Source: Acidobacteriota bacterium
GTDB taxonomy: Bacteria > Acidobacteriota > UBA6911 > RPQK01 > JAJDTT01
NCBI GenBank assembly: GCA_022827025.1
Contig: JAJDTT010000182.1
Span: forward strand, 1 to 61,076
Direction: 5' to 3'
Length of the DNA: 61,076 bases
Both the position numbers and the translations under genes were made by a program. A model generated the notes under the pieces. It made no database searches. It had not been told where the DNA came from and saw only the letters and a list, made by a program, of their open reading frames with translations. This document shows positions 1 through 61,076 of the stretch, piece after piece; positions within the stretch are counted from its first letter, which is position 1, and each line of letters begins with the position of its first letter.

Positions 1-735
1 AGGACGCCGATCCCAGTCGGCGCCGAGGACGACGCCGCTCCGGACGACGCCGCTCCTGCCGGGTGTCCGGCATTGGAAGTTTCAAAGAAGTCCCCCACCA
101 CCGGGCCTCCGGTGTGATCCCGCGAGAAACTGGGCGGGGATAGTCCGTCAGAGGCGCACACCGCGTTGCCGCTGTCGAACGACTCGTAGGGGCGACCCTT
201 GTGGTCGCCCTCCCCTGAACGGCGCCACCGTGCGCCGGCCATTGCCTGGGCACTACCGAACCGGGGGGGTGGAGCGACGGCGCGTGGAGCGGCGACTTTC
301 TAGTCGCCGACTGGGACCGGCGTCCTTCCGGGCGCCGGGCGTGGCGGCGTGGAGCGGCGACTCAGCCGGGGAGCGATGCGATCCCGCAGGGCACCCACAA
401 GGGGTGCCCCTACGGTCAGCGGGGATTGGTCCGACAGGGCGGCTAGAAACCACCCTTCCAGTGGGCGACTGGAAGTCGCCCCTCCTGGCAAGGAACACGG
501 GGCGCGTGAAACACGCCGCCAAGCGGCGCCCGGAAGGACGCCGGTCCCAGTCGGCGCCGAGGACGACGCCGCTCCGGACGACGCCGCTCCGGACGACGCC
601 GCTCCTGCCGGGTGTCCGGCATTGGAAGTTTCAAAGAAGTCCCCCCTCCTGGCGTCGCGCGCCTCTGTCCACTTCTGTTGTATTGTCGTCCCCCAAGGCA
701 GAACCCAATGGGAGCCCCTCTGGGTGCCGCTTCAG
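1..735. repeat. Composite intergenic repeat region, left end
   Basis: This non-coding stretch is built from several dispersed repeats. Positions 1-96 and 535-645 are direct copies of one unit; they differ in the number of a 15-bp tandem repeat (GGACGACGCCGCTCC), two copies against three. Positions 82-403 match 60731-61076 at the other end of the window in the same orientation. Palindromic elements of the type GTAGGGGCGACC...GGTCGCC lie near 185-212 and 391-414. Imperfect stem units such as GGAGCGGCGACTTTCTAGTCGCC lie around 288-312. Open frames cross the region in several phases but show only repeat-encoded, Arg/Pro-rich sequence, so I see no gene here. Confidence 0.85.
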
Positions 736-3291
736 ATGAACGACCCGATTCGCAATCAACCAGCCTCCGGGATCCGGCTCCGGATCCTCCACCTCCTGGT
801 CCTGTCGGCGTTCACTACGGCGCAGCCCGTCTACGACCTCCTGACCCGGCATCCCGAGTTTCTGCCGGCCCACCAGAGCGAACGGGTGGACATCCTCCTG
901 CTGACTCTGATGCTGTCCCTCCTGTTGCCGGGAGCGGCGGTGGTGGTGATCCGGAGTTTGGCCAGGGTCCATCCGCTGTTGGGCTCCGGGACCTACCTGG
1001 CCCTTCTGGGCCTCCTGACCGCCGGACTCGTCCTCCAGGCACTCAAGAAACTCCCGGTGCCCGAAGGGGCGGCGCTGGTTCTTGCCCTGCTCTCCGGTGC
1101 CGGTTTCGTGCTCGCCTATCGCCGATTTTCGGTGATCAGGACCTGGCTGTCCTATCTGATCCCCGCGGCCGTCCTCTTCCCTCTCCTCTTCCTCCTGGAT
1201 TCTGAGATCCGGAAGCTGATCCTTCCCGCACCGGATTCCCAGGTGGAGACCGGGACCGGCGCCAAAGCGCCCGTCGTGATGGTGATCTTCGACGAGTTCC
1301 CCCTCATCTCGTTGCTCAACGGGGACCGGGAGATCGACTCGAACCTCTTCCCCAACCTGGCCGAGCTGGCGGAAACCTCCTACTGGTTCCGGAACGCGAC
1401 CACCAACAACGAGAGCACCCTGTTGTCGATTCCCGTGATCTTGTCGGGAACCCTGCCCAAGCGGCGCCCTTACCCACTTCCTCTGTATCGCGAATACCCC
1501 AGGAACCTCTTCTCGCTGCTCGCCGGTTCCCACGAACTGAAAATTCGGGAAAACGTCACCGGGTTGAACCCCCGGAGAACACCCGTACCCTTCGTTCCCC
1601 GCTTCCGGCTGCTGGTGGAGGACCTGTCGGTCGCCTATCTCCACCTCCTGCTGCCGGCATCATGGGCCTCGCGATGGCTTCCGCCGGTGACCCAGACCTG
1701 GAACCAGTTCCTGAACCCGGGCGTTCCCGGTCCGCTCCGGCGTACCTGGACGGACTTCCGCGTCGACTGGTCGAGACGGGCCGACCGTTTCCGGAACTTC
1801 GTCGAATCGATTCGGAAGGACGGCCCGCCGGGTCTCCATTTCCTGCACTCCATGCTTCCTCACGCCAGTTGGATCTACCTTCCTTCGGGCAAGTTGTACA
1901 CGCTCTCGGAGCGGCCGGGCGTGGCCGGGGTGGTGGGCCCCAACAACGAGGGTCTCGACGTGAACCAGTGGCTGGACGATCCGTGGCTGGTGATCCAGTC
2001 CTACCAGCGCCACCTCCTGCAGGTCATGTTCCTGGATCGCCTGGTGGGAGAACTGGTCCAGCGGCTTCGTGAGCAGAACCTCTACGACTCCACGCTTCTG
2101 GTCGTCACCGCCGACCACGGAGCCAGCTTCCGTCCCGGCGATTCCCGCCGCCTGGTGACCGCCACCAACTACATGGACATCATTTCCGTCCCGCTGCTCG
2201 TCAAGGCGCCGGGGCAGCAGGAGGGAGTCCTGAGCGACCGCAACGTGGAGAGCATGGACATCCTGCCGACCCTGGTGGAGATGCTGGGCAGCGAAACGGA
2301 CTGGCCGTTGGAGGGCCGGTCGGCCCTGGCCGCCGAGGCGCCGGAACGGCCCGAAAAGATCGTCTACACCGACGACGGCGAAACGTTCTCGTTCGACTCC
2401 CGCCTGGAGGCGCGCTGGGAGAGCCTCGACCGGAAGCTGGCGCTCTTCGGCGGCGTAAACGGTGAACTCTCGAAGCGCGATCTCTACCGGATCGGACCCC
2501 ATGCCGAACTGGTGGGCCGGCGAACGGACGCGTTGATCCAAGGGCAATCGGACCTGGCCGTGGAGGTCGACGGCAGCCACCTGTTCCGGCAGGTCGACCT
2601 CGACTCCACCTTCCTGCTGTCACGAATCTCGGGAAGGGTTCTCGGAGGGCAGGTCTCCCGGACCGGCCGCACCCTCGCCGTCGGCGTCAACGGCACCGTC
2701 CGCGCAGTGACCCGCACCTCACAACTGGACGGAGAGACCATCTTCTCGGCCATCGTTCCGGAAACGGCCTTCCGGGACGGCAGCAACCAGGTCCGAATCT
2801 ACGAAACGCGCCGAACCGAATCCGGCCTCGCACTCCTGCCCGTGGAAATTCCCGCCCCCGCTTCCTACCGGCTGGATGCGTCCGCGAAAGAAACCCTTCT
2901 GGTGACGCCGGAAGGGACGGAAATCCCGATCGGCGACCCGGGCGTCACCGGGTGGGTCGTCTCGCGGCTGAGTCCGGACCGAAGCCGGATTTTCGTCGGT
3001 GGTTGGGGGGCCGACGTGGAGAACCGCGTCCTCGCGCGATCCATCGTGTTGTTTCGGGACGGAGAATTCCTGTATGCCGGGCGCACCGGCCGCTACCGGC
3101 GCGACGTCGTCAGGACCTACGGCAGCTCGGAGATCGACAACAGCGGCTACCTGTACGAATTCTCCCTGCTCGACTTCCCCGATCCTTCAGACACGGAGAT
3201 CCGCGTCTTCATCCATTCCCAGGACGGGCGGGCGTCCGAGACCAACTATCCCCCGCCCGGCAACACCACCAACTGGCACTTCCGGCGTTGA
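736..3291 (+). CDS. Membrane-anchored sulfatase-like (alkaline phosphatase superfamily) protein
   Basis: 851 residues. The first ~160 residues hold about five hydrophobic segments. An alkaline-phosphatase-superfamily domain follows, starting near residue 175 (VVMVIFDEFP, the usual first metal-binding Asp region). A Thr/Ser-rich nucleophile region (NNESTLLSIPVILSG) and a distal VTADHG metal motif are also visible. The last ~300 residues have no recognised domain. The architecture resembles sulfatase or phosphoethanolamine/LTA-synthase-like transferases that act on the outer face of the membrane; the substrate cannot be told. The frame is open upstream to 349, but that part is encoded by dispersed repeats, so I place the start at the ATG at 736. 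Dispersed repeats follow directly. Confidence 0.8.
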   Translation: MNDPIRNQPASGIRLRILHLLVLSAFTTAQPVYDLLTRHPEFLPAHQSERVDILLLTLMLSLLLPGAAVVVIRSLARVHPLLGSGTYLALLGLLTAGLVLQALKKLPVPEGAALVLALLSGAGFVLAYRRFSVIRTWLSYLIPAAVLFPLLFLLDSEIRKLILPAPDSQVETGTGAKAPVVMVIFDEFPLISLLNGDREIDSNLFPNLAELAETSYWFRNATTNNESTLLSIPVILSGTLPKRRPYPLPLYREYPRNLFSLLAGSHELKIRENVTGLNPRRTPVPFVPRFRLLVEDLSVAYLHLLLPASWASRWLPPVTQTWNQFLNPGVPGPLRRTWTDFRVDWSRRADRFRNFVESIRKDGPPGLHFLHSMLPHASWIYLPSGKLYTLSERPGVAGVVGPNNEGLDVNQWLDDPWLVIQSYQRHLLQVMFLDRLVGELVQRLREQNLYDSTLLVVTADHGASFRPGDSRRLVTATNYMDIISVPLLVKAPGQQEGVLSDRNVESMDILPTLVEMLGSETDWPLEGRSALAAEAPERPEKIVYTDDGETFSFDSRLEARWESLDRKLALFGGVNGELSKRDLYRIGPHAELVGRRTDALIQGQSDLAVEVDGSHLFRQVDLDSTFLLSRISGRVLGGQVSRTGRTLAVGVNGTVRAVTRTSQLDGETIFSAIVPETAFRDGSNQVRIYETRRTESGLALLPVEIPAPASYRLDASAKETLLVTPEGTEIPIGDPGVTGWVVSRLSPDRSRIFVGGWGADVENRVLARSIVLFRDGEFLYAGRTGRYRRDVVRTYGSSEIDNSGYLYEFSLLDFPDPSDTEIRVFIHSQDGRASETNYPPPGNTTNWHFRR

Positions 3292-3375
3292 GGAGCGGCG
3301 ATTTCCAATCGCCAAAAGGACCGGCGGTTTCCAGCCGCCGATCAAGGGGTTCGAGGGACGCTAGTCCCCTCTCTA
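3292..3375. repeat. Short stem-type dispersed repeats
   Basis: Two adjacent imperfect palindromes (GAGCGGCGATTTCCAATCGCC and CGGCGGTTTCCAGCCGCC) fill the gap between two convergent genes. The same unit type occurs at the window ends and at 9705-9800. Their position between gene ends suggests they may act as transcript terminators, which is inference. Confidence 0.6.
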
Positions 3376-3387
3376 CACCTTTCGCAG

Positions 3388-4149
3388 CTACAACAGCAGA
3401 TCCCTGACCAGCGGCGCCCGTCTCTTGCTGACGATGAACTCAAGACCGTTGGTCAGGATCAGAAGCCAGCGGCGGCTGCTCAGGGCACTCATCTTTCGAA
3501 TCCGATTCGTGTTCACCAGCACGCTTCGGTGAACACTTTGAAACTGGGTCCCACGAAGGCGTTCCTCAAGACGGCCCAGGCTGTGCACGGACCGGAATTT
3601 CCTTCGTGCGGTGAGAATCCAGACGATCTCTCCGTCGGCCTGCAGCGCGTAGACGTCGTCCAGGTCCAACAGGTAGTAGTCCAACCCGCGGCGAGCCACC
3701 AGCTTGGCGACCGTCCGGGTTTCGCGCCTGTCAAGAGCGGCCAAGGTTCGTTCCACTCTGAGGGCGCTCTCCCGGGGCCTGCGCCGGGATCGGCGGGATC
3801 GGTCGACGGCCATCCGGAGACGGTCCTCGCTGACCGGCTTGAGCAGGTAGTCCACGGCCCCGACCTCGAAGGCGTCGAGGGCATATTCGGAGTATGCGGT
3901 CACGAACACGATGGACGGCAGGGGACCGCTGAGGCGACGGATCACCTCGAATCCGTCGATGACCGGCATCTGGATGTCCAGGAGCACCAAGTCCGGCTGA
4001 AGCTCGCGGATTTGCCGCAACGCCGTCTCCCCGCTGTCCGCTTCGCCCACGACATGGACGTTTTCCAAGTGGGACAGCCCGTCCAGAAGCACCCGGCGGG
4101 CCAGCGGCTCGTCGTCCACGACCAGTACGCTCAATCTCTTCACGGGCAC
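3388..4149 (-). CDS. LytTR-family response regulator
   Basis: 253 residues. Residues ~5-120 are a receiver domain with the acidic pair after the first strand (VDDEPLAR), the phosphoacceptor Asp in LVLLDIQMP, and the Thr (FVTAYS) and Lys (LLKPVSE) switch residues. Residues ~150-250 are a LytTR DNA-binding domain (VYALQADGEIVWI, then FQSVHRSVLVN). It is transcribed divergently from a LytS-type kinase that begins 141 bp away, so the two almost certainly form one two-component system sharing a bidirectional regulatory region. Such pairs usually control cell-surface or secretion genes; no target can be read here. Confidence 0.93.
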   Translation of the reverse strand: MPVKRLSVLVVDDEPLARRVLLDGLSHLENVHVVGEADSGETALRQIRELQPDLVLLDIQMPVIDGFEVIRRLSGPLPSIVFVTAYSEYALDAFEVGAVDYLLKPVSEDRLRMAVDRSRRSRRRPRESALRVERTLAALDRRETRTVAKLVARRGLDYYLLDLDDVYALQADGEIVWILTARRKFRSVHSLGRLEERLRGTQFQSVHRSVLVNTNRIRKMSALSSRRWLLILTNGLEFIVSKRRAPLVRDLLL

Positions 4150-4290
4150 GGATCAATCCTCTTCAGACGCCGCCCCGGCGCCATCGATCCCGGATTCTAC
4201 CAGTTGTTCCTACGGGCGCCGGACCTCAGGCCTCGCCTCAGAGCACAAGAAGATTGGTTCCTGGCGCTCATAGTAGACTGCTCTCAACCG

Positions 4291-6177
4291 ATGCAAGGGA
4301 ACCTCCCACTCATTATCAATGCGCTGGGACACGCCGCGGGCGTCATCATCTTCGGCGCATTCCTATGCCTGCTGTGGCTGGGACGGCGACGGGATCCGGG
4401 AGGAGATTTCGCGGTGCCGGCCATGGCGGCCACCTTGGCCCTTCTCTGGAATACCCTGTCTCTGACGGTCCTGACCACCGTCGAACTCGGAGGTGGTTAC
4501 ACGCCAATCGCCGTGGCCTTGAGTTTCGCGGTTCTGAGTCTGCTTCCGGGCGTCCTGCTCCATCTCTCCTTGGGTGCCGGCCAACGCTGGATCCTCGTTT
4601 GCGGGTACCTGCTGTCCTTGACCGCGGTGGTCAGCCACCTGGCGGAATTGTTCGGAGGGAGCGAAGCCTCGCACCGATTCGGACTGCTCCTGATCACATT
4701 CGGATTCGGTGCGCTTTCTCTCCTCGCCGCCTCGGGTCTGGCCCGCGAGAAGCGCCGGCTCAAAGGCGCCAGTCTGCGCGCACTTGCAGCCATGGCGCTC
4801 TTTTTCTTCGCGGTTTCCTTCATTCACTTCGGTTCAAGTCACGGGTCCGATGCCTGGGCCCACGAAATTGTCTTGCACCATGCCGGAATCCCTCTGGCTC
4901 TCATCATTCTCCTGCAAGGTCACCGACTGCTGCTGCTGGACGTGTTCGTGCGGTTTCTCGTCAATGCCCTGACGGCGGCCGTAGCGGCGATTCTGCTGCT
5001 GGGACTCGCCGGATTGCTGGGTCTGCTGGAGCCCAAGTCGAACGATCCGTTCGCGCAGTCCATCCTGATCGTCGCGGGAGGGTTGGCCCTGGTGGCCTTT
5101 CCGGCGATACGGAAGCGCGTCCAGAATCGCCTGGAAACCACCATTTTCCGGCGAGGCGATCCGGAACGGGCACTCGGGGAGATCCGTGCTTGTCTTGAGG
5201 ACAACGAAGGCCACGAGGAATCTCTGGACCGCGCAGGTGAGGTGATGGCCCGTTTCGCCAACGCGGAGCGCTGGCAGGTCGTGGAAGATGGGACCAGAAG
5301 CGGGAAGAACTTGATTCGGACTCGGATTCGGCCGGACCGGGAAACTGACGGCAGGTCTAAACGCCATCGCTGGGCGGAAGTGGAAGTTCCCGTTCGAACC
5401 AGCGGCGAGGAGACTTGCCGTCTGCTGCTGGGTCGGCGGCGGGGCGGAAACCGATATCTGAGCCGGGATCTGGAAGATCTGGAACGGCTCTCCAACGAGC
5501 TCTCCGACCAATTGGAGCGCAGGCGCCGGACCGAACTCAATCGGCTGGTGGCCGAGGCGGAGCTGGACGCCCTCCGGGCCCAGATCAACCCCCATTTTCT
5601 GTTCAATTCCCTGAACGCGCTGTACGCCACCATCCCCCGGTCGGCGGTGGATGCCAGGAACACCCTGGTCAGCCTGGCGGAGATCTTTCGATATTCGTTG
5701 CAGGGCGATCGTCAGTTCGTTTCCCTGGAACAAGAGCTTCGCATTGTTCGGGCCTATCTCCAGGTCGAGCGGTTGCGGCTGGGAGAACGGCTGCAGACCA
5801 GTATCCACGCCGCCGAAGATACTTTGCAGCTCAAGGTTCCGGTCCTTTCCATTCAGCCGCTCGTGGAGAATGCCGTGAAGCACGGCGTCAGCTCAGGGAC
5901 CGGGGCCGGCACGGTTCGGATCGAGTCTCGGATCGCAGGAGACACGTTGCAGGTGATCATCTCCGACGACGGGCCGGGCTTCCCCCCGTCGGGTGCGCCA
6001 AACGGCGCCCACGGCTTGAAAAACGTACGACGACGCCTCCGCCTCTGTTATGGAGAGAGAGGAACTCTGAAGATCGCTTCACCAGCCGCCGGAGCGGAAG
6101 TTTCACTGACGATCCCCATGACGAGCGACCACCCCCCGAGTCCCGATCCGGATTACGGCCGCCGGAAAGTGAGCTGA
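4291..6177 (+). CDS. LytS-type membrane sensor histidine kinase
   Basis: 628 residues. The N-terminal ~290 residues carry about eight hydrophobic helices. A linker of ~100 residues follows. Then comes a His_kinase (LytS/YehU class) dimerisation motif, QINPHFLFNSLNAL, with the phosphoacceptor His at about residue 435. A HATPase domain follows with N box (LVENAVKHG), G1 box (DDGPGF) and G2-like GLKNVRRRL. It lies head-to-head with the LytTR regulator at 3388-4149. The frame stays open upstream into the antisense of that regulator; I chose the ATG at 4291 because the membrane segments start there and it leaves a normal divergent intergenic region. Confidence 0.92.
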   Translation: MQGNLPLIINALGHAAGVIIFGAFLCLLWLGRRRDPGGDFAVPAMAATLALLWNTLSLTVLTTVELGGGYTPIAVALSFAVLSLLPGVLLHLSLGAGQRWILVCGYLLSLTAVVSHLAELFGGSEASHRFGLLLITFGFGALSLLAASGLAREKRRLKGASLRALAAMALFFFAVSFIHFGSSHGSDAWAHEIVLHHAGIPLALIILLQGHRLLLLDVFVRFLVNALTAAVAAILLLGLAGLLGLLEPKSNDPFAQSILIVAGGLALVAFPAIRKRVQNRLETTIFRRGDPERALGEIRACLEDNEGHEESLDRAGEVMARFANAERWQVVEDGTRSGKNLIRTRIRPDRETDGRSKRHRWAEVEVPVRTSGEETCRLLLGRRRGGNRYLSRDLEDLERLSNELSDQLERRRRTELNRLVAEAELDALRAQINPHFLFNSLNALYATIPRSAVDARNTLVSLAEIFRYSLQGDRQFVSLEQELRIVRAYLQVERLRLGERLQTSIHAAEDTLQLKVPVLSIQPLVENAVKHGVSSGTGAGTVRIESRIAGDTLQVIISDDGPGFPPSGAPNGAHGLKNVRRRLRLCYGERGTLKIASPAAGAEVSLTIPMTSDHPPSPDPDYGRRKVS

Positions 6178-6205
6178 CGAACCGCGTCAACACCGGTCGC
6201 GGATC

Positions 6206-7891
6206 TCAGAGATCACCCGTCCGGAACTGCTCCGCCAGATAGTCGCTGGACCGCCAGGCGATGGCCAGAATGGTTTCGGTAGGATTCTGGCAGGCGGAGC
6301 TGGGCCAGCAACCGCCGTCCATGACGAACAGGTTCGAAATCTCGTGGGCCTGGCAGAACTGGTTCAGGACGCTGGTCCGGGGATCGTCGCCCATCCGGGT
6401 GGTCCCCATCTCGTGGATGATCCGCCCGGGAGCGCTCAGGGACTTGTCCTCGCTGAGGATCTCGGCGCCGGCCTCGTGCATGAGCTCCTGCAGATTCTGA
6501 AAGGCGTCGTCCAGCATGTGGTAGTCGTTGTCGGTCCGCTTGTAGTGAAACTTCAGGACCGGGATTCCCCACGCGTCCACCACTTCCCGGTCGATCTCCA
6601 CGTAGCTGTCGAAGATCTGGAGCGCCTCTCCCCGAGCGTAGACCCGGACCACCGCCGGGTGCAGCTCCTTGATCCTTTTCTTGTAGCCGGCTCCGAACCC
6701 GCCGATCAGGTCCGCGTGCCGAGGGAAGACATTACTGCCCCCCTTGACCATGATGGCGTAGCCGCGAATGAACTTGGGATGGCGGGTTCCCAGATTGCTG
6801 TACCGGGGAATGTAGGAACCGTTCGCCTTGCCGTCGTCGTTGCGGATCTTCGACCCCACCAGCTCCGGCAGGACTCCGATCACCTGGCCGGCGGTGAAGT
6901 GATCGGTCAGGTAGTGTCCCAGGACGCCGCTGCCGTTGGCCATGCCTTGAGGGTGGAATCGGGAGACCGAATTGAGCAGGATGCGGGTCGACTCCAGCGT
7001 GCCGGCGGCCAGCACCACCACCTTGGCGCGAACCTTCCGCTCCACTTTGCTCTTCCGGTCGATGTAGGAGACGCCCCGGACCCGGCCCTCCTTGTCCACC
7101 ACCACCTCCCGGACCACGGCGTCGGTCAGCAGGGTCAGGTTTCCCGTCTTGGCGGCGTCGGGAAGGGTGACGGCGATGCTGGAGAAGAAGGCCCCGATAT
7201 CGCATCCGGAGCCGCAGCTTCCGCAGTAGTGGCAGGGCGGCCGTCCCCGGTGATACCGGCTCAACTGGGCCGTCCTGAGGGCCGTCATGCGCCAGCCTTT
7301 CCGGGCCGCCGCCTTCCGGATCAGATGCTCGAAGCAGTTGTAGGCGAAGGGAGGCAGGAACCGTCCGTCGGGAATCTGGGGCAGACCCTCCTTGAACCCC
7401 TGGATCCCCACGTAATCCTCGACCTTGTCGTAGTAGGGCGCCAGATCCTGGTAGGAGAAGGGCCAGTCCACCCCGAAACCGTCGATGCTCGCCGCCTTGA
7501 AGTCGAACTCGGCCAGGCGGAAGGACTGGCGTCCCCAGTGCAGGGTCCGTCCCCCCAGAATCCGGGAACGTCCCGTCCACTTGTAGGGCTTATCCGGACC
7601 CCTCGTGGGAGCGTTGGTGTAGGGATGCTCGCTCTCCTTGGTGTAGTAGCCGGAAAACGGAGTCTGCTCCCGCGCCGCCAGCAGGCCGTCCTTCCGGATG
7701 ACCCGGGGATTGCCCCGTCCCCGAAATGGGAAATCGTAGGGCATGGCATGGGTCAGGAAGTCGGTGTTCTTGATGGAGGGTCCGGCCTCCAGCACCACCA
7801 CCTCCAACCCATGCTCGGTCAGGACCTTGGCCGCCATGCCTCCGGCGGCGCCGCTGCCGACGACCAGGACATCGTATTCGCGCTGGGCCAT
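6206..7891 (-). CDS. GMC-family FAD oxidoreductase
   Basis: 561 residues. The N-terminus has the FAD-binding dinucleotide fold (LVVGSGAAGGMAA, ending in an acidic VVLEAG). The C-terminus has the GMC catalytic segment (MGTTRMGDDP) and the closing FAD motif (NPTETILAIAWR). A Cys-rich loop, CHYCGSCGSGC, sits near residues 215-230; it is seen in the membrane-associated gluconate/sugar dehydrogenase branch and may bind a metal or form disulfides. The gene lies 13 bp downstream of a gluconate 2-dehydrogenase subunit 3-like gene on the same strand, so the two probably form a periplasm-facing polyol or sugar-acid dehydrogenase. The usual cytochrome c partner is not in this window. Confidence 0.9.
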   Translation of the reverse strand: MAQREYDVLVVGSGAAGGMAAKVLTEHGLEVVVLEAGPSIKNTDFLTHAMPYDFPFRGRGNPRVIRKDGLLAAREQTPFSGYYTKESEHPYTNAPTRGPDKPYKWTGRSRILGGRTLHWGRQSFRLAEFDFKAASIDGFGVDWPFSYQDLAPYYDKVEDYVGIQGFKEGLPQIPDGRFLPPFAYNCFEHLIRKAAARKGWRMTALRTAQLSRYHRGRPPCHYCGSCGSGCDIGAFFSSIAVTLPDAAKTGNLTLLTDAVVREVVVDKEGRVRGVSYIDRKSKVERKVRAKVVVLAAGTLESTRILLNSVSRFHPQGMANGSGVLGHYLTDHFTAGQVIGVLPELVGSKIRNDDGKANGSYIPRYSNLGTRHPKFIRGYAIMVKGGSNVFPRHADLIGGFGAGYKKRIKELHPAVVRVYARGEALQIFDSYVEIDREVVDAWGIPVLKFHYKRTDNDYHMLDDAFQNLQELMHEAGAEILSEDKSLSAPGRIIHEMGTTRMGDDPRTSVLNQFCQAHEISNLFVMDGGCWPSSACQNPTETILAIAWRSSDYLAEQFRTGDL

Positions 7892-7904
7892 TGCCGAACC
7901 TCGA

Positions 7905-8507
7905 CTAATCTTCGTCCCCGTGATGGCCGGGATGGGGGCAACCCTCCCATTCCGCCAAGACCTGCTTTCCCTGGTACCCCAATTCCTGGTGGATGCCCTC
8001 GCGGGAGGTGTAGTAGGCGAACACGGTTCTCCGGCGCAGGTCCCGGAAGAAGCGGTGTCCCGTCCCTCCCTCAGGTTGATCCGCTTCCGGATCCGCGAGC
8101 CGGCTCAGGAGCGCCTCCTGGTCCCCGGGGGAAAGCCGGACAAACGCCTTGCGGTGCCGGACGCGGCTGAGGCGGTCGACCTCCGACAGTCCTTCGAGAA
8201 ATGTCTTCCGGACCTGATCGGTCTCGTGACTCAAGACCAGGTCGATGTGTTCGTGGACCCGGGCGGCTCTGGCCCCGGGGGTGTCGGTCTCCGGGATGAT
8301 GAGTTCGGCGAGCGTGGCCAACAGCTCCACTTGGGCGGACGTCAGAAAACCGGGTTTCCAGCCCTCGGCCGCGCCTCGAGCGGCCGCTGCAGCCGGTCCC
8401 GCGGCGGATCCCGCCATCGGCACCGATGCAGCCAGTTGCACCAGCCCTGAAGAGCCGACCGCCATCGTCTTGAGGGCGTCTCTGCGTCGAATCCGCTTCG
8501 CCGTCAT
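7905..8507 (-). CDS. Gluconate 2-dehydrogenase subunit 3 family protein, Tat-exported
   Basis: 200 residues. It begins with a twin-arginine type signal (RIRRRDALKTMAVGSSG) and an Ala-rich hydrophobic stretch. The mature part has the small-subunit pattern, including a LAELIIPETDTPGA segment near residue 75 that is characteristic of the gluconate 2-dehydrogenase subunit 3 family. It precedes the GMC oxidoreductase by 13 bp, the usual order for this pair. The small subunit normally escorts the FAD subunit through the Tat system and stabilises it. The frame is open further upstream, but the Tat signal fixes the start at the ATG at 8507. Confidence 0.88.
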   Translation of the reverse strand: MTAKRIRRRDALKTMAVGSSGLVQLAASVPMAGSAAGPAAAAARGAAEGWKPGFLTSAQVELLATLAELIIPETDTPGARAARVHEHIDLVLSHETDQVRKTFLEGLSEVDRLSRVRHRKAFVRLSPGDQEALLSRLADPEADQPEGGTGHRFFRDLRRRTVFAYYTSREGIHQELGYQGKQVLAEWEGCPHPGHHGDED

Positions 8508-8678
8508 GGGCCAGCCTCCTGCTACCAGGATAGTGCGGATCGTCGTTTCAGGATAGTCGGGAGGTGAAATCCCGCACCCATTTGACCTCCTTCCGGACCG
8601 TGGCAAAAGTCGCGACAGGCTGGTAACGTTGGCTCTCCCGAATCGCAAGCGAGAGTGACCAACCAGGAGCAAGTCCAG

Positions 8679-9704
8679 ATGAAGATCGCCATTCTGCACG
8701 GCCCCCGGGACCTCCGGATCGAAGACCACGAGCTCGACCCGTCGAATCTGGCGCCGGACCAGGTCTGGGTCCGGACCATCGTGACCGGGTTCAAGATCGG
8801 GACCGACCGCGGCAATTACGAAGGGGCCGAGGACGTTCCCGGGGCTCCCGTCTATCCCCGCTGGGTGGGAGACAGCAACCTGGGCGAGATCCGGGGCGTC
8901 GGCTCCAACGTCACCGGATTTCAGGTGGGAGACCGGGTGCTGTCCCAGATGCACCATCAGTCGGAATACATCTGCACTCCGGCCGAGGGCTTCCTGGTCA
9001 AGGTCCCGGACGGCGTCGATCCGGAGGACGCGGTCTTCGGAAATCTGTATTCCCTGAGCGCCCATTGCTATCACAAGGCGCTCTTGCGGCCCGGCGAAAC
9101 CGTGGCCGTGGTCGGGCTGGGGACGCTGGGCCTGGGCGCCGTAGCCATCGGACCCCTTTACGGGGCACGCACTGCCGCCATCGGCAACAGCGACCTGCGA
9201 CTGGAAATGGCCGATCGCATGGGGGCCCACGGCCTTTTCAGCAGCGACGACCCGGAATTGGCCGCGAAGCTTGACGAGTTCAGCGACGGCCGCGGCATCG
9301 ACCTGGTCATCCTGACGGCGAACCCGTGGCCCGCCTACCGGACCGCCGTGGAGATCGTCCGGCCCGGTGGCCGCGTCGGCATCGTCAGCCTGTTGGGCCG
9401 CGGAGAAGAAGGCCTGGAGTTCAACCCCCTCTCCATGCAGCTCTTCTACATCAAGGGGATCTCACTCATCGCCATCTGCGGCGAGGATCCCAATCTCTTT
9501 CCCGGAGCCGGCGGTGACGTCCAGCAGACACGGCACCGCGCTCACCTCTTCACGCTGATGGCCGACGGGTTGCTGGAACCCAAGCGTCTCGTGACCCACC
9601 GGCTCCACTACACTCGAATGGTGGAGGCCTACGAGATGGCCTACCACCGGGACAAGACCATGATGAACGTGGTGTTCGACTGGAGGGATGCCCATGCCGG
9701 ATAG
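8679..9704 (+). CDS. Medium-chain (zinc-type) alcohol dehydrogenase-like oxidoreductase
   Basis: 341 residues. The N-terminal GroES-like domain (MKIAILHGPRDLRIED, GVGSNVTGFQVGDRV) is followed by a Rossmann domain with a glycine-rich turn (AVVGLGTLGLGAVAI). The family oxidises or reduces alcohols, polyols or quinones with NAD(P). The classical cysteine quartet of the structural zinc is not evident, so the metal status is open. The ATG at 8679 has an AGGAG-type ribosome site nine bases upstream and is preferred over a GTG at 8655. It is divergent from the GMC pair and upstream of an SDR gene, consistent with a sugar or polyol catabolic cluster. Confidence 0.82.
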   Translation: MKIAILHGPRDLRIEDHELDPSNLAPDQVWVRTIVTGFKIGTDRGNYEGAEDVPGAPVYPRWVGDSNLGEIRGVGSNVTGFQVGDRVLSQMHHQSEYICTPAEGFLVKVPDGVDPEDAVFGNLYSLSAHCYHKALLRPGETVAVVGLGTLGLGAVAIGPLYGARTAAIGNSDLRLEMADRMGAHGLFSSDDPELAAKLDEFSDGRGIDLVILTANPWPAYRTAVEIVRPGGRVGIVSLLGRGEEGLEFNPLSMQLFYIKGISLIAICGEDPNLFPGAGGDVQQTRHRAHLFTLMADGLLEPKRLVTHRLHYTRMVEAYEMAYHRDKTMMNVVFDWRDAHAG

Positions 9705-9800
9705 GAGCGGCGGTTTCCAACCGCCGGGCTCCGGACGCGGCCTTCGGGAAAGCGCGCACGGGGGAGCGGAGGAACGGGCGACTGGAAGACGCCACTCCTG
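9705..9800. repeat. Stem-type dispersed repeats between genes
   Basis: The unit AGGAGCGGCGGTTTCCAACCGCC follows the stop codon, and a second, less regular GGGCGACTGGAAGACGCC unit lies near 9776-9795. They belong to the same family as the repeats at the window ends. No gene is present between 9705 and 9862. Confidence 0.6.
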
Positions 9801-9862
9801 ATGAATGACTCGACCAAAGGCACCGCTGCACGCAATCTGCAATTGCCAACGAAATATGAATC

Positions 9863-10645
9863 ATGAGCGTATTTGATCGGTTTCGACTGACGGGCAAGAA
9901 AATGTTCATCACCGGCGGCAGCCGGGGGTTGGGCCGCGAGATGGCCCTGGCCATCGCGGAAGCGGGCGCCGACGTGATTCTGGTGGGACGCGATGCCGCG
10001 TCACTGGAGCGGACGGCGGGAGATCTGAGGGACTTGGGCCGGGAGGCTTTCCCCATCCAAGCCGATGTCGGCGACATGGAAGATTGCGAAAGGGCCTGCG
10101 AGCAAGCTCTCCGGGATCATGGCCCCATCGACATCCTGATCAACAACGTGGGAGGCCGCCGCGAGAACATCCCCACCACGGAGATGACCCTGGAACAGTG
10201 GCGGCGGCTCACCGACCTGAATCTGACCAGCACCTTTCTCTGCACCAAGATCATCGGCGGGGCCATGGTGAGCCGGGGCCAGGGGGGGCGCATCATCAAC
10301 AACGCCTCCATCAACGGACTGATCGTGGCTCGCGACATCGGCGGCCGGCACTACGAGACGTCCAAGGCGGCGGTGATCCACTTCACCCGGGCCGTGGCCG
10401 CCGACTGGGCGCCGCACGGCATTACCGCCAACGCCATCTGTCCCGGCGGGTTCATGACCGAGCCCAACATCCGCTGGTCCAAGGAACACCCCCAGGTGAT
10501 CAAGACCTTTATCGCCCACATTCCCATGGGCGGCTTCGGGCAACCCGAGGATCTGGGGCCGCTGGCCGTCTATCTGGCCAGCGACGCCTCTCGTTACGTG
10601 ACCGGCGCCAGCATCGTCATCGATGGTGGCTACACCCTCTGGTAG
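9863..10645 (+). CDS. Short-chain dehydrogenase/reductase (gluconate 5-dehydrogenase-like)
   Basis: 260 residues, the normal length for a classical SDR. The cofactor motif TGGSRGLGRE is near residue 17, the structural NNVGG motif is near 95, and the catalytic Tyr-Lys pair (YETSKAAV) is near 170, followed by a typical C-terminus ending in VIDGGYTLW. The closest type by motif is gluconate 5-dehydrogenase or 3-oxoacyl reductase-like enzymes; the exact substrate is unknown. It follows the medium-chain dehydrogenase and precedes a ceramidase-like gene on the same strand. Confidence 0.88.
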   Translation: MSVFDRFRLTGKKMFITGGSRGLGREMALAIAEAGADVILVGRDAASLERTAGDLRDLGREAFPIQADVGDMEDCERACEQALRDHGPIDILINNVGGRRENIPTTEMTLEQWRRLTDLNLTSTFLCTKIIGGAMVSRGQGGRIINNASINGLIVARDIGGRHYETSKAAVIHFTRAVAADWAPHGITANAICPGGFMTEPNIRWSKEHPQVIKTFIAHIPMGGFGQPEDLGPLAVYLASDASRYVTGASIVIDGGYTLW

Positions 10646-10703
10646 GAGCCGCCGCTCCCGCCACGCCGGTCGTTTTTCCGTTTCGCGGCGGAGAGATTCG
10701 GCT

Positions 10704-12212
10704 ATGAGACGAACGAAGAGAATTGGCACGAACCGGCGTCACTTCATGCTGGGGCTGGGCGCCTCCCTGCTGCCCTTCCCGCGGCTTGCATGGGGGAAAC
10801 CGAAGGCCGATCAGGTGCTCGTCGGCCGCGGGGAGCTGGAGATCTCCGCGCTCCGCTTCGACTGCACCCCGCCTGTCGGTGTCCCTTCTCCGACACTGGG
10901 CGCCAATCCGGTGGTTCGCCATATCGAGGGTCCCATGGAGACCCGTCTCCTGGCCCTGCGGCAGGGGGACCTGACCCTGGGCTGGGTCAACAGCGAGTAC
11001 AACATCTGGTCCGAGGGACGGCGGTACCTGGCCCGGGGGCTGGGCATTCCCCATGAGCAGACCATCACCTCCGTGACCCACAACCACTCCGTCGTCACCC
11101 TGGGCGGCCTGAGAAGCAATGCTCGAGGGTTCGGGAAACGGTTCTTCAGAAACCTCCGCGAGGCGGCCCGCTCCCTGGAGGCCGGTTTCGAGCCGGCCAG
11201 ACTCTCCTGGGGGACCGCGGAGGAGTCCTCCATCACCTACAACCGAAAGGGAGTCCGGCCCGACGGTTCCACCTACTTCATGCGAGAGGAGGACCGGGTT
11301 CTGTTGGGCGATTTCGAGGGCGCCAACGATCCCCTGGTTTCGCTGCTTCGCTTCGATCGGCCCGACGGGTCGCCTCTGGCCCTCATGGGACATTTCACCG
11401 GCCACCCGGTGGCCTCCTACCACCTGGAGGAACCGGTGATCAATCCCGACTTCTCGGGCTGGGCCATCCTGGAACTGCTGGAATCGTTTCACCCCCAACG
11501 TCCGGTGGGGTTCTTCCTCCAGGGCTGCGCCGGGGACATCAACGTCAAGGGCATGTTCGACGGCGCCGAAAGGGCCCGGGCCGCCGGACGGCGCCTGGGA
11601 GACGCCTTCATCCGGGCCGCCTCCGGAACCCGGCCCAATTCCAGCTCCGCCCTGGCCCTGGCCTGGGGTACGGCCCAGGTTCCCTATGGTCCCTTGCCCC
11701 CGCCCGAGGAGCTCCAGCGGCAGCGGCAGGAACTGATGGATTTTCAGCGGAGAACCGAGGCCGGCGACCCCGATACGCTCCGGGTCCTGGGCTACAACTT
11801 TTCCGCGACCATGCAGATGAAGTACCGGCGGAACCTGGCCCGGCCTCTACTGAGATGGACCGACTGGGCGTTGAAGGTTCAGAAAGAGGGCACGGCGCTG
11901 CCCGGGTCCCTGCCCGTGCCGGTGCAGGCCATCGCTCTGGGAGACGTGGCCTTCGTGACCATCCCCTGTGAAGCCTTTTCCGGCATCGGGCGGCAGATCC
12001 GCCGGGGAAGCCCCTTCCCCATGACGATTCCCGCGGCCTACAGCAACGGGTACCTGGGCTACATCGGAACCACACGGGACGTGGGGGACGGAGAGTACAT
12101 GTCGGCCGCCTACCGCTACTACCTGCGGCCTCCGTTCGCCCGTCCGGCGGGAAACGCCATCGCGGCGAAAGGGCTGGAGCTGTTGCAGATGGCCAAGGAC
12201 GCCATGGGCTGA
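10704..12212 (+). CDS. Neutral ceramidase-like Tat-exported protein
   Basis: 502 residues. It starts with a Tat-type signal (TNRRHFMLGLGASLLPF). The mature part resembles the N-terminal domain of neutral/alkaline non-lysosomal ceramidases: TPPVGVPSP near the start, a THNHS segment in place of the usual THTHSGP zinc-binding loop, and FLQGCAGDIN, matching the family's QGxxGDIN. Members act on amide-linked lipids, but many bacterial homologues are uncharacterised and the catalytic histidine context here is modified, so activity is uncertain. The frame is open upstream into the SDR, but the Tat signal and the spacing from the SDR favour the ATG at 10704. Confidence 0.72.
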   Translation: MRRTKRIGTNRRHFMLGLGASLLPFPRLAWGKPKADQVLVGRGELEISALRFDCTPPVGVPSPTLGANPVVRHIEGPMETRLLALRQGDLTLGWVNSEYNIWSEGRRYLARGLGIPHEQTITSVTHNHSVVTLGGLRSNARGFGKRFFRNLREAARSLEAGFEPARLSWGTAEESSITYNRKGVRPDGSTYFMREEDRVLLGDFEGANDPLVSLLRFDRPDGSPLALMGHFTGHPVASYHLEEPVINPDFSGWAILELLESFHPQRPVGFFLQGCAGDINVKGMFDGAERARAAGRRLGDAFIRAASGTRPNSSSALALAWGTAQVPYGPLPPPEELQRQRQELMDFQRRTEAGDPDTLRVLGYNFSATMQMKYRRNLARPLLRWTDWALKVQKEGTALPGSLPVPVQAIALGDVAFVTIPCEAFSGIGRQIRRGSPFPMTIPAAYSNGYLGYIGTTRDVGDGEYMSAAYRYYLRPPFARPAGNAIAAKGLELLQMAKDAMG

Positions 12213-12254
12213 TTCACGGCCCGGAACGCGCACGCGGCTCAGGGACCGGGAACC

Positions 12255-13238
12255 CTATTCCTCGTCGTCCTCCAGGTAGTAGCCGGAGCCGATCAGGATC
12301 GGCAGGCCGTAAGTGACGACCCGCTTGACGAAGACCACCTTCCGCTGCTCCATCCCGGTGGCCGGATTCCGCGCCATGTAGTAGAGGAAGGTTTCACCGA
12401 AGGCGTCGGCCACGCTGAGGTCGTCCCGGTCCTCGAGCGAGGTCAGCTCGGAATCGATTCCGCCCAGGGTCCAGCCCCCCCGGCGGTAGGGGTCGCCGCT
12501 GAACAGCGTGTTGCCGTTCCCGTCCACGCCGAAGACGTAGATGGAGTCCCGTCGCCAACGGGGGTCCGAAGACAGCCCGATCGAGGCGAAATAGCCCATC
12601 GCCTCCACCTCCATGGCCGCGCAACGGACGAATTCCTGTAGCCGCCGATCGGATGGATGGTCGGCCAACCCCAGGGCGTTCACCTCCTCGCTCTCGCAGG
12701 AGCCCGGGAGGTCGCGGAGGTAGATCCCGGCCCCGATGGCCGCCGGCGTCCCGTCCCAATCGATGGCTTTGATGTAGGAGACCTTCGGACTGTCGTCGCC
12801 GGTCGCCGGATTGGTGAAGGTATAGTAGATCCACCCCTCGTCGACGATGCCCATGATCCGATAGACTTCCTCGAAGTAGTCGTTGCCATAGGCGTCGATG
12901 AAACGGCCCCACGGCACCCCTTCCCGGGAAGGATCGGGTGGAAAGACCAGCGACTCAGCGGCCTCCCGTAACGGCGTCACTTCGTCGACGAAGACGTAGT
13001 ATGCATCACTTTTCCACCGCCCCTCCTCGTGGAAGGCCTCCCTGGCCGCGGCAGTGCCCATTTCCTGAGCATACTCGTAGGCGCATTGAACGAAGGCCTG
13101 GACGTCCGCACGGGTGCGTATGGCGCTGGCCACGACGGAGTTCTCGTCGCAGGTCCGAGTTTGAGCGATTCCAAGTTCCTGCGTGCCCGTTATCAAGGCG
13201 CAGAGAATCAGTAGAGGACGCAATTGCGGCGCATTCAT
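12255..13238 (-). CDS. Secreted double Cache-domain protein, paralogue 1
   Basis: 327 residues with a signal peptide (hydrophobic LRPLLILCALITGTQ). Two similar halves follow. Each has a long helix ending in a WK or RW motif, a YVF strand, an NPATG turn and a GxGxY close. This fits two single-Cache (type 2) ligand-binding modules, near residues 40-170 and 180-320. There is no transmembrane anchor or signalling domain, so it is probably a periplasmic binding protein. It is the last of three tandem paralogues; the C-terminal module is almost identical among them. I chose the ATG at 13238, which has GGGAG upstream, over an earlier GTG. The ligand is unknown; Cache modules typically bind small carboxylates, amines or amino acids. 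Confidence 0.75.
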   Translation of the reverse strand: MNAPQLRPLLILCALITGTQELGIAQTRTCDENSVVASAIRTRADVQAFVQCAYEYAQEMGTAAAREAFHEEGRWKSDAYYVFVDEVTPLREAAESLVFPPDPSREGVPWGRFIDAYGNDYFEEVYRIMGIVDEGWIYYTFTNPATGDDSPKVSYIKAIDWDGTPAAIGAGIYLRDLPGSCESEEVNALGLADHPSDRRLQEFVRCAAMEVEAMGYFASIGLSSDPRWRRDSIYVFGVDGNGNTLFSGDPYRRGGWTLGGIDSELTSLEDRDDLSVADAFGETFLYYMARNPATGMEQRKVVFVKRVVTYGLPILIGSGYYLEDDEE

Positions 13239-13497
13239 TGCGATACTCCCAAAGTTCACGTGACAGGGCCGACGAATTCCCGGCGCGAAAGTCAGTCCAG
13301 TCTCATTGATGGTTCAGGACACGAAGCCGGCAGCAGAATTGCAAGTCATCCGACCCGCTGGCTGCCAACAGATTATGACGATTTACCCCGATAATCAGAA
13401 GGTGTCCCAAGTCACGTGTCCCAAGTCTCCTTCCGGTTCTCGGCCGACTCGCCCTCCGCATCGCCTAAAGGTCTCGAAACCGGTTTCGACGCGATCT

Positions 13498-14484
13498 TTA
13501 TTCGTCGTCCTCCAGGTAGTAGCCGGAGCCGATCAGGATCGGCAGTCCGTAGGTGACGACCCGCTTGACGAAGACCACCTTCCGTTGTTGCATTCCGGTG
13601 GCCGGATTCCGCGCCATGTAGTAGAGGAAGGTCTCACCGAAGGCGTCGGCCACGCTGAGGTCGTCCCGGTCCTCGAGCGAGGTCAGCTCGGAGTCGGTTC
13701 CGCCCAGGGTCCAGCCGCCCCAGCGGTAGGGATCGCCGCTGAACAGCATGTTGCCGTTCCCGTCCACGCCGAACACGTAGACCGAGTCCTGCCTCCAGCG
13801 CGGGTCCGCCGACAAGCTGATGGAGGCGAAATACCCCATGGTGTCCAGCTCCATGGCCGCGCACCGGACGAATTCCTGCAAGCTCCGATGGGAGGGAGCG
13901 GCAAGGAGTCCCGCGGCGTTGACCTCCTCCCGATTGCAGGAGCCCGGGATGTCCCGCTGGTAGATCCCCGCGCCGATGCCGGCCGGGGTCCCGTTCCAGT
14001 CGATGCTCTTGACATAGGTCGCCTTCGGCTCGTCCCTGCCGGTCGCCGGATTGGTGAACGAATAGTGGAGCCAGCCTTCCCCGAAGCCGCTCGTGATGCG
14101 GTGCTGTTCCTTGTAGTAGTCGTTGCCGAAGACGTCGATCAGGAGTCCGCGCGACGTTCCCTCCCGCTCGGGTTCGGGCGGGAAAACGAAGTGATGGGCC
14201 TGATCGCTCTCCGGCGTCGATTCGGAAATGAAGACGTAGATGGAACCGCTCTTCCAACGCTCGTCCTCGTTGAACGCCCTGCGAGCTTCCTCCGGCCCCA
14301 TCTCAATGGCGTATTCGTAGGCGCACTGAACGAAAGCGCGAATGTCGTCGCGCGTCTGCACGGCGCTGGCGACGACGGATTTCTCCGCACACGACGGGCC
14401 GTCATCGCTGCCGAATGCCTGGGGCGGAGCCACCAGCAGGGATAAGAGAAATAGGCAACCGGACAGTCTGCGATTCATTGTCAT
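13498..14484 (-). CDS. Secreted double Cache-domain protein, paralogue 2
   Basis: 328 residues, with the same layout as its two neighbours: signal peptide (RRLSGCLFLLSLLVAPP), an N-terminal Cache-like module and a highly conserved C-terminal Cache-like module ending GSGYYLEDDE. The ATG at 14484 has GGAGG six bases upstream and is preferred over an upstream ATG at 14538 that overlaps the next gene. The N-terminal modules of the three paralogues differ far more than the C-terminal ones, which suggests that one module is shared in function while the other has diverged in ligand or partner. Confidence 0.75.
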   Translation of the reverse strand: MTMNRRLSGCLFLLSLLVAPPQAFGSDDGPSCAEKSVVASAVQTRDDIRAFVQCAYEYAIEMGPEEARRAFNEDERWKSGSIYVFISESTPESDQAHHFVFPPEPEREGTSRGLLIDVFGNDYYKEQHRITSGFGEGWLHYSFTNPATGRDEPKATYVKSIDWNGTPAGIGAGIYQRDIPGSCNREEVNAAGLLAAPSHRSLQEFVRCAAMELDTMGYFASISLSADPRWRQDSVYVFGVDGNGNMLFSGDPYRWGGWTLGGTDSELTSLEDRDDLSVADAFGETFLYYMARNPATGMQQRKVVFVKRVVTYGLPILIGSGYYLEDDE

Positions 14485-14530
14485 GATGGTCCTCCGGATC
14501 CGCAACCGGGCTTGAGCCCGCAGCTTTTCT

Positions 14531-15508
14531 TCATTCATCCAGATAATAGCCCGATCCGATGAGGATCGGCAGGCCGTAGGTGACCACCCGCTTGACGAAA
14601 ACGACCTTCCGCTGCTCCATTCCGGTGGCGGGATTCCGGCTCATGTAGTAGAGGAAGGTCTCACCGAAGGCCTGGGCCACGCTCAGGTCGTCCCGGTCGG
14701 CCAGGGAGGTCAACTCGGTCTCCTGTCCGCCCAAGGTCCATCCGCCCCAGCGGTAGGGATCCCCGCTGAACAGCGTGTTGCCGTTTCCGTCCACGCCGAA
14801 CACATAGATCGAGTCATGCCTCCACCGGGGATCCGCGGACAGGCTGATGGAGGCGAAGTACCCCATCGCCTCCATTTCCATGGCGGCGCAACGGACGAAC
14901 TCCTGCAGCCTCTCGCTGGACGGATCCATGCCGAGCACCGTGGCGTTGACCTCTTCCCGGCGGCAGGTCCCCGGGAGGTCGCGGCGGTAGATGCCGGAGC
15001 CGATGGCGGCCGGGGTCCCGTCCCAGTCGATGCTCTTGACGTAGGAGGCCTTGGGCTCTTCCATGCCGGTCGCCGGGTTCGTGAACGCGTAATGGATCCA
15101 GCCCTCACCGACGAGGCTCAGGATACGATGCCGGTCCCTGTAGTAGTTGTTGCCGAAAGCGTCGTTCAGCAGCCGCGCGAAGTTCCCTCCCTCTCGCGAG
15201 GGGTCAGGCGGGAAAACGAAGCTCCGAGTCTCTTCACTCACCGGCGTATCCTCGGAAACGAAAATATAGTTGGCTCCTTTTCTCCAGCGTTCGTCTTCGT
15301 GGAAGGCCCGATGCGCCTCCTCGAATCCCACTTCCTGGACGAACTCGTAGGCGCATTTGACGAACGCCTCCACGTCCTCGTAGGTCCGCACGGCCCCGGC
15401 GGAAATCGAGTGATCGGCGCAAGCCGAGGTTTGCGCCGGAGCGAACCCCTGCCCCGCGACCGCCAGAATCGGAATGATCAACAGACAGGGCAATCGGTTT
15501 CTGGCCAT
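14531..15508 (-). CDS. Secreted double Cache-domain protein, paralogue 3
   Basis: 325 residues and first in the transcription order of the three. The start at 15508 is supported by GGAGG nine bases upstream and by the signal peptide that follows (LPCLLIIPILAVAGQGF). Upstream in-frame codons encode no signal sequence. The C-terminal ~125 residues nearly match those of the two downstream copies; the N-terminal module is recognisably related but divergent. A 46-bp gap separates it from paralogue 2, so the first two copies are likely co-transcribed. Paralogue 1 lies 259 bp further on. Confidence 0.75.
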   Translation of the reverse strand: MARNRLPCLLIIPILAVAGQGFAPAQTSACADHSISAGAVRTYEDVEAFVKCAYEFVQEVGFEEAHRAFHEDERWRKGANYIFVSEDTPVSEETRSFVFPPDPSREGGNFARLLNDAFGNNYYRDRHRILSLVGEGWIHYAFTNPATGMEEPKASYVKSIDWDGTPAAIGSGIYRRDLPGTCRREEVNATVLGMDPSSERLQEFVRCAAMEMEAMGYFASISLSADPRWRHDSIYVFGVDGNGNTLFSGDPYRWGGWTLGGQETELTSLADRDDLSVAQAFGETFLYYMSRNPATGMEQRKVVFVKRVVTYGLPILIGSGYYLDE

Positions 15509-16205
15509 GGTGAAAGTCCTCCGCAGCAGCCACGGCATCGATGAGCCGGGCGGCAGTGCATGGTTGCTTCGCGGTTTGAAAAATTTCGCTCGGGAAAGGG
15601 TCTCGAACACTGCGCCATATTCTCTGGGGGCGTCCTCCGACTTGGCCGCCTCGACCGGCGCGCGACGATGAAAGTCCTGTTCGCAGCTCAACTTTTTTCC
15701 AGAAATAGCACGAAAAATTGGACACGTCCAGAGAATCCAACCCTGGGACCCGGCGGTTTCCGGCGGTTACCTGAAACCGTCGCGAACCCGCGCCGGATCC
15801 GGCATCAGCCGGTTCGATGCTGGAGTTCCCCCAAGAAATGAGGCGGAGACACCTCAAGTGATTGATAACAGGAGAGTAAGTGGAATGGGTCCAGCCTCGA
15901 ATTGGAAGTCCGTAGGGGCACCCCTTGTGGGTGCCCTCTTTGGTCGGAACCGACCCAAACCCGGTCGACCGCCGGCACTTGGCGTCGGAGTAACGGGGTG
16001 GCCCCCGGTCGATCTCGGCTGCCTGCACCGGGAGGGCGACCACAAGGGTCGCCCCTACGAACGGGAAGCCGTCTCACCGGAATGGGACCCTTGCTACCCG
16101 ACTTCCGCTCCAACTCTCCGTCTGCTCCTCTGACTCTACGAAAAGTGGGGAAAGTCCAGGTTCGATGCTGTCGCACGCAAAGAGCAATCCGAGTATTCTA
16201 CGCGG
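15509..16205. repeat. Intergenic region with two palindromic dispersed repeats
   Basis: No convincing gene lies in these 697 bases. Positions 15509-15900 probably hold the promoter of the Cache array. Positions 15911-15938 carry GTAGGGGCACCCC...GTGGGTGCCC and positions 16033-16062 carry the inverted form (GGGCGACCACAAGGG...CCCCTACG), so the two palindromic elements face each other across ~95 bp. The same element family is found near 185, 391, 50300, 57485, 60834 and 61056. Confidence 0.7.
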
Positions 16206-16988
16206 ATGCAGATTACCTATGTCGAGATGACGGTCCACGGGCGGTCCGGCACCAAGCAGCGCTCTCTCCCGGTGGGGTCCGTTTCCGGAGCCCGTTTCTG
16301 CTCCCGGGACGTGGACGGAATGCGTAAGGAGATGGATGAACAGCTTGAGCGCGACGGCCGTTTCACCATGGCGACGCTCACGAATCCGTCCATCTTCCAC
16401 CTCGGCCGCTATCTGCTCACCCAGAGTCCCGATTTCGAGGTCCAGGGTTCGATGACGGGTGGGGAGGCCGAGGTCGTCGCCATCCGCGACGGACAGGAGA
16501 TCCTCATTTCCGTGGGCAGCGACCAGTGCGACCGGGAACTCGATCCCCTCTTTCCCGACAAACCCAAACAGATGTGTCCCCACCCCTTGGCGCGGACGGC
16601 CTGGCCTTACGAGGAGGTGCGTCCCCACTGGGATGAGTTGCGCATCTTCAGCCACGTTGTAGTGGGGGAGCATACGGTCCCGTTGCAGGACAGCAAGATC
16701 TCGGAGCTGGTGGACCTGGAGTACCTGCTGAACATGAACGAGGTGAGATCGCTGGCCGATCCCATGGTCCTTTATTGCGGTTGCGGTTCCTTCCTGGATT
16801 CGGTGGATGAGACCGTCCAGCGGCTGGAACTTCCCCCGGAAACGGCGCTGGGCGTGGGCGACGGCTTCCTGGTGGGCCTCAGCGACCCGGTGTTGGACCG
16901 CACCATCCGACACGAGTTCCGGGCGGTTCCGCTGGGAGACGACCTGCAATACCGGCAAGACTTCGATCGGCGGTCCCAAGAGGCGTAA
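16206..16988 (+). CDS. DUF2848 family protein
   Basis: 260 residues. The overall pattern matches the DUF2848 family: a start with a short beta hairpin, a central DGQEILISVGSDQCDREL segment, and VLYCGCG near residue 195. The family is distantly related to fumarylacetoacetate hydrolase folds and often sits in aromatic or organic-acid catabolic clusters; no activity is established that I can cite. A 2Fe-2S ferredoxin gene starts 20 bp downstream on the same strand, so the two are probably co-transcribed. Recognition is by overall resemblance and is moderate. Confidence 0.6.
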   Translation: MQITYVEMTVHGRSGTKQRSLPVGSVSGARFCSRDVDGMRKEMDEQLERDGRFTMATLTNPSIFHLGRYLLTQSPDFEVQGSMTGGEAEVVAIRDGQEILISVGSDQCDRELDPLFPDKPKQMCPHPLARTAWPYEEVRPHWDELRIFSHVVVGEHTVPLQDSKISELVDLEYLLNMNEVRSLADPMVLYCGCGSFLDSVDETVQRLELPPETALGVGDGFLVGLSDPVLDRTIRHEFRAVPLGDDLQYRQDFDRRSQEA

Positions 16989-17008
16989 ACCAGAAAAGAG
17001 GAGTAGGC

Positions 17009-17371
17009 ATGCCCAAGCTGACTGTGGAAGGTGTAGGCGATTTCGACGTGGATGCCGGCAAACGGCTGGTTCTGGCTCTCACCGACGAGGCCGGCATCGA
17101 TCAACTGCACGCCTGCGGCGGGAACGCCCGCTGCACCACCTGCCGGGTGGAGTTCGTCGAAGGCGAGCCCTCCCGGATGACGGTCGCGGAGAAGAAGGTT
17201 CTGGAGATGCGCCGGGTGACCGGGGTCCGCTTGAGCTGCCAGATCCGTTGCGACCACGAGATGACCGTTCGGATCATCAGCCGGCTGGAAGGGAGCGGAC
17301 GGCGCGACGCGGGCCGCAGGCCGGCCGACGAGGTCCAGCCCCAGCCGGTGGAGTACGTGGACCGCGCCTGA
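17009..17371 (+). CDS. Plant-type 2Fe-2S ferredoxin
   Basis: 120 residues. The cluster ligands are visible as CGGNARCTTC near residues 35-44 and a distal Cys in LSCQIRC near 76, the standard spacing for a plant/adrenodoxin-type 2Fe-2S domain. The C-terminal ~25 residues are a charged tail. It is an electron carrier, probably for an oxygenase or reductase that is not adjacent. The ribosome site GAGGAG sits seven bases before the ATG. The upstream neighbour encodes a DUF2848 protein. Confidence 0.9.
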   Translation: MPKLTVEGVGDFDVDAGKRLVLALTDEAGIDQLHACGGNARCTTCRVEFVEGEPSRMTVAEKKVLEMRRVTGVRLSCQIRCDHEMTVRIISRLEGSGRRDAGRRPADEVQPQPVEYVDRA

Positions 17372-17413
17372 ACAGCCGCCTGCCGCCGTCAACGGCAATC
17401 GAGTCCGTTTCAA

Positions 17414-18430
17414 TCAACCGTTGGTGGCCGGCCTCCGGGGAGCCAGCCGGTCCCGAACCTTGGGATTGGCCAGGGACATGGGCCACTCCCCCCTGAAGAT
17501 GCGGGCCGCTTCCTGTCCCATGATCGTGGCGCCGCGATTCCAGATCGCGTCCGAGAGCCCGGCCGAATGCGGGGTCAGGACCACGTTCTCCATCTCCATC
17601 AGCGGACTGTCCGAAGAGAGCGGTTCCACCTCGAAAACGTCCAGGCCCGCGCCGGCGATCTCCCCTTCCCGCAGCGCCGCGATCAGGGCCGCCTCGTCGA
17701 CGGTCTTCCCCCGGCCCGTGTTGACGAAAAACGCACTTCGCTTCATGGCCCCGAAGAAGTCTTCGCCGAGCATGCCCCGGGTGGCGGCGGCGCTGGGCAC
17801 GTGGGTGGAGACGAAGTCGGAGCGCCGGGCCAGCTCGTTCAGGTCCGGGACCAGCTCGATCCGGTACTCCTGCGCGATCCAGGGCGGGATGTACGGGTCG
17901 TAGGCGATCACCTTCAGGCCCAGCGCCCGGGCCTTCCGGGCAAACACCCGGGCGATGCCGCCGAAGCTCACCAGCCCCAGAACCTGCCCGACGAGGGGAG
18001 GGATGGGGTCGATCCGGCCCCACAGGTCCGGCGTCCATTCTCCGTTCCTCATCCGGCGGTCCAGACTGACGATCTGGCGGGTGCACGCCAACAGCAGCGC
18101 CAGCGCGTGATTGGAGACCTCTTCGGTGCAGAAGCCGGGCGTGTTGACCACCATGATGCCTCGCTCGGTGGCGTCGTCGATGTCGATGTGATCGAAGCCG
18201 TGTCCCTGGCTGAGAATCGCCTGCAGCCTCTGGGCCTGATCCAGCACCTCAGTCCGAAGCGGCACGCCGACCGAGACGACCGCGTCGCCGCCCCGAACCG
18301 CCTGAGCCGTCTGTTCCGATTCCGGCAAGAGAACGACTTCCAGTTCATAGTCCAGACCCGAGAGTTGGGTCTCCAGCGGGGAAGTATCCTGGTCGACGAT
18401 GGTCAGCCAGACGAGACGATGTTTCGGCAT
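17414..18430 (-). CDS. D-2-hydroxyacid dehydrogenase (NAD-dependent)
   Basis: 338 residues. The NAD-binding region (VLGLVSFGGIARVFARKA) is near residue 150. The catalytic Arg lies in NTGRGKTVDE near 235 and the catalytic His in LTPHSAGLSD near 290, the usual Arg/Glu/His arrangement of the family. The family reduces 2-oxo acids or oxidises D-2-hydroxyacids such as glycerate, lactate or phosphoglycerate; CtBP/phosphoglycerate-dehydrogenase-like members look closest. It is convergent with the ferredoxin gene and lies 33 bp downstream of the Gfo/Idh-SMP30 fusion gene, probably in the same transcript. Confidence 0.88.
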   Translation of the reverse strand: MPKHRLVWLTIVDQDTSPLETQLSGLDYELEVVLLPESEQTAQAVRGGDAVVSVGVPLRTEVLDQAQRLQAILSQGHGFDHIDIDDATERGIMVVNTPGFCTEEVSNHALALLLACTRQIVSLDRRMRNGEWTPDLWGRIDPIPPLVGQVLGLVSFGGIARVFARKARALGLKVIAYDPYIPPWIAQEYRIELVPDLNELARRSDFVSTHVPSAAATRGMLGEDFFGAMKRSAFFVNTGRGKTVDEAALIAALREGEIAGAGLDVFEVEPLSSDSPLMEMENVVLTPHSAGLSDAIWNRGATIMGQEAARIFRGEWPMSLANPKVRDRLAPRRPATNG

Positions 18431-18463
18431 GGTTTCTCTCCTCCTGATGACTTCAGCGTTGCT

Positions 18464-20350
18464 TCAAGTTCCGTTCCAGATTCTCTCCGAATAGCTGGGA
18501 AGCCCCTCCACTCCGAGAGCCAGACTCCAGATGCCCCCCGTGGCTCCTTCGCACACCAACAGGTTACCGTCCCGGAAGATCGCGTTGGTGGGATAGAGGC
18601 CGGGAAGCCGGATTCGATCGATCACTTCGGCGTCCGGAGAGACGACGGCGATCTGGCCGCGGCCGAAGAGCGTGACGTAGAGATGGCCATCGGCGGCGAA
18701 TCGGATCCCGTCGGGACCGACCCGGCCCGGAAAGCGGACGAATTCCTCGAGCGGCCCGGCCAAGGCCCCAGCCTTGTCCAGCGGCGCGCGCAGGATTTTC
18801 CCACTGGTGGTCTCCACGATATAAATCGCCTTCCCGCCGGGATGAAAATCCAACCCGTTGGTGAACTCCAGGCCGTCCGCCAGAACCTCCGCGACACCCT
18901 GCTCCGTCACCCGTGCGACGGCCCCGGTGGGCCGGCCGCGCCACGCCGTACCCGGATCGGTGAAATAGACTTGTCCGCCGGGACCGAGAAGGATCTCGTT
19001 GGGTCCACGCAGGCGCCGTCCGTCGCCGTAGCGGGTGCAGAAATCCTCCAGCGATCCATCGGGTCCGGCTCGAAGAATCTTGCGCAACTTGTGATCCGAT
19101 ACGAGGAGGCTCCCGTCGGGATTCACCACCACGCCCTGGGGCTTGCCGCCCGTGGCCAGGAAGCGGGAAACCCGTCCGTCCGGGGAGATCCTGGAAACGT
19201 GGTCGGCGCGGCAGTTGGCCACGAAGAGGTTTCCGCCGGCGTCGAAGGCCGGTCCCTCGGGCATGGAGAGGCCGCGGGCGAACAGGGCCGGTTCCTCCAG
19301 ATCCCGGGTTCGGGAGAGGGAGCCTCGAATGACCGCGGGAGCGTTCCGCCGCGGCAGGGGCAGCTCGACCTGACGCCCGGTCCGGGCCGAGAGATACGCA
19401 GCCTCCATGATCTCCACGCAACGCAGGCCGTCCCAACCGGTGAGCACCGGCTCCCGGTCCTTCCGAATCCAATCGGCGAAGCTGGTCAACTCCTGGACGT
19501 AGGCGCTCCGGAAGCCGGCCTCGTTGTCGAACCGGCGCCGCTCTTCCCCGCCGTCGCGGCTCCGAATGGTGACGCTGCAATCGCCGGGATCGTAGAGGAT
19601 TCCTCCCTGCTCCAGCACGATATGCACGCCGAAGGCCTGGCGAAAGGTCCGAATCGGAGAGAAGGGGCTGACCTGCAGCGTGGCCACCGCGCCCGATTCG
19701 AAGTGGATCAGCATCGAAATCTGGTCTTCGAAATCGCTTCGATGGTCCGTCTTCACGGGACTCCTGGCGAACACGTTCCCCGCCTCGCCGCAGATGTGCC
19801 GCAGAAAATCGATGTCGTGGACACCGGAGGCGTGAAGCAGCCCCCCGCCCCGGTCTCGCCGAAGCCACCAGCTCCACCAATCCCGGTGGTAGAAGCCATT
19901 GATGTTGACCGCCATCACCCGCCCGAGACGGCCGCTCCGAACCACCCGGGACATCTTGGCGTACTGGGGGCGCAGCCGCCGTTTGTGGCCGACCATGAGC
20001 TTCACGCCGGCCGCCGTCACCGCCTCCATCATCTCGTGGCACTCCTGGACGTCGAGCGCCATGGGTTTTTCGCAGAAGATGTGCTTGCCGGCGCGTGCCG
20101 CCGCCACGGCCTGAGAGCAGTGCAGATGGTTGGGTGACGTCAGCAGGACCGCGTCGGCCGAGGGATCGGCCAGAATGTCGGAGAAGGAGCCGTATACGGA
20201 AGTCTCGAGGTCGGAGGCCAGGCCGCCGGCTGCCGCCTCGTCGGGATCGTGGCAGCCGGCAACCCGGTACGGCTCCAACTCGTGGACCAGGCGGGCCATG
20301 TGCGAACCGAAGTTCCCGCATCCCACAACCGCGATCGCGACTCGCTCCAT
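18464..20350 (-). CDS. Fused Gfo/Idh/MocA dehydrogenase and SMP-30/gluconolactonase-like protein
   Basis: 628 residues in one frame. Residues 1-~340 are a Gfo/Idh/MocA oxidoreductase with an NAD Rossmann start (IAVVGCGNFGSHMA), the EKP motif (FCEKPMALD) and a typical substrate domain with an HDIDFL segment. Residues ~355-628 form a six-bladed propeller of the SMP-30/gluconolactonase/LRE type (MPEGPAFDAGGNLFVA, GPNEILLGPGGQVYFTD, NGLDFHPGGKAIY). The first half would oxidise a sugar or cyclitol with NAD; the second would open the resulting lactone. The fusion would therefore couple consecutive steps. The gene sits between a sialidase and a hydroxyacid dehydrogenase on the same strand, in keeping with sugar breakdown. 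Confidence 0.88.
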   Translation of the reverse strand: MERVAIAVVGCGNFGSHMARLVHELEPYRVAGCHDPDEAAAGGLASDLETSVYGSFSDILADPSADAVLLTSPNHLHCSQAVAAARAGKHIFCEKPMALDVQECHEMMEAVTAAGVKLMVGHKRRLRPQYAKMSRVVRSGRLGRVMAVNINGFYHRDWWSWWLRRDRGGGLLHASGVHDIDFLRHICGEAGNVFARSPVKTDHRSDFEDQISMLIHFESGAVATLQVSPFSPIRTFRQAFGVHIVLEQGGILYDPGDCSVTIRSRDGGEERRRFDNEAGFRSAYVQELTSFADWIRKDREPVLTGWDGLRCVEIMEAAYLSARTGRQVELPLPRRNAPAVIRGSLSRTRDLEEPALFARGLSMPEGPAFDAGGNLFVANCRADHVSRISPDGRVSRFLATGGKPQGVVVNPDGSLLVSDHKLRKILRAGPDGSLEDFCTRYGDGRRLRGPNEILLGPGGQVYFTDPGTAWRGRPTGAVARVTEQGVAEVLADGLEFTNGLDFHPGGKAIYIVETTSGKILRAPLDKAGALAGPLEEFVRFPGRVGPDGIRFAADGHLYVTLFGRGQIAVVSPDAEVIDRIRLPGLYPTNAIFRDGNLLVCEGATGGIWSLALGVEGLPSYSERIWNGT

Positions 20351-20377
20351 GCCTGCCCTATGCGTCTTTGAGCTTTT

Positions 20378-21580
20378 TCACGGAAGGTGCTCCAAACGCC
20401 AGAAAACACCACTGACCATGGCGATGTTCCGGCTCAGGTTTCCGTGAAAATAGACGCTCAGAAAGCGATTTTCGGAGATCTGCACGCTGGGCGCCGTGAA
20501 GGAATGTCCGGGGGGCATGGGGACCAGCACGAATTTTCGGGATTGGTTCATGGCCGTTGTCCCGGTTGCCGTGCCGTCGAGCCAGCGCCGGCCGCCGTCG
20601 AGACTGATTCTGGCCAGCAGGGTTCCGTCCGGACCTCCACCCGGGTGCGCCCCCTGATGGGTCACCACCACCCGGTTGTCCGCCGTCCAGAGGATGGTCC
20701 CGCGAATCTCGTAGAATCCGGTGAGCGATCCCGGAACCTCGGCGAAGGTGCGGCCGCCGTCCCGCGATTCCAGGAGCAGGCCGTTCTTGTAGATGGCGGG
20801 CACGTGGGACTCCATGCTGGCCGGGGCGCCCGTCTTCTTCAGCGTCTCCGACCGATCCTCGCCCGCCAGCAGGGGCCTCTGGATCCGGGTCATGGCCAGG
20901 ATGCGGTCCGGGTCCGCGGGATCGACGGCATAGCCCACCTCGGAGGCAAACTCATGCACCAGGCTCGGTTCGCCCCAACTCTTGCCGCCATCACGGCTCC
21001 GGAACAGGAAGAGGCCGCCCACGTCGGCGCCGGGCGAGACCAGTCCATCCTCCATCAGGGACGGATCCTCGTAAAACCAGGGGATTCGCCGCAGACCGGC
21101 CGAGAACATGAGGGTCCCGTCGGGCCGCTCGATGAACGTGTTGTAGTCGTCGCCGGTCCAGTTGTAAGGCCGCCCGCTCGATTCCGGGGAGAGATCGGAG
21201 ATGTCGATCGCCATCGTGGTCCAGGTCTCGCCCGAGTCGGAGGAGTGGCGCACCACCAACCGGGAGCCGTCCTTGACGCCGTCCGCCAACCAGAGCCGTC
21301 CGTCGCGGCTGACACCCAGGGCAAAGGCCCTCTCTGACGGGATCAGGCTCCAGGTCTTCCCCTGGTCCCGGCTTCGGGCCAGACCCCCGGTCTGGGTGTT
21401 CACGAAGATGGACCCGTCGGGATGCCGGATGATTCCCAGCATGCCCCGGACCAGGCGCGTGCCCTGGGGAACGATATTGACCGTCTCGCCGATCTCGACC
21501 CGGACACGCTCCCAGCCGGCCGCGTGGATCGGCACCAGCAACCATGTCAGGCTCACAATCCACAGTGGCAGTCGTCTCAT
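20378..21580 (-). CDS. Secreted sialidase/BNR-repeat protein
   Basis: About 400 residues. A signal peptide (LPLWIVSLTWLLVPIHA) is followed by a six-bladed propeller with at least five Asp-box repeats: SRDQGKTW, SSDSGETW, SRDGGKSW, SRDGGRTF and SLDGGRRW. This is the exo-alpha-sialidase or BNR fold. The catalytic Arg triad and Tyr could not be assigned with confidence, so it may act on another glycan. The ATG at about 21580 is chosen for the signal peptide and a purine-rich site upstream. The next genes on this strand encode the Gfo/Idh-SMP30 fusion and a hydroxyacid dehydrogenase. Confidence 0.8.
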   Translation of the reverse strand: MRRLPLWIVSLTWLLVPIHAAGWERVRVEIGETVNIVPQGTRLVRGMLGIIRHPDGSIFVNTQTGGLARSRDQGKTWSLIPSERAFALGVSRDGRLWLADGVKDGSRLVVRHSSDSGETWTTMAIDISDLSPESSGRPYNWTGDDYNTFIERPDGTLMFSAGLRRIPWFYEDPSLMEDGLVSPGADVGGLFLFRSRDGGKSWGEPSLVHEFASEVGYAVDPADPDRILAMTRIQRPLLAGEDRSETLKKTGAPASMESHVPAIYKNGLLLESRDGGRTFAEVPGSLTGFYEIRGTILWTADNRVVVTHQGAHPGGGPDGTLLARISLDGGRRWLDGTATGTTAMNQSRKFVLVPMPPGHSFTAPSVQISENRFLSVYFHGNLSRNIAMVSGVFWRLEHLP

Positions 21581-21658
21581 CGCACACCCTCTTCCCGGGT
21601 CTCGGCCCAGTTTACACCCGCCCCGGCTGCAAGAACACAAGGGAGAGAGCTACACACT

Positions 21659-21720
21659 GATCACCGAAGGGTCGCCCATGGACCCCCCGACGAATCCCTT
21701 CTGTCCAGGAAAGGCGGAAG
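21659..21720 (-). pseudogene. rtcB internal fragment
   Basis: These 62 bases match 32856-32917 inside the intact rtcB gene with a few substitutions. They encode the equivalent of the PAFPGQKGFVGGSMGDHS stretch in a broken frame. The piece corresponds to sequence missing from the other rtcB remnant at 23004-23105. It marks the left edge of the decayed island. Confidence 0.8.
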
Positions 21721-21769
21721 TGCTTGATGACGCGGCGCCGGGTACGGATCTCGCGTTCGCCGACTGCGG

Positions 21770-22590
21770 TCATCGGGAACTCTGGGGGTCGCGTTCGGGG
21801 GTAGGGTCGGGCTCGACAGCGGATTCACCCAGCACCTTCCAGTAGCCGCCCTTGTTAGGACCGACCCGCTCAATCTTCCCGGCCGCGCGCAACTTGTCCA
21901 GCCGGTACCGGACGATGGATCGCGTGGTGCCGAGGGTGGTGGCGATTTCGCGGCGGCCCGCGTACGGATTCTGGCGAAGGAGAGCCAGGATACGGCCGAA
22001 AAGGGATGGAGGTTCTGGCGATTGGCCTTCGTTTCTGGCGGTTTTCTGGTGGGATTCTGGAGGTTTTCTGCCGGCGTTCTGGCGGTTTTCTGGCTGATTC
22101 TCCCTTGCGTGCCGACGGTCCCCCGCAGAGTCATCGGGCTCCTCCCTGGCATCCGTTTCAGGATCGTCGACAACCAGCCAACGTCCTCCCCTGTCTGGCC
22201 CGATGCGACGTAACTTACCCAATTACTTGATCTTTTCCAACTGATACCGGACGCTCCCTTCGGTGGTGCCTTCAAGTGCCCCAACAATGTCGCGGCGGCT
22301 GGCGGACGGATGCTCCCGCAGGAATGTGAGGATTCGGTTCGCCAGATTCTGTCTGGCCCCCTTCCGTTCTGGTGGTTTCTGGTTGCTTCCTGGGTAGTGT
22401 CGCGATGGTCTTGGGTGGTCTCGCGGTTTCCGGACCGCCAAATCCTGATCAGGAACCCCGCGCCGACCTCGAACTCCGGCTCCGGCAGGCCCGTCTCCGC
22501 GCAACGCCGGATCATGTCCACGGTCCCGGTCCCCATCCTCTCGATGTACTGCAGCAGGTACATTGCTCGGCAAGCCTCGTGAGGTTGGGA
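21770..22590 (-). pseudogene. Remnant of ATP-binding/winged-helix protein (COG2865-like), copy A
   Basis: This is a decayed paralogue of the gene at 26488-27390. The minus-strand frames encode the family's ERMGTGTVDMIRRCAE segment, then an acidic linker, then two winged-helix units (RILTFLREHPSASRRDIVGA and RILALLRQNPYAGRREIA). A frame change near 22575 separates LAE from MYLLQYIERMG. Another lies between 22340 and 22440. An in-frame TAA at 22223-22225 cuts the first winged helix exactly where the paralogue reads LKADGS. The linker between the helices is Gln/Asn/Pro-rich and arises from a TTCTGGCGG-type short repeat near 22010-22110. It cannot make a full protein. Confidence 0.78.
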
Positions 22591-22862
22591 GCCGCGCTGA
22601 TCAAACTTGGCGAGAGAGATTCAACGGGCAGCGTCTGTTGAATCTTGGTGAATACCTGATAGAACTCTCTGCATTTCCGCAGACTGGTCGGCGAGCAGCC
22701 CTTGATTCCATTCGCCCGAAGTCTGTCTGACAGACGGTTGATCAGTTCCTTGCCGTAGAGTTTCCGGCGGGCCGAGCCGCCTCCTTCGTACTCCGCGATG
22801 TACCATCCGAACAGCCAGTTCCGCACGACCAGCGAGCTGTCCACGGCGCGGGAAGCGGAGCG
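22591..22862 (-). pseudogene. yhcG (DUF1016) N-terminal fragment, copy A
   Basis: The encoded stretch RAVDSSLVVRNWLFGWYIAE, together with a following LRKCREFYQVF helix, is the N-terminal domain of the YhcG/DUF1016 nuclease family. It closely resembles the fragment at 27370-28108. The reading frame then runs into the ATP-binding remnant, so the C-terminal PD-(D/E)XK nuclease domain is missing. The upstream end joins unrelated sequence at about 22862, where the rtcB-flank repeat begins. Confidence 0.75.
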
Positions 22863-22889
22863 CCGAGTAAACACGTCGTCCGACGCCGG

Positions 22890-23036
22890 TCTCAAAACTC
22901 GCCGGATCGGGCTGGGGCGTAGGCGATGACGGCCCGCACCGAAAAAAAGCCCCGGATAGTTCCACCGGAACGTTCGGAAAGCGCCCCCGATGAGGAGGGA
23001 GCTTCAATCCCGATAGGGATCGAATTCGCCCGCGGC
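22890..23036. repeat. Left direct repeat derived from the rtcB 3' end and flank
   Basis: Positions 22890-23036 align with 32392-32547 in the same orientation. The shared core CTCGCCGGATCGGG, the adjoining GGGGCGTAGGCGATG and the rtcB stop region are clearly recognisable; the middle has diverged. With the right copy it brackets the hsdR to two-ATPase segment, 9.4 kb of mostly decayed defence genes. Confidence 0.78.
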
Positions 23037-23105
23037 GGCCCCCATGCTCTTCCTCCCAGGCGAAATTGTGGTGATAGTGGACACCCTCCAGGAACTCCCT
23101 TTCTC
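23004..23105 (-). pseudogene. rtcB 3'-end remnant with internal deletion
   Basis: The fragment encodes the RtcB metal-site segment HHNFAWEEEHGG and then jumps straight to the last residues, AAAGEFDPYRD and stop. Relative to the intact gene, 404 bp are missing. The junction lies in an 8-bp direct repeat (GGCCGCCG on the coding strand) present at both deletion ends in the intact copy (32540-32547 and 32944-32951). The deletion is not a multiple of three, so the two parts are in different frames. Confidence 0.85.
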
Positions 23106-23145
23106 CCGGATAGTCCCCGAACGACGGCCGCAACTCGGCCGGGAG

Positions 23146-26100
23146 TTACCTGACGGGCAGAAATTTGCCCCAGACTTCGTCGGCAAGATGGGTGCGATTC
23201 AACTCTTCGGCGCGCAGTCGCCAATTCGGCATGACGCGGTCCAGGATCTTCCGGAAGCGCTCGTTGTGGCTCGGCTCGGCGAGGTGGGCCATCTCGTGGA
23301 CGACGACGTACTCAAGGCAGGGCAGGGGCTTCTTGGCCAGCTCGGAGTTGAGCCAGATGCGGCGAGTCCCGGCATTGCAGCTTCCCCAGCGTGTCTTCAT
23401 GCGGCGGATGCGCCAGTCGGCCACATGTACGCCGACCCGGGATTCCCACTTGGCGACCATCTCAGGGATGCGCTGTCGCAGTTGAGCCCGGTACCATCGG
23501 TAGAGCAGGGCCTCGCGGGCGTCGCGACCGGTTGCGGGGCGGACGTGCATCTCCATCCAGGCATTGTTGCGCAGGCGAATACCGACGGAGCTTCGCGATT
23601 CAACCACATCCAGACGATAGCGCCGCCCCTCGAAGTAGTGACTCTCGCCGGACACGAAGTCGCGCCGGGATTGACGGTCTTGCCGCTCGAATTCGGCACG
23701 TTTGCGCCGAATCCATCCCAGGCGCGAAACCACCGCCAGCCGTATCGCGTCGTCGTCGAGGCGCAGCGGAGCCGAGACGCGTACTTGACCCTCGGGGGGA
23801 TGGACGCTCAGGTGGAGGTTCTTGATGTCCTTGCGGATGACCGCCACGGGAATGCCGCGGACATCCATGTGGTACCGGTCAGTTCCGTCCCGGAGGAGCA
23901 GGTCCACGAGGGTCATGTCGTCGAACTTGGACACCACTTCGCTGTCCTCGGCCCGGATGTAGTTGTCGAGGAGGTGCCGCATGGCGGGCTCGAACATTTT
24001 GAGATCGACGTAGTCGCCGCTGGCCAGCTTGACTTCCTGACGAACCTTCTCGTAGTGGCTGACCTCGTACCTGATGGCCAGCCGCTCGGCTTCCGTGTAA
24101 CCGGCCTCGATCATTTCGTTGGCCAGGTTGGTGTAGGCGCGGAGAAACGCCGCCACCATCCGGTACAGCGTGAGGCGCTTCCGTTCGTTGGCAGCAAGCT
24201 GCGGGGCTGTGTCGCCCTCTCCGCCGTGGCAGAAATACCGCAGGTATGCCGCGGTGTCCCGAGGCGGCTCGACAGGTTCGCAAAGCGCCTTGACCTGCTC
24301 ACGGGTCTCTTCCAGCCGCTCCCGCCCCCGCTCGAGACGATCCTTCAGCAGGCCTTCCACGTCTTCGCGGTCATAGCCCTCGAACGCTTCGCCCGTGTAG
24401 TCCTTGATGGCCCCCTCCAGCGACCGGAACAGATCCTTGTAGTCGACGATGTAGCCGTACTCCTTGTCCTCTCCGTCCAGTCGGTTGACACGGCAGATCG
24501 CCTGGAAGAGACCGTGATCCTGCATCTTCTTGTCGATGTAGAGATACGTCGCGGGAGGGGCATCGAAACCGGTCAGCAGCTTGTCCACGACGATCAGAAG
24601 CTTCATCTGCCCGGGCTCGTTGACGAACCGCTGCTTGACCTGCTGCTCGAACTGCTCGGCTTTGTTCATGGCCTTGTCCTCGGGCTCACCGAAGTAGTTC
24701 GCCAGCATCTTTCGGTAGATGTCGTACTTCAGCAGCTTCTCGGTCAGGCCCTCGCCTGCTTCTTCTCCCTTGATGTCGCCTACGGCAGGACTATAGGACG
24801 TGACGATGGCGCACCTGTCCTTCAGTCCGGTCCCACTGAATGCGTCGAAGAAACGGCAGGCCGCGTAGATACTGTCCGACACGAGCATGGCGTTGCCGCG
24901 CCCGCTCTTCAGGCGGTCACGCATCTCCATATCGATCAGGATGTCGTCCACGATCTTCTCAATCCGGTCCCGCGAGCTGGTGACCTTCCGCATGGTGCCC
25001 CACTTCTGCCTGAGCTGCGCCCGGGCCAAGTCGCTGAGCCCCTTGGTCTTGAGATCGAACCACTGGTCGATCTTCGCCTCCGACGTGATGTTCTGGTCGA
25101 TGTCGCGCGCCTCGTAGCGCAGGTCCAGAACCACCTTGTCGTCCACCGCCTCATCGTACTTGTAGGTGTGTATGTACGGGCCGAAGATCTCGATACTGCG
25201 CTTCTTGTCGGACCTGAGGAGCGGGGTGCCCGTAAAGCCGATGAGCGTGGCTCCGGGGAGGATGGCCTTCATGGCCTTGTGGAGCTTGCCGGACTGGGTG
25301 CGGTGACACTCGTCCACGAAGACGAAGATTTCGCCGGGGAGCTGGATACCACCTGACATGTGTGCCCGCAGGTCGTTCACGTACTGGTCTACGTTGCCCT
25401 CCTCGGAGCTGCCGAACTTGTGGACGAGCGAACAAATCAGCGATTTGGCGGGGTCGCCAAGGACCTCCACCAGATCGGCCCCGCTCTTTGTTCGGTAGAT
25501 GTCCTCGTCCACACCTTTGAAGACCTTTTCGATCTGCTCGTCGAGCTCGGTGCGATCCGTGATGATCAGCACGCGGCCGTCAACGCCCTTGAGCTCACGG
25601 ATCCACTTCGCCAGCCACACCATCGTGAGGCTCTTGCCGCTGCCTGAGTGTGCCAGATGATCCCGCCCTCGCGACGCTGGGCAAAGGCCCGGGCCGCTTG
25701 CACGCCAAAGTACTGGTTGTGCCGGCAGATCTTCTTGACGCCGGCGTCGAAGACCACGAAGTCGTGTATGAGTTCAAGCAGGCGAACAGGGGCGCAGATC
25801 TGGCCGAGCTCTCGAAGGAGGGGAGAGGTGGGAGCCTCGGAAGAAGGGGCACCGGCTTCCTTCCAGCGAAGCCAGTACTTTTCCGGGGTCCCGATCACGC
25901 CGTACCGGAGCCCTTCGGTATCGTTGCCCGCCAGGACGATCTGCACGGTGGTGAAGAACGGCTGGATGAAGTCCCTCTTCTGATTGTCCAGATTCTGGCG
26001 GATTCCCTCCGCCACCGAGACGGTCGAGCGCTTGAGCTCAAGCACGCCGACTGCGATTCCGTTGACGTAGAGCACGATGTCGGGCCGCTTGGTGTTCTTC

Positions 26101-26486
26101 CCCGCGACCGTGACCTCTTCGGCGATGGCGAAGTCGTTGGCGGCCGGGTCCTTCCAGTCGATCAGGTCGACGGTGACCATGTGCTCCCCGAGCCCGGGAC
26201 GGATCCTCGCGCCGTAGCGAAGCAGACCGTAGACGTCGCGGTTGGCGCCGTAGAGCGTTCGGCCCCCACCGAGAGCGGCGGCTTTGTCCAGTTTCTCCAC
26301 CGCTTTGGAGATGATGTCAGGGTCATGACCCTGGCCCGCGAGGAATCGCATGAGATAGTCGGCTTCGATGTTCCGATTGCCCTGACGTTCGTGCCAGTTG
26401 CCCAGATATCTGTAGCCGAGTTGGTCCCGGAAGTGGTCGACGACCCGGCGCTGGGTGCGGATTTCGAACTCGCCGACTTGGATCAT
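23146..26486 (-). pseudogene. hsdR: hsdR, type I restriction subunit with fused YgjP-like metallopeptidase; frameshifted
   Basis: The first ~280 codons (26486 to about 25643) encode the HsdR nuclease domain, with PDIVLYVNGIAVGVLELKRS holding the Asp and ExK residues. The rest, in another frame, encodes the helicase motor (DECH box, GFTGTPL) and C-terminal region. One base is missing at about 25643: the sequence reads CACACTCAGGCAGCGGCAAG where a GGG run would give HTQGSGKS, so the break lies in Walker A. The last ~240 residues (23146 to about 23868) are a complete YgjP/DUF45 metallopeptidase domain with HEMAHLAEPSHNERF, fused in frame to HsdR; it is usually a separate gene beside hsdR. The start follows the previous stop by one base. 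A sequencing error at the G run is possible. Confidence 0.9.
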
Positions 26487-26487
26487 T

Positions 26488-27390
26488 TCACTTAACCACC
26501 TCCCACCGGCCCGCTCTGTCCGATCCGACTCTGCGGATCGCGCCAGCGGCTTTGAGCTTTCCGAGGTGGTACTTGATCCCGTCAGGCGTGATGCCGATGC
26601 GCTCGGCGAGTTCTCGCCGCGTGAGCTCGGGCTCGGCACGCAAATAGCTCAGGATTTTTTCCTGGGTAGTTATCTGGGTAGCGGCCGCATTGATCTGGGT
26701 AGTGGGAGTCGTTGTCCGGGTAGTACTTGGCTCCGGGCGGTCTTCTGGCCGGTTTCCGGCCGACTCCTGGCCATCGGCCGGGCGATCGGTTACGACCCAG
26801 CGCCCCGCTCTGTCTGATCCAACGCGACGAACGGAACCGTCAGCCTTCAGTTTGCGCAGATGGTACTTGATCCCATCCGGAGTAACGCCGATTCGCTCGG
26901 CGAGTTCGCGGCGGGTCAGTTCGGGTTCAGCCCTCAGGTAGTCCAGGATTCGTTCCCAGGTAGTCTTCTGGGTATCCGGGCGGTTGATCTGGGTAGTATC
27001 AGGCGTGCTCGGGGTAGTGTTGTGGGTAGTACTGAGGTCGCGGTCCTCTCCCGGCTGCCGTCCGACGGCCTTCGGGTCTTCGTCCGATGCTCCTCCAGGC
27101 CGCCAAACCCTCGTCAGGAATCCCGTGCTCACGTCGAACTCCGGTTCTCGCAGGCCAGCTTCGGCGCAGCGGCGGATCATGTCCACGGTCCCGGTTCCCA
27201 TCCTCTCGATATACCGCAGCAAGTACATCGACTCCGCCAGCAGCGGATTGCCCGGGAGCGACTGGTGCGGCAGGCGCAGCTTGTCCACAGTCAGGGGCGG
27301 CGGCAACCGGCCCGAATTCATGACCTCAAGCCGGTCCGCGAACAGCATCACCTGAATGCTGCTGTTGTCCGTATAGTCCCGGTGGGAAAC
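26488..27390 (-). pseudogene. 5'-truncated ATP-binding/winged-helix protein (COG2865-like), copy B
   Basis: The coding part begins abruptly within the HATPase-like domain (HRDYTDNSSIQVMLFADR at about 27390) and runs to 26488 without a break. The AlbA-like N-terminal half is missing. Downstream are two nearly identical winged-helix units, each with an AEPELTRRELAERIG helix and a GIKYH recognition region. They are separated by Thr/Gln-rich linkers (TTQIN, ATQITTQ) that come from CTGGGTAGT-type short repeats in the DNA. A shorter product could start at 27351. The stop is one base before the hsdR start, so translation was coupled to the restriction gene, and a regulatory or accessory role in the type I system is likely. 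Confidence 0.75.
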
Positions 27391-28108
27391 CGGTCGATGA
27401 TCGCGGTTTCCAGGTCGTTCTCGGAGTGGGACAGCTTCTCCTCCAAGCCGAGGAATTCCAGCACGACCGGGTCCTTGATCAGGTCCGACGCCTTCTCGAC
27501 CACTTGTCCCTCCCGGGCGAGGCGGCGGACCTCATGCTTGTCGCGGCTGAGCGCGAGCCGCTCGTAGAGGGAGCTGCCGAGTTGCCGCTTGAGTTCGCGG
27601 CCTCGATCTCGTAGAAACGGCGGGCTTCGGGGTCGGTCACTGACAGAAGCGTGACGTAGTGAGACCAGCCGAGGGTGAGATGCTGAAGCAGCGTGGTGGA
27701 AGCAGACCGCAGTACTTGGGGCAGGCCCTCTCCTGATACCGTGGATTTCGCAGACGGCGTTTGCGGATTCTGGGCAGCGGCGGAAATCGCAGACAGTGTC
27801 TGCGTTTTTCCGGCTTGTGGCAGGGTTTCTTCGGATTGCAGGTAGAAGCGTCGAAACTGCTCAAGGGATCGCAAGGAAAAACCCCGCCCGACCCTCGCTT
27901 TCAGAGCTGCCGACAGCTTCTTCAGCGTCTGCGCGCCATACTCCGCCCGGTCAGCACCCCTCTGCTCGTACTCCACGATGTAATAGCCGAACAGCCAGTT
28001 CCGCACGACCAGCGAGCGGTCGACGGCGCGGGTGGCGAAACGCCGAGTCTTTTCGTGAGTCTGCCGGCAGAACTCGACGAGGCGTTCGAAATCGAATCGC
28101 TCGCTCAC
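27370..28108 (-). pseudogene. yhcG (DUF1016) nuclease gene, frameshifted and truncated, copy B
   Basis: The start overlaps the hsdM remnant stop as ATGA. The N-terminal domain (RAVDRSLVVRNWLFGYYIVE) and most of the middle are present in frame to FYEIEA near 27600. There a small deletion shifts the frame. The following RELKRQLGSSLYERL, LGLEEKL and DLETAIIDR segments, typical of YhcG, are in another phase. The sequence then joins the ATP-binding gene inside its HATPase domain, so the whole C-terminal PD-(D/E)XK catalytic domain is lost. YhcG proteins are putative nucleases often associated with type I restriction loci. Confidence 0.82.
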
Positions 28109-28790
28109 GTCGGCAGCCCCATCTGCCTCAGGTGGGACTCGACTCTGGCGCTGTAGTCCTCAACATGACGCTCCAGTTCCGGCAACGCGTCCGCATAGCG
28201 TCCTGTCAGCACCCTGACCCGGTCCACCAGCCCACCCGCCAATCGCTCCACCTGCTGCTCGATGCTGGCCTCAACGCTTCTCACCCACTTGTCGTTCACA
28301 ACGATCTCGGCAATCTCCGCCACGGTTAGCGTCGCGTAGCCGGCGAGCACTTTCGCGTCCAACTCCGTCTGTGCCGCATGAGGTACTCGTACGCGTCGCC
28401 CGGGAGGTCGTAGCCATGGGCGCGATTGGCGCGAAAATCGAGCCCCTCGAAGATCCCGACGAGCTTCGTGAGACGGTCCTGCATCTCCTTGCCCTTGCCG
28501 AGCTTGCTCCCGTCGTTGAAGTCCGCCTGGTTGATCACGCCCTTGAGCAGGTAGTCGCTGGCATTGGCAAGCTTGCCGATGACCTTGTTGATTCCGTCGC
28601 CGATCTCCTTGGTTCCCTTGAGAGCGACCATGTCGGCGAAGTCGTCGTCGCCTGCGTACTTGTCCGAGACGTACTTCATGAAGAGCAGGGTGAGGATGTA
28701 GTCCTTGTACTGGGACGCGTCCATGCCGCCGCGCAACTGGTCGCAGCTCTGCCAGAGCGAGGAGTAGAGCTGGGATTTGCGCAGGGGCAT
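28105..28790 (-). pseudogene. hsdM: hsdM, type I modification subunit with catalytic core deleted
   Basis: Two parts of HsdM remain. Codons from 28790 encode the N-terminal helical domain (LRGGMDASQYKDYILTLLFM to DAYEYLMRH, ~145 residues). The last 88 codons, in another frame, encode the HsdM C-terminus (DAKVLAGYATLTVAEIAEIV to HLRQMGLPT). The intervening methyltransferase core with the SAM-binding and NPPF/DPPY motifs, roughly 280 residues in normal family members, is absent. The junction lies near 28370. No specificity subunit (hsdS) is present, so no modification can occur. The stop overlaps the yhcG start, showing the original operon order hsdM-yhcG-ATPase-hsdR. Confidence 0.88.
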
Positions 28791-28797
28791 GGCTGGA

Positions 28798-28989
28798 TCA
28801 GTAAGTGGGCTCGGAGATCAGGGGAGGAGGGGCCAACACCTTCGGCTTGGTGCGAGCCAGCAGGCATTCGAGCTGACGGAGCAAACCCGTGAGCGCCCGG
28901 ATGACGTACAGATAGGTTCCGCGCTTGGAGGCAACCCGCACCAGATCCGCCATCCGCCACATGACGCTCGTCAACTCAGCGTAGTTCAT
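28798..28989 (-). pseudogene. Short hsdM-like N-terminal remnant of a second lineage
   Basis: 63 codons upstream of hsdM. The sequence resembles the first helix pair of another class of type I methyltransferase subunits (pattern ...WxxADLLRGxxKRxxYxxVILPLTVLRRLDCVLxPTKxKVL). Here it reads WRMADLVRVASKRGTYLYVI, then LLRQLECLLARTKPKVLAP. Nothing after this motif is retained. It may still be transcribed with hsdM. The match is by motif only, and an unrelated small protein is possible. Confidence 0.5.
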
Positions 28990-29057
28990 GCCTCAAATGC
29001 AACACGTCGCCTGCGGCTCAGGGCCGATGAAATGTCCGGCCCAATCACACAACAGTA

Positions 29058-29086
29058 TTGATGACAACGAATTCGTTGTGTATTCT
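29058..29086 (+). promoter_or_regulatory. Predicted sigma-70 promoter of the two-ATPase operon
   Basis: TTGATG at 29058-29063 and TATTCT at 29081-29086 are separated by exactly 17 bases and lie 37 bases before the ATG of the first ATPase. Each hexamer matches four of six consensus positions. The spacer is almost filled by a perfect palindrome, described separately. A GAGG ribosome site at about 29112 completes the leader. Confidence 0.6.
29064..29079. promoter_or_regulatory. Perfect 16-bp palindrome, candidate operator
   Basis: ACAACGAATTCGTTGT is its own reverse complement. It occupies the spacer between the predicted -35 and -10 boxes, the classic place for a repressor site. A further ACACAAC at 29047-29053 repeats the half-site with one extra base pair, matching GTTGTGT at 29075-29081. 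The cognate regulator is not evident nearby. Confidence 0.65.
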
Positions 29087-29122
29087 CTCGGGAGACCGGA
29101 ATCACGCCAACTGAGGACAAAC

Positions 29123-30358
29123 ATGAGACCAACGGTCGGCCGTTGGGTGAGCGGCGAGGACTTTTTTGACCGGGAGGGCGAGCTGCGGGTGCTGGAATCC
29201 CACGTCCGGGGTCGCAACCACCTGCTGTTGACCGGGCAGCGGAGGATGGGCAAGACCAGCATCGCCAGGGAACTCGGACGGCGCCTGGAGGGGAAGGGCT
29301 GGATCTTCCTTTTCGCGGACGTCGAGGGTTCCACCTGCGCCGAGGACGCAGTGGCGACCATCGCGAAAGAGACGTATCCCATCCGTTCGATCGCCTCGCG
29401 CCTTGGCACCGGAGTGAGGGAATGGGTTGGCGAAAACCTCGATGAAGTCGGCGCCCACGGCTTCCGCGCGAAATTCCGGGCCGGGCTCAACGCAGGCAAT
29501 TGGCGACGCCTTGGCGAAAAGCTGCTCCAACAGTGCGCTGACCAGGACGCCCCTGTCCTTCTTGTGATCGACGAGTTGCCCATCTTCCTCAAGCGCATGC
29601 TCCACCACGACGGAGCCGCGCGGCGCGTGGACGAATTCCTGAGTTGGCTGCGCGGTGCGATTCAGTCGTTGGGAGACCGGGGGCCAGTCTTCATTGTGTC
29701 GGGCAGCATCGGACTCCAGCCACTCGTCCATCGCCTCGGGATCCCGGATCGAATCAATCACTTCTACCCCATTCGACTGCAGCCCTGGGACCGAGCGACG
29801 AGCGTGGAGTGCTTCGAGCGTCTTGCCGAGGGCGAGGGATTGCGGGTCGAAGACGGAGTTGCGGACGCGGTCTATGGCGCCCTGGGGCTTGGGATCCCGC
29901 ACCACGTGCAGTCCTTCTTCGCGCGGATCCGGGACTTTGCCACCCTGAGAGGGACACGTGCGGTGACCGTCGAGGATGTTCAGCGCGTTTACCAGACCGG
30001 GTTGCTGGGCCCCTTCGGGCAGAACGACTTGGTCCACTACGAGACACGCCTCAAGGATGGTTTGGATGACGAGACCTTTTCGATTGCGATGGAGATTCTC
30101 GCGGAGGCCGCGACGTTGGGGGCGTTCACACGCCGCGCCCGACGCTACCTGGAGGAGCAGTACGAAGAATTGGTGAATGACATCCGCGGACGGGTAGCCG
30201 ACGCAATCGAGATTCTGGTGCACGACGGATACATCGAGGAAAGCGAGAACGGGCACCGGTTTCCGTCTCGGTTGCTTCGGGACTGGTGGGCGGCACGCTT
30301 TCGGGATCACCACGTGCCGCTCGAGAGCCGGTGTCCCGACCCCACAACCGTGGACTGA
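29123..30358 (+). CDS. P-loop ATPase, first gene of a two-ATPase module
   Basis: 411 residues. Walker A is GQRRMGKT at residues 38-45. Walker B is VLLVIDEL at about 145-152. A sensor-like strand (FIVSGSIGL) follows near 190. The C-terminal ~100 residues look like a winged helix or lid (AMEILAEAATLGAF, then DAIEILVHDGYIEE). This is the AAA/STAND-like archaeal-ATPase group (COG1672 type), whose members act as regulators or NTP-driven switches. The ATG has GAGG eight bases upstream. It is followed after six bases by a second, different P-loop ATPase. The pair stands intact in an otherwise ruined defence island, and no function can be named for it. Confidence 0.82.
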   Translation: MRPTVGRWVSGEDFFDREGELRVLESHVRGRNHLLLTGQRRMGKTSIARELGRRLEGKGWIFLFADVEGSTCAEDAVATIAKETYPIRSIASRLGTGVREWVGENLDEVGAHGFRAKFRAGLNAGNWRRLGEKLLQQCADQDAPVLLVIDELPIFLKRMLHHDGAARRVDEFLSWLRGAIQSLGDRGPVFIVSGSIGLQPLVHRLGIPDRINHFYPIRLQPWDRATSVECFERLAEGEGLRVEDGVADAVYGALGLGIPHHVQSFFARIRDFATLRGTRAVTVEDVQRVYQTGLLGPFGQNDLVHYETRLKDGLDDETFSIAMEILAEAATLGAFTRRARRYLEEQYEELVNDIRGRVADAIEILVHDGYIEESENGHRFPSRLLRDWWAARFRDHHVPLESRCPDPTTVD

Positions 30359-30364
30359 AGACCG

Positions 30365-32287
30365 ATGAGCGGCGAACCCGACCCCACCATCCGCAAGTTC
30401 AACCCCGGCCTGCTCCAGTCCGATAAGGAGATCAAGGAGCAGTTCGTGGTTCGCAGTCACGAACTGGGACTGGTGCTGGAGGAGTTGCGGGGCAACATCA
30501 CTTCTCCCTCCTGCCAGCACATTCTGGTGGTTGGCCCTCGCGGACGCGGCAAGACCATGCTCCTTGCCCGAATCGCCGCCGAGCTCCGCATCCACGGGGA
30601 CTTCGCCGGGTCGTTGCTGCCGGTCCGGTTCATGGAGGAGAGCCAGGAGATCTTCAGTCTCACCGACTTCTGGCTGGAGACGATGTTCCAATTGGCCAAC
30701 GAAATCGACGGGGATGACGCCGAGCTGGCGAAGGAACTGGGAGACACCCGGGCCTCACTGTCGCTGCGCTGGCGCGAACAGATCACCGAGGCACAGGCCC
30801 GGGCGGCCGTATTGAACGCTGCGGATCGGTTGAAGACGCGGCTCGTCCTCATCCTCGAGAACCTGCAATCGCTCTTCAGGGACGCCCACGACGAGTTCGG
30901 CTGGCAACTCCGCGAAGTGCTGCAGACAGAATCCCAGATCATCCTGCTGGCCTCGGCCACCAGCCGATTCCGGGCGCTGGACGACGTGGATGAGCCCTTT
31001 TTCGAGATGTTCCGCATCGTCGGACTGGAGCCGTTGGACACCGAGGAGTGTGGTCGCCTGTGGCAGGTTGTGAGCGGGAGGCCGGCGACCCGGCGCGAAG
31101 TCAGGCCGCTCCAGATTCTGACCGGTGGCAACCCACGCCTCCTGGTGATGGCGGCCGAGTTCGCGCGGCATCAGTCTTTCCGCCGACTGATGTCGGAACT
31201 TGTCACGGTGATCGACGAGCACACCGAGTACTTTCGGGGTCACCTGGAGATCCTGGCGAAGACGGAGCGGCGTGTATACGTGGCCATAATCGACCTGTGG
31301 CAGCCGTCTTCGGCGAGCGAGATCGCCGCCCGGGCGCGCGTCGACATCCGGGTGGCATCGACCATGCTGGGGCGGCTGGTCGAACGCGGTGCCGTCATCC
31401 GGCAAGGCCGAGGCCGGAAGCGGCTGTATGCGGCTGCGGAGCCTCTGCACAGCATGTACTACAAGCTTCGGCGTGAGCGAGACAAACCGGCTGTCGTAGA
31501 GAACCTGATCCGGTTCATGGTGGCGTGCTACGAAGTCGGGGACCTGTGGGAACTGTCTGGGCCTCTTTCGGTGGAAGTGGCGGAGTCGGAGGCGCTTCGA
31601 CGGAGTTTCGCACGGGCGCTGGCGAGCAGGCCGCCTGCCGGCGACGGTTCTGTCGAGCGGACTCGAAACGCCTCCGCGCTCCTCAACAATGGCATTGCTT
31701 ACATGCGGCGAGGGGATCGCGCCCGTGAAATCGAATGCTACAGTGAGCTGATCGAGCGCTTCGATTCGCTCGATGAGCTTCGTTCTCACGTGGCTATTGC
31801 GCTTAGCTACAAGTGTATGGCACAGGCTGAGAGCGGTCTTGCCGATGAGGCTTTGAGTGGCTGCCACAGATTGGAACGCGCGATCCAATCACTTTCGAGC
31901 GACCGGAAAGAAACCGGCGAAGAACCCTGGGCCACCTGGTTGCGTTGGCGCGCGTTGGCTGCAAGGTCGCTGGCACTGGCGGTCCGAAGCGAACACGAAG
32001 CCTCGCTGCAGAGGTTCCGCGCCGCCTACACCGCGTTCCCGGCCAACAATGAGGTGACAATCCAAGAGATGCTCCGCCTCGTCGTAGCGCTGGTTGGGGC
32101 GGGTGCCCCACCCCGCGAGCTGGTGGATGTCCTCACCGGGGAGACATGCAAGTCCGACGGGCTGTTTCCCCTTATCGTTGCCCTCCACGAGCGCGCAGGC
32201 AGTCGGGTACGGGCGCCAAGGGAAGTCGAGGAGGTGGCCGCCGACATCAGCAGACGGTTTGACGAGGCCGCGGAGCGTATTGGTTGA
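30365..32287 (+). CDS. P-loop ATPase with winged-helix and TPR-like C-terminus, second gene of the module
   Basis: 640 residues. Walker A is GPRGRGKT at residues 57-64, preceded by a conserved-looking N-terminal FNPGLLQSDKEIKEQFVVR. Walker B is LVLILENL near 160, with Glu-Asn in place of Asp-Glu. A sensor strand (ILLASATSRF) follows near 198. Around residues 300-365 is a MarR-like winged helix (ASEIAARARVDIRVASTMLG). The last ~220 residues are helical with repeat-like pairs (LLNNGIAYMRRGD, ALSYKCMAQAESGLADEAL) suggestive of TPR units. The order NTPase, winged helix, TPR resembles STAND-type sensor ATPases used in signalling and phage defence. It starts six bases after the first ATPase, so the two are co-translated. 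Confidence 0.82.
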   Translation: MSGEPDPTIRKFNPGLLQSDKEIKEQFVVRSHELGLVLEELRGNITSPSCQHILVVGPRGRGKTMLLARIAAELRIHGDFAGSLLPVRFMEESQEIFSLTDFWLETMFQLANEIDGDDAELAKELGDTRASLSLRWREQITEAQARAAVLNAADRLKTRLVLILENLQSLFRDAHDEFGWQLREVLQTESQIILLASATSRFRALDDVDEPFFEMFRIVGLEPLDTEECGRLWQVVSGRPATRREVRPLQILTGGNPRLLVMAAEFARHQSFRRLMSELVTVIDEHTEYFRGHLEILAKTERRVYVAIIDLWQPSSASEIAARARVDIRVASTMLGRLVERGAVIRQGRGRKRLYAAAEPLHSMYYKLRRERDKPAVVENLIRFMVACYEVGDLWELSGPLSVEVAESEALRRSFARALASRPPAGDGSVERTRNASALLNNGIAYMRRGDRAREIECYSELIERFDSLDELRSHVAIALSYKCMAQAESGLADEALSGCHRLERAIQSLSSDRKETGEEPWATWLRWRALAARSLALAVRSEHEASLQRFRAAYTAFPANNEVTIQEMLRLVVALVGAGAPPRELVDVLTGETCKSDGLFPLIVALHERAGSRVRAPREVEEVAADISRRFDEAAERIG

Positions 32288-32391
32288 CGACATCAAGGTG
32301 AGGCAGAGTCAACAGACGGATCCCGGTCGACCTCCCTACGCTCGGCAAGCCGCACCTCTTATCCGCCTCTCGTCCCACCCCAACAGCCCGG

Positions 32392-32547
32392 TCTCGAAGC
32401 TCGCCGGATCGGGATGGGGCGTAGGCGATGGCGACCCGGACTGAAGATTGCAAGGTGGCAGAACTCCACCGGAACGGCCGGCATGCGGCGTTCCGGATGA
32501 AGCCGCCGCGTCAATCCCGGTAGGGGTCGAACTCGCCCGCGGCGGCC
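32392..32547. repeat. Right direct repeat at the rtcB 3' end
   Basis: This is the counterpart of 22890-23036 in the same orientation. It covers the last codons of intact rtcB and ~120 bp beyond its stop. The two copies bracket the restriction/ATPase segment and suggest that the segment was inserted at, or duplicated with, the rtcB 3' end. No gene is seen between 32288 and 32510. Confidence 0.75.
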
Positions 32548-33692
32548 ATGGCCACGCCGATGGGGTCGAGAGTGTGCAGGATCCTGATGGTGCCCCGGTG
32601 CGCCTCCAGGACCTCGGGCAGCCGCTTGTAGCAGTGGGGCGATTCGTCGGTGCCGGCTCCTCGGAGTTCCACTCCCATGCCGCGGACCCAATTCAACATC
32701 ATGTCCCGGCTGATTTCCCCCGCCGAAATGCGAACCCGCTTTCCCTTTTTGAACCGGGTCTTGCCGGCGGCCCGGGTCCGGGACAGGACCCGCCCGGCGC
32801 CGTGGACGGTGGAATAGAGGGCCTGCTCGCTCTCTTTCGAGTCGACTCCTTCCAGGATCACCGAGTGGTCCCCCATGGAACCCCCGACGAATCCCTTCTG
32901 TCCGGGAAAGGCGGGAGTGGCTCCCTTGCGAACCACCCACAGACGGCGGCCTCCATGCTCTTCTTCCCAGGCGAAATTGTGGTGATTGTGGACCTCCTCC
33001 AGGATCTCCGCTCCCAGAATGGAAGCGACCTTGCCGCAGACCCAGTCCCGCCCCGCGTAGGCATAGCGGCCGGCCAGCTTCATGCAGGCCACGTATTCGG
33101 CCCCCAGTTCGGTTTCCACGTCCAGCAGCACCGGGTCCACGTGCATCCCGTTCTTGCCGCCACCGGCCTTGATGAAGTGAGTGGCCAGCTTGTGGCCCAG
33201 ACCGCGCGACCCGAAGTGCACTCCGGCCCAGATCCGCTGCCGCTCGTCGGAGAAGAGGTCGACATAGTGGTTGCCGCCCCCGATGGTGCCCAACTGTTTT
33301 CGGGCGACCGGTTTCAGCCGCTCTGCCACCGGTATCTTCCAGGCCGGGTCGTCGTCGAAGAGGTCGTGGTCGACCGATTCCCGGTTGACGCGGCCGACGC
33401 CGAAGGAGAGGGACTTCCAGATCTCATCCATGATGGACGGGATGTTCTTCCGGATGTCCCCGTGATCGCAGTCGAGCCGGACCGCCTTGTTGCCGCAGGC
33501 GATGTCGAACCCGACGCCCGAAGGGCTGACGCGGCCCTCGTAAGCGACGACTCCGCCGATGGGGACCGCGTAACCCAGATGGTGATCCGCCATCAGAGCG
33601 CAATCTGCCGCCTCCCCGGCGCAGTTCTTCATCTGGAGAACGGCGTTCTCCTGGGGATCCCCCCACACCGGAATGTCGCCGATGAACCGCAT
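32511..33692 (-). CDS. rtcB: RtcB RNA ligase
   Basis: 393 residues, near the shorter end of the RtcB range. Conserved metal and GMP sites are visible: GVGFDIACGNKAVR (metal Cys), GGGNHYVDL (His), HFGSRGLGH (His), HHNFAWEEEHGG, and the catalytic His in STVHGAGRVLSR near residue 310. The enzyme joins 2',3'-cyclic phosphate or 3'-phosphate ends to 5'-OH ends of RNA with GTP and Mn(II), in tRNA or rRNA repair. The frame is open upstream into msrA, but the ATG at 33692 begins the recognised domain. Its 3' part exists as two decayed fragments at the other side of the defence island. Confidence 0.93.
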   Translation of the reverse strand: MRFIGDIPVWGDPQENAVLQMKNCAGEAADCALMADHHLGYAVPIGGVVAYEGRVSPSGVGFDIACGNKAVRLDCDHGDIRKNIPSIMDEIWKSLSFGVGRVNRESVDHDLFDDDPAWKIPVAERLKPVARKQLGTIGGGNHYVDLFSDERQRIWAGVHFGSRGLGHKLATHFIKAGGGKNGMHVDPVLLDVETELGAEYVACMKLAGRYAYAGRDWVCGKVASILGAEILEEVHNHHNFAWEEEHGGRRLWVVRKGATPAFPGQKGFVGGSMGDHSVILEGVDSKESEQALYSTVHGAGRVLSRTRAAGKTRFKKGKRVRISAGEISRDMMLNWVRGMGVELRGAGTDESPHCYKRLPEVLEAHRGTIRILHTLDPIGVAMAAAGEFDPYRD

Positions 33693-33718
33693 CTCAGGGC
33701 GAGAGAATCGCGATCCGC

Positions 33719-34372
33719 TTATTCGGACAAGTTGACCTGGCGTCCCTTCCAGACCCGCTTCAGGAACTGGTCCCGCCCCGAATTCCAACGGTAGTAGCGG
33801 TAACGAAAGGCGTTCTTCTTGTAGTAGTCCTGGTGGTAGTCCTCGGCCCGGTAGAACCGGTTGAGTTCCCGGATCTCGGTCACGATGGGCCGATCGAACA
33901 CGCCGGATTCCTCCAGGCGCTTTTTCGACTCCTCGGCCAGCTTCCGCTGCATCTGGTTCTCGTAGAAGATGACTGTCCGGTAGTGGGCTCCCCGGTCCAC
34001 GAACTGGCCGCCGGCGTCGGTGGGATCGACGTGCGTCCAGAACACCTCCAGCAACTGGCTGAACGTCACCCGAGACGGATCGTAGACGGCCTGCACCGCC
34101 TCCACGTGGCTGGTCCTCCCGGCGGCAACCTGCTTGTAGGTGGGATTCACCTCGGTGCCGCCGGCGTAGCCGGAGACCACCTCCTTGACGCCGTCGACCT
34201 TCTCCAGGTCCGCCTCGACGCACCAGAAGCATCCGCCCGCCAGCGTCGCCGTGGCCGTATCCGCGCCGCCGGCGTCAGAGTCGTCGCTCGCCAACTGCGC
34301 CCAGGCGCCAGGACCGTACAGGAAGAGCGACAGAAAGACCCCGGTCGAGCCGATCTTGAAAAGATGCCTCAT
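33719..34372 (-). CDS. msrA: Peptide-methionine (S)-S-oxide reductase, exported
   Basis: 217 residues. A signal peptide (FKIGSTGVFLSLFLYGPGAWA) precedes the MsrA domain with the catalytic Cys in GGCFWCVEAD near residue 50, VVSGYAGG, the THVDPTD segment and YHQDYY. It repairs oxidised methionine in periplasmic proteins. The ATG at 34372 has GGAGG six bases upstream and fits the signal peptide better than the earlier ATG at 34399. It lies 26 bp upstream of rtcB on the same strand, so both repair enzymes may be co-transcribed. Confidence 0.94.
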   Translation of the reverse strand: MRHLFKIGSTGVFLSLFLYGPGAWAQLASDDSDAGGADTATATLAGGCFWCVEADLEKVDGVKEVVSGYAGGTEVNPTYKQVAAGRTSHVEAVQAVYDPSRVTFSQLLEVFWTHVDPTDAGGQFVDRGAHYRTVIFYENQMQRKLAEESKKRLEESGVFDRPIVTEIRELNRFYRAEDYHQDYYKKNAFRYRYYRWNSGRDQFLKRVWKGRQVNLSE

Positions 34373-34652
34373 CGTCCACCTCCCCAGTTTCAGGAACATC
34401 CAGGTGATTGCTCCCTGTCATTGTGACCAACGGTTTCCGAGGTTGTCCAATGCGTCGGCCTGGAAGGATGGCGAGACTTGTGGTTTTCTTCATAGCGAAA
34501 TATGGAGACGAAGCCGATCTCTTCGCAGCCGGAGAAAACGATGGATTTGAACCCGACTCTTCACCTCGACTCGGCAACGTCGGCCGGTCGGACCCGAATT
34601 GCGGAGCGCGGCCGGGACCGGCGCGAACGCCCAGGGCGAAGGAGGTCTTGAG

Positions 34653-35648
34653 ATGGCCACGCTCCGACCCTCCCCTGAGCGATCCCTGGCTGCATTGGAC
34701 GAGGTCCGGCGGTGGGCGCCGCCGACTCCCTTGACCCTGGAGGAGGACCTGTCCCGGCTTCTGGGGACCCAAGTCTACGTCAAGCATGAGTACGAGAGTC
34801 CGGTCCGGTCCTTCAAGATCCGCGGGGCCGTGAACCTGGTGGCCGACCTGGTATCCGATCCCGGAATCTCCAGGCTCTACACGGTCTCGACCGGGAACCA
34901 CGGCGCGGCCATGGCCTACGCCTGCCGGCAGTACGGGATGGCGCTGACCGTGGTGGCGCCGGTGGGGGCGGACGAGAGCAAGTTGGCGCTGATCCGGGAG
35001 TTCGGAGCCGACCTGGAACTGCTGGGACGGGACCTGGACGAGGGCAAGGAGATCTTGCTGGCGCGCGGTTTCGAACCGGGTCATCTCTTCATCGAGGACG
35101 GGAAGTCGGCCCGCATCGTCGAGGGGACCTCCACCATCGGCCTGGAGCTGGCCACCCAGCAGCCCGGCTTGGAGGCGGTCTTCGTGCCGGTGGGAAACGG
35201 AGCGCTGATCGGAGGCCTCGCCACCAGCCTGAAGGCAGCGAACCCGGCGGTTCAGATCATCGGGGTCCAGTCGGAGGAGGCGCCCTGCATGGCCCTGTCG
35301 TTCGCCAACGGAAAACCGACGGACACCGCCACGGCCGAAACCTTCGCCGGCGGCATGGCGGTCCGTGTCGCCATCCCCGAGGCCGTGGAACTGATGCTGG
35401 AGGTGGTGGACCGGATGGTGCTGGTCTCCGAGACCGAGTTGAAACGAGCCATGCGACTCTTCCAACGGGTCACGGGCACCCTGCCCGAGGGCGCCGGCGC
35501 GGCCGCCCTGGCCGCGGCGCTGAAGCTCCGGCGGCAGTCGAAATCGAAAGAGGGCGCGCCGTGGTCCTGGAACAGCGTCTGCCTCCTCGCCAGCGGCGCC
35601 AACGTCGACTCGAAGCTGGCCCGCGAGGTGGAGAGCCTTCCTCTCTGA
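34653..35648 (+). CDS. Threonine/serine dehydratase-like PLP enzyme
   Basis: 331 residues, a fold type II pyridoxal-phosphate enzyme. The PLP Lys is in SFKIRGA near residue 53. The substrate loop is STGNHGAAMAYAC near 80. The phosphate-binding glycine loop is VPVGNGALIGG near 180. There is no C-terminal ACT domain, so it resembles catabolic or racemase-type dehydratases rather than biosynthetic IlvA. GGAGG lies seven bases before the ATG at 34653. It is convergent with the anti-sigma gene. Confidence 0.87.
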   Translation: MATLRPSPERSLAALDEVRRWAPPTPLTLEEDLSRLLGTQVYVKHEYESPVRSFKIRGAVNLVADLVSDPGISRLYTVSTGNHGAAMAYACRQYGMALTVVAPVGADESKLALIREFGADLELLGRDLDEGKEILLARGFEPGHLFIEDGKSARIVEGTSTIGLELATQQPGLEAVFVPVGNGALIGGLATSLKAANPAVQIIGVQSEEAPCMALSFANGKPTDTATAETFAGGMAVRVAIPEAVELMLEVVDRMVLVSETELKRAMRLFQRVTGTLPEGAGAAALAAALKLRRQSKSKEGAPWSWNSVCLLASGANVDSKLAREVESLPL

Positions 35649-35665
35649 TCTCCCCGCTTACCGGA

Positions 35666-35983
35666 TCAGGATCTCCTGGACCACTTCGCCCGGCGGCGGC
35701 GGGGTGTCTTGGGCCACGGCAGGTTCACCTGCTCCCTCAGAAACGATTTGAGCCGATCCTGGAGTTCCGCCGGGACCTGAGCCTCTTGATCTCGCAGTTG
35801 TCGGGCCATTTCCGTGCAGGAAGTGTAGCTGCGGAGATAGTGCTGACAGGGCGGACAGGCGGACAGGTGTTCGTCCAGCTTGCGCCGGACCTCGGGGGCC
35901 ATGGTGCCGTCGGCGTAGTCCAGGAGCAGGTGGATGCACTCCTCGCAGGTGAACAGATCAGAGTGCCGATTTCTGAATTTCAT
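35666..35983 (-). CDS. Zinc-finger anti-sigma factor
   Basis: 105 residues. A zf-HC2 type domain is visible with CEECIHLLLDYADG near residue 13 and HLSACPPCQHYL near 40, giving the His/Cys zinc site of ZAS anti-sigma proteins. There is no obvious transmembrane segment; the basic C-terminus ends the protein, so it is probably cytoplasmic. The start overlaps the sigma factor stop by ATGA, so the pair is translationally coupled and this protein should restrain the upstream-encoded sigma factor. Confidence 0.88.
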   Translation of the reverse strand: MKFRNRHSDLFTCEECIHLLLDYADGTMAPEVRRKLDEHLSACPPCQHYLRSYTSCTEMARQLRDQEAQVPAELQDRLKSFLREQVNLPWPKTPRRRRAKWSRRS

Positions 35984-36576
35984 GTCCTCCCGCTATGGTA
36001 GCGAGCCAACTTCTCCCGCAAGAAGAGGCGGGCTCGATGAATCCTGGTCTTGGTGGTGGCCTCCTTGAGGCCCAACAGGGACGCGATCTGCCGAATCGGG
36101 TAGCCGTCGATATCCCGGAGCACCAGCGGCGCCCGATATTGGAAGGGCAGGGACTGAATGGCCTCGTAGAGTTGCGACGACAGCTCCCGGTTCAGGTACA
36201 CCTCCTCCGGGTCCCCGGACCAGCCGAAGATCGGGTAGGCCAACTCGCCGTCCTCCCGGAAACGGGGCATCCAGTCGTCCAGTTGGATCTCCGTGTAGCG
36301 CCGGTGCTTGCGCAACCACATGATGCTGTTGTTCACGGCGATCCTCTTCATCCAGGGCCAGATATCGCTCTGCTGCCGGAAAGTGTCGATCTTGCGGATG
36401 ACCCGGAGCAGCGTGTCCTGGAGGATCTCCTCGGCGTCGGACGGGTTCTTGGTGTAGTTGAGGATGACGCCGAAGAGAGGGCGGGAGAACTGATCCACGA
36501 AGCTGTCGATGACCTTCGTGTCCCGGCTTTTGAGACCCTCGATCAGGTCCCCTTGTTCCAGCGGTTTCGCCTTCAT
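35980..36576 (-). CDS. ECF-type RNA polymerase sigma factor
   Basis: 198 residues with the two ECF regions. Region 2 holds DAEEILQDTLLRVIRKI and WPWMKRIAVN. Region 4 has LPFQYRAPLVLRDIDGYPI, then IASLLGLKEATTKTRIHRAR, the helix-turn-helix for the -35 element. The insert between them is acidic (DDWMPRFREDGE). It is followed by an overlapping zinc-binding anti-sigma gene. It is divergent from the M16-like gene, 74 bp away, which may be one of its targets; that is inference. Confidence 0.93.
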   Translation of the reverse strand: MKAKPLEQGDLIEGLKSRDTKVIDSFVDQFSRPLFGVILNYTKNPSDAEEILQDTLLRVIRKIDTFRQQSDIWPWMKRIAVNNSIMWLRKHRRYTEIQLDDWMPRFREDGELAYPIFGWSGDPEEVYLNRELSSQLYEAIQSLPFQYRAPLVLRDIDGYPIRQIASLLGLKEATTKTRIHRARLFLREKLARYHSGRT

Positions 36577-36650
36577 GACAACTCTAGATTACCGGGTTCC
36601 CGGCCCGATTCCAAATTGAGTTCGGACCCCCCGATTGCTACGATTTCAAC

Positions 36651-39350
36651 ATGAGAGCGGCGGTTTTCGGACTCTCGTTTCTGGTCCTGAGCCTGCCCGT
36701 TTCCGGGGCCGAACGCCAGTCCGGGCGCCGGGATCCCGGCCGGCCCGAGTACGAGCGGACCCTGGCTCACCGGGAGGACCGCCAGAACCGGATTCGGGTT
36801 GTTTTCAGGAACGGTCTGACCCTGCTCATCGAAGAACATCCCGCGGCTCCCCTGGCGTCCGTGGTCACTCATCTGCGCGGGTCTGCCGGGACTCCGCGCG
36901 ACCGGAGCCGGGAGAGGCTGCTTTCCGAGCTCTTATTGGCCAACGAAGAGCTCAAGACCCTGAGTTTCGAGGCGGCCTTGCAACTGAGTCCTGAAGAGGG
37001 TCTCAGGGGACCGTCGTTCGTCTCCACGGCGCCCGCCGACCACCTGGAAAACGCGCTGAAGGCTCACGCCCATCTCCTGGATCCGCCGGCACCGTCGGAA
37101 CTCGAGTTGGAGCGGGCCATGGCGACGGTGGAGGAGCAGGACCGCATGCTCCAGCACTCTCCCCGGGAGTTTTCCCGGGCCAGGTTGCTGGAGAGCCTGC
37201 TGCCCGGCGCGGTGCCGGCGAACCCATCGGAGGAACTCCGCGAAGCGTTGGTCCGGCTGCACCAGGAACGCTACCACCCCTCCCGGCTGATCCTGTCGGT
37301 CTCCGGCGCGGTACTGCGGAGCCAGGTGCTGGAACACGTGGCCCGGATCTATGGGAGCCGTCCGGCGGGAAAGGAGCGGATCCGGCGGCGGGCGAAGAAG
37401 CCTGAAAAGGAGCCCTGGCGTCCCTCGGTGACGCGTCTGACCTACCGCCACCTGACCGGGAAGCTGCAGCAGGCTCACGTGTTGCTGGGCTACAGCATTC
37501 CGGGTCTCGCGCATCCCGATCACGAAGCCCTGCTGCTGCTGGCGTACCTCCTGGGCCAGGGGAAAAGCTCCTTGCTCCACCAGAGGCTGGTGCAGCCGGG
37601 AACGGCGATCCGGTCGCAGTCCCGGGTCGAGGCCGATTCCGGGACGGGCCTCTTCCGGATCTCCCTGGCGGCCTCCCCCGGCCGGATCGACCGGGTGGAA
37701 GTCGAGACCCTGGCCGTCGTGGAGGACATCAAACGGCAGGGAATCACCCGGGGCCTGCTCAACCGGGCCAAGGCTCTCTTCGTCAAGGACTTCTACCGGG
37801 ACCAGAACAGTCTCCTGCAGCGGGCGGTCCGGCAGGCCAGGATGGAGGCGGCCGGCCGCTTCTGGGAGGTATTGGAAACCGTCGACCGGGTCCAGTCCCT
37901 GACTCCGGCCCGGGTGCGGGAAGCCGCTTCCAAGTACTTGACGACCGACCGGTTGGCCGTCTTGGAGTACTACCCCGCGACGGCGGAGAAACGAACTTTC
38001 TCGGCGTCTTCGTTCCAGGAGATGCTGGACGTGCTGGTTCCGCCGGCGACCCTCAGGCAGCAGGATTCTCCGCTGAGATCGGCGCGGGGCGAAGACTTCG
38101 CCCCGGTTCGGTTCCAGCCCCGGTTCTCGCGGCCCCGGTTCAAGTCCACGTCGATCCTGAGAGGACCCTCGGTCTACTTCCAGGAAGAGCATACGGCGCC
38201 TCTGGTTCACCTGGGGCTGTTCTTTCCCGGAGGCCGGATCCAGGAATCGCCCGGAAACGCCGGGATCACGGAACTCATGGTCCGGAGCACACTCCGGCAG
38301 GCGGTGGAGGAAAAAGGGGAGCTTCGCTGGTACGACCTGGAACTCATGGGCGCCGACATCCAGGTGGTCAACGAACCGGACTTCTTCGGCCTCCGCGTCA
38401 CCGCGCTGTCCCGCCATCTTCCCGAGCTTCTGGAATTCCTGATCGAGTGGTACCGGGAGTCGGCGCTGGACAAGCAGTCCCTGATCCTGGAGCGTCAACA
38501 ACTGCTTGCCGAGATCCGGACCTGGCAGGATGGCGACCGTTCCCGGCCCCTGCGCAGGACCCGCTCGCTCCTCTACGGGTCTCATCCGTATGGCCTGGAC
38601 CGGCTGGGGTCGTGGGAGTCGGTCTCACGGCTGGACCTGCAGAACGTGGACGAGTGGCTACGGAGGCGGATGCAGGGCGTCCATCCCTGGATCTTCATCG
38701 TGGGAGATATCGAGGGGACCTCCTTCCTGGACGACTTCATCTCCCAACTGGCCAACAGCCGCTATCAGCGCCGCTGGGCGGTTCGCAAGGATGAGGAAGA
38801 GGATATGGAGGAGGAACCGGATCCGTCCGATCTCGGACCGGCTGTCGTGGAGCGGGAGGGCGTGGTCATGGTGGGCCTGCCCGGACCCGCCTACGGAAGC
38901 CGCGATTCCTATGTCGCCGACGTCTGGAAGCACCTTCTCCTGAGTCCGCAAATCCGGGACCTGGTCCCCTCGGGAAGTCCCACGCTGTCCGACCCGGACC
39001 TCCAACTGCAGTCGACATTGAGCCGGGGCGCCCTGTTCGCCTCGGTGTCATCCGTCGAGGGTCAGGAGAAGGAGGCTCGACGCGAGCTGTTGACGGTGCT
39101 CTCCAGCCTCGCCAGGGTCCAGTTCTCCAGGAACGACATCCTGAGCGCCATCGTGGGCGCCATCACTCACCATCACGCTCTCCGCCAGGATCGGCAGAAC
39201 CTGCTCCTTGAACTGGCCATGAGAGCCTTTTCCAAGACCGACTCCCGGCCGGCGCGGGAGTACGTTTCGGTGATCCGAAACGTGACACCCAGCCACATCC
39301 GATCCTTTGCCAACCGGTACTTTCCCGGAACGGTGCAGGGAGGCAGCTGA
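36651..39350 (+). CDS. M16 (insulinase/pitrilysin)-like protein lacking the zinc motif
   Basis: 899 residues. A signal peptide (FGLSFLVLSLPVSGA) is followed by two M16-type halves, roughly 45-440 and 480-890. The fold signatures are present (GLTLLIEEHPAAPLASVV, then YHPSRLILSVSGA; LVHLGLFFPGGRIQES in the second half). The catalytic HxxEH is missing: where it should be, the protein reads GSAGTPRDRSRERLLSELLL. The second half also has no HxxEH. It is thus probably a non-catalytic M16 partner or a scaffold, as in mixed M16 pairs, but no active partner is adjacent. It is first in a same-strand run with sugar-phosphate and epimerase genes. Confidence 0.85.
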   Translation: MRAAVFGLSFLVLSLPVSGAERQSGRRDPGRPEYERTLAHREDRQNRIRVVFRNGLTLLIEEHPAAPLASVVTHLRGSAGTPRDRSRERLLSELLLANEELKTLSFEAALQLSPEEGLRGPSFVSTAPADHLENALKAHAHLLDPPAPSELELERAMATVEEQDRMLQHSPREFSRARLLESLLPGAVPANPSEELREALVRLHQERYHPSRLILSVSGAVLRSQVLEHVARIYGSRPAGKERIRRRAKKPEKEPWRPSVTRLTYRHLTGKLQQAHVLLGYSIPGLAHPDHEALLLLAYLLGQGKSSLLHQRLVQPGTAIRSQSRVEADSGTGLFRISLAASPGRIDRVEVETLAVVEDIKRQGITRGLLNRAKALFVKDFYRDQNSLLQRAVRQARMEAAGRFWEVLETVDRVQSLTPARVREAASKYLTTDRLAVLEYYPATAEKRTFSASSFQEMLDVLVPPATLRQQDSPLRSARGEDFAPVRFQPRFSRPRFKSTSILRGPSVYFQEEHTAPLVHLGLFFPGGRIQESPGNAGITELMVRSTLRQAVEEKGELRWYDLELMGADIQVVNEPDFFGLRVTALSRHLPELLEFLIEWYRESALDKQSLILERQQLLAEIRTWQDGDRSRPLRRTRSLLYGSHPYGLDRLGSWESVSRLDLQNVDEWLRRRMQGVHPWIFIVGDIEGTSFLDDFISQLANSRYQRRWAVRKDEEEDMEEEPDPSDLGPAVVEREGVVMVGLPGPAYGSRDSYVADVWKHLLLSPQIRDLVPSGSPTLSDPDLQLQSTLSRGALFASVSSVEGQEKEARRELLTVLSSLARVQFSRNDILSAIVGAITHHHALRQDRQNLLLELAMRAFSKTDSRPAREYVSVIRNVTPSHIRSFANRYFPGTVQGGS

Positions 39351-39386
39351 GAATACGGTGCCTCTTTCCCAGGGAGACCGGCCGAA

Positions 39387-40466
39387 ATGAACCCGATCCT
39401 GGATGACCCGCGCGAGATCCGGAGCCGCGACTCCCAGGACATGCTCGGCTACCTGGGCCGATTCGACCGTCAACTGGAGCAGGCGCTGAAGATCGGAGGC
39501 CAGGTCGATCTACCGGCGCGTCCCGCCGGCGTTCGATCGGTGACGGTCAGCGGGATGGGCGGGTCGGCGGCATCCGGGGACTTTCTGCAGGCCTGTCTGG
39601 GCCGGGAACTGAAGGTTCCGTTGTGGGTGAACCGGAACTACGGCGCTCCGGGATTTACCGGTCCCCGGACGCTTTCACTGCTCTGCAGCTACTCGGGCAA
39701 TACGGAGGAGACGGTGTCGGCCTTCCGGGCCGCCCATGCCGCGGGAGCCCTCATCGTCTGTATCTCGTCGGGCGGCGCCCTGGGCCGCCTGGCCCGGGAG
39801 CATGGACACCCGTGGGCCCGGATTCCCGGCGGCCAGCCTCCCCGATCGGCCCTGGGCTTTCTCTCGTTTCCCTGCCTGGCGATCCTGAGCCGCCTGTCCC
39901 TGATTCCCAGCCGCGGCCGGGAACTGGCGCAATGCCTGGATTGGGTCCGGGACCGGATCCGGGCGTACGGGCCCCATCAGCCGTCCTCCGGCAACCCGGC
40001 CAAGCAGGCCGCTCAAGCCCTCCGCGGGAGAATCCCCTTCGTATATGGCAGCCAGGACCGCCTGGAACTGGTGGCCCGCCGCTGGTGCGGTCAGTTCGCG
40101 GAAAATGGGAAGCAGCTCGCCTGCTGGAAGGCCTTTCCCGAAATGAATCACAACGAGGTCGTGGGATGGAGGCACCCCGCAGACCTGTTGGAGCGTATAC
40201 TTCCTGTTTTCCTCAGGGACACGGAGGACCATCCCCGGATCCGGCTCCGCTTGGATTGGACCCGGAAGTTCCTCTCCCGGCGTTCCGGGACCACCCTGGA
40301 GTACCGGACCGAGGGCGGCAGTTGGCTGGACCGATTGCTGATGCTGATCCTGTTGGGCGACTACGCCAGCGTCTACCTGGGACTCCTCAACGGGGAGGAC
40401 CCCAGTCCGGTGGCGGCCATCGACGAGCTCAAGACCGAGCTGTCGGGAACCCCGGAAACGGGTTGA
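39387..40466 (+). CDS. Bifunctional phosphoglucose/phosphomannose isomerase
   Basis: 359 residues. SIS-domain signatures of the PGI/PMI family are visible: VSGMGGSAASGD near residue 54, CSYSGNTEET near 95, and the C-terminal PEMNHNEVVGW near 255 with the family's conserved His. The enzyme interconverts glucose-6-P, mannose-6-P and fructose-6-P. It is followed after 17 bp by a phosphomannomutase/phosphoglucomutase, a natural pair for making mannose-1-P or glucose-1-P for glycan synthesis. Confidence 0.9.
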   Translation: MNPILDDPREIRSRDSQDMLGYLGRFDRQLEQALKIGGQVDLPARPAGVRSVTVSGMGGSAASGDFLQACLGRELKVPLWVNRNYGAPGFTGPRTLSLLCSYSGNTEETVSAFRAAHAAGALIVCISSGGALGRLAREHGHPWARIPGGQPPRSALGFLSFPCLAILSRLSLIPSRGRELAQCLDWVRDRIRAYGPHQPSSGNPAKQAAQALRGRIPFVYGSQDRLELVARRWCGQFAENGKQLACWKAFPEMNHNEVVGWRHPADLLERILPVFLRDTEDHPRIRLRLDWTRKFLSRRSGTTLEYRTEGGSWLDRLLMLILLGDYASVYLGLLNGEDPSPVAAIDELKTELSGTPETG

Positions 40467-40483
40467 CGGATACTGGAGACTCG

Positions 40484-41848
40484 ATGAACCCAGAGCTGTT
40501 TCGAGAATACGACATACGGGGAATCGCGGACACCGATCTGGCGGACGAGTCGGTGGAAACGCTGGGCCGCGGCCTGGGCACCTACTTCGTCCGGCGCGGC
40601 GCCGCTCGAGTCACGTTGGGAAGAGACGTCCGCCTGAGCTCCGCACGGCTTCGGGACGCCCTGGCCCGGGGTCTGACACGAACCGGCCTGACCGTCATCG
40701 ACATCGGGGTCTGTCCCACTCCCCTGCTCTACTACTCCCTGCACCGCCTGAAGCCGGAGGCGGGCGTGATGATCACGGGGAGTCACAATCCTCCCGAGTA
40801 CAACGGCTTCAAGGTCGCCCTGGGAACCGGCACCATCTACGGCGCCGAGATCCAGAAGGTCCGGAAGATCATCGAAGCGGCCGACTTCGCCTGTGGCGAA
40901 GGCAAATTGGAATCGGCGTCCCTGATGGAGGATTACCGCCGGCACATCGGGGAGCGGGTCCCGCCCTTGGGGAAGAGATTGAAGGTGGTCGTCGACTCGG
41001 GCAACGGGACCGCCGGCCTGGTGGCGCCCGCCGTCTATTCCGACCTGGGGTGCGAGGTCCAGGAACTCTACTCGGAACCGGACGGCCGATTCCCCAACCA
41101 CCATCCCGACCCCACCCTCGTGGAGAACCTTCAGGACCTGATGCAGGCCGTCCACTCGGGTGAGGCGGACCTGGGGATCTCCTTCGACGGCGATACGGAC
41201 CGGATCGGAGTCGTGGACGACGGGGGCGGGATTCTCTGGGGCGACCAGTTGATGATGATCTACGCCCGGGAGATCCTGGAGCGGCGGCCCGGCACCACGT
41301 TCGTGGCCGAGGTGAAGTGCTCCAAGAGCCTGTACCAGGACATCGAGGCCCGCGGCGGACGGGCCGTCATGTGGAAGGCCGGACACTCCCTGATCAAGGC
41401 CAAGATGAAGGAGGAAGGGGCCGTTCTGGGCGGTGAGATGAGCGGACACATGTTCTTCGCCGACCGTTACTTCGGCTACGACGACGCCATCTACGCGGGA
41501 GCCAGGCTCCTGGAGATCCTCGCCAACAGCGGGCGCCGGCTTTCGCAACTGCTGGAGGACGTCCCACCGACTTTCAGCACGCCCGAGATCCGGATGGACT
41601 GTCCCGAAGACGTCAAGTTCCGAATCGTCGGCCTGGCCCAGTCCTACTTCTCCGACAACTACGAGACGGTGGACGTGGACGGCGTGCGAATCGTCTTTCC
41701 GGACGGTTGGGGCCTGGTGCGCGCCTCCAATACCCAGCCCGTTCTGGTGCTTCGTTTCGAGGCGGACTCGCCCGAGAGGCTGGAGGAGATCCAGAGCCTG
41801 GTCCGGGGAAAGCTGGAGGAACTCAGCGGTGGGATCCACGCGAGCTGA
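40484..41848 (+). CDS. Phosphomannomutase/phosphoglucomutase
   Basis: 454 residues, usual length for the alpha-D-phosphohexomutase family. The phosphoserine loop is TGSHNPPEYNGFK near residue 97. The Mg-binding loop is DGDTDRIG near 235. The sugar-binding GGEMSGH is near 318. The C-terminal phosphate loop is RASNTQPVLVLRFE near 415. It converts hexose-6-phosphates to 1-phosphates. The frame runs open far upstream over the PGI/PMI gene; the ATG at 40484, with GGAG upstream, begins the family N-terminus (FREYDIRGIA). Confidence 0.94.
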   Translation: MNPELFREYDIRGIADTDLADESVETLGRGLGTYFVRRGAARVTLGRDVRLSSARLRDALARGLTRTGLTVIDIGVCPTPLLYYSLHRLKPEAGVMITGSHNPPEYNGFKVALGTGTIYGAEIQKVRKIIEAADFACGEGKLESASLMEDYRRHIGERVPPLGKRLKVVVDSGNGTAGLVAPAVYSDLGCEVQELYSEPDGRFPNHHPDPTLVENLQDLMQAVHSGEADLGISFDGDTDRIGVVDDGGGILWGDQLMMIYAREILERRPGTTFVAEVKCSKSLYQDIEARGGRAVMWKAGHSLIKAKMKEEGAVLGGEMSGHMFFADRYFGYDDAIYAGARLLEILANSGRRLSQLLEDVPPTFSTPEIRMDCPEDVKFRIVGLAQSYFSDNYETVDVDGVRIVFPDGWGLVRASNTQPVLVLRFEADSPERLEEIQSLVRGKLEELSGGIHAS

Positions 41849-41864
41849 GTCGGCGGGCGCCGCC

Positions 41865-42725
41865 ATGATCGCCGCCTCCAAGTACCAATCCTACGGCAAC
41901 GACTACCTGGTGATCCGGGAAAGCGATCTGACCCGCCGGAGCGCGGACGCCTTGACCCGGGCCATCTGCCGGCGCCACTTCGGGATCGGCGGCGACGGGT
42001 GCGTCTTCGTCGAGCCGGCGAACGACGACCGCTTCCGGATCCGGATCTTCAACCCGGACGGCAGCGAGGCGGCCATGTCGGGAAACGGATGCCGGTGCGC
42101 CGGCGCCTACGTCCACCACCGGGGTTTGTCCCGGAAGGCGGAGCTGGTTCTCGAAACCCTTTCCGGGCAAAAGATCCATCACCTGCTGGACCGCGGCGAG
42201 TCTTCCTGGCGCTACCGTTCCTCGCTGGGACGGCCTTCCTTCGCTCCGGAAGAGATACCGATGCGGCTGGAAGAGGAATTGTCCCAGGTCGTCGACCACT
42301 CGCTGCGGGTGGAGAACGCAACCGTGACCGTAACGGCCCTGTCGGTGGGCAATCCCCAGTGCGTAGTCTTCGCCTCCACTCTGCCGGTGGACGCCGAATT
42401 CCGGCGCCTGGGGTCGGCACTCGAGGTGCATCCCGCCTTTCCCGAGCGGACCAACGTGAGCTTCGTCCGGGTCACGGGTCCCCGGCGTCTCCAGGCGCGG
42501 ATCTGGGAGAGGGGCGTCGGACCGACCCATTCCTCCGGCACGGGTTGCAGCGGAGCCGCCGTGGCCGCCATCCACACCGGAAGGGTCGGATCTCCCGCAC
42601 GGGTTGGAACCGGGACCGGGCAGCAGCAGGTAGAGTGGCGGCCGGGAGGAGAAGTTCACTTGACGGGACGGGTCGAATTCGTCGGAGAAGTCCGCTACCA
42701 CTGGAGGGAACATGACGGGGAATGA
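41865..42725 (+). CDS. DapF-like epimerase with both catalytic cysteines replaced by serine
   Basis: 286 residues, the length and fold pattern of diaminopimelate epimerase, with RIFNPDGSEAAMSGNGCRC in the first domain and ERGVGPTHSSGTGCSGAA in the second. In DapF the corresponding sites read CGNG and CGTG/CGSG, with the two cysteines as acid/base catalysts. Here both are Ser; the codons are TCG at 42078-42080 and TCC at 42535-42537. Cysteines occur a few residues later at both sites, so a shifted catalytic arrangement is conceivable. The protein may act on another substrate or be a dehydratase or isomerase. It lies between a phosphohexomutase and an M20 peptidase, overlapping the latter by 14 bases. 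Confidence 0.85.
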   Translation: MIAASKYQSYGNDYLVIRESDLTRRSADALTRAICRRHFGIGGDGCVFVEPANDDRFRIRIFNPDGSEAAMSGNGCRCAGAYVHHRGLSRKAELVLETLSGQKIHHLLDRGESSWRYRSSLGRPSFAPEEIPMRLEEELSQVVDHSLRVENATVTVTALSVGNPQCVVFASTLPVDAEFRRLGSALEVHPAFPERTNVSFVRVTGPRRLQARIWERGVGPTHSSGTGCSGAAVAAIHTGRVGSPARVGTGTGQQQVEWRPGGEVHLTGRVEFVGEVRYHWREHDGE

Positions 42726-43848
42726 ACTGCTGAGGGCCTTCGAAGAGGAGCGGGACTCCACGGTGGACTTGCTCCGGGAGTTGGTGGAGCTGGAGAGCCC
42801 CTCCACCGACAAGGCGCTGGTGGACCAGGTGGCGTCCTTTATCGCCGAACATGTGCGGGGCTGCGCTCTGGAGCCGCGGATCGTTCCCAGAGAGGACGTG
42901 GGCGATATCGTCTGGACCGAATGGGGAGAGGGAGGCGAAGGCCGGATCCTGGTGCTCTGCCACCTGGACACGGTCTGGCCTCAGGGGAGCCTGGAGCGGA
43001 TGCCCTTCCGGATCGAGGAAGGACGAATTCATGGGCCGGGGATCTTCGACATGAAGGCCGGAGTGACGGCCACCCTGAAGATCCAGGAATTCATTTCACG
43101 AGGATGGATCCGGCCCCGCCGCAAGGTGAGGTTCCTCTACACCACCGACGAAGAGACGGGCAGCGACGCCAGCGTGGAACTGATCGAGGAGTTCAGCCGC
43201 GAGAGCGACCTGGTGCTGGTGACCGAGCCCCCCCTGCCCGGAGGCGTCCTGAAGACGTTCCGAAAGGGGGCCGGCATGGCGGCGATGAATATCCATGGCC
43301 GCTCCGCCCACGCGGGAGTGGAGCCGGAGCGGGGCGTGAGCGCCGTCCGGGAGTTGGCCCACCAGATCGGGGCGATTCACCGACTCGCCTCCAGCCGGCT
43401 GGAAACCTCGGTCCACGTGACCATGGCGGAGGGCGGCACCCGGGACAACGTGATTCCCGAGTTCGCCAAGGCCACCATCGACTTCCGGTTCCGGACCGTG
43501 GAGGAGGGCCACCGGGTGGAGGATGCGCTGCACGCCCTGAAACCGAGGCATCCGGAGATCCGGCTGGAGGTCACGGGAGGGATCAACCGGCCTCCCATGA
43601 TCAAGGGCGACGGCGGACAGCAACTCTTCGACCGCGCGCGCGAGATCGGGTCCGAATTGGGTCTCGACCTGGAAGAGGGAGAGACCGGCGGCGGCAGCGA
43701 CGGGAGCTTCAGTGCGGCGCTGGGCGTCCCCACCCTGGACGGCCTGGGAGTGAACGGGGACGGGGCCCACGCCCTGCACGAGCACATCGAGTTGGACGCC
43801 CTGCCCGCCCGCGTGGCGTTGCTGGCTCGTCTCGTCGAGAAGTTGTAG
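42712..43848 (+). CDS. M20-family metallopeptidase (glutamate carboxypeptidase-like)
   Basis: 378 residues. The metal-binding residues are visible: HLDTVWP near residue 82, FDMKAG near 112 for the bridging Asp, and DEETGSD near 147 with the catalytic Glu. A dimerisation domain begins at NIHGRSAHAGVEPERG. The distal His is probably in ALHEHIELDAL. The family cleaves C-terminal Glu, N-acyl groups or dipeptides. The start overlaps the DapF-like gene by 14 bases, so the two products likely act in one pathway, for example on N-acylated or D-/meso amino acids from cell-wall turnover (inference). Confidence 0.9.
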   Translation: MTGNELLRAFEEERDSTVDLLRELVELESPSTDKALVDQVASFIAEHVRGCALEPRIVPREDVGDIVWTEWGEGGEGRILVLCHLDTVWPQGSLERMPFRIEEGRIHGPGIFDMKAGVTATLKIQEFISRGWIRPRRKVRFLYTTDEETGSDASVELIEEFSRESDLVLVTEPPLPGGVLKTFRKGAGMAAMNIHGRSAHAGVEPERGVSAVRELAHQIGAIHRLASSRLETSVHVTMAEGGTRDNVIPEFAKATIDFRFRTVEEGHRVEDALHALKPRHPEIRLEVTGGINRPPMIKGDGGQQLFDRAREIGSELGLDLEEGETGGGSDGSFSAALGVPTLDGLGVNGDGAHALHEHIELDALPARVALLARLVEKL

Positions 43849-44081
43849 CGGCAAAGCTACGGAGGCGCAGTCTGTGAGGCAAGCGTATCATTGCTATCCA
43901 GAGAGACGCAGGGTCGTTAATTTGCCTCGACGACGTTGTCGCGGGTCGGCAAACAAGGGTTCACTGTTGTACGGCTCTGGGGACATGATGGGCGTTTCGG
44001 CCTCGACGATCGCCGCAAAAAGTCCGCGGACGAGTCAGGTAACACGATGGCAAGATTCATCGACCGCGCTGGTTCGCCAGA
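43849..44081. other. Non-coding gap
   Basis: These 233 bases separate the M20 gene from the small toxin-antitoxin-like genes. I see no convincing gene, tRNA or repeat. The base composition is less GC-rich than the neighbours, as in the following ~900 bases, which fits acquired sequence. Confidence 0.5.
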
Positions 44082-44333
44082 ATGAAGACGACGCGTTACT
44101 TCCGGGAACAGGTTCGGCGCAAGCGTCCCTATATCGATCCTCTATGGTGTGCCGTTATCATCGCGGCACCCCTTCGACGCCAGAGGCAACCGGACGGCCG
44201 TATCCGGTTCTGGGGTAGAGTTGTCCGTCTAGGCGAAGGGTCTTCCCGTATACTCCGAGTCGTCACCCTGGCAGACGGAGAAACGATTCATAATGCGTTT
44301 TTCGATCGCGGTTTTCGAGAGGAAGAGTCATGA
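44082..44333 (+). CDS. Small hypothetical protein paired with DUF2283 (DUF4258-like)
   Basis: 83 residues. The pattern KTTRYFREQVRRKRPYI, WCAVIIAAPLRRQRQPDGR and ILRVVTLADGETIHNAFFDR matches a common small protein encoded directly upstream of DUF2283 genes, with a DUF4258/toxin-like fold. The stop overlaps the next start as ATGA. Such pairs are thought to be toxin-antitoxin modules, but activity has not been shown that I can cite. Confidence 0.65.
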   Translation: MKTTRYFREQVRRKRPYIDPLWCAVIIAAPLRRQRQPDGRIRFWGRVVRLGEGSSRILRVVTLADGETIHNAFFDRGFREEES

Positions 44334-44545
44334 AACTGCATTACTATCCCGAAACCGACAGCCTCTACGTAGAATTTAGGCCGGTGCCCGGTACTGAGAC
44401 TCGGGAAGTTGCTGGTGGACTCAACGTCGATCTCGATGCCAATGGCGATGTCGTGGGTTTCGACATCGACCATGCTTCCAAGCGCCTCGACTTGTCGACA
44501 TTGGAGACGGAATCACTGCCCGTGCGAGCTTACAAGGTCAGTTAG
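44330..44545 (+). CDS. DUF2283 family small protein
   Basis: 71 residues. It has the DUF2283 signature: KLHYYPETDSLYVEFRPVPG at the start and GLNVDLDANGDVVGFDIDHA in the middle. It overlaps the preceding gene by four bases, so the two are translationally coupled. DUF2283 proteins commonly sit next to the DUF4258-like partner and are candidate antitoxins. Confidence 0.85.
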   Translation: MKLHYYPETDSLYVEFRPVPGTETREVAGGLNVDLDANGDVVGFDIDHASKRLDLSTLETESLPVRAYKVS

Positions 44546-44680
44546 TCCATAGTCGCGACAATGAACCCAAAATGGGAATTCGTGGTGACGGGGGGCCTGC
44601 CAGGAACTCAGAACAGCCGTGCGCGCGCTGCCCCAAAGCCCGGACCCACCCCCCAGTAAAGAGTTTGACACGGACCAGGT

Positions 44681-44965
44681 ATGGCCATTCCAACCATCGA
44701 ATCGACGTTCTTGTTGGACGTCGAATCCGTGCGCACGCTGGAGACACTTGCGAAACGCTGGAGAGTCTCGAAGACCGAAGTGTTGCGACGCGCCATTCGG
44801 ATTGCGGCAACGGAAGGAAGACCGGGAAACGCTACGGCCCTCAGCGCTCTGGACCGACTACAGAACTCCGTGCGCCAGCGCCAGGTCGATGCCAGTCGGT
44901 GGGTGCGGGACCTGAAGGCCGATAGGCGCGCGGCTGCTCGACGGCTTTCTTCGAAGCGACGATGA
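44681..44965 (+). CDS. Ribbon-helix-helix protein, probable orphan antitoxin
   Basis: 94 residues. The N-terminus fits a ribbon-helix-helix fold: a beta strand (STFLLDVESVRTLETLAKR) followed by the two helices (WRVSKTEVLRRAIRIAATEG). The C-terminus is Arg-rich. Such proteins are usually antitoxins with a PIN-domain toxin downstream, but the next gene is a convergent ATPase, so the toxin seems to be missing. The -35-like TTGACA upstream at about 44663 may belong to its promoter. Confidence 0.65.
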   Translation: MAIPTIESTFLLDVESVRTLETLAKRWRVSKTEVLRRAIRIAATEGRPGNATALSALDRLQNSVRQRQVDASRWVRDLKADRRAAARRLSSKRR

Positions 44966-45000
44966 TCCATTTGGACTCGCTACGGTGAAGCGGCCGCGAA

Positions 45001-46182
45001 TCAGGCGCCCTCACGACGGTCAAGACGCTCCAGCACCTTCGGCAGATCCGCCAGCGGCGCCACCTGGGCGTCTCGCCGGAACTGCCCGTCAACGCCTCCA
45101 AAGACCACCGCATTGCTGGAAATCCGCGGCAGCACCTTGGCGACCCTCTTGAGCGCCCGGAAATAGTCGGATGCGATCGTGGCTCCGGCCTTGACCTCGA
45201 TGGCGCCGATGCCATCCCCGGTCTCATACAGGATGTCGCATTCCAAACCTCGTTTGTCGCGGAAGAAGGAAAGATTGGAACGGCGGCCTCGGTTGAAGCG
45301 GTACTTGAGAGTTTCCGCCACCACGGCATTCTCGAAGAGCGCTCCGCGCAGGGGGTGGGTGGCGATCTGCCCGGCGTGCTCGATGCCGATGAGATAGCTC
45401 GCCAGCCCCACGTCGTAGAAGTAGAGCTTGGGCGACTTGACCAGGCGCTTGCGAATGTTGGCGTAATACGGCGGCAGGCGAAACACGATGTAGCTGGCTT
45501 CCAGAAGCGCGATCCAGTGTCGAGCCGTGGTGTGAGAGACGCCGGTGTCGGCGCCCAGCGAGGCCAGATTGACGAGTTGTCCGACGCGCCCGGCGCACAG
45601 GCGAACGAATCGCCGAAAACCCGGCAGGTTGCGGATCTCCCCGATCCGGCGCACGTCGCGCTCGACGTACGTTTCGAAATAGTCGCCGAGCGCTTGCCTT
45701 GGTTCCAGTTTCCGGTCGTGAATCCTGGGATAGAAACCGGAGTACAGAATCTCGTCCACCGCGTTACCGGCGCCGGTTTCCTCACGCTCCGAGAGGGAGA
45801 AAGGCAGCAGACGGAGCAGAGCCGTCCGTCCCGCCAGCGACTGGCTTATGGATTCGGAAATCCTGAGTTGCTCGCTTCCGGTGAGTACGAAGAGACTGTT
45901 CCGGCCCTCCTCGTCGGCCAGAACCTGGAGATAAGACGGAAGTTCCGGAACGCGCTGGATCTCATCCAGGATGGCGCCGGTACCGAGCCGCGAGAGGAAA
46001 CCTCGAGGATCGGATTCGGCAAATTCCCGCTGGTCCGGCGCTTCCAGATTCACATATTTCAACTGGGGAAACGCCATCCGGCAAAGCGTCGTCTTGCCGG
46101 ATTGACGCGGTCCGGTCAGGGTGACAAAGGGGTACTGCTGGAAGAGCTTGACCAGAAAGGGCGTTATTTCACGCCGGATCAT
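45001..46182 (-). CDS. AAA_14/DUF4143 family ATPase
   Basis: 393 residues, typical length. The P-loop is TGPRQSGKTT near residue 24, Walker B is GAILDEIQRVPEL near 70, and a sensor strand is VLTGSEQL near 98. The DUF4143 domain occupies the C-terminal half, with a PD-(D/E)XK-like region near residue 310 (DILYETGDGIGAIEVKAG). These proteins are widespread and common in mobile or defence regions; their role is not settled. An inverted repeat TGGACA-N23-TGTCCA at 46205-46239, just upstream, could be an operator. Confidence 0.9.
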   Translation of the reverse strand: MIRREITPFLVKLFQQYPFVTLTGPRQSGKTTLCRMAFPQLKYVNLEAPDQREFAESDPRGFLSRLGTGAILDEIQRVPELPSYLQVLADEEGRNSLFVLTGSEQLRISESISQSLAGRTALLRLLPFSLSEREETGAGNAVDEILYSGFYPRIHDRKLEPRQALGDYFETYVERDVRRIGEIRNLPGFRRFVRLCAGRVGQLVNLASLGADTGVSHTTARHWIALLEASYIVFRLPPYYANIRKRLVKSPKLYFYDVGLASYLIGIEHAGQIATHPLRGALFENAVVAETLKYRFNRGRRSNLSFFRDKRGLECDILYETGDGIGAIEVKAGATIASDYFRALKRVAKVLPRISSNAVVFGGVDGQFRRDAQVAPLADLPKVLERLDRREGA

Positions 46183-46424
46183 GGTGGCGAACGTATCAGG
46201 GAAGTGGACATATTGAAAGTAGTAAGTTCGTTTTGTCCATTATTCGAGAAGGTCTCGCCCTCGTCTCACCTCCGCTTCGCCCGATAGGCCATCGCTTGCG
46301 CCGTTCTCTCTTGGGGGACCGGCGAGAGGAACGGAATGCGGTCCGCGGCGGTGGACCCAAGGGTTCTCAAACGTGGTTGAATCTGTTGAAATCGGTGCCG
46401 GACTCATCCACCGGGATCGTTTTC

Positions 46425-47531
46425 ATGAAAAGCTCGCCGCCGACAATATGGCTGGTCCTGCTTCTTCAATTGGGTGCGTCGGGATTCGCCAGCGATACTC
46501 CCAAGCTGACGTTGGAAATGTTTCGGACCGGCAGCGCCCCGTGCTACGACCGCACGGCGCAACCCCAGACCTCGGTCGTAGATTCCCACCTGCACTTCCG
46601 TCCCTTCGGCGGTCCGGCGATTCCGTTCGGCGAGGTGGTCTCCTACCTGGAACGGACGGGAGTCCTCTTCGTCAACGTGTACGGCATCGGTCAGAGACTT
46701 CCAGTGGGTTCTTCCTGCACCTACTACCTGGATTGCCCGGGGACGCCGGTCCGCCCCACGTTGACGAACGACTTTGCCAATGCCGCCGACTATGTCCGGC
46801 AGACCCCGGACGGCGTGCACATGACGCTGTCCATGACCTTCCCGGACCTGTCCCGGCCCGAATCGATCCTTCCCGGCATGCAGCTCCTGGAGAGAGAATA
46901 CCCCGGCGCCTTCACCTGGATGGGAGAAGTCAACCTGGTGAAACAGGCTTTGTTCAATAACGGTCATCGACCCGTTCCGCCGGACAAGATCCCGGAGTGG
47001 GCGGCCTTCATGACGGTTCTGCGGGAACGAAACATCCCGCTGGCGGTCCACGCGGACCTGGGGAACGACAATGAACCGACTCGATACCTGCCGTTGATCG
47101 AAGAAATGCTGCGCCTCTACCCCGACAACAAGATCGTCTGGTTGCACATGGGATTGTCCAAGGAACTGGTGAACATGGATCCGGGAAAGCACATCCGGAT
47201 CATGGAGACGCTGTTGGACCGTTACCCCAAGTTGATGGTGGACACCTCATGGCGCGTGGTCGACGACCATTACTTCTCCAAACCCGAGAAGCGCCCGGCG
47301 TATGTCTCGTTCTTGAACCGGAACTCGGAACGGGTGCTGCCCGGGACCGACTTCCTGGCATCGGCGAACAAGGACTTCGACGTCTATCGCACCGAGTTGC
47401 AGATCACCAGCGGGATCAACCGTGACCTGAATGACGAGGCGTTCCGGAACATTGCCCTGGGTCAGAACTATTTCCGGCTATCGGGGCTGGAATACGTGGC
47501 GCCGCCTGTCTGCGGACGACCAGTTCCCTGA
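46425..47531 (+). CDS. Secreted amidohydrolase-family (TIM-barrel) protein
   Basis: 368 residues. A signal peptide (TIWLVLLLQLGASGFA) is followed by an amidohydrolase_2-type barrel with the first metal motif VDSHLHFRP near residue 50, a His after a central strand (IPLAVHADLGND), a further metal His in KIVWLHMGLSKE, and the distal Asp in RVLPGTDFLAS near 310. The substrate is unknown; the family includes decarboxylases and lactone or amide hydrolases. The start at 46425 is chosen for the signal peptide. The TIGR02206 membrane protein gene follows after 36 bp. Confidence 0.78.
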   Translation: MKSSPPTIWLVLLLQLGASGFASDTPKLTLEMFRTGSAPCYDRTAQPQTSVVDSHLHFRPFGGPAIPFGEVVSYLERTGVLFVNVYGIGQRLPVGSSCTYYLDCPGTPVRPTLTNDFANAADYVRQTPDGVHMTLSMTFPDLSRPESILPGMQLLEREYPGAFTWMGEVNLVKQALFNNGHRPVPPDKIPEWAAFMTVLRERNIPLAVHADLGNDNEPTRYLPLIEEMLRLYPDNKIVWLHMGLSKELVNMDPGKHIRIMETLLDRYPKLMVDTSWRVVDDHYFSKPEKRPAYVSFLNRNSERVLPGTDFLASANKDFDVYRTELQITSGINRDLNDEAFRNIALGQNYFRLSGLEYVAPPVCGRPVP

Positions 47532-47567
47532 TCCCGGCGCGGTTCGCAGAGCCGAAACTGGAGACAC

Positions 47568-48293
47568 ATGCCGCCACCCGATTTCCAGATCTTTGGGACG
47601 CCCCACGTCATCGTGATGGGTCTGACGTTGGCCGTTCCGATACTGCTGGCCGTAGCGGCATTAAGGACGGCCTCCAAGAAGGTCGCCGACGCCGGCGCCT
47701 ATTTTTTGGCCGGCGCCCTTCTGATCAACGAATCGATCCACTGGGGCTACAGGCTGAACGATGTCGGTTGGAGCCGTTGCGTCCAGGATCACCTGCCCCT
47801 TCACGTCTGTGGAATCACGATCGTGTTGACGGCCGCGACCCTGATCTTCCGCCGCCAGAGGATTTACGAGATCACCTATTTCTGGGGCTTGGCCGGATCC
47901 ACGAACGCGGTCATCACTCCGGGGGACCTGGAAGCGGGGTTTCCGGACTACCGATTCTTCCAGTACTTCATCGCCCATTCCGGCATCGTGGCGGGAGTCC
48001 TGTACGCCACCCTGGGCCTGAAGATGCGGCCGACGCTGGGCGGGCTCTTCCGAGCGTTCGTCGCCCTCAACCTCCTCGCCGTCGTGCTCGGCGTCCTGAA
48101 TTTCCTATTGGGATCCAACTACATGTTTCTCTGCCGGCCCCCGGCCGGCACCGACTCGCCCTTCTTCTTCGCCGGGTGGCCCTGGTACATCCCCATCATC
48201 GACCTGGTCGCGCTGGGCATGTTCTTCGTCGTCCTGTCTCCCTTCCTGGTGGCTCGGTGGAGGGCGTCCCGGAGCTCAGCCGGTCCGGCGTGA
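47568..48293 (+). CDS. TIGR02206 family membrane protein
   Basis: 241 residues with about six or seven hydrophobic segments. The pattern fits TIGR02206 (YwaF-like) integral membrane proteins: the start FQIFGTPHVIVMGLTL, the HLPLHVCGITIVLTA segment near residue 78, and GLAGSTNAVITPGD near 110. Function is unknown. It follows a secreted amidohydrolase on the same strand. Confidence 0.85.
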   Translation: MPPPDFQIFGTPHVIVMGLTLAVPILLAVAALRTASKKVADAGAYFLAGALLINESIHWGYRLNDVGWSRCVQDHLPLHVCGITIVLTAATLIFRRQRIYEITYFWGLAGSTNAVITPGDLEAGFPDYRFFQYFIAHSGIVAGVLYATLGLKMRPTLGGLFRAFVALNLLAVVLGVLNFLLGSNYMFLCRPPAGTDSPFFFAGWPWYIPIIDLVALGMFFVVLSPFLVARWRASRSSAGPA

Positions 48294-48328
48294 AGGAAAA
48301 CCGTCAGCAGATGGGCATCAACGAGTGA

Positions 48329-48634
48329 TCAAAGGTCACCGCTGACGTCGATCACCTTGATCGAGATCTTTCTCGTCTCGTCCTCGGACAGCGTTTCTTC
48401 AAGGCGCTCCCGAAGTTCTTGAGGGTTGGCGGGGCGGTGTCCGGATGGGGACCGTTGAGTGAGATTCGGGCCAAACCAGAACACGAGATAAATCCCTTGA
48501 AGCGCCTGGAGCACGATGGTGGTCTTGCCGGTCTGGCGCGGACCGAACAGCGTGATGAGCCGCTCGGGAGCCTCAACCAACCGTTGACCGAGTATGGTGA
48601 CCTGAGATCGCTGGAAGGTTTCCACACCAAGCAT
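48329..48634 (-). pseudogene. Truncated P-loop ATPase fragment joined to a foreign C-terminus
   Basis: 101 codons. The first half is the start of a DUF4143-type ATPase (RLITLFGPRQTGKTTIVLQAL). The sequence then changes abruptly to a segment GIYLVFWFGPN followed by an LRERLEETLSEDE helix and an ending VIDVSGDL, which looks like the extreme C-terminus of a different, larger protein. About 300 residues of an ATPase are missing. A deletion joining two genes is the simplest reading. Two operator-like palindromes lie directly upstream. Confidence 0.65.
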
Positions 48635-48636
48635 TT

Positions 48637-48668
48637 TACTCAATTGAGTATTTTCACTCAAAGGAGTA
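48637..48668. promoter_or_regulatory. Pair of operator-like palindromes
   Basis: TACTCAATTGAGTA at 48637-48650 is a perfect 14-bp palindrome. ACTCAAAGGAGT at 48656-48667 is an imperfect copy whose centre lies 18 bp away. Both sit immediately upstream of the truncated ATPase start on the minus strand. This suggests two repressor or activator dimers bound to the same side of the helix, roughly two turns apart. Confidence 0.55.
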
Positions 48669-48765
48669 ATCAAGATCTGTGGAGGCTGACTCCGCGCCGC
48701 GTTTTTCGGGCGTCGGGAAGTGGGATTCGCCATTCCCGCGCACGCGCTCAGCCAGGATTGCCCGG

Positions 48766-50190
48766 CTACATGGCCGTGGTCTGGAAGGCCCGGGCGCGGT
48801 AGAGGAAGTCCACGAGGTTCCCCTCGTGGGGTTGGAGCCAGTTGAGGCGGATGGTGGGGATGGGGCCCAGATTGAGGCGGTCGATGTGGGGGCAATCCAT
48901 GAGCTGCTGGCGGAAAGCGGGGTCGTCCGTGATGCCGGTCACCACCAGGCTGTCTCCGATGCGGTCCAGCATCTGGCTCTGGGGGCATTCCACCACGCTG
49001 GCGAAGGGGAACATGTACTCCGTGTTGGCCAGAGTGGGCTCAGAAGACGTGGCATGGATCACCGTGGGCCGCAGGTAGGAGCAGCGCTCCCGGGAAATCA
49101 GGCGGTCGCCGTCGCGGTACCGGGCCGTCACGTCCTCGACTCCGGACTCTCGAAGCCCCTGCTCGATGCCCGAGTCAATGGCCTCTCCCTGGCCCTTCAC
49201 CGTGAAGGCAGCCAGTTGGGACTCCGGTTCCCTGGGGTCCTTGGGCGCAATGGGGCCCAAGCGCCGAGCCAGGGCGTCGGCGATCTCCCGGCCGTGGCGC
49301 GAGACCCAGATGCCGGAACAACTGATGCAACTGCGGCCGCTGTTGATCAGGACGCTGTCGACCATGAGGTCCAGATGGCTTTCCCAGTCGTCGACCTGGT
49401 CGTCTCCCAGCAGGATCTTGCTGAATCCGGGTCCGTGCACCTGGACCCGTGGATTGTTGCCGTACTGCTCGATGGTCGGGGTTCCCCCGAAGATGAGATT
49501 CCTCGTGCAGTGCTGGAGCACGGCCGCACCCACGTCCCCCAACCCCGGATAGAGGGAGATGGCGTCGCGCGGGATGCCCGCCTGAAAGAAGGCCTCGCTC
49601 ATCCGGTACGGGGTCCACGGCTCCTGGGGCCCCGGCTTGAGGACCAGACCGATCTGCAGGGGAATGACGGGGAGCCAGAGGCCGTGGACTCCGGGCGAAT
49701 TGGAAGGGAGCACCATGCCCAGCACCGGAGTCGTCGCCTGGAAGCTCCGGACCACACCGTTTTCCTCGCCATAACCCGCCGTCAAGATGGAGAGATCGAG
49801 GCCCCGGGTCAGCGCGTCAAGAATCTGCTCCATCGAGGTCAGGACGTAGTGAAGCTTCTCCATGTTCTGCCGGCACATGTGCTCGGGCAATCCCGTGGTC
49901 GCCGACTGGTACCGCACGAACTCGTCGGGGGTCTGGCTTCCGTCGCCGGCCGGGAGCTCGGCGGACATGAACAGGTCCGCCGCCTGGGAAACCCGGCCGA
50001 TCAACTCTTGGATCGGGATCTCCCGGAGCGCGTCCCGGGCCCGCTGTCCTTTTCGCATGTCCCGGGCGATCATCCCGCCGATGGCCTGGCTGACCTCCGC
50101 CAGCGGCTCCCCGGTGATGAAGTGGACCACCTGGTCCACCTCCAGGCTCTTGTAGGGCTTGCCCCAGCGAAGAATGGGAAAATGAATCAC
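48766..50190 (-). CDS. Aldehyde dehydrogenase-superfamily protein (acyl reductase-like)
   Basis: 474 residues. The ALDH fold is recognisable by VLGMVLPSNSPGVHGLWLPV (cofactor region) near residue 160, KPGPQEPWTP near 185, and the catalytic Cys in NSGRSCISCSG near 290. The N-terminal ~100 residues (HFITGEPLAEVSQAIGG) differ from standard ALDHs and suggest the LuxC-like acyl reductase branch. The gene follows an ANL adenylating enzyme and a ThDP enzyme on the same strand, so a carboxylic acid activation and reduction route is plausible. The exact substrate cannot be told. Confidence 0.82.
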   Translation of the reverse strand: MIHFPILRWGKPYKSLEVDQVVHFITGEPLAEVSQAIGGMIARDMRKGQRARDALREIPIQELIGRVSQAADLFMSAELPAGDGSQTPDEFVRYQSATTGLPEHMCRQNMEKLHYVLTSMEQILDALTRGLDLSILTAGYGEENGVVRSFQATTPVLGMVLPSNSPGVHGLWLPVIPLQIGLVLKPGPQEPWTPYRMSEAFFQAGIPRDAISLYPGLGDVGAAVLQHCTRNLIFGGTPTIEQYGNNPRVQVHGPGFSKILLGDDQVDDWESHLDLMVDSVLINSGRSCISCSGIWVSRHGREIADALARRLGPIAPKDPREPESQLAAFTVKGQGEAIDSGIEQGLRESGVEDVTARYRDGDRLISRERCSYLRPTVIHATSSEPTLANTEYMFPFASVVECPQSQMLDRIGDSLVVTGITDDPAFRQQLMDCPHIDRLNLGPIPTIRLNWLQPHEGNLVDFLYRARAFQTTAM

Positions 50191-50224
50191 CGAATCTCTC
50201 CCGGGTTATGACTCGTCAGCTAGG

Positions 50225-50366
50225 AGCCTGCGCGGCGGCTGGCCGGACGCCGACTCATTGTCCGGTCCCGTCCTGCTCCGCTTTGGACGGAAGAGGGCAC
50301 CCGCAAGGGGCGCCGCTACCAAGCATTCTTCGTCCATTTGCACAAGATCTCGGGATCAAGGAACTA
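50225..50366. repeat. Dispersed ~140-bp repeat, inverted copy 1
   Basis: This sequence is the reverse complement of 57439-57583, with conserved blocks TAGTTCC, AGATCT, TGCAAATGG, a GGCGCCCCTTG palindromic core, TCTTCCGTCC and GAGTCGGCGTCCGG. It begins exactly at the TAG stop codon of the ANL ligase gene, as the other copy begins at the TAG of the enolase-superfamily gene. The copies lie 7.1 kb apart in inverted orientation. Confidence 0.8.
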
Positions 50367-51461
50367 GTAAACACCAACCGTCGTGGTGGCGGCAAAACGA
50401 TGAAATGGGCGAACGCCGCTCACGCCGTCCCAGGGATATTGAGCACAGGGGGGCTCCCGCTCCCCTTCGTCCCGCTCCAGGAATTGGGGGATGAACAGCT
50501 CGGGAGTCAGGGTGGTCAACAGGACCCGGCCCGTCTCGCCGTAGCCCACGACCTTCTCCCGGTCGTCGAAGTCCACCACCCGCAACACCGCCCTGGGTTG
50601 GGGCGCGTAGTAGGTGATCTTGTAGTTCTCCGCCGGGTCGAAGGCCTTGGAACCGGCCAGGCCCATGAGGGAGTTTCCGTAGGTCGGGGTCATATACACG
50701 CCGTCCAGAAGCTCTTCCATGGCAAACCGGTACCACTGGGGAGTGAACTCGGTCCCGCCCGAAAAGATCCCGGTGATTCCGGTTTCGCGCAGGCTGGTCC
50801 CCTGATCTTCCAGCCGGTCGCACAGCGCCTCCAGCAGCTTGGGCGTGGTGAACAGGCAACGGATCTCGTGGCCTGCGGAAAGGAGGGTCATGGCCTGATC
50901 GATCACATGGTCCTGGTAGGCCTTCAGATGGTCCGTCCACCCCTTCTTGATGAGCTTGATGACCCAACGAGGATCCAGGTCGACGCAAAAGCAGATCCCG
51001 CCGCGAAAATGGGCCAGGTGCTCCACCGCCAGGCGCAGCCGCCGCGGACCCGACGGGCCCAACATGAGCCAGTTGGAATTCAGGGGGAAATGCTCCGGCG
51101 GCAGCGTCTCCGAGAAGAGTTCGTAGTCCACCCGGAAGTCCCGCACGTTGACGCGGCTCTTGGGGGTTCCGGTGGTCCCTCCGGTCTCGAAGACGAAGAT
51201 GGGATCCCGGGAATAGGCGCGGGGGACCCAGCGCCGAACCGGTCCGCCTCTCAGCCAATCGTCGTCGAACAGGCCGAAGCGGGAGAGGTCGTCCAAGCCC
51301 GTGACCTCCTTACGAGGGTCCCAGTCCGACTTGCTGGCCCACTCGAGCCAGAAGGGGCACCCCGTCTCGGGGTCGAAATGCCACTGGACCATGGCCCGGA
51401 CGTGAGCGTCCAATTCTTCACGCCGGGACCGGGCCTGATCCTGCAGGGATTCGGAACTCAT
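50364..51461 (-). CDS. ANL-superfamily adenylate-forming enzyme (phenylacetate-CoA ligase/EhpF-like)
   Basis: 365 residues, short for an acyl-CoA ligase. The ATP-binding motif FETGGTTGTPKSRVN is near residue 95. The adenylate-site strand FSGGTEFTP is near 240 and YGNSLMGLAG is near 265. The final GYGETGRVLLTTL resembles the Y/F-GxTG...D motif. The small C-terminal domain seems reduced, as in EhpF and LuxE-type enzymes that adenylate a carboxylate for reduction rather than CoA transfer. The downstream ALDH-like gene fits that role. Confidence 0.8.
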   Translation of the reverse strand: MSSESLQDQARSRREELDAHVRAMVQWHFDPETGCPFWLEWASKSDWDPRKEVTGLDDLSRFGLFDDDWLRGGPVRRWVPRAYSRDPIFVFETGGTTGTPKSRVNVRDFRVDYELFSETLPPEHFPLNSNWLMLGPSGPRRLRLAVEHLAHFRGGICFCVDLDPRWVIKLIKKGWTDHLKAYQDHVIDQAMTLLSAGHEIRCLFTTPKLLEALCDRLEDQGTSLRETGITGIFSGGTEFTPQWYRFAMEELLDGVYMTPTYGNSLMGLAGSKAFDPAENYKITYYAPQPRAVLRVVDFDDREKVVGYGETGRVLLTTLTPELFIPQFLERDEGEREPPCAQYPWDGVSGVRPFHRFAATTTVGVY

Positions 51462-51525
51462 GCGGGCGCAGTCTATCCCGGCCCCGAAGAGGGGGTCAAG
51501 AACGCTGGGAAACGTCGAAAACGAC

Positions 51526-53112
51526 TCAGAAGGTTGGAGCTTTTGCTCCTTCGATGGCGACGTTCACACAGGCGGGAAGGCCCGATTCGAGGGCTCGTCG
51601 CAGTGCAGATTCGATCTGTTCCGGTTCCGACACCCACTCTCCGTGGCCGCCCAGAGCCTCGGCCACTTGGTCATAACGGGTCGGGAGGAGCTCGCAGGCT
51701 ACAGTTCGCTTGGGTCCATAGTGGTCCAACTGGAGCTGGTATTCGGCGTTCCAGCGGGCATCGTTGCCCACGACGGCGACAATGGGGAGCCCGTAACGCA
51801 AGGCAGTATCGAATTCCAAGGCGTGGTATCCGAAGGTCCCGTCTCCCAGCAGTGCGAAGACCGGTTTCCCGGGCCGGGCCAGCTTGCAGGCGAGAGCCAT
51901 GGGGATGGCGCTGCCGATGGCGCCCGACGGCCCGTTGATCAGGTTCACGTGGGAGTCGAGTCCGGCCTGGGCCCACTGACCGAACTCCCCTCCGTCGCTC
52001 ACCACCACGGCACCGTCCGTCAGGAACGGCCGGAGTCCTTCGCAGACCCGGAGAGGATGCATGGGACTCTGAGAGGATGACCGCCAACGCTCCCACGCGT
52101 CCGGCGTCCCTGAACGGGCCGACTCGACGGCGCGGCGCCAGGAATCGAAAGAAGCTCCATCGATTTGCGAACTGCGGGCCAGCTCCGAGGCTGCCGCGGC
52201 GGGGTCCGCCCGCAGATTGAGCACCATCCTGGGATGGGCCGGATCTCGGCTCTCATGCGAGTCGATGCTGACGAACCTGGTGTCGGCGGCGAAGGGAGGC
52301 CCCCCGAACCGGAGGGCGAAGTCCAGTTCCTTCCCCAACAGCAGCACCAGGTCGGCGCGGCCCAAAAGGCGGGATGCGCCGTAGAGTCGAGGGTCGTTGA
52401 CGCCCCGGGGACTCTCCATCTTGAAGGCGGGCGCGCCGCAGGCGTCGGAGAGTTCCATGACGGTCCGCCACCGGAGCGGCCGGGACATGGCCGCACCGGC
52501 CAGCAGGAGAGGCCTCCGGGCTCCGGCCAGAAGCCGAAGCACGTGCTCCGCATCGTCGTTGTTGATGGACTCGCACGGGTCCGGTGGGGGGGCGTTTTCG
52601 GGGAAAACCGCCTTCGATGACAGGATATCGCTGGGGACACTCAGATGAACCGGCCCTGGCCTCCCCGAGCCGGCCAGAGCAAGAGCCTGCTCCAGCGCGG
52701 CTCCCGCCCATTCCGGGGAATCAACCCGCCAGGATGCCTTCGTCACCGGTTCGGCGATGGCCACCTGGTCCATCTCCTGGAAGGCGCCCTTCCCCAACTG
52801 GCTCAGGGGAGCGTGCCCGCTGATCAGGACCAGGGGCGACTCGGACTGGCGCGCCACATAGAGGGCGCCGATGGCGTTGCAGTGTCCCGGTCCCGCCGTC
52901 ACCACCGCGACGCCGGGCGTCTCCCGCAACCGCCCCCAGGCGTCGGCCATGTGGACGGCGGCCGCCTCGTGGCGGGTGTGGATCAGTTCCAGATCCCGGC
53001 CGATGGTGGCGTCGTAAAGAGAGAGGATCTGGTTTCCCGACAGGGTGAACAAATATCGGACCCCGTGCTCCACCAGGCGATCGACCAGATTCTCGGCGGT
53101 ATTCGGAGACAT
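51526..53112 (-). CDS. Thiamine diphosphate-dependent enzyme (acetolactate synthase/decarboxylase-like)
   Basis: 528 residues. The ThDP activating Glu is in TRHEAAAVHMADAWGR near residue 50. The central FAD/cofactor-like domain follows. The C-terminal ThDP motif is GDGTFGYHALEFDTALRYG near 430, with the closing Asn in VVGNDARWN. The family covers acetolactate synthase, glyoxylate carboligase, oxalyl-CoA and benzoylformate decarboxylases. No regulatory small subunit is nearby, which argues against a biosynthetic acetolactate synthase. It lies 64 bp upstream of the ANL ligase gene. Confidence 0.88.
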   Translation of the reverse strand: MSPNTAENLVDRLVEHGVRYLFTLSGNQILSLYDATIGRDLELIHTRHEAAAVHMADAWGRLRETPGVAVVTAGPGHCNAIGALYVARQSESPLVLISGHAPLSQLGKGAFQEMDQVAIAEPVTKASWRVDSPEWAGAALEQALALAGSGRPGPVHLSVPSDILSSKAVFPENAPPPDPCESINNDDAEHVLRLLAGARRPLLLAGAAMSRPLRWRTVMELSDACGAPAFKMESPRGVNDPRLYGASRLLGRADLVLLLGKELDFALRFGGPPFAADTRFVSIDSHESRDPAHPRMVLNLRADPAAAASELARSSQIDGASFDSWRRAVESARSGTPDAWERWRSSSQSPMHPLRVCEGLRPFLTDGAVVVSDGGEFGQWAQAGLDSHVNLINGPSGAIGSAIPMALACKLARPGKPVFALLGDGTFGYHALEFDTALRYGLPIVAVVGNDARWNAEYQLQLDHYGPKRTVACELLPTRYDQVAEALGGHGEWVSEPEQIESALRRALESGLPACVNVAIEGAKAPTF

Positions 53113-53176
53113 GCGGTGGATTCTCTTCCAGCGGCGGGTCGGCTACAATCCCAGCATCCGAAAGGAGCCGAAACCC

Positions 53177-53599
53177 ATGCCCATAGTAGACCACCGCAGT
53201 CTGCCCGAGAAGCCGTGGAGACCCAACTACCGGATCTACGACATCACCCGCGACGGAGACGGCACCACCAGCAGCAGCGTTTCCTGGTCCCTGGTGGGGG
53301 TCGGGGCGGGGGCGCCGCTCCACTATCACGAGGCCGAGGAGTTCATCGTGGTGCAAGAGGGATCCCTGGAGTTTCGCGTCGGGTCCGAAACCCATCGGGT
53401 CGGTCCCGAACATACGGTGGTCATTCCCGCACGCACGCCCCACGGATTCACCAATCCCGGGCCCGGCACGGCTCGGATCATCGCCTTCTTTCCGGTCAAG
53501 GACCCATTCCTGGGAACCACCTATCTGGAGGGCCAGCCTCCGATATCCCATCAAGGCAGATCCAAGGTCCGGCATAATTCTCCGGGAAGCGGATCTTGA
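53177..53599 (+). CDS. Cupin-domain protein
   Basis: 140 residues, single cupin fold. The first cupin motif is APLHYHEAEEFIVVQEGSLEF near residues 44-64, with two His and a Glu as metal ligands. The second is IPARTPHGFTNPG near 88-100, with the third His. It may be a small dioxygenase, isomerase or sugar-binding protein. AAAGGAG lies nine bases upstream of the ATG. The downstream PQQ-like propeller gene begins shortly after, on the same strand. Confidence 0.85.
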   Translation: MPIVDHRSLPEKPWRPNYRIYDITRDGDGTTSSSVSWSLVGVGAGAPLHYHEAEEFIVVQEGSLEFRVGSETHRVGPEHTVVIPARTPHGFTNPGPGTARIIAFFPVKDPFLGTTYLEGQPPISHQGRSKVRHNSPGSGS

Positions 53600-53640
53600 A
53601 CGCTCGGCCACGGTCGACAGAAATGCATTGGAGAGACGAA

Positions 53641-54879
53641 ATGATGAGCAGGAACAGAGTCCTTCTGGCACTGATGTTCTGGGCGCCTCTGGCCCTTCCC
53701 CTGTCGGCGCTGGAACTCGCCGCCGCCGACTGGCCCCAATGGCGCGGACCGGCCCGCGACGGGATCTCCCGGGAACAGGGGATCATCACCGCGTGGTCCC
53801 AGCCGGGTCCGCCACTGGTCTGGAAGGTGGAAGGGGGCGAGGGCTTTTCTTCCATCTCCGTCTCCCAGGGACGCCTCTACACCATGGTCGACCGGAACGA
53901 TCAGGAGTGGGTCGTGTGCCTGGACACGGGCACCGGACTGGAACTCTGGAAGGAGCTCTCGGCGGATTCGTACAAGGAGCATCAAGGGGGAAACGGCGCC
54001 CGGTCGACGCCCACCGTCGACGGTCCGCGAGTCTATGCCCTGGGGGCGACGGGAACGCTGCTCTGCCTGGACAAGCGCTCCGGAAGGGTGATCTGGAAAC
54101 GGGAGATCCTGGAGGAGATGGGTGCGGAAAACCTGATCTGGGGCGTTTCCACGTCGCCGTTGGTGGAAGGGAATATGCTTCTGGTCAACGTGGGGGCCCC
54201 GGGCGCGTCGGTGGTGGCATTCAACAAGGAAAACGGCGAGGTGATCTGGAAGGCGCTGGACGAGGTGGCCAGCTACTCCTCCCCCATCGCCATCACGGTC
54301 GGCGGGATCCGGGAGGTCGTCTTCTTCGGAGGACGCGCCATCATGGGCCTGTCGCCGCAGGACGGAACGCTCCACTGGAAGCACGAATGGCGGACCACCT
54401 CGGACATGAACATCGCCACGCCCATTTTCGCCAATCCGTACCTGTTCATCTCTTCGGGACGGGGAACCGGAAGCGGCCTCCTGCACCTGACCCCGAAGGG
54501 CGACAGCGTGAAGTCCAAGTTCCTCTGGACCTCGGAGATCATGCAGAACCACTACAACGGGTGCGTCCTGGTGGGAGAGTACCTCTACGGGTTCGACAAC
54601 TCGGTCCTCAAGTGCATGAGGTTGACGGACGGAGAGGTCCTCTGGGCGCATCGGAGCGTGGGCAAGGGTTCCCTGATCGCGGCCCAGGGCCACCTCATCA
54701 TCCTGGGGGAGCAGGGCCACATCGCCATGGCTCAGGCCACCCCGGAAGGATACCGGCAGACAGGCATGAAAAAGATCCTCCAGCACCGGGCCTGGACTCC
54801 GCCGGCGCTCTCCGGTGGACGGCTCTACGCCCGGGACCATCACCACATCGCCTGCCTCGACCTGAGGAAGCGGCGCTGA
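53641..54879 (+). CDS. Secreted PQQ-like beta-propeller protein
   Basis: 412 residues. A signal peptide (LLALMFWAPLALPLSA) precedes WPQWRGPARDGIS, a common opening of this propeller family in Planctomycetes and Acidobacteria. Repeated PQQ-type blades follow (GRLYTMVDRNDQEWVVCLD, GATGTLLCLDKRSGRVIW, and others). The family is mostly a binding scaffold without proven enzyme activity; some members are membrane-anchored. GGAGAG upstream supports the ATG at 53641 over earlier ones. It runs on into the Nramp-like transporter gene with a one-base gap. Confidence 0.82.
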   Translation: MMSRNRVLLALMFWAPLALPLSALELAAADWPQWRGPARDGISREQGIITAWSQPGPPLVWKVEGGEGFSSISVSQGRLYTMVDRNDQEWVVCLDTGTGLELWKELSADSYKEHQGGNGARSTPTVDGPRVYALGATGTLLCLDKRSGRVIWKREILEEMGAENLIWGVSTSPLVEGNMLLVNVGAPGASVVAFNKENGEVIWKALDEVASYSSPIAITVGGIREVVFFGGRAIMGLSPQDGTLHWKHEWRTTSDMNIATPIFANPYLFISSGRGTGSGLLHLTPKGDSVKSKFLWTSEIMQNHYNGCVLVGEYLYGFDNSVLKCMRLTDGEVLWAHRSVGKGSLIAAQGHLIILGEQGHIAMAQATPEGYRQTGMKKILQHRAWTPPALSGGRLYARDHHHIACLDLRKRR

Positions 54880-54880
54880 C

Positions 54881-56362
54881 GTGAATCGGCCCGAGTCGAA
54901 CCCGCACGTCTATCCACGCCCACCGTCGTTGCTCGAGCGTCCCACCCTCTCCTCGCTCTGGGTCTACCTGGGCCCCGGAGTGATCATCGCCTCGGTGACC
55001 ATCGCCAGCGGCGAGCTGGTCTTCGCCTCCCGGAGCGGCGCCATCTTCGGCTACGGAATGCTCTGGTGCTTTCTCTACGCCGGCATCTTCAAGGGGATTC
55101 AGGTCTACACCGCTTCCCGGCACATCGTCCTGACCGGAGAGCATCCCATGACCACCTGGTGCTCCATGCCGGTGGTGGGCATGGCGTTTCCGCTGCTCAT
55201 CGTCGTCCCGGCGGTCATGCTCATGCTGGTGGGATTCTCGGCCCTCCCCGAGATCCTGGCGACCTTCATTCACCGGCTCCTGGGAGGGGCCGTGGAGGGA
55301 CCCGGGATCGGGCCCTGGCAACATCTGGAATTCTGGCTCAACGTCTGGGCGACGGTGGTGCTGACCGCCTGCCTGATCCTGGCGCTGATCTCCACCTACG
55401 ACATCGTGGAGCGCCTCTCCACGGTGATTCTGGGGGTCATGGTCCTGTGCATCGCTTCGGCCGTGGTGGTCCTGGGACCCGACATTCCTGACCTGCTCCA
55501 GGGGCTTTTCCTGCCGCGGGTCGGCGACTACCAGCCCTGGGTCCTGGAGAAATATTCCGAGACCTTTTCCGGGCGCAGTCCCTGGCTGGAGGTCTTGCTC
55601 TACATAGGAGCGGTGGGAGGAGGTTCCCAAGACTACGTGGGGTACATCGGATTCCTGAGGGAGAAGAAATGGGGTTTGGCGGGCGCTCGAGTCGCCGGCA
55701 CCCGGGAACTGGCCGCGGCGGCGCGGAATTCCGCCTCGGAGGTGGTCGAGCGGGCGCGCCTCTGGACCCGGGCGCCACTGCTGGACACCACCCTCTCCTT
55801 CACCTTCGTCATCCTGGTGACCCTCATGTTCGCCGTCCTGGGATCCATGGTGCTGAATCCGAACCGGGCGATTCCCGACGGCAGCGAGTTCCTCACCGTC
55901 CAGGAGTCCTTCCTGACCACTCTGCATCCCCAGCTCAAGTGGCTCTACCGGGTGGGCGTCTTCCTGGCCTTCATCGGGACCCTCTACGGCGCTTTCGAAG
56001 TCTACTCCCGTGTCATCTCGGAGGGGGTGCGCAGCATCTTTCCCCGTTTCGTAAAGCGGCCTTTCTTCAAGTCTCTGCGAACGGTGACCATTTGCTACTG
56101 CTTTCTGGGAGGCTTGCTGCTGGTCTGGCTCCCCAAGGAAATTGCCGGCGACGTCCTGGGCCGCGTCACCTTCACCGGAGTGATCAGCGGCGGAATCGCC
56201 GCCTGCGGACTCTGGTGCTTCGCCATGATCTGGGCCGACCGCTACCGGCTGCCGCCCCCGCTGCGCATGAGTTGGAAGCTCCGGCTGGCCACCGCCGTTG
56301 CCGGAACCGTCATGTTTTCGCTGGGAGTCCGTGTCATCGTCTCCTACTTTCAAGGAAGTTGA
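54881..56362 (+). CDS. Nramp-related transporter without canonical metal motifs
   Basis: 493 residues with about 11 hydrophobic segments and an N-terminal GPGVIIASVTIASGE where Nramp TM1 reads GPG...DPGN. In the equivalent of TM6 the family's MPHN is replaced by GSQD (GAVGGGSQDYVGYIGF). The overall Nramp fold pattern (FGYGMLW after TM1, then RHIVLTGEHP) is kept. Nramps move Mn(II)/Fe(II) with protons; replacing both metal-binding motifs suggests a different substrate. It starts with GTG one base after the propeller gene stop, and the enolase-superfamily gene follows two bases after its own stop, so the three are tightly linked. Confidence 0.78.
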   Translation: MNRPESNPHVYPRPPSLLERPTLSSLWVYLGPGVIIASVTIASGELVFASRSGAIFGYGMLWCFLYAGIFKGIQVYTASRHIVLTGEHPMTTWCSMPVVGMAFPLLIVVPAVMLMLVGFSALPEILATFIHRLLGGAVEGPGIGPWQHLEFWLNVWATVVLTACLILALISTYDIVERLSTVILGVMVLCIASAVVVLGPDIPDLLQGLFLPRVGDYQPWVLEKYSETFSGRSPWLEVLLYIGAVGGGSQDYVGYIGFLREKKWGLAGARVAGTRELAAAARNSASEVVERARLWTRAPLLDTTLSFTFVILVTLMFAVLGSMVLNPNRAIPDGSEFLTVQESFLTTLHPQLKWLYRVGVFLAFIGTLYGAFEVYSRVISEGVRSIFPRFVKRPFFKSLRTVTICYCFLGGLLLVWLPKEIAGDVLGRVTFTGVISGGIAACGLWCFAMIWADRYRLPPPLRMSWKLRLATAVAGTVMFSLGVRVIVSYFQGS

Positions 56363-56364
56363 AA

Positions 56365-57441
56365 ATGAAGCTGAAACAGTACGAACTCCACAGTGTCCAT
56401 CTCCCATTGCCCCACCCCATCGGCGATTCCCAGGTCCGCTTCGTGGATCACCGGGGAACGATTCTGGAGTTGGAGACCGACACCGGCCTGCGGGGAGTCG
56501 GTTTACAGGTCCAGCAGGGGATGCCTACGGCCGCCCTGAAGGAACTGAAGGAACAGTTCGAATTCCAGACTTGGCCTGCCCTCCTGGGAGCGAACCCCTT
56601 CAGCGTCGCCAATCGCATCGAGCGGCCCCGGGGGGGCAACGTGGGCGCGTCTCCCTTCGGTCTCGTCGTGGAGACGGCGCTCTGGGACCTGATGTCCAAG
56701 CACCTGGATCTCCCCCTCTACCGGCTGCTGGGCGGGACCCGCACCCGGGTTCGGGCCTACGGGAGCACGCTCGACTTCCACCTGACGGACGATGAGTTCC
56801 GGGCCAAGCTGATCCGGTTCCGGGAGCAGGGATTCAAGGCCATGAAGATCAAGGTGGGCCACCCCGACGTGGCATGGGACCTGGCCCGGATGAGTATCGC
56901 CCGCCAGGAGATGGGGCCCGAGCCGGACCTCATGATCGACGCCAACGAGGCCTGGTCTCCCAAGGAGGCCCTGCTGCGGCTCCACCGGTACCGCGACGAG
57001 GGGTTCGAGATCTACTGGATGGAGGACCCCATCGACCGCCACGATCTGGACGGTTACCGGATGCTCTGCTCCGAGATTCCCTTCACCCGCATCAACACCG
57101 GGGAGTACCTGGGATTCTCCGGGAAGCGGCGCCTGCTGGAAGCCGCCGCCGTGGACGTGCTCAACGTGCACACGTCCATCTCCGAGTCGCGGACGGCCGC
57201 CCGACTGGCAGGCGACTACGGGATTCCCGTGTCTTTGGGCAATACTCCACTGGAGACCGGGGTCCACGCGGCGGTGAGTTTTCCCGAATGCCTCTACATG
57301 GAGTTCTCCGACCTGATGTGGAACGTCCTGGCCCGGGAGCCGATCCGTTTCGAAGACGGATACGCCATCGCGCCCGATCGGACGGGTCACGGTCTGGAGT
57401 TGGACCGGGAGGCCCTGGCCCATTATTCGGTCCCGGGATAG
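56365..57441 (+). CDS. Enolase-superfamily (mandelate racemase/muconate lactonizing-like) enzyme
   Basis: 358 residues. The capping domain is followed by a TIM barrel with the KxK acid/base (AMKIKVGHPD) near residue 155, metal ligands in MIDANEAW near 195, MEDPID near 220, and INTGEYLGF near 245. The family abstracts the proton alpha to a carboxylate, as in sugar-acid dehydratases and racemases. The gene starts two bases after the transporter stop, so the transporter may import the acid it uses. The gene ends exactly where a ~140-bp dispersed repeat starts. Confidence 0.9.
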   Translation: MKLKQYELHSVHLPLPHPIGDSQVRFVDHRGTILELETDTGLRGVGLQVQQGMPTAALKELKEQFEFQTWPALLGANPFSVANRIERPRGGNVGASPFGLVVETALWDLMSKHLDLPLYRLLGGTRTRVRAYGSTLDFHLTDDEFRAKLIRFREQGFKAMKIKVGHPDVAWDLARMSIARQEMGPEPDLMIDANEAWSPKEALLRLHRYRDEGFEIYWMEDPIDRHDLDGYRMLCSEIPFTRINTGEYLGFSGKRRLLEAAAVDVLNVHTSISESRTAARLAGDYGIPVSLGNTPLETGVHAAVSFPECLYMEFSDLMWNVLAREPIRFEDGYAIAPDRTGHGLELDREALAHYSVPG

Positions 57442-57583
57442 TTCCTCATACCCAAGATCTGGTGCAAATGGGCCAAGAATCAATCGTAGGGGCGCCCCTT
57501 GTGGGTGCCCTCTTCCGTCCAAACCGGAGCGACACGCGGCCAATCGGTGAGTCGGCGTCCGGAAAGTCTCCGCGACGAGATTT
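57439..57583. repeat. Dispersed ~140-bp repeat, inverted copy 2
   Basis: This copy is inverted relative to 50225-50366. It contains the GTAGGGGCGCCCC...GTGGGTGCCC palindrome at 57486-57511 and begins at the TAG stop codon of the preceding gene. No gene lies between 57442 and 57654 apart from repeat-encoded open frames. Confidence 0.8.
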
Positions 57584-57654
57584 CTGTTCCGGCTATGCCG
57601 GGTCAGGGATCAACTCATCACGCGGACTCCGCCGGATCTTCCGGAGGACAACCG

Positions 57655-58719
57655 ATGCCTAGATTCCGGCCGGAAGCTCTGAGCCGGATCCTGCAGCGCA
57701 TCCTGGTGGCGGCAGGGGCGACGCCTTCGGAGGCGGAAACCGTTGCCTCGCTGGGGATCGACGCCCATCTGTCGGGCCACGACTCTCACGGCACTCTTTC
57801 CCTAATGGGCTACGTGGGCAAGATCTCCAGCGGTGAGATCGTCCCCGGGGCGCAGGTGGAGGTGATTCGGGAGACCGCCTCGACACTGGTCCTGGACGGG
57901 AACTGGGGATTCGGACACGTGGTGGTCCGGGAGGCCACGCTCCGGGGTATCCGGAAGGCGCGGAAAGCGGGCACCTGCGTGGTCAGTGTGCGCCACTGCA
58001 ACCACCTGGGCCGCCTCAGCGACTACCTGAGAATGGTCACCGGCGAGGGCATGGCGGCCATCATGATGGCCAACGCCCACGGTCAGCGCGGGTTGGCCGC
58101 AGCTTTCGGCGGGATCGATCCCCGACTCTCCACCAATCCCATGGGAGTCGGCGTGCCCACGGGCGGAACTCCCTTGATCCTGGACATGACCACCACCGTC
58201 GCCGCCGGCGGAAAGGTGGCTCTGGCGCATAACCTGGGGGAGCCGGTTCCCGACGGCTGGCTCATCGACAGCCGCGGGCGCCCCACCAACGATCCGGGAG
58301 TGATCCTGGAAGACCCTCCCGGCTCCCTGCTTCCCCTGGGAGGGCCGGTGGGATACAAGGGATTCGGACTCGGTCTCGCGGTGGAAGCTCTCGCCGGAGC
58401 CCTGAGCGGCGCCGGTTGCACCGACTGGGACCGGATCCGGGGAGGCAATGCCGTCTTTCTCAACGTCATCAACGTGGCCAGCTTCGCCCGCCCGGAGACC
58501 TTTCATTCTCAAATGCAGGGATTCCTGGAACGAATCAAGGCGTCCCCCAGGGCTCCCGGGTTCGACGAGATCCGGATTCCGGGTGAGCGGGAAGCCAGGG
58601 AGCGGCGAAGGCGGAGACGGGAAGGCATCGTCCTTCCACAGGCCACCTGGCGCGAGGTTCTGGCAGTGGCCGATGATCTGGGTTTGGACCTGGAAAACGA
58701 CGAGGATGAATCGCCATGA
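57655..58719 (+). CDS. Ldh-family (malate/L-lactate/ureidoglycolate dehydrogenase-like) oxidoreductase
   Basis: 354 residues, normal for the Ldh_2 family. Signatures seen are GHDSHGTLSLMGYV near residue 40, a conserved His segment VRHCNHLGRL near 115, STNPMGVGVPTG near 160, and GYKGFGLGLAVEALAG near 235. These enzymes use NAD(P) to interconvert 2-oxo and 2-hydroxy acids. GGAGG seven bases upstream supports the ATG at 57655. The next gene (PhyH) overlaps by four bases. Confidence 0.9.
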   Translation: MPRFRPEALSRILQRILVAAGATPSEAETVASLGIDAHLSGHDSHGTLSLMGYVGKISSGEIVPGAQVEVIRETASTLVLDGNWGFGHVVVREATLRGIRKARKAGTCVVSVRHCNHLGRLSDYLRMVTGEGMAAIMMANAHGQRGLAAAFGGIDPRLSTNPMGVGVPTGGTPLILDMTTTVAAGGKVALAHNLGEPVPDGWLIDSRGRPTNDPGVILEDPPGSLLPLGGPVGYKGFGLGLAVEALAGALSGAGCTDWDRIRGGNAVFLNVINVASFARPETFHSQMQGFLERIKASPRAPGFDEIRIPGEREARERRRRRREGIVLPQATWREVLAVADDLGLDLENDEDESP

Positions 58720-59531
58720 CACAAGACACGGAACAAATCATCCGCCAGGCGCTCATGCACCTGGATCTGCAGGGCTTTTACGTCTTGGAGGACGTCATTC
58801 CCGCAGACCGGGTCGGCGGGATCTGCCAACACGTGCAGGAAACGGTGGCCCGGCACGGTACCGGAGAGAACATCCAGGGACTGGGCAGCCGCAAGGGACT
58901 CCTGGCCTTCGATCAGTCGTTCGCGCCCTACCTGGCCGATCCCCGGATACTGGGGGTCGCCGAGGCCCTCTTCGGACCCCACTACCGGATCTCTTTCACC
59001 ACCGCCCACATCAGCTATCCGGGAAACCAGCGCGGGAAGCTCCACGCCGACTGGCCCTTCAATCAACTCAACGCGGGACACATCCCCGCCCCCTACCCCG
59101 ATGCGGTCCAGCACCTGACCACGCTCTGGATGCTCTCCCCCTTCACCGAGGAGACGGGAGCCACCATCATCGTGCCCGGCAGCCACCGCCACCCCAACAA
59201 CCCCACCGGCGGCATCGGCGTGGACCCCATGGCGACGTTCCCCAGCGAGATCCGGGCCACCGGCGAGGCAGGCAGCGTCCTCCTTTTCGACAGCCGGCTC
59301 TGGCACGCCATCTCCCACAACGTGAGCGACAAGGCGCGAGTGGGCATGGCCGTGCGTTACGCGCCCTGGTGGCTGAATCTCGACGTCCTGATGCCGGGCT
59401 CCGTGGAGCGGACCCGGATGGTGGACGAAACCGGGATCATGGACAACGTCGTCACTCCCGTGCCCCCGCACGTCTACGACGGCCTGCCGGAAAATGTGAA
59501 GCCGCTGTTTCGCCACTGGGTCGAATCGTGA
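58716..59531 (+). CDS. Phytanoyl-CoA dioxygenase (PhyH) family protein
   Basis: 271 residues. The Fe(II) ligands are visible as HADWPF near residue 110 and LWHAISHN near 195, with a 2-oxoglutarate-binding Arg likely in VGMAVRYAPWW. The double-stranded beta helix pattern is typical of PhyH. Members hydroxylate fatty acyl, ectoine-like or other small substrates. The start overlaps the Ldh stop by ATGA, so the products probably act in one pathway in which the hydroxylated product is then oxidised (inference). Confidence 0.9.
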   Translation: MTQDTEQIIRQALMHLDLQGFYVLEDVIPADRVGGICQHVQETVARHGTGENIQGLGSRKGLLAFDQSFAPYLADPRILGVAEALFGPHYRISFTTAHISYPGNQRGKLHADWPFNQLNAGHIPAPYPDAVQHLTTLWMLSPFTEETGATIIVPGSHRHPNNPTGGIGVDPMATFPSEIRATGEAGSVLLFDSRLWHAISHNVSDKARVGMAVRYAPWWLNLDVLMPGSVERTRMVDETGIMDNVVTPVPPHVYDGLPENVKPLFRHWVES

Positions 59532-59602
59532 CCCGACCCACACTGAGGCGAACTTACCGCTCAAGGCAACGGCGGCGCATGTTGCAGCTCGTAGCGTCCC
59601 AC

Positions 59603-59866
59603 CTAGATCTGGTCCTGGGTCCGGCGTGCTTGGGCGAGATCGTAGGTGGCCTGTAACCTCATCCAATGGTCGGCCGTAGACCATCCAAGCTTCTCCAAGC
59701 GGATGGCCAATTCGGTAGAAATCCCCGACTTTTCGTTGACCAGATTGCTCAAGGTCTGACGCGTCACACTGAGAAGTTCGGCTGCCTTGGTCACGGTCAG
59801 TTCCAGGGCATCGATACAATCCTGCCGGACAATGCGGCCTGGATGTGGCGGATGCTTCGTAGGCAT
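59603..59866 (-). CDS. HigA-family HTH antitoxin, orphan
   Basis: 87 residues. It has the HigA pattern: HPGRIVRQDCIDALELTVTK, then an HTH with LLSVTRQTLSNLVNEKSGIS and a C-terminal helix with STADHWMRLQATYDLAQA. HigA represses its operon and neutralises the HigB mRNA-cleaving toxin. HigB should lie directly upstream on the minus strand, but that position (59867-60114) is taken by unrelated sequence and a transposase remnant. The toxin was probably lost. The frame is open to 59899; the ATG at 59866 starts the family N-terminus. Confidence 0.85.
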   Translation of the reverse strand: MPTKHPPHPGRIVRQDCIDALELTVTKAAELLSVTRQTLSNLVNEKSGISTELAIRLEKLGWSTADHWMRLQATYDLAQARRTQDQI

Positions 59867-59937
59867 GGCTGCCTTCTCCTTGGCTTCAGTATCAAGCAAG
59901 TCGGCGGGGCCAACGACGCAAGATCCAGCAGACCGGA

Positions 59938-60114
59938 TTACCGGTGCTGATGAGGACCTCGCCCGTATTCATCCTGCACCGTCACCTGCGCGTTGTAGCA
60001 CTGATGAACCCCTTCCGTGCTGGTGTCCATGATCCCGCTCTCCGGATCCGTGACGTTGCTCCGTGTCTCCGGAACCGGTTCTCCGTTTCTGAAGGCCCGC
60101 AAAACAGGAAGTGC
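59938..60114 (-). pseudogene. Transposase remnant (IS1182-like)
   Basis: A 58-codon fragment without start codon reads NVTDPESGIMDTSTEGVHQC followed by YNAQVTVQDEY. This matches the conserved core NxTDPDSRIM...GFxQxYNAQaaVD of IS1182-type transposases. Both flanking parts of the transposase are absent, and terminal inverted repeats could not be found. It lies between two antitoxin-like genes and may have removed their toxins. Confidence 0.72.
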
Positions 60115-60180
60115 GATTGACGCCGATGGCCTCCTGATCGTTCATGAAAAATCGGAGGCGGAACTGGAGGAGAAATACTG

Positions 60181-60486
60181 ATGACGACTCAGCGCACCCG
60201 AGTGGGACGCGAGGTGGAAGAGGCTTTGGAAGAGGTACTTGCCCACGTGCGTGGCGAAACGCCGTTACCTTGCCGAATCGTCGATGATCCGGCTGCGGAG
60301 CACATTGTTGCGCTGCGCAAACGCATGAAACTAAGCCGCCAGAAGTTCGCCGATCGATTCGGACTGGACGCCCGTGCGATTCAGGACTGGGAACAGGGCC
60401 GACGGGTCCCCGACCGCGCGGCGCGCGTCCTGTTGACGGTTATCGCCCGCGACCCCGAGGCAGTCGTGCGCGCCCTTGACGGTTGA
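60181..60486 (+). CDS. HTH-type antitoxin/regulator (NadS/XRE-like)
   Basis: 101 residues. The XRE HTH is at residues ~45-100: ALRKRMKLSRQKFADRFGL, then a recognition helix with IQDWEQGRRVPDRAARVLL. The N-terminal extension (REVEEALEEVLAHVRGE) is typical of antitoxins of RelE/HigB-type toxins. The toxin normally lies upstream, but only transposase-derived sequence is found there. GGAGGAG precedes the ATG. Confidence 0.82.
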   Translation: MTTQRTRVGREVEEALEEVLAHVRGETPLPCRIVDDPAAEHIVALRKRMKLSRQKFADRFGLDARAIQDWEQGRRVPDRAARVLLTVIARDPEAVVRALDG

Positions 60487-60519
60487 GTTTGAACTCACAA
60501 CCCCGCGTTTAACGGAGCA

Positions 60520-61076
60520 ACGCAGGATGGCGTTAGGAGCTCCCCCACCGGCCCCGGCCCGGCGAAATCCTGCGAGAAAAGGAGTGGGGGTTTTCCTACC
60601 CCCACTCCCACGGGGGGACTGAAAGTCCCCCCTCCTATCCGCCCAACTCCGGCCCCACCGGGGCCCAGCGAAGGCAAACGCAGCGAAGAGGGGGGACAAG
60701 AATGTCCCCCCTCCGGGTGCCCCATGTTTTTCAAAGAAGTCCCCCACCGGCGGGCCTCCGGCATGATCCCGCGAGAAACTGGGCGGGGATTGTCCATCAG
60801 CGGCGCCTACCGCGTTGCCGCTGTCGAACGACCCGTAGGGGCGACCCTTGTGGTCGCCCTCCCCCGAACGTCGCCACCGTCCGCCGGCCATTGCTTGGGC
60901 ACTACCGAACCGGGGGGGTGGAGCGGCGACTTTCTAGTCGCCGACTGGGATCGGCGTCCGGAGCGGCGTCTTTCAGGCGCCGACTGGGACCGGCGTCCTT
61001 CCGGGCGCCGGGAATGGCGACGTGGAGCGGCGACTCAGCCGGGGAACGATGCGACCCCGCAGGGCACCCACAAGGG
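60520..61076. repeat. Composite repeat region, right end
   Basis: No gene is seen from 60487 to the end. Positions 60731-61076 repeat 82-403 in the same orientation, including the GTAGGGGCGACC palindrome at 60836-60862 and the start of another at 61056. Around 60580-60725 there are extra G/C-run inverted units such as GTGGGGGTTTTCCTACCCCCAC. The window ends within the repeat. Confidence 0.85.

Follow-up and report, generated by a model that had tools for sequence, protein, structure and literature searches.

Two neighbouring genes in a 61,076-nucleotide stretch of an Acidobacteriota genome (the window; contig JAJDTT010000182.1 of assembly GCA_022827025.1) encode two STAND-type ATPases, P1 and P2, which we interpret as a mobile, self-regulated two-gene module whose most likely role is in biological conflict, against phages or mobile elements. 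We give this reading as a whole an even chance, and defence as the purpose of the pair is speculative. The frames (29123-30358, 411 amino acids; 30365-32287, 640 amino acids) lie six bases apart and have no internal stops, and both products score above the Pfam cut-offs for AAA_16 and AAA_22, in agreement with a sequence-only reading that had noted two P-loop ATPases in clean frames at this spacing. The open reading frame of P1 extends back to an ATG at 28988; promoter and operator fall between 28988 and 29123, and we placed the start at 29123 because of the operator, the promoter and the family alignment, in which homologues begin there. The locus comprises the following features.

29123 to 30358, plus strand: P1, STAND-type ATPase with C-terminal winged helix, archaeal ATPase/SSO1545-like fold (ORF, Pfam, model)
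30365 to 32287, plus strand: P2, STAND-type ATPase with winged helix, TPR array and conserved C-terminal segment (ORF, Pfam, model)
29010 to 32388, plus strand: mobile unit of operator/promoter, P1 and P2, about 3.38 kb, ends accurate to about 10 bp (empty site in the sister genome G003)
28108 to 28790, minus strand: hsdM remnant; landing site, outside the mobile unit
23149 to 26639, minus strand: hsdR in two frames (split at about 25,620); landing site, outside the mobile unit

To the left of the pair, on the minus strand, are the decayed remains of a type I restriction locus with a split hsdR, a shortened hsdM and DUF1016 fragments, and to the right lies rtcB. The sequence-only reading had called every other gene of the island broken, which holds for the restriction locus (hsdM, hsdR), whereas rtcB is apparently intact and lies outside the restriction island. 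In G003, which belongs to the same genus, the same restriction locus has a full-length hsdM (715 amino acids), DUF1016, and hsdS-like and hsdR-sized frames. Its contig C100 is contiguous across the insertion point and lacks the pair, with flanks 85-88% identical, so that the unit gained here (or lost from G003) is promoter/operator, P1 and P2 alone. A transposon was rejected, no terminal repeats, duplication or transposase being seen at the junctions, and so was phage or prophage cargo, with no matches in phage records or viral contigs.

The clean frames had also been taken as a sign of ongoing selection. Comparison with close relatives gave dN/dS values of 0.11-0.16 for P1 and 0.13-0.19 for residues 1-430 of P2, which indicates that the intactness of the frames exceeds chance and that the pair is under purifying selection. 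Within the island, however, intact frames amid ruin are not necessarily a mark of selection: as G003 lacks the pair at the same site, recent arrival accounts for them equally well, and the ruin of the island and the intactness of the pair may simply be of different ages.

In structure comparison the AlphaFold model of P1 (pLDDT 88) matches the archaeal STAND ATPases 2qen and 2fna in fold. Three motifs were located in its sequence.

29234 to 29260, plus strand: P1 Walker A motif GQRRMGKTS, residues 38-46
29570 to 29575, plus strand: P1 Walker B motif, Asp150-Glu151, canonical in 50/50 full-length copies
29891 to 29908, plus strand: P1 STAND GxP motif GIPHHV, residues 257-262

Walker A and Walker B of P1 read GQRRMGKTS and DELP, and the GxP motif is (I/V)P(H/Q)xxQ in nearly all copies. 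By its sequence P1 belongs to the STAND class, combining a P-loop with Walker A and an acidic Walker B with a GxP motif in front of a winged helix; it has no superstructure-forming repeats.

For P2 the model is of only fair quality (pLDDT 75, pTM 0.43); it matches archaeal STAND ATPases, Orc1/Cdc6, Apaf-1 and CED-4. Pfam places TrmB barely above its cut-off in P2, and the winged helix matches the MarR protein 2fa5 structurally. The winged helix and TPR-like tail that had been proposed for the second ATPase, as in STAND sensors, were thus recovered, the former at residues ~297-360.

30533 to 30556, plus strand: P2 Walker A motif GPRGRGKT, residues 57-64
30857 to 30862, plus strand: P2 atypical Walker B motif, Glu165-Asn166, with Asn at the position of the catalytic Glu (78/78 readable copies)
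31253 to 31444, plus strand: P2 TrmB/MarR-like winged helix, residues 297-360, with Arg329 in the recognition helix (Pfam, structural match)
31652 to 32044, plus strand: P2 TPR region, a short, degenerate copy of the 43-amino-acid repeat array
32072 to 32266, plus strand: P2 conserved C-terminal segment after the variable TPRs

The P2 family motifs are (A/G)PRGxGKT and EN, with Glu replacing Asp, and the GxP motif is T(G/D)GxPRL in nearly all copies. P2 likewise has the anatomy of the STAND class, with a P-loop, a GxP motif preceding the winged helix and superstructure-forming repeats as the putative sensor. Walker B mutants are a general guide to ATP binding versus hydrolysis, and by their behaviour a protein with the Glu-Asn motif of P2 should bind ATP and hydrolyse it poorly. 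Recent duplication as the origin of P1 and P2 was rejected, since profile comparison aligns the Walker A region only.

The length of complete P2 copies varies between 528 and 1738 amino acids, mainly owing to TPR units of 43 amino acids (129 nucleotides). The array extends from almost no repeats to ~26, the largest (locus L053) consisting of ~26 copies with a 92% match and the one in the window of a few degenerate ones. The C-terminal/TPR region evolves faster, at a dN/dS of ~0.3 versus ~0.15. Such turnover, as read from the sequences, is what a recognition surface facing changing demands would show.

A profile scan yielded 78 P2 loci, and in the analysed set a full-length P1 lies directly upstream of P2 in 50 operons, at a spacing of -14 to +27 bp (187 bp in one exception) and frequently with ATGA overlaps. 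The neighbourhood and gene order that had been put forward as a check proved to be conserved: when 31 whole genomes were searched, 31/31 P1 places at E<=1e-20 were directly upstream of P2, and the trees of P1 and P2 agree, with a correlation of r=0.86 between their distances (Mantel test, 0/1000 permutations). On a Moraxella plasmid a P1-like gene overlaps a P2-like gene, and on a Segatella plasmid P1 precedes a minimal P2-like ATPase that lacks TPRs; the pairing is therefore old. Clustering of 1,180 neighbour genes revealed no conserved third gene, such as an effector, beyond the pair. Carriers are mostly MAGs or metagenome bins with submitter-given taxonomy; judging by bin names, many are sponge-associated.

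P1 is missing or truncated in 27/77 scored operons, or in 19 when frameshift-only cases are excluded, and parsimony on the P2 tree requires at least 10 such changes without these cases and 15 with them. One event is visible in the second copy of the window genome (contig C151), where P1 has, relative to G003, an in-frame 732-bp deletion between the 10-bp direct repeats TCGATCTGGA. P2 occurs without P1 in 10/31 genomes, a sample chosen to include P1-less loci. Two P1-less P2 copies (L076 and L107) show a dN/dS of 0.18 between them, indicating that P2 persists under purifying selection without P1 and is autonomous to this extent.

By the submitters' titles P2 is found in about ten phyla. Labels change more often on the P2 tree than vertical descent would need, which alone is no proof of transfer. 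The rpoB of the window genome is nearest to Acidobacteriota (~69% to Vicinamibacteria) and ~52% identical to that of Gemmatimonadota; P1 and P2 of the window are 81-85% identical to the Gemmatimonadota copies. One Gemmatimonadota carrier (L038) is a single-chromosome assembly, so that a binning error cannot explain that side. Together, these comparisons indicate that the pair was moved between distant bacterial phyla by horizontal transfer.

Upstream of the operon we identified an operator with the palindromic consensus WCAAC-N6-GTTGW, usually in at least two copies with a 15-bp period. The motif is present in 68/80 operons as compared with 24/795 control genes (3%), and the tandem 15-bp period in 45/80 operons. 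In the window it is arranged as follows.

29049 to 29064, plus strand: degenerate upstream operator copy ACAACAGTATTGATGA, offset by 15 bp from the following copy
29064 to 29079, plus strand: perfect palindromic operator ACAACGAATTCGTTGT
29058 to 29063, plus strand: probable -35 box TTGATG at the operator junction (TTGACA in 47/50 operons)
29081 to 29086, plus strand: probable -10 box TATTCT at 17 bp spacing (17 bp in 38/50 operons)

In the 50 operons the junction GTTGACAAC provides the -35 box, with a -10-like hexamer 16-18 bp further on. Carrier genomes have 0-3 strict tandem motifs each (28 genomes; reversed control, 0), nearly always at the P1-P2 operon; of the sites away from known copies one precedes a P1 remnant, two are isolated and relic-like, and another lies 0.4 kb upstream of a pair as its second site. 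A regulon was not found, as the window's own genome has 11 single sites versus 14 in the reversed control and the tandem sites of the 28 genomes are operonic or relic-like, and control thus appears to be autoregulatory.

The operator is kept before P2 where P1 is gone and also precedes second P2 copies. Moreover, the junction base is A/T in 76/76 sites whose P2 has Arg329 and G/C in 11/13 with Asn, Ser or Lys, a covariation resting on few deep clades along with which P1 diverged as well. P2 is most likely the operator reader because the motif survives the loss of P1, precedes second P2 copies and covaries with Arg329; given the co-divergence of P1, P1 or a P1-P2 complex could read it too. The winged helix of NOD-type STAND proteins often has a structural role and does not necessarily contact DNA. 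P2 is probably the repressor of its own operon, repression being favoured over activation as the operator overlaps the -35/-10 region.

The expected enrichment near defence genes was not clearly seen. The nearest neighbours (116 genes) have only a few restriction, Abi or Gabija-like matches; restriction/Abi matches were slightly more frequent than among genes more than 6 kb away (88 genes), with no clear excess in PADLOC and Pfam searches, and the neighbours of P1 and P2 are mostly metabolic. The restriction remnants are therefore the landing place of this copy, not the general context of the pair. Distant P2 relatives reside on conjugative plasmids, one beside Pycsar and AbiE and one beside nucleotide cyclases and ThiF. 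No effector domain was recognised in P1 or P2 with Pfam, NCBIfam and PADLOC, and none of these libraries covers the pair, consistent with the earlier statement that it corresponds to no recognised named system. A full-length match to a PADLOC system was not obtained, only weak P-loop matches (mad8, E=3.6e-5; PDC-S01, E>0.01).

We favour a conflict role because of the mobility and patchiness of the pair, the turnover of the TPRs, the loss of a costly partner and the two plasmid relatives beside defence-type genes; the lack of a recognised effector domain, of clear neighbour enrichment and of phage carriage weakens it. In the mechanism that we propose P2 is the core, and its winged helix would sit on the tandem palindromes over its own promoter, keeping the operon low. 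A trigger might be bound by the fast-changing, expanding and contracting TPR array and, together with ATP at the poorly hydrolysing site, could drive P2 into an oligomer that frees the operator. Upon derepression the switched P2 might recruit or activate P1, which is translationally coupled, has a canonical ATPase site and is never found without P2; P1 would be a costly, expendable executor or amplifier, conceivably acting through its ATPase. Tentatively, and with clearly less confidence than in the conflict role, we suggest that the pair represents a new class of immune receptor, in which a STAND sensor doubles as its own repressor, the binding of a trigger to the hypervariable TPRs releases the operator and brings in a second STAND protein that acts via its ATPase without a dedicated effector, and operator and two genes form the cross-phylum unit.

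The pair could instead resemble a toxin-antitoxin system, in which free P1 is harmful and hence cannot persist without P2, whereas P2 neutralises it, autorepresses by conditional cooperativity and can remain as an orphan antitoxin. We consider this rather unlikely. Like type II systems, the pair has an operator on its own promoter and one partner that depends on the other; the asymmetric occurrence, the recurrent gutting of P1 and the promoter layout, typical of autorepressed pairs if repression is correctly assigned, all fit. The putative toxin, however, is encoded upstream, has the same fold class as its partner and lacks a known toxin domain, and an orphan P2 with a dN/dS of ~0.18, an operator and varied TPR arrays goes beyond the needs of a leftover antitoxin. 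A dedicated signalling switch of the MalT or mycobacterial IniR type, sensing a metabolite or stress without a role in conflict, would explain the STAND, winged-helix and TPR anatomy, has precedent in regulator STANDs (IniR, PMC5760070) and would make the sponge association of many bin names a matter of habitat. Yet, two relic-like tandem sites aside, the operator is at no other promoter, which leaves nothing else to regulate, and housekeeping regulators do not usually show rapid TPR turnover or move between phyla; we regard such a switch as unlikely.

Both folds match Orc1/Cdc6-type structures, tandem 15-bp repeats adjoin the genes and the 3.4-kb unit is absent as a block from G003, as would suit a replication or partition module in which ORC/Cdc6-like ATPases bind iteron-like repeats to maintain or mobilise a small element. 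But the repeats lie on a -35/-10 promoter with 17-bp spacing, the copies are chromosomal, those on complete chromosomes included, and the junctions have no transposase, integrase or terminal repeats, all of which makes this reading very improbable. The same absence from G003 would agree with a neutral passenger, its intact frames mirroring recent arrival only and no function being maintained; dN/dS values of 0.11-0.19 over long divergence, and an operator and motifs conserved in about 80 copies, render this scarcely credible.

If the conflict reading is true, a widespread two-STAND module, apparently undescribed in the libraries and papers searched, joins the prokaryotic conflict systems, and immune-type sensing would be linked directly to self-repression, one protein possibly recognising the trigger as well as its own promoter. 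That P1 was lost repeatedly while P2 was kept is a natural experiment on the role of each partner, and the operator is a ready reporter, so that a promoter fusion in laboratory strains would allow phages or plasmids to be screened as inducers. The operator, the repeated P1 loss, the TPR hypervariability and the cross-phylum transfer go beyond what had been read from the window sequence. Among open-licence papers we found no description of the P1-P2 pair, which is weak evidence of absence.

Several known systems share features with the pair. P1 resembles the archaeal/SWACOS STAND ATPases (ATPase_2; SSO1545, 2fna; PABY2304, 2qen) in fold, P-loop, GxP motif and C-terminal winged helix, but differs in being obligately linked to a second STAND gene, and identity is in the high teens. 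In the CARD-NLR protein LypB an Orc1-like/STAND ATPase precedes TPR-like repeats that presumably act as sensor (PMC13236601), and P2 shares this order of ATPase and presumed sensor with LypB, Avs and other NLR-like STAND immune proteins that bear TPRs. Unlike these, it has no N-terminal effector or CARD-binding domain and no peptidase partners; its partner is a second STAND ATPase, and it has its own operator. With MalT and IniR, the latter a STAND regulator of a single operon (PMC5760070), P2 would share a STAND switch tied to DNA binding, which is predicted for P2, and to gene control. In contrast to both, no target other than the module's own promoter was found, and the putative DNA-binding unit is a winged helix right after the ATPase rather than a terminal LuxR-type domain.

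The nearest described arrangement is the two-gene operon of the nSTAND2 system (Kaur et al. 2021, eLife 10:e70394, PMC8195603), a predicted counter-invader system of a family close to CR-ATPases, in which one partner has weakened NTPase motifs and the inactive STAND carries a fused GT4 or HEPN effector. No nSTAND2 model is present among the Pfam matches of P1 and P2, with nSTAND1, nSTAND3 and nSTAND5 below cut-off. As in that operon, P1 and P2 are adjacent genes that both encode STAND NTPases. Compared with its eroded partner, P2 has an intact Walker A motif but carries Asn at the catalytic Glu position in every readable copy, and scans with Pfam, NCBIfam and PADLOC gave neither a GT4 or HEPN domain nor another fused effector domain in either protein. 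The pair further differs in that P1 and P2 both keep Walker A and both look like STAND proteins of the archaeal-ATPase/ORC type with winged helices, that P2 bears a variable TPR array and that the operon has a conserved self-operator.

Beside the pair of STAND-type ATPase genes, P1 and P2, lies a restriction locus:

Window 22512-28790, minus strand, DUF1016/HTH/HsdM-HsdR cassette with repeated pieces

The locus has decayed in the window, since its frames are full-length in the sister genome G003. The sequence at 22874-22930 resembles the junction of the empty site in G003.

The window genome carries the pair a second time:

L027:10639-12758 (contig C151), second P1-P2 copy

Here 244 codons are missing from P1, in frame, between 10-bp direct repeats, and P2 is intact; at the matching place G003 contains the full pair (L026).

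The putative operator, a tandem palindrome, also occurs on its own or doubled:

L110:7558-7586, stand-alone tandem operator
L111:7323-7351, stand-alone tandem operator
L113:5821-6248, two tandem operators 0.4 kb apart, at the pair

With neither P1 nor P2 nearby, the two lone operators are possibly relics of lost copies. At L113 an HsdM-like frame directly precedes the pair. Three Latescibacterota loci (L056, L065, L078) have the gene order P1-P2-P2', the second P2 having an operator of its own.

Distant P2-like proteins (~830 aa, ~25-27% identity) are encoded in the window genome's class:

L029:7314-9809, minus strand
L030:489-3020, minus strand
L031:3246-5717, plus strand

All three share the Glu-Asn Walker B, and searching their genomes for P1 gave no match. 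P2 relatives without P1 are likewise found on plasmids, adjoining Pycsar and AbiE genes in Sphingobium baderi (L114), and two nucleotide cyclases and a ThiF-like enzyme in Agrobacterium tumefaciens (L115), where the operator is of the GTTGCCAAC type.

Follow-up and report, generated by a model that had tools for sequence, protein, structure and literature searches.

A conserved Ser/Ser pair in place of both catalytic cysteines in a DapF-like subfamily of Acidobacteriota, a candidate thiol-free DAP epimerase

In the stretch of acidobacterial DNA analyzed here (the window; 61,076 nucleotides), we found a gene of the DapF family whose product carries serine at both positions of the catalytic cysteine pair. 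Ser/Ser is a widespread form in these bacteria, stably maintained in the only DapF that they have, and we lean slightly towards the view that the window protein serves its host as DAP epimerase, predicted to work with a Ser-Ser acid/base pair instead of thiol/thiolate. This reading is preferred because the alternatives need an unrecognised source of meso-DAP in many near-complete genomes. Until it is assayed, the protein, which lacks the cysteines required of a DapF, is best called a member of a Ser/Ser DapF-like subfamily.

Bacteria build their cell wall and lysine with the help of DapF, whose activity is believed to depend on two cysteines. To our knowledge, removal of the alpha proton (pKa about 29) has been held to need a thiolate pair, and the cysteine pair has been treated as indispensable in cofactor-free racemases, where the attack of a weak thiolate on a proton of pKa ~29 is a standing puzzle.

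Results

The window protein and its locus

The features of the locus are as follows.

39387..40466, + strand: bifunctional phosphoglucose/phosphomannose isomerase (SIS) gene, by profile matches
40469..41848, + strand: phosphoglucomutase/phosphomannomutase-like gene directly upstream of dapF (PgmG model, 506 bits against a cut-off of 600)
41865..42725, + strand: Ser/Ser DapF-like gene, ATG start, 286 residues (TIGR00652, 209.3 bits; PF01678, 149.7 bits)
42078..42080, + strand: codon TCG for Ser72, which stands at the N-end of helix 73-85 where DapF has its first catalytic cysteine (Cys75 in Anabaena)
42090..42092, + strand: Cys76, +4 from Ser72, found in 4/78 of the main clade, i.e. the window's genus
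42534..42536, + strand: codon TCC for Ser224, which stands at the N-end of helix 225-237 where DapF has its second catalytic cysteine (Cys224 in Anabaena)
42546..42548, + strand: Cys228, +4 from Ser224, found in 6/78 of the main clade
42712..43848, + strand: M20 metallopeptidase gene, whose first 14 bases lie within the end of dapF (highest-scoring NCBIfam model glutamate carboxypeptidase PRK06133, 271.6 bits, below its cut-off of 349)

The overlap with the M20 gene, which starts at 42712, is thus as an earlier reading made from the sequence only had described it. Further upstream, at 36651-39350, lies an M16 insulinase-type peptidase gene, in which an inactive-domain model scores best in the first half and a catalytic-domain model in the second.

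The window protein scores well above the cut-off of the DapF equivalog model TIGR00652 (114.65 bits). PF01678 was its only Pfam match at E up to 0.001, and neither a proline racemase domain nor a PhzC-PhzF domain was matched at that threshold. The motifs read MSGNGCRC (residues 71-78) and SSGTGC (residues 223-228). When the protein was aligned by HMMER to Anabaena DapF (PDB 9mro; residue numbering from the accessible part of PMC12039745), S72 fell on Cys75 and S224 on Cys224, with no gaps nearby; neither catalytic cysteine of DapF is thus present. The same two serines were found in three other searched genomes of the window's genus. The segment N63-P-D-G-S-E-A-A-M-S72-G-N-G-C-R fits the PROSITE DapF signature (Cys before (GI)-N-(GA)-x-R, in the wording quoted in an excerpt of PMC8225329) except that Cys is replaced with Ser, so that the signature fails. 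Selenocysteine or recoding at positions 72 and 224 was ruled out by the codons TCG and TCC.

An AlphaFold2 model of the window protein (mean pLDDT 96.4) superimposed on Anabaena DapF 9mro with Z 39.1 and rmsd 2.1 over 274 residues at 34% identity. The model has the two pseudo-symmetric domains of the DapF fold, and the top Foldseek and VIA matches were DapF structures; PhzF structures gave 16-17% identity and Z about 26. Both serines lie at helix N-ends (73-85 and 225-237), like the cysteines of DapF.

Comparison with known systems

Compared with DapF (TIGR00652; 9mro, 3ejx, 1gqz, 5m47), the window protein has the full-length fold and every DAP-contact residue, and DapF and window protein alike occur in genomes with MurE and LysA. 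In contrast, both catalytic cysteines are serine in the window protein, and the His after GNP is often Gln in its clade. According to the accessible part of PMC12039745, DapF works by a thiol-thiolate pair. The same substitutions have been introduced one at a time into H. influenzae DapF (C73S, 2q9h; C217S, 2q9j), with retention of the fold (Z 33.2 and 32.5). Those are engineered single mutants, whereas in the window protein both residues are Ser, natural, and conserved.

Natural serines are known in the superfamily: excerpts of PMC4113996 describe Ser93/Cys in 4-hydroxyproline epimerase and Ser90/Thr in a dehydratase. The Ser-Cys 4-hydroxyproline 2-epimerase and the Ser-Thr 3-hydroxyproline dehydratase share the fold of the window protein and, like it, naturally carry Ser where the first catalytic cysteine would stand, and their activity has been demonstrated; however, the epimerase has only one cysteine replaced, and the Ser/Thr enzyme is a dehydratase (same excerpts). 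Their structures are about 11-17% identical to the window model, and the window protein has no proline racemase match.

The O-ureidoserine racemase DcsC (7vdy), the histidine racemases HisR and CntK, and PddB are DapF-fold racemases with other substrates. DcsC and CntK have a cysteine pair. HisR and PddB use one as well, and mutation of Cys to Ser greatly reduced the activity of HisR and left PddB with <0.1% activity, as stated in the accessible parts of PMC11602996 and PMC8225329, respectively. No natural Ser/Ser DapF was found in our searches of open PMC papers.

The Ser/Ser pair defines a conserved clade

We ran a TIGR00652 profile search against 40 relatives and 247 phylum genomes, each of the 247 being at least 90% complete, and obtained a match in 241 of the 247. 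The six genomes with no DapF match at this completeness were G006, G007, G020, G094, G240, and G252, of which G240 is listed as 100% complete. DapF classes in the 247-genome set were assigned among the matches listed (about 184 bits up), plus 20 genomes that were searched again, and 24 loci came from close relatives. From 118 loci we obtained 110 distinct DapF sequences, not counting the duplicates of the window gene at L001 and L002: 81 Ser/Ser, 23 Cys/Cys, 4 Cys/Ser, and 2 Ser/Cys. Six of the 110 are not labelled acidobacterial (L040, L043, L048, L051, L055, and L056), and without them the numbers are 80 Ser/Ser, 22 Cys/Cys, and 2 Cys/Ser (n=104). The 110-sequence sample is biased to Ser/Ser because it takes in matches of a Ser/Ser query and the best-scoring matches; 40 loci picked for their spread over families gave 26 Ser/Ser, 12 Cys/Cys, and 2 Cys/Ser.

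In a tree of 175 rows with the motif columns included, 78 acidobacterial Ser/Ser sequences formed one group (the main clade) with a local support of 99. A second Ser/Ser group of 14 sequences (support 100) was nearly all of the SGNGLRI/SGSS type and came mostly from a second phylum, that of genome G260, or from family f30; L250 and L256 were Ser/Ser cases apart from both groups. Two acidobacterial proteins in which only the second cysteine is replaced (Cys/Ser; L090 and L114) lay inside the Cys/Cys group of the tree. Both Ser/Ser groups persisted, with SH-aLRT of 95 and 99, when the motif columns were removed and the tree was built from 108 of the 175 rows, kept under an identity limit with the long or doubtful L140div, L255, L107, L245, L256, and L201 excluded. 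On this tree a single origin of the main and second Ser/Ser clades was not rejected (p-AU 0.32).

Pairwise identity in the main clade has a median of 0.39 and a minimum of 0.28 (n=78), and the serines have therefore been kept over a long time. Ser occurs at 72 and 224 in 78/78, the class having been defined by these serines. The codons at the two places in the 81 Ser/Ser sequences (n=162) were 156 TCN and 6 AGY. The dN/dS ratio was 0.24-0.36 within the window's genus and 0.04-0.19 in four other Ser/Ser pairs. Recent decay was ruled out by the clade, the dN/dS values, and the conservation, in line with the sequence-only reading, which had considered two matched substitutions unlikely to be decay.

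Residues N12, N63, N163, N197, E215, R216, G73, N74, and G225 are invariant in the main clade (78/78), and position 226 is Thr or Ser. The corresponding positions hold aziDAP in Anabaena DapF (N13, N66, N164, N197, E215, R216, G76, N77, G225, and T226; accessible part of PMC12039745), so that every residue contacting either end of DAP is present in the window protein. Thus, the view that both thiol catalysts are serine amid well-kept motifs was borne out. The contacts are less conserved in the acidobacterial Cys/Cys proteins, 19 of 26 of which have Val at N163. Residue 165 is His in 45/78 of the main clade, Gln in 28, Asn in 4, and Val in 1, the window protein having Gln. The His aligned to this position is listed as essential for epimerase activity in DapF in an excerpt of PMC5885031, and its presence in only 45/78 could mean another reaction. 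A complete separation of Ser/Ser from Cys/Cys was seen at positions 72 and 224 only, which gives no sign that another candidate base has been acquired. An acidic or basic residue acquired alongside the serines was rejected, since none separates the classes as S72 and S224 do; the next best position was 213 (F/I in Ser/Ser, T/V in Cys/Cys).

Need for meso-DAP and other DapF copies

LysA acts on meso-DAP, and the DNPR motif marks MurE that adds meso-DAP. The window's genome, G000 (98.8% complete), encodes a LysA scoring 479 bits (cut-off 297.9) and a MurE with the DNPR motif, and DAP dehydrogenase (TIGR01921) had no match in it. The window gene encodes the only PF01678/TIGR00652 protein of G000, so that this genome, with its MurE(DAP) and LysA, offers no other candidate for the epimerase; the standard dapF that the sequence-only reading proposed to look for elsewhere in the genome did not turn up in these searches.

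We extended the comparison to a panel of 65 genomes, which by our mapping of loci to genomes contains 47 main-clade Ser/Ser genomes (including 99-100% complete genomes and the one-contig genome G216), 15 Cys/Cys genomes, and 3 of family f30. Among the controls, profile matches were obtained in 9/14, including E. coli, B. subtilis, and M. jannaschii. MurE was over the cut-off in 65/65 panel genomes, and DNPR was present in all 34 panel MurE proteins that were read, 27 of them from Ser/Ser genomes. LysA was over the cut-off in 37/47 Ser/Ser, 4/15 Cys/Cys, and 0/3 f30 genomes. DAP dehydrogenase (TIGR01921) was over the cut-off in two of the 65, both Cys/Cys. DapL, searched with TIGR03540, was over the cut-off in 0/65, with many aminotransferases below it; the cassette of G037 described below fits TIGR03542 instead. 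The profile search found a Cys/Cys DapF in none of the 47 main-clade Ser/Ser genomes: 46 had a single DapF match, and the second copy in G037 was also Ser/Ser.

Outside the panel, G168 has a main-clade Ser/Ser protein and a divergent Cys/Cys copy; the search reported one TGA within the reading frame of the latter. Highly diverged Cys/Cys DapF proteins, most of which score under the TIGR00652 cut-off, were seen in families f30 (L127, L128, L129, L130, L134, L139, and L144) and f22 (L126, L131, and L133), with the motifs FCSNG/CCGTG or SCGTG, and FCINGS or FCVNGS with CCGSA or ACGSA. In several f30 genomes an SGSS-type Ser/Ser paralogue is present as well.

A second phylum and fused DapF domains

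In the phylum of G260 (95 genomes), the 50 loci that were read comprised 40 Cys/Cys and 10 Ser/Ser. The Ser/Ser protein was the single DapF match in seven genomes (G260, G286, G291, G296, G305, G330, and G349), and a Ser/Ser and a Cys/Cys copy occurred together in four (G360, G293, G272, and G326).

In clostridial genomes we observed a DapF domain fused to the C-terminus of the carbamoyl-phosphate synthase large subunit (L048:2761-6819, CarB 9-1057 and DapF 1078-1350). Judged by ORF length and motifs, L043, L051, L055, and L210 have the same fusion. The fused copies carry Cys/Ser, Ser/Cys, or Ala/Cys pairs, and a separate Cys/Cys dapF is also present in G261, G263, and G264.

Gene neighborhoods

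An M20 gene follows dapF in 18/81 Ser/Ser and 0/23 Cys/Cys loci, several loci being short; in L027 it is on the opposite strand. The sequence-only reading had proposed that homologues with SGNG/SGTG might form a clade with the M20 neighbor. The clade itself was recovered, but M20 as a partner of the Ser/Ser trait was ruled out by the low count of Ser/Ser loci. In 15 loci a phosphoglucomutase/phosphomannomutase homologue is found upstream of dapF, at a distance of at most 1.2 kb. Two loci have an S66 LD-carboxypeptidase gene after Ser/Ser dapF, with a further cluster whose one scanned member (L110) is a Mur ligase. Other neighbors of Ser/Ser dapF were an S13 D-Ala-D-Ala carboxypeptidase, PfkB kinases, and HtrA-like proteases. 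Most main-clade loci show no linkage to dap genes, although two genomes have lysA at a distance of about 3.6 kb. The neighbors of second-clade Ser/Ser genes showed no clear pattern in the loci examined.

A 7.1 kb contig of G037 (L191, G037:C101) contains a cassette in which a divergent Ser/Ser DapF-like gene (79 bits, below the cut-off; motifs SGNGLTI/SGSSATA) lies between dapL (TIGR03542, 603.7 against 364.7) and a meso-DAP murE (527.4 against 476), with a lysA-like gene (273 against 297.9) opposite. G037 has 8% contamination and, besides a Ser/Ser dapF of the main clade, contains one more murE and one more lysA; the cassette is therefore a second, divergent set or contamination. A 75% identical copy of the cassette DapF-like protein adjoins dapL in G005, of the window's order (L262, G005:C388). 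Thus, a Ser/Ser protein of the DapF family occurs inside a DAP cassette, though it is not of the window's subtype.

Discussion

The absence of a Cys/Cys DapF from 47/47 genomes, the intact DAP contacts, and the Ser/Ser protein in a dapL-murE cassette speak for an epimerase. If so, LL-DAP would bind as in ordinary DapF, with its distal end held by N63, N163, N197, E215, and R216, while the backbone amides at the facing N-ends of the two helices would bind the proximal carboxylate. Ser72 and Ser224 would stand on the two faces of the alpha carbon, where an alkoxide/hydroxyl pair would remove and return the proton; the two helix dipoles would assist the pair, and domain closure would exclude water. 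The product, meso-DAP, would go to murein and LysA without the disulfide switch or oxidation sensitivity reported for a thiol-pair DapF. According to an excerpt of PMC5296763, the two catalytic cysteines of C. glutamicum DapF can join in a disulfide that turns the enzyme off. A Ser/Ser enzyme cannot form this bond, and freedom from such a switch is a possible selective reason for Ser/Ser.

Several observations speak against the epimerase reading. The pKa of a hydroxyl is about 16, far from that of a thiol. The engineered Cys-to-Ser relatives (PddB and HisR) are nearly inactive, so the Ser-Ser chemistry would be new. LysA is below the cut-off or absent in 10/47 Ser/Ser panel genomes, and the main-clade gene is unlinked to dap genes in most loci. 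In some genomes second-clade Ser/Ser and Cys/Cys proteins coexist, and G168 pairs a main-clade Ser/Ser with a divergent Cys/Cys copy.

The Ser/Ser protein might instead act on DAP or a similar diamino acid in another reaction (one-sided proton exchange, elimination, or isomerisation), with meso-DAP supplied by an epimerase of another, unrecognised family. In the superfamily, the enzyme with a Ser/Thr pair is a dehydratase (excerpts of PMC4113996), elimination of halogenated substrates persists in Cys-to-Ser mutants of glutamate racemase (PMC8142540), 33/78 have lost the His at 165, and Ser/Ser paralogues accompany a Cys/Cys DapF in f30 and in part of the genomes of G260's phylum. Yet every DAP contact is kept in the clade, the dapL-murE-lysA cassette includes a divergent Ser/Ser protein, and 47/47 main-clade panel genomes, all with MurE and 37 with LysA over the cut-off, would be left with no known DAP epimerase. 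We think the different reaction raised by the sequence-only reading rather unlikely and do not favor it, because the window's genome seems to require meso-DAP and has no DapF besides the window protein. An ordinary Cys/Cys DapF that was missed through incomplete assembly or divergence, making the Ser/Ser protein a side paralogue, is very improbable. Many of the genomes are MAGs, and f30 shows that a very divergent Cys/Cys DapF (FCSNG/CCGTG) may come close to the detection limit; however, the same searches caught divergent copies, yet none in the 47 Ser/Ser panel genomes.

It is improbable that another thiol transfers the proton, be it C35, C78, C166, or the +4 cysteines C76 and C228 of the window's genus. 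The window protein has cysteines at +4 of both serines, and C35 (77/78), C78 (75/78), and C166 (71/78) are common in the main clade. No cysteine column is invariant in the 78, however, and the displaced cysteines suggested by the sequence-only reading were ruled out as catalysts by the rarity of C76 (4/78) and C228 (6/78). C35 is also common in Cys/Cys proteins (25/26 and 26/40), has an equivalent in Anabaena DapF besides the working pair, and is missing from Ser/Ser L075; C78 and C166 are both missing from L092 and L104. We give an equally low probability to a DapF that has lost catalysis and is retained for a binding or regulatory role, e.g. DAP sensing or protein contact. Such a role would fit the near-complete inactivity of Cys-to-Ser mutants of relatives (accessible parts of PMC11602996 and PMC8225329), and E. 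coli DapF also binds RppH, with structures of the complex available (6d13). Against it, the protein would be the only DapF in most sampled members of the phylum, under purifying selection and with invariant substrate contacts, and no replacement epimerase was found in the searched genomes.

Returning to the epimerase reading, the broader proposal that most of a phylum and part of a second make meso-DAP with a cofactor-free, thiol-free Ser-Ser two-base epimerase is nearly evenly balanced, with doubt just ahead. If it is true, neither the redox switch nor thiol-directed (aziDAP-type) inhibitors would affect the Ser-Ser enzyme, and a natural sole-copy DapF lacking both cysteines would show that the fold and the helix dipoles, not thiols, carry catalysis. 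Otherwise, these genomes would expose an unrecognised epimerase in a major phylum. Annotation names these proteins DapF though the defining residues are absent, and DapF inhibitors aimed at thiols should not work on these bacteria.
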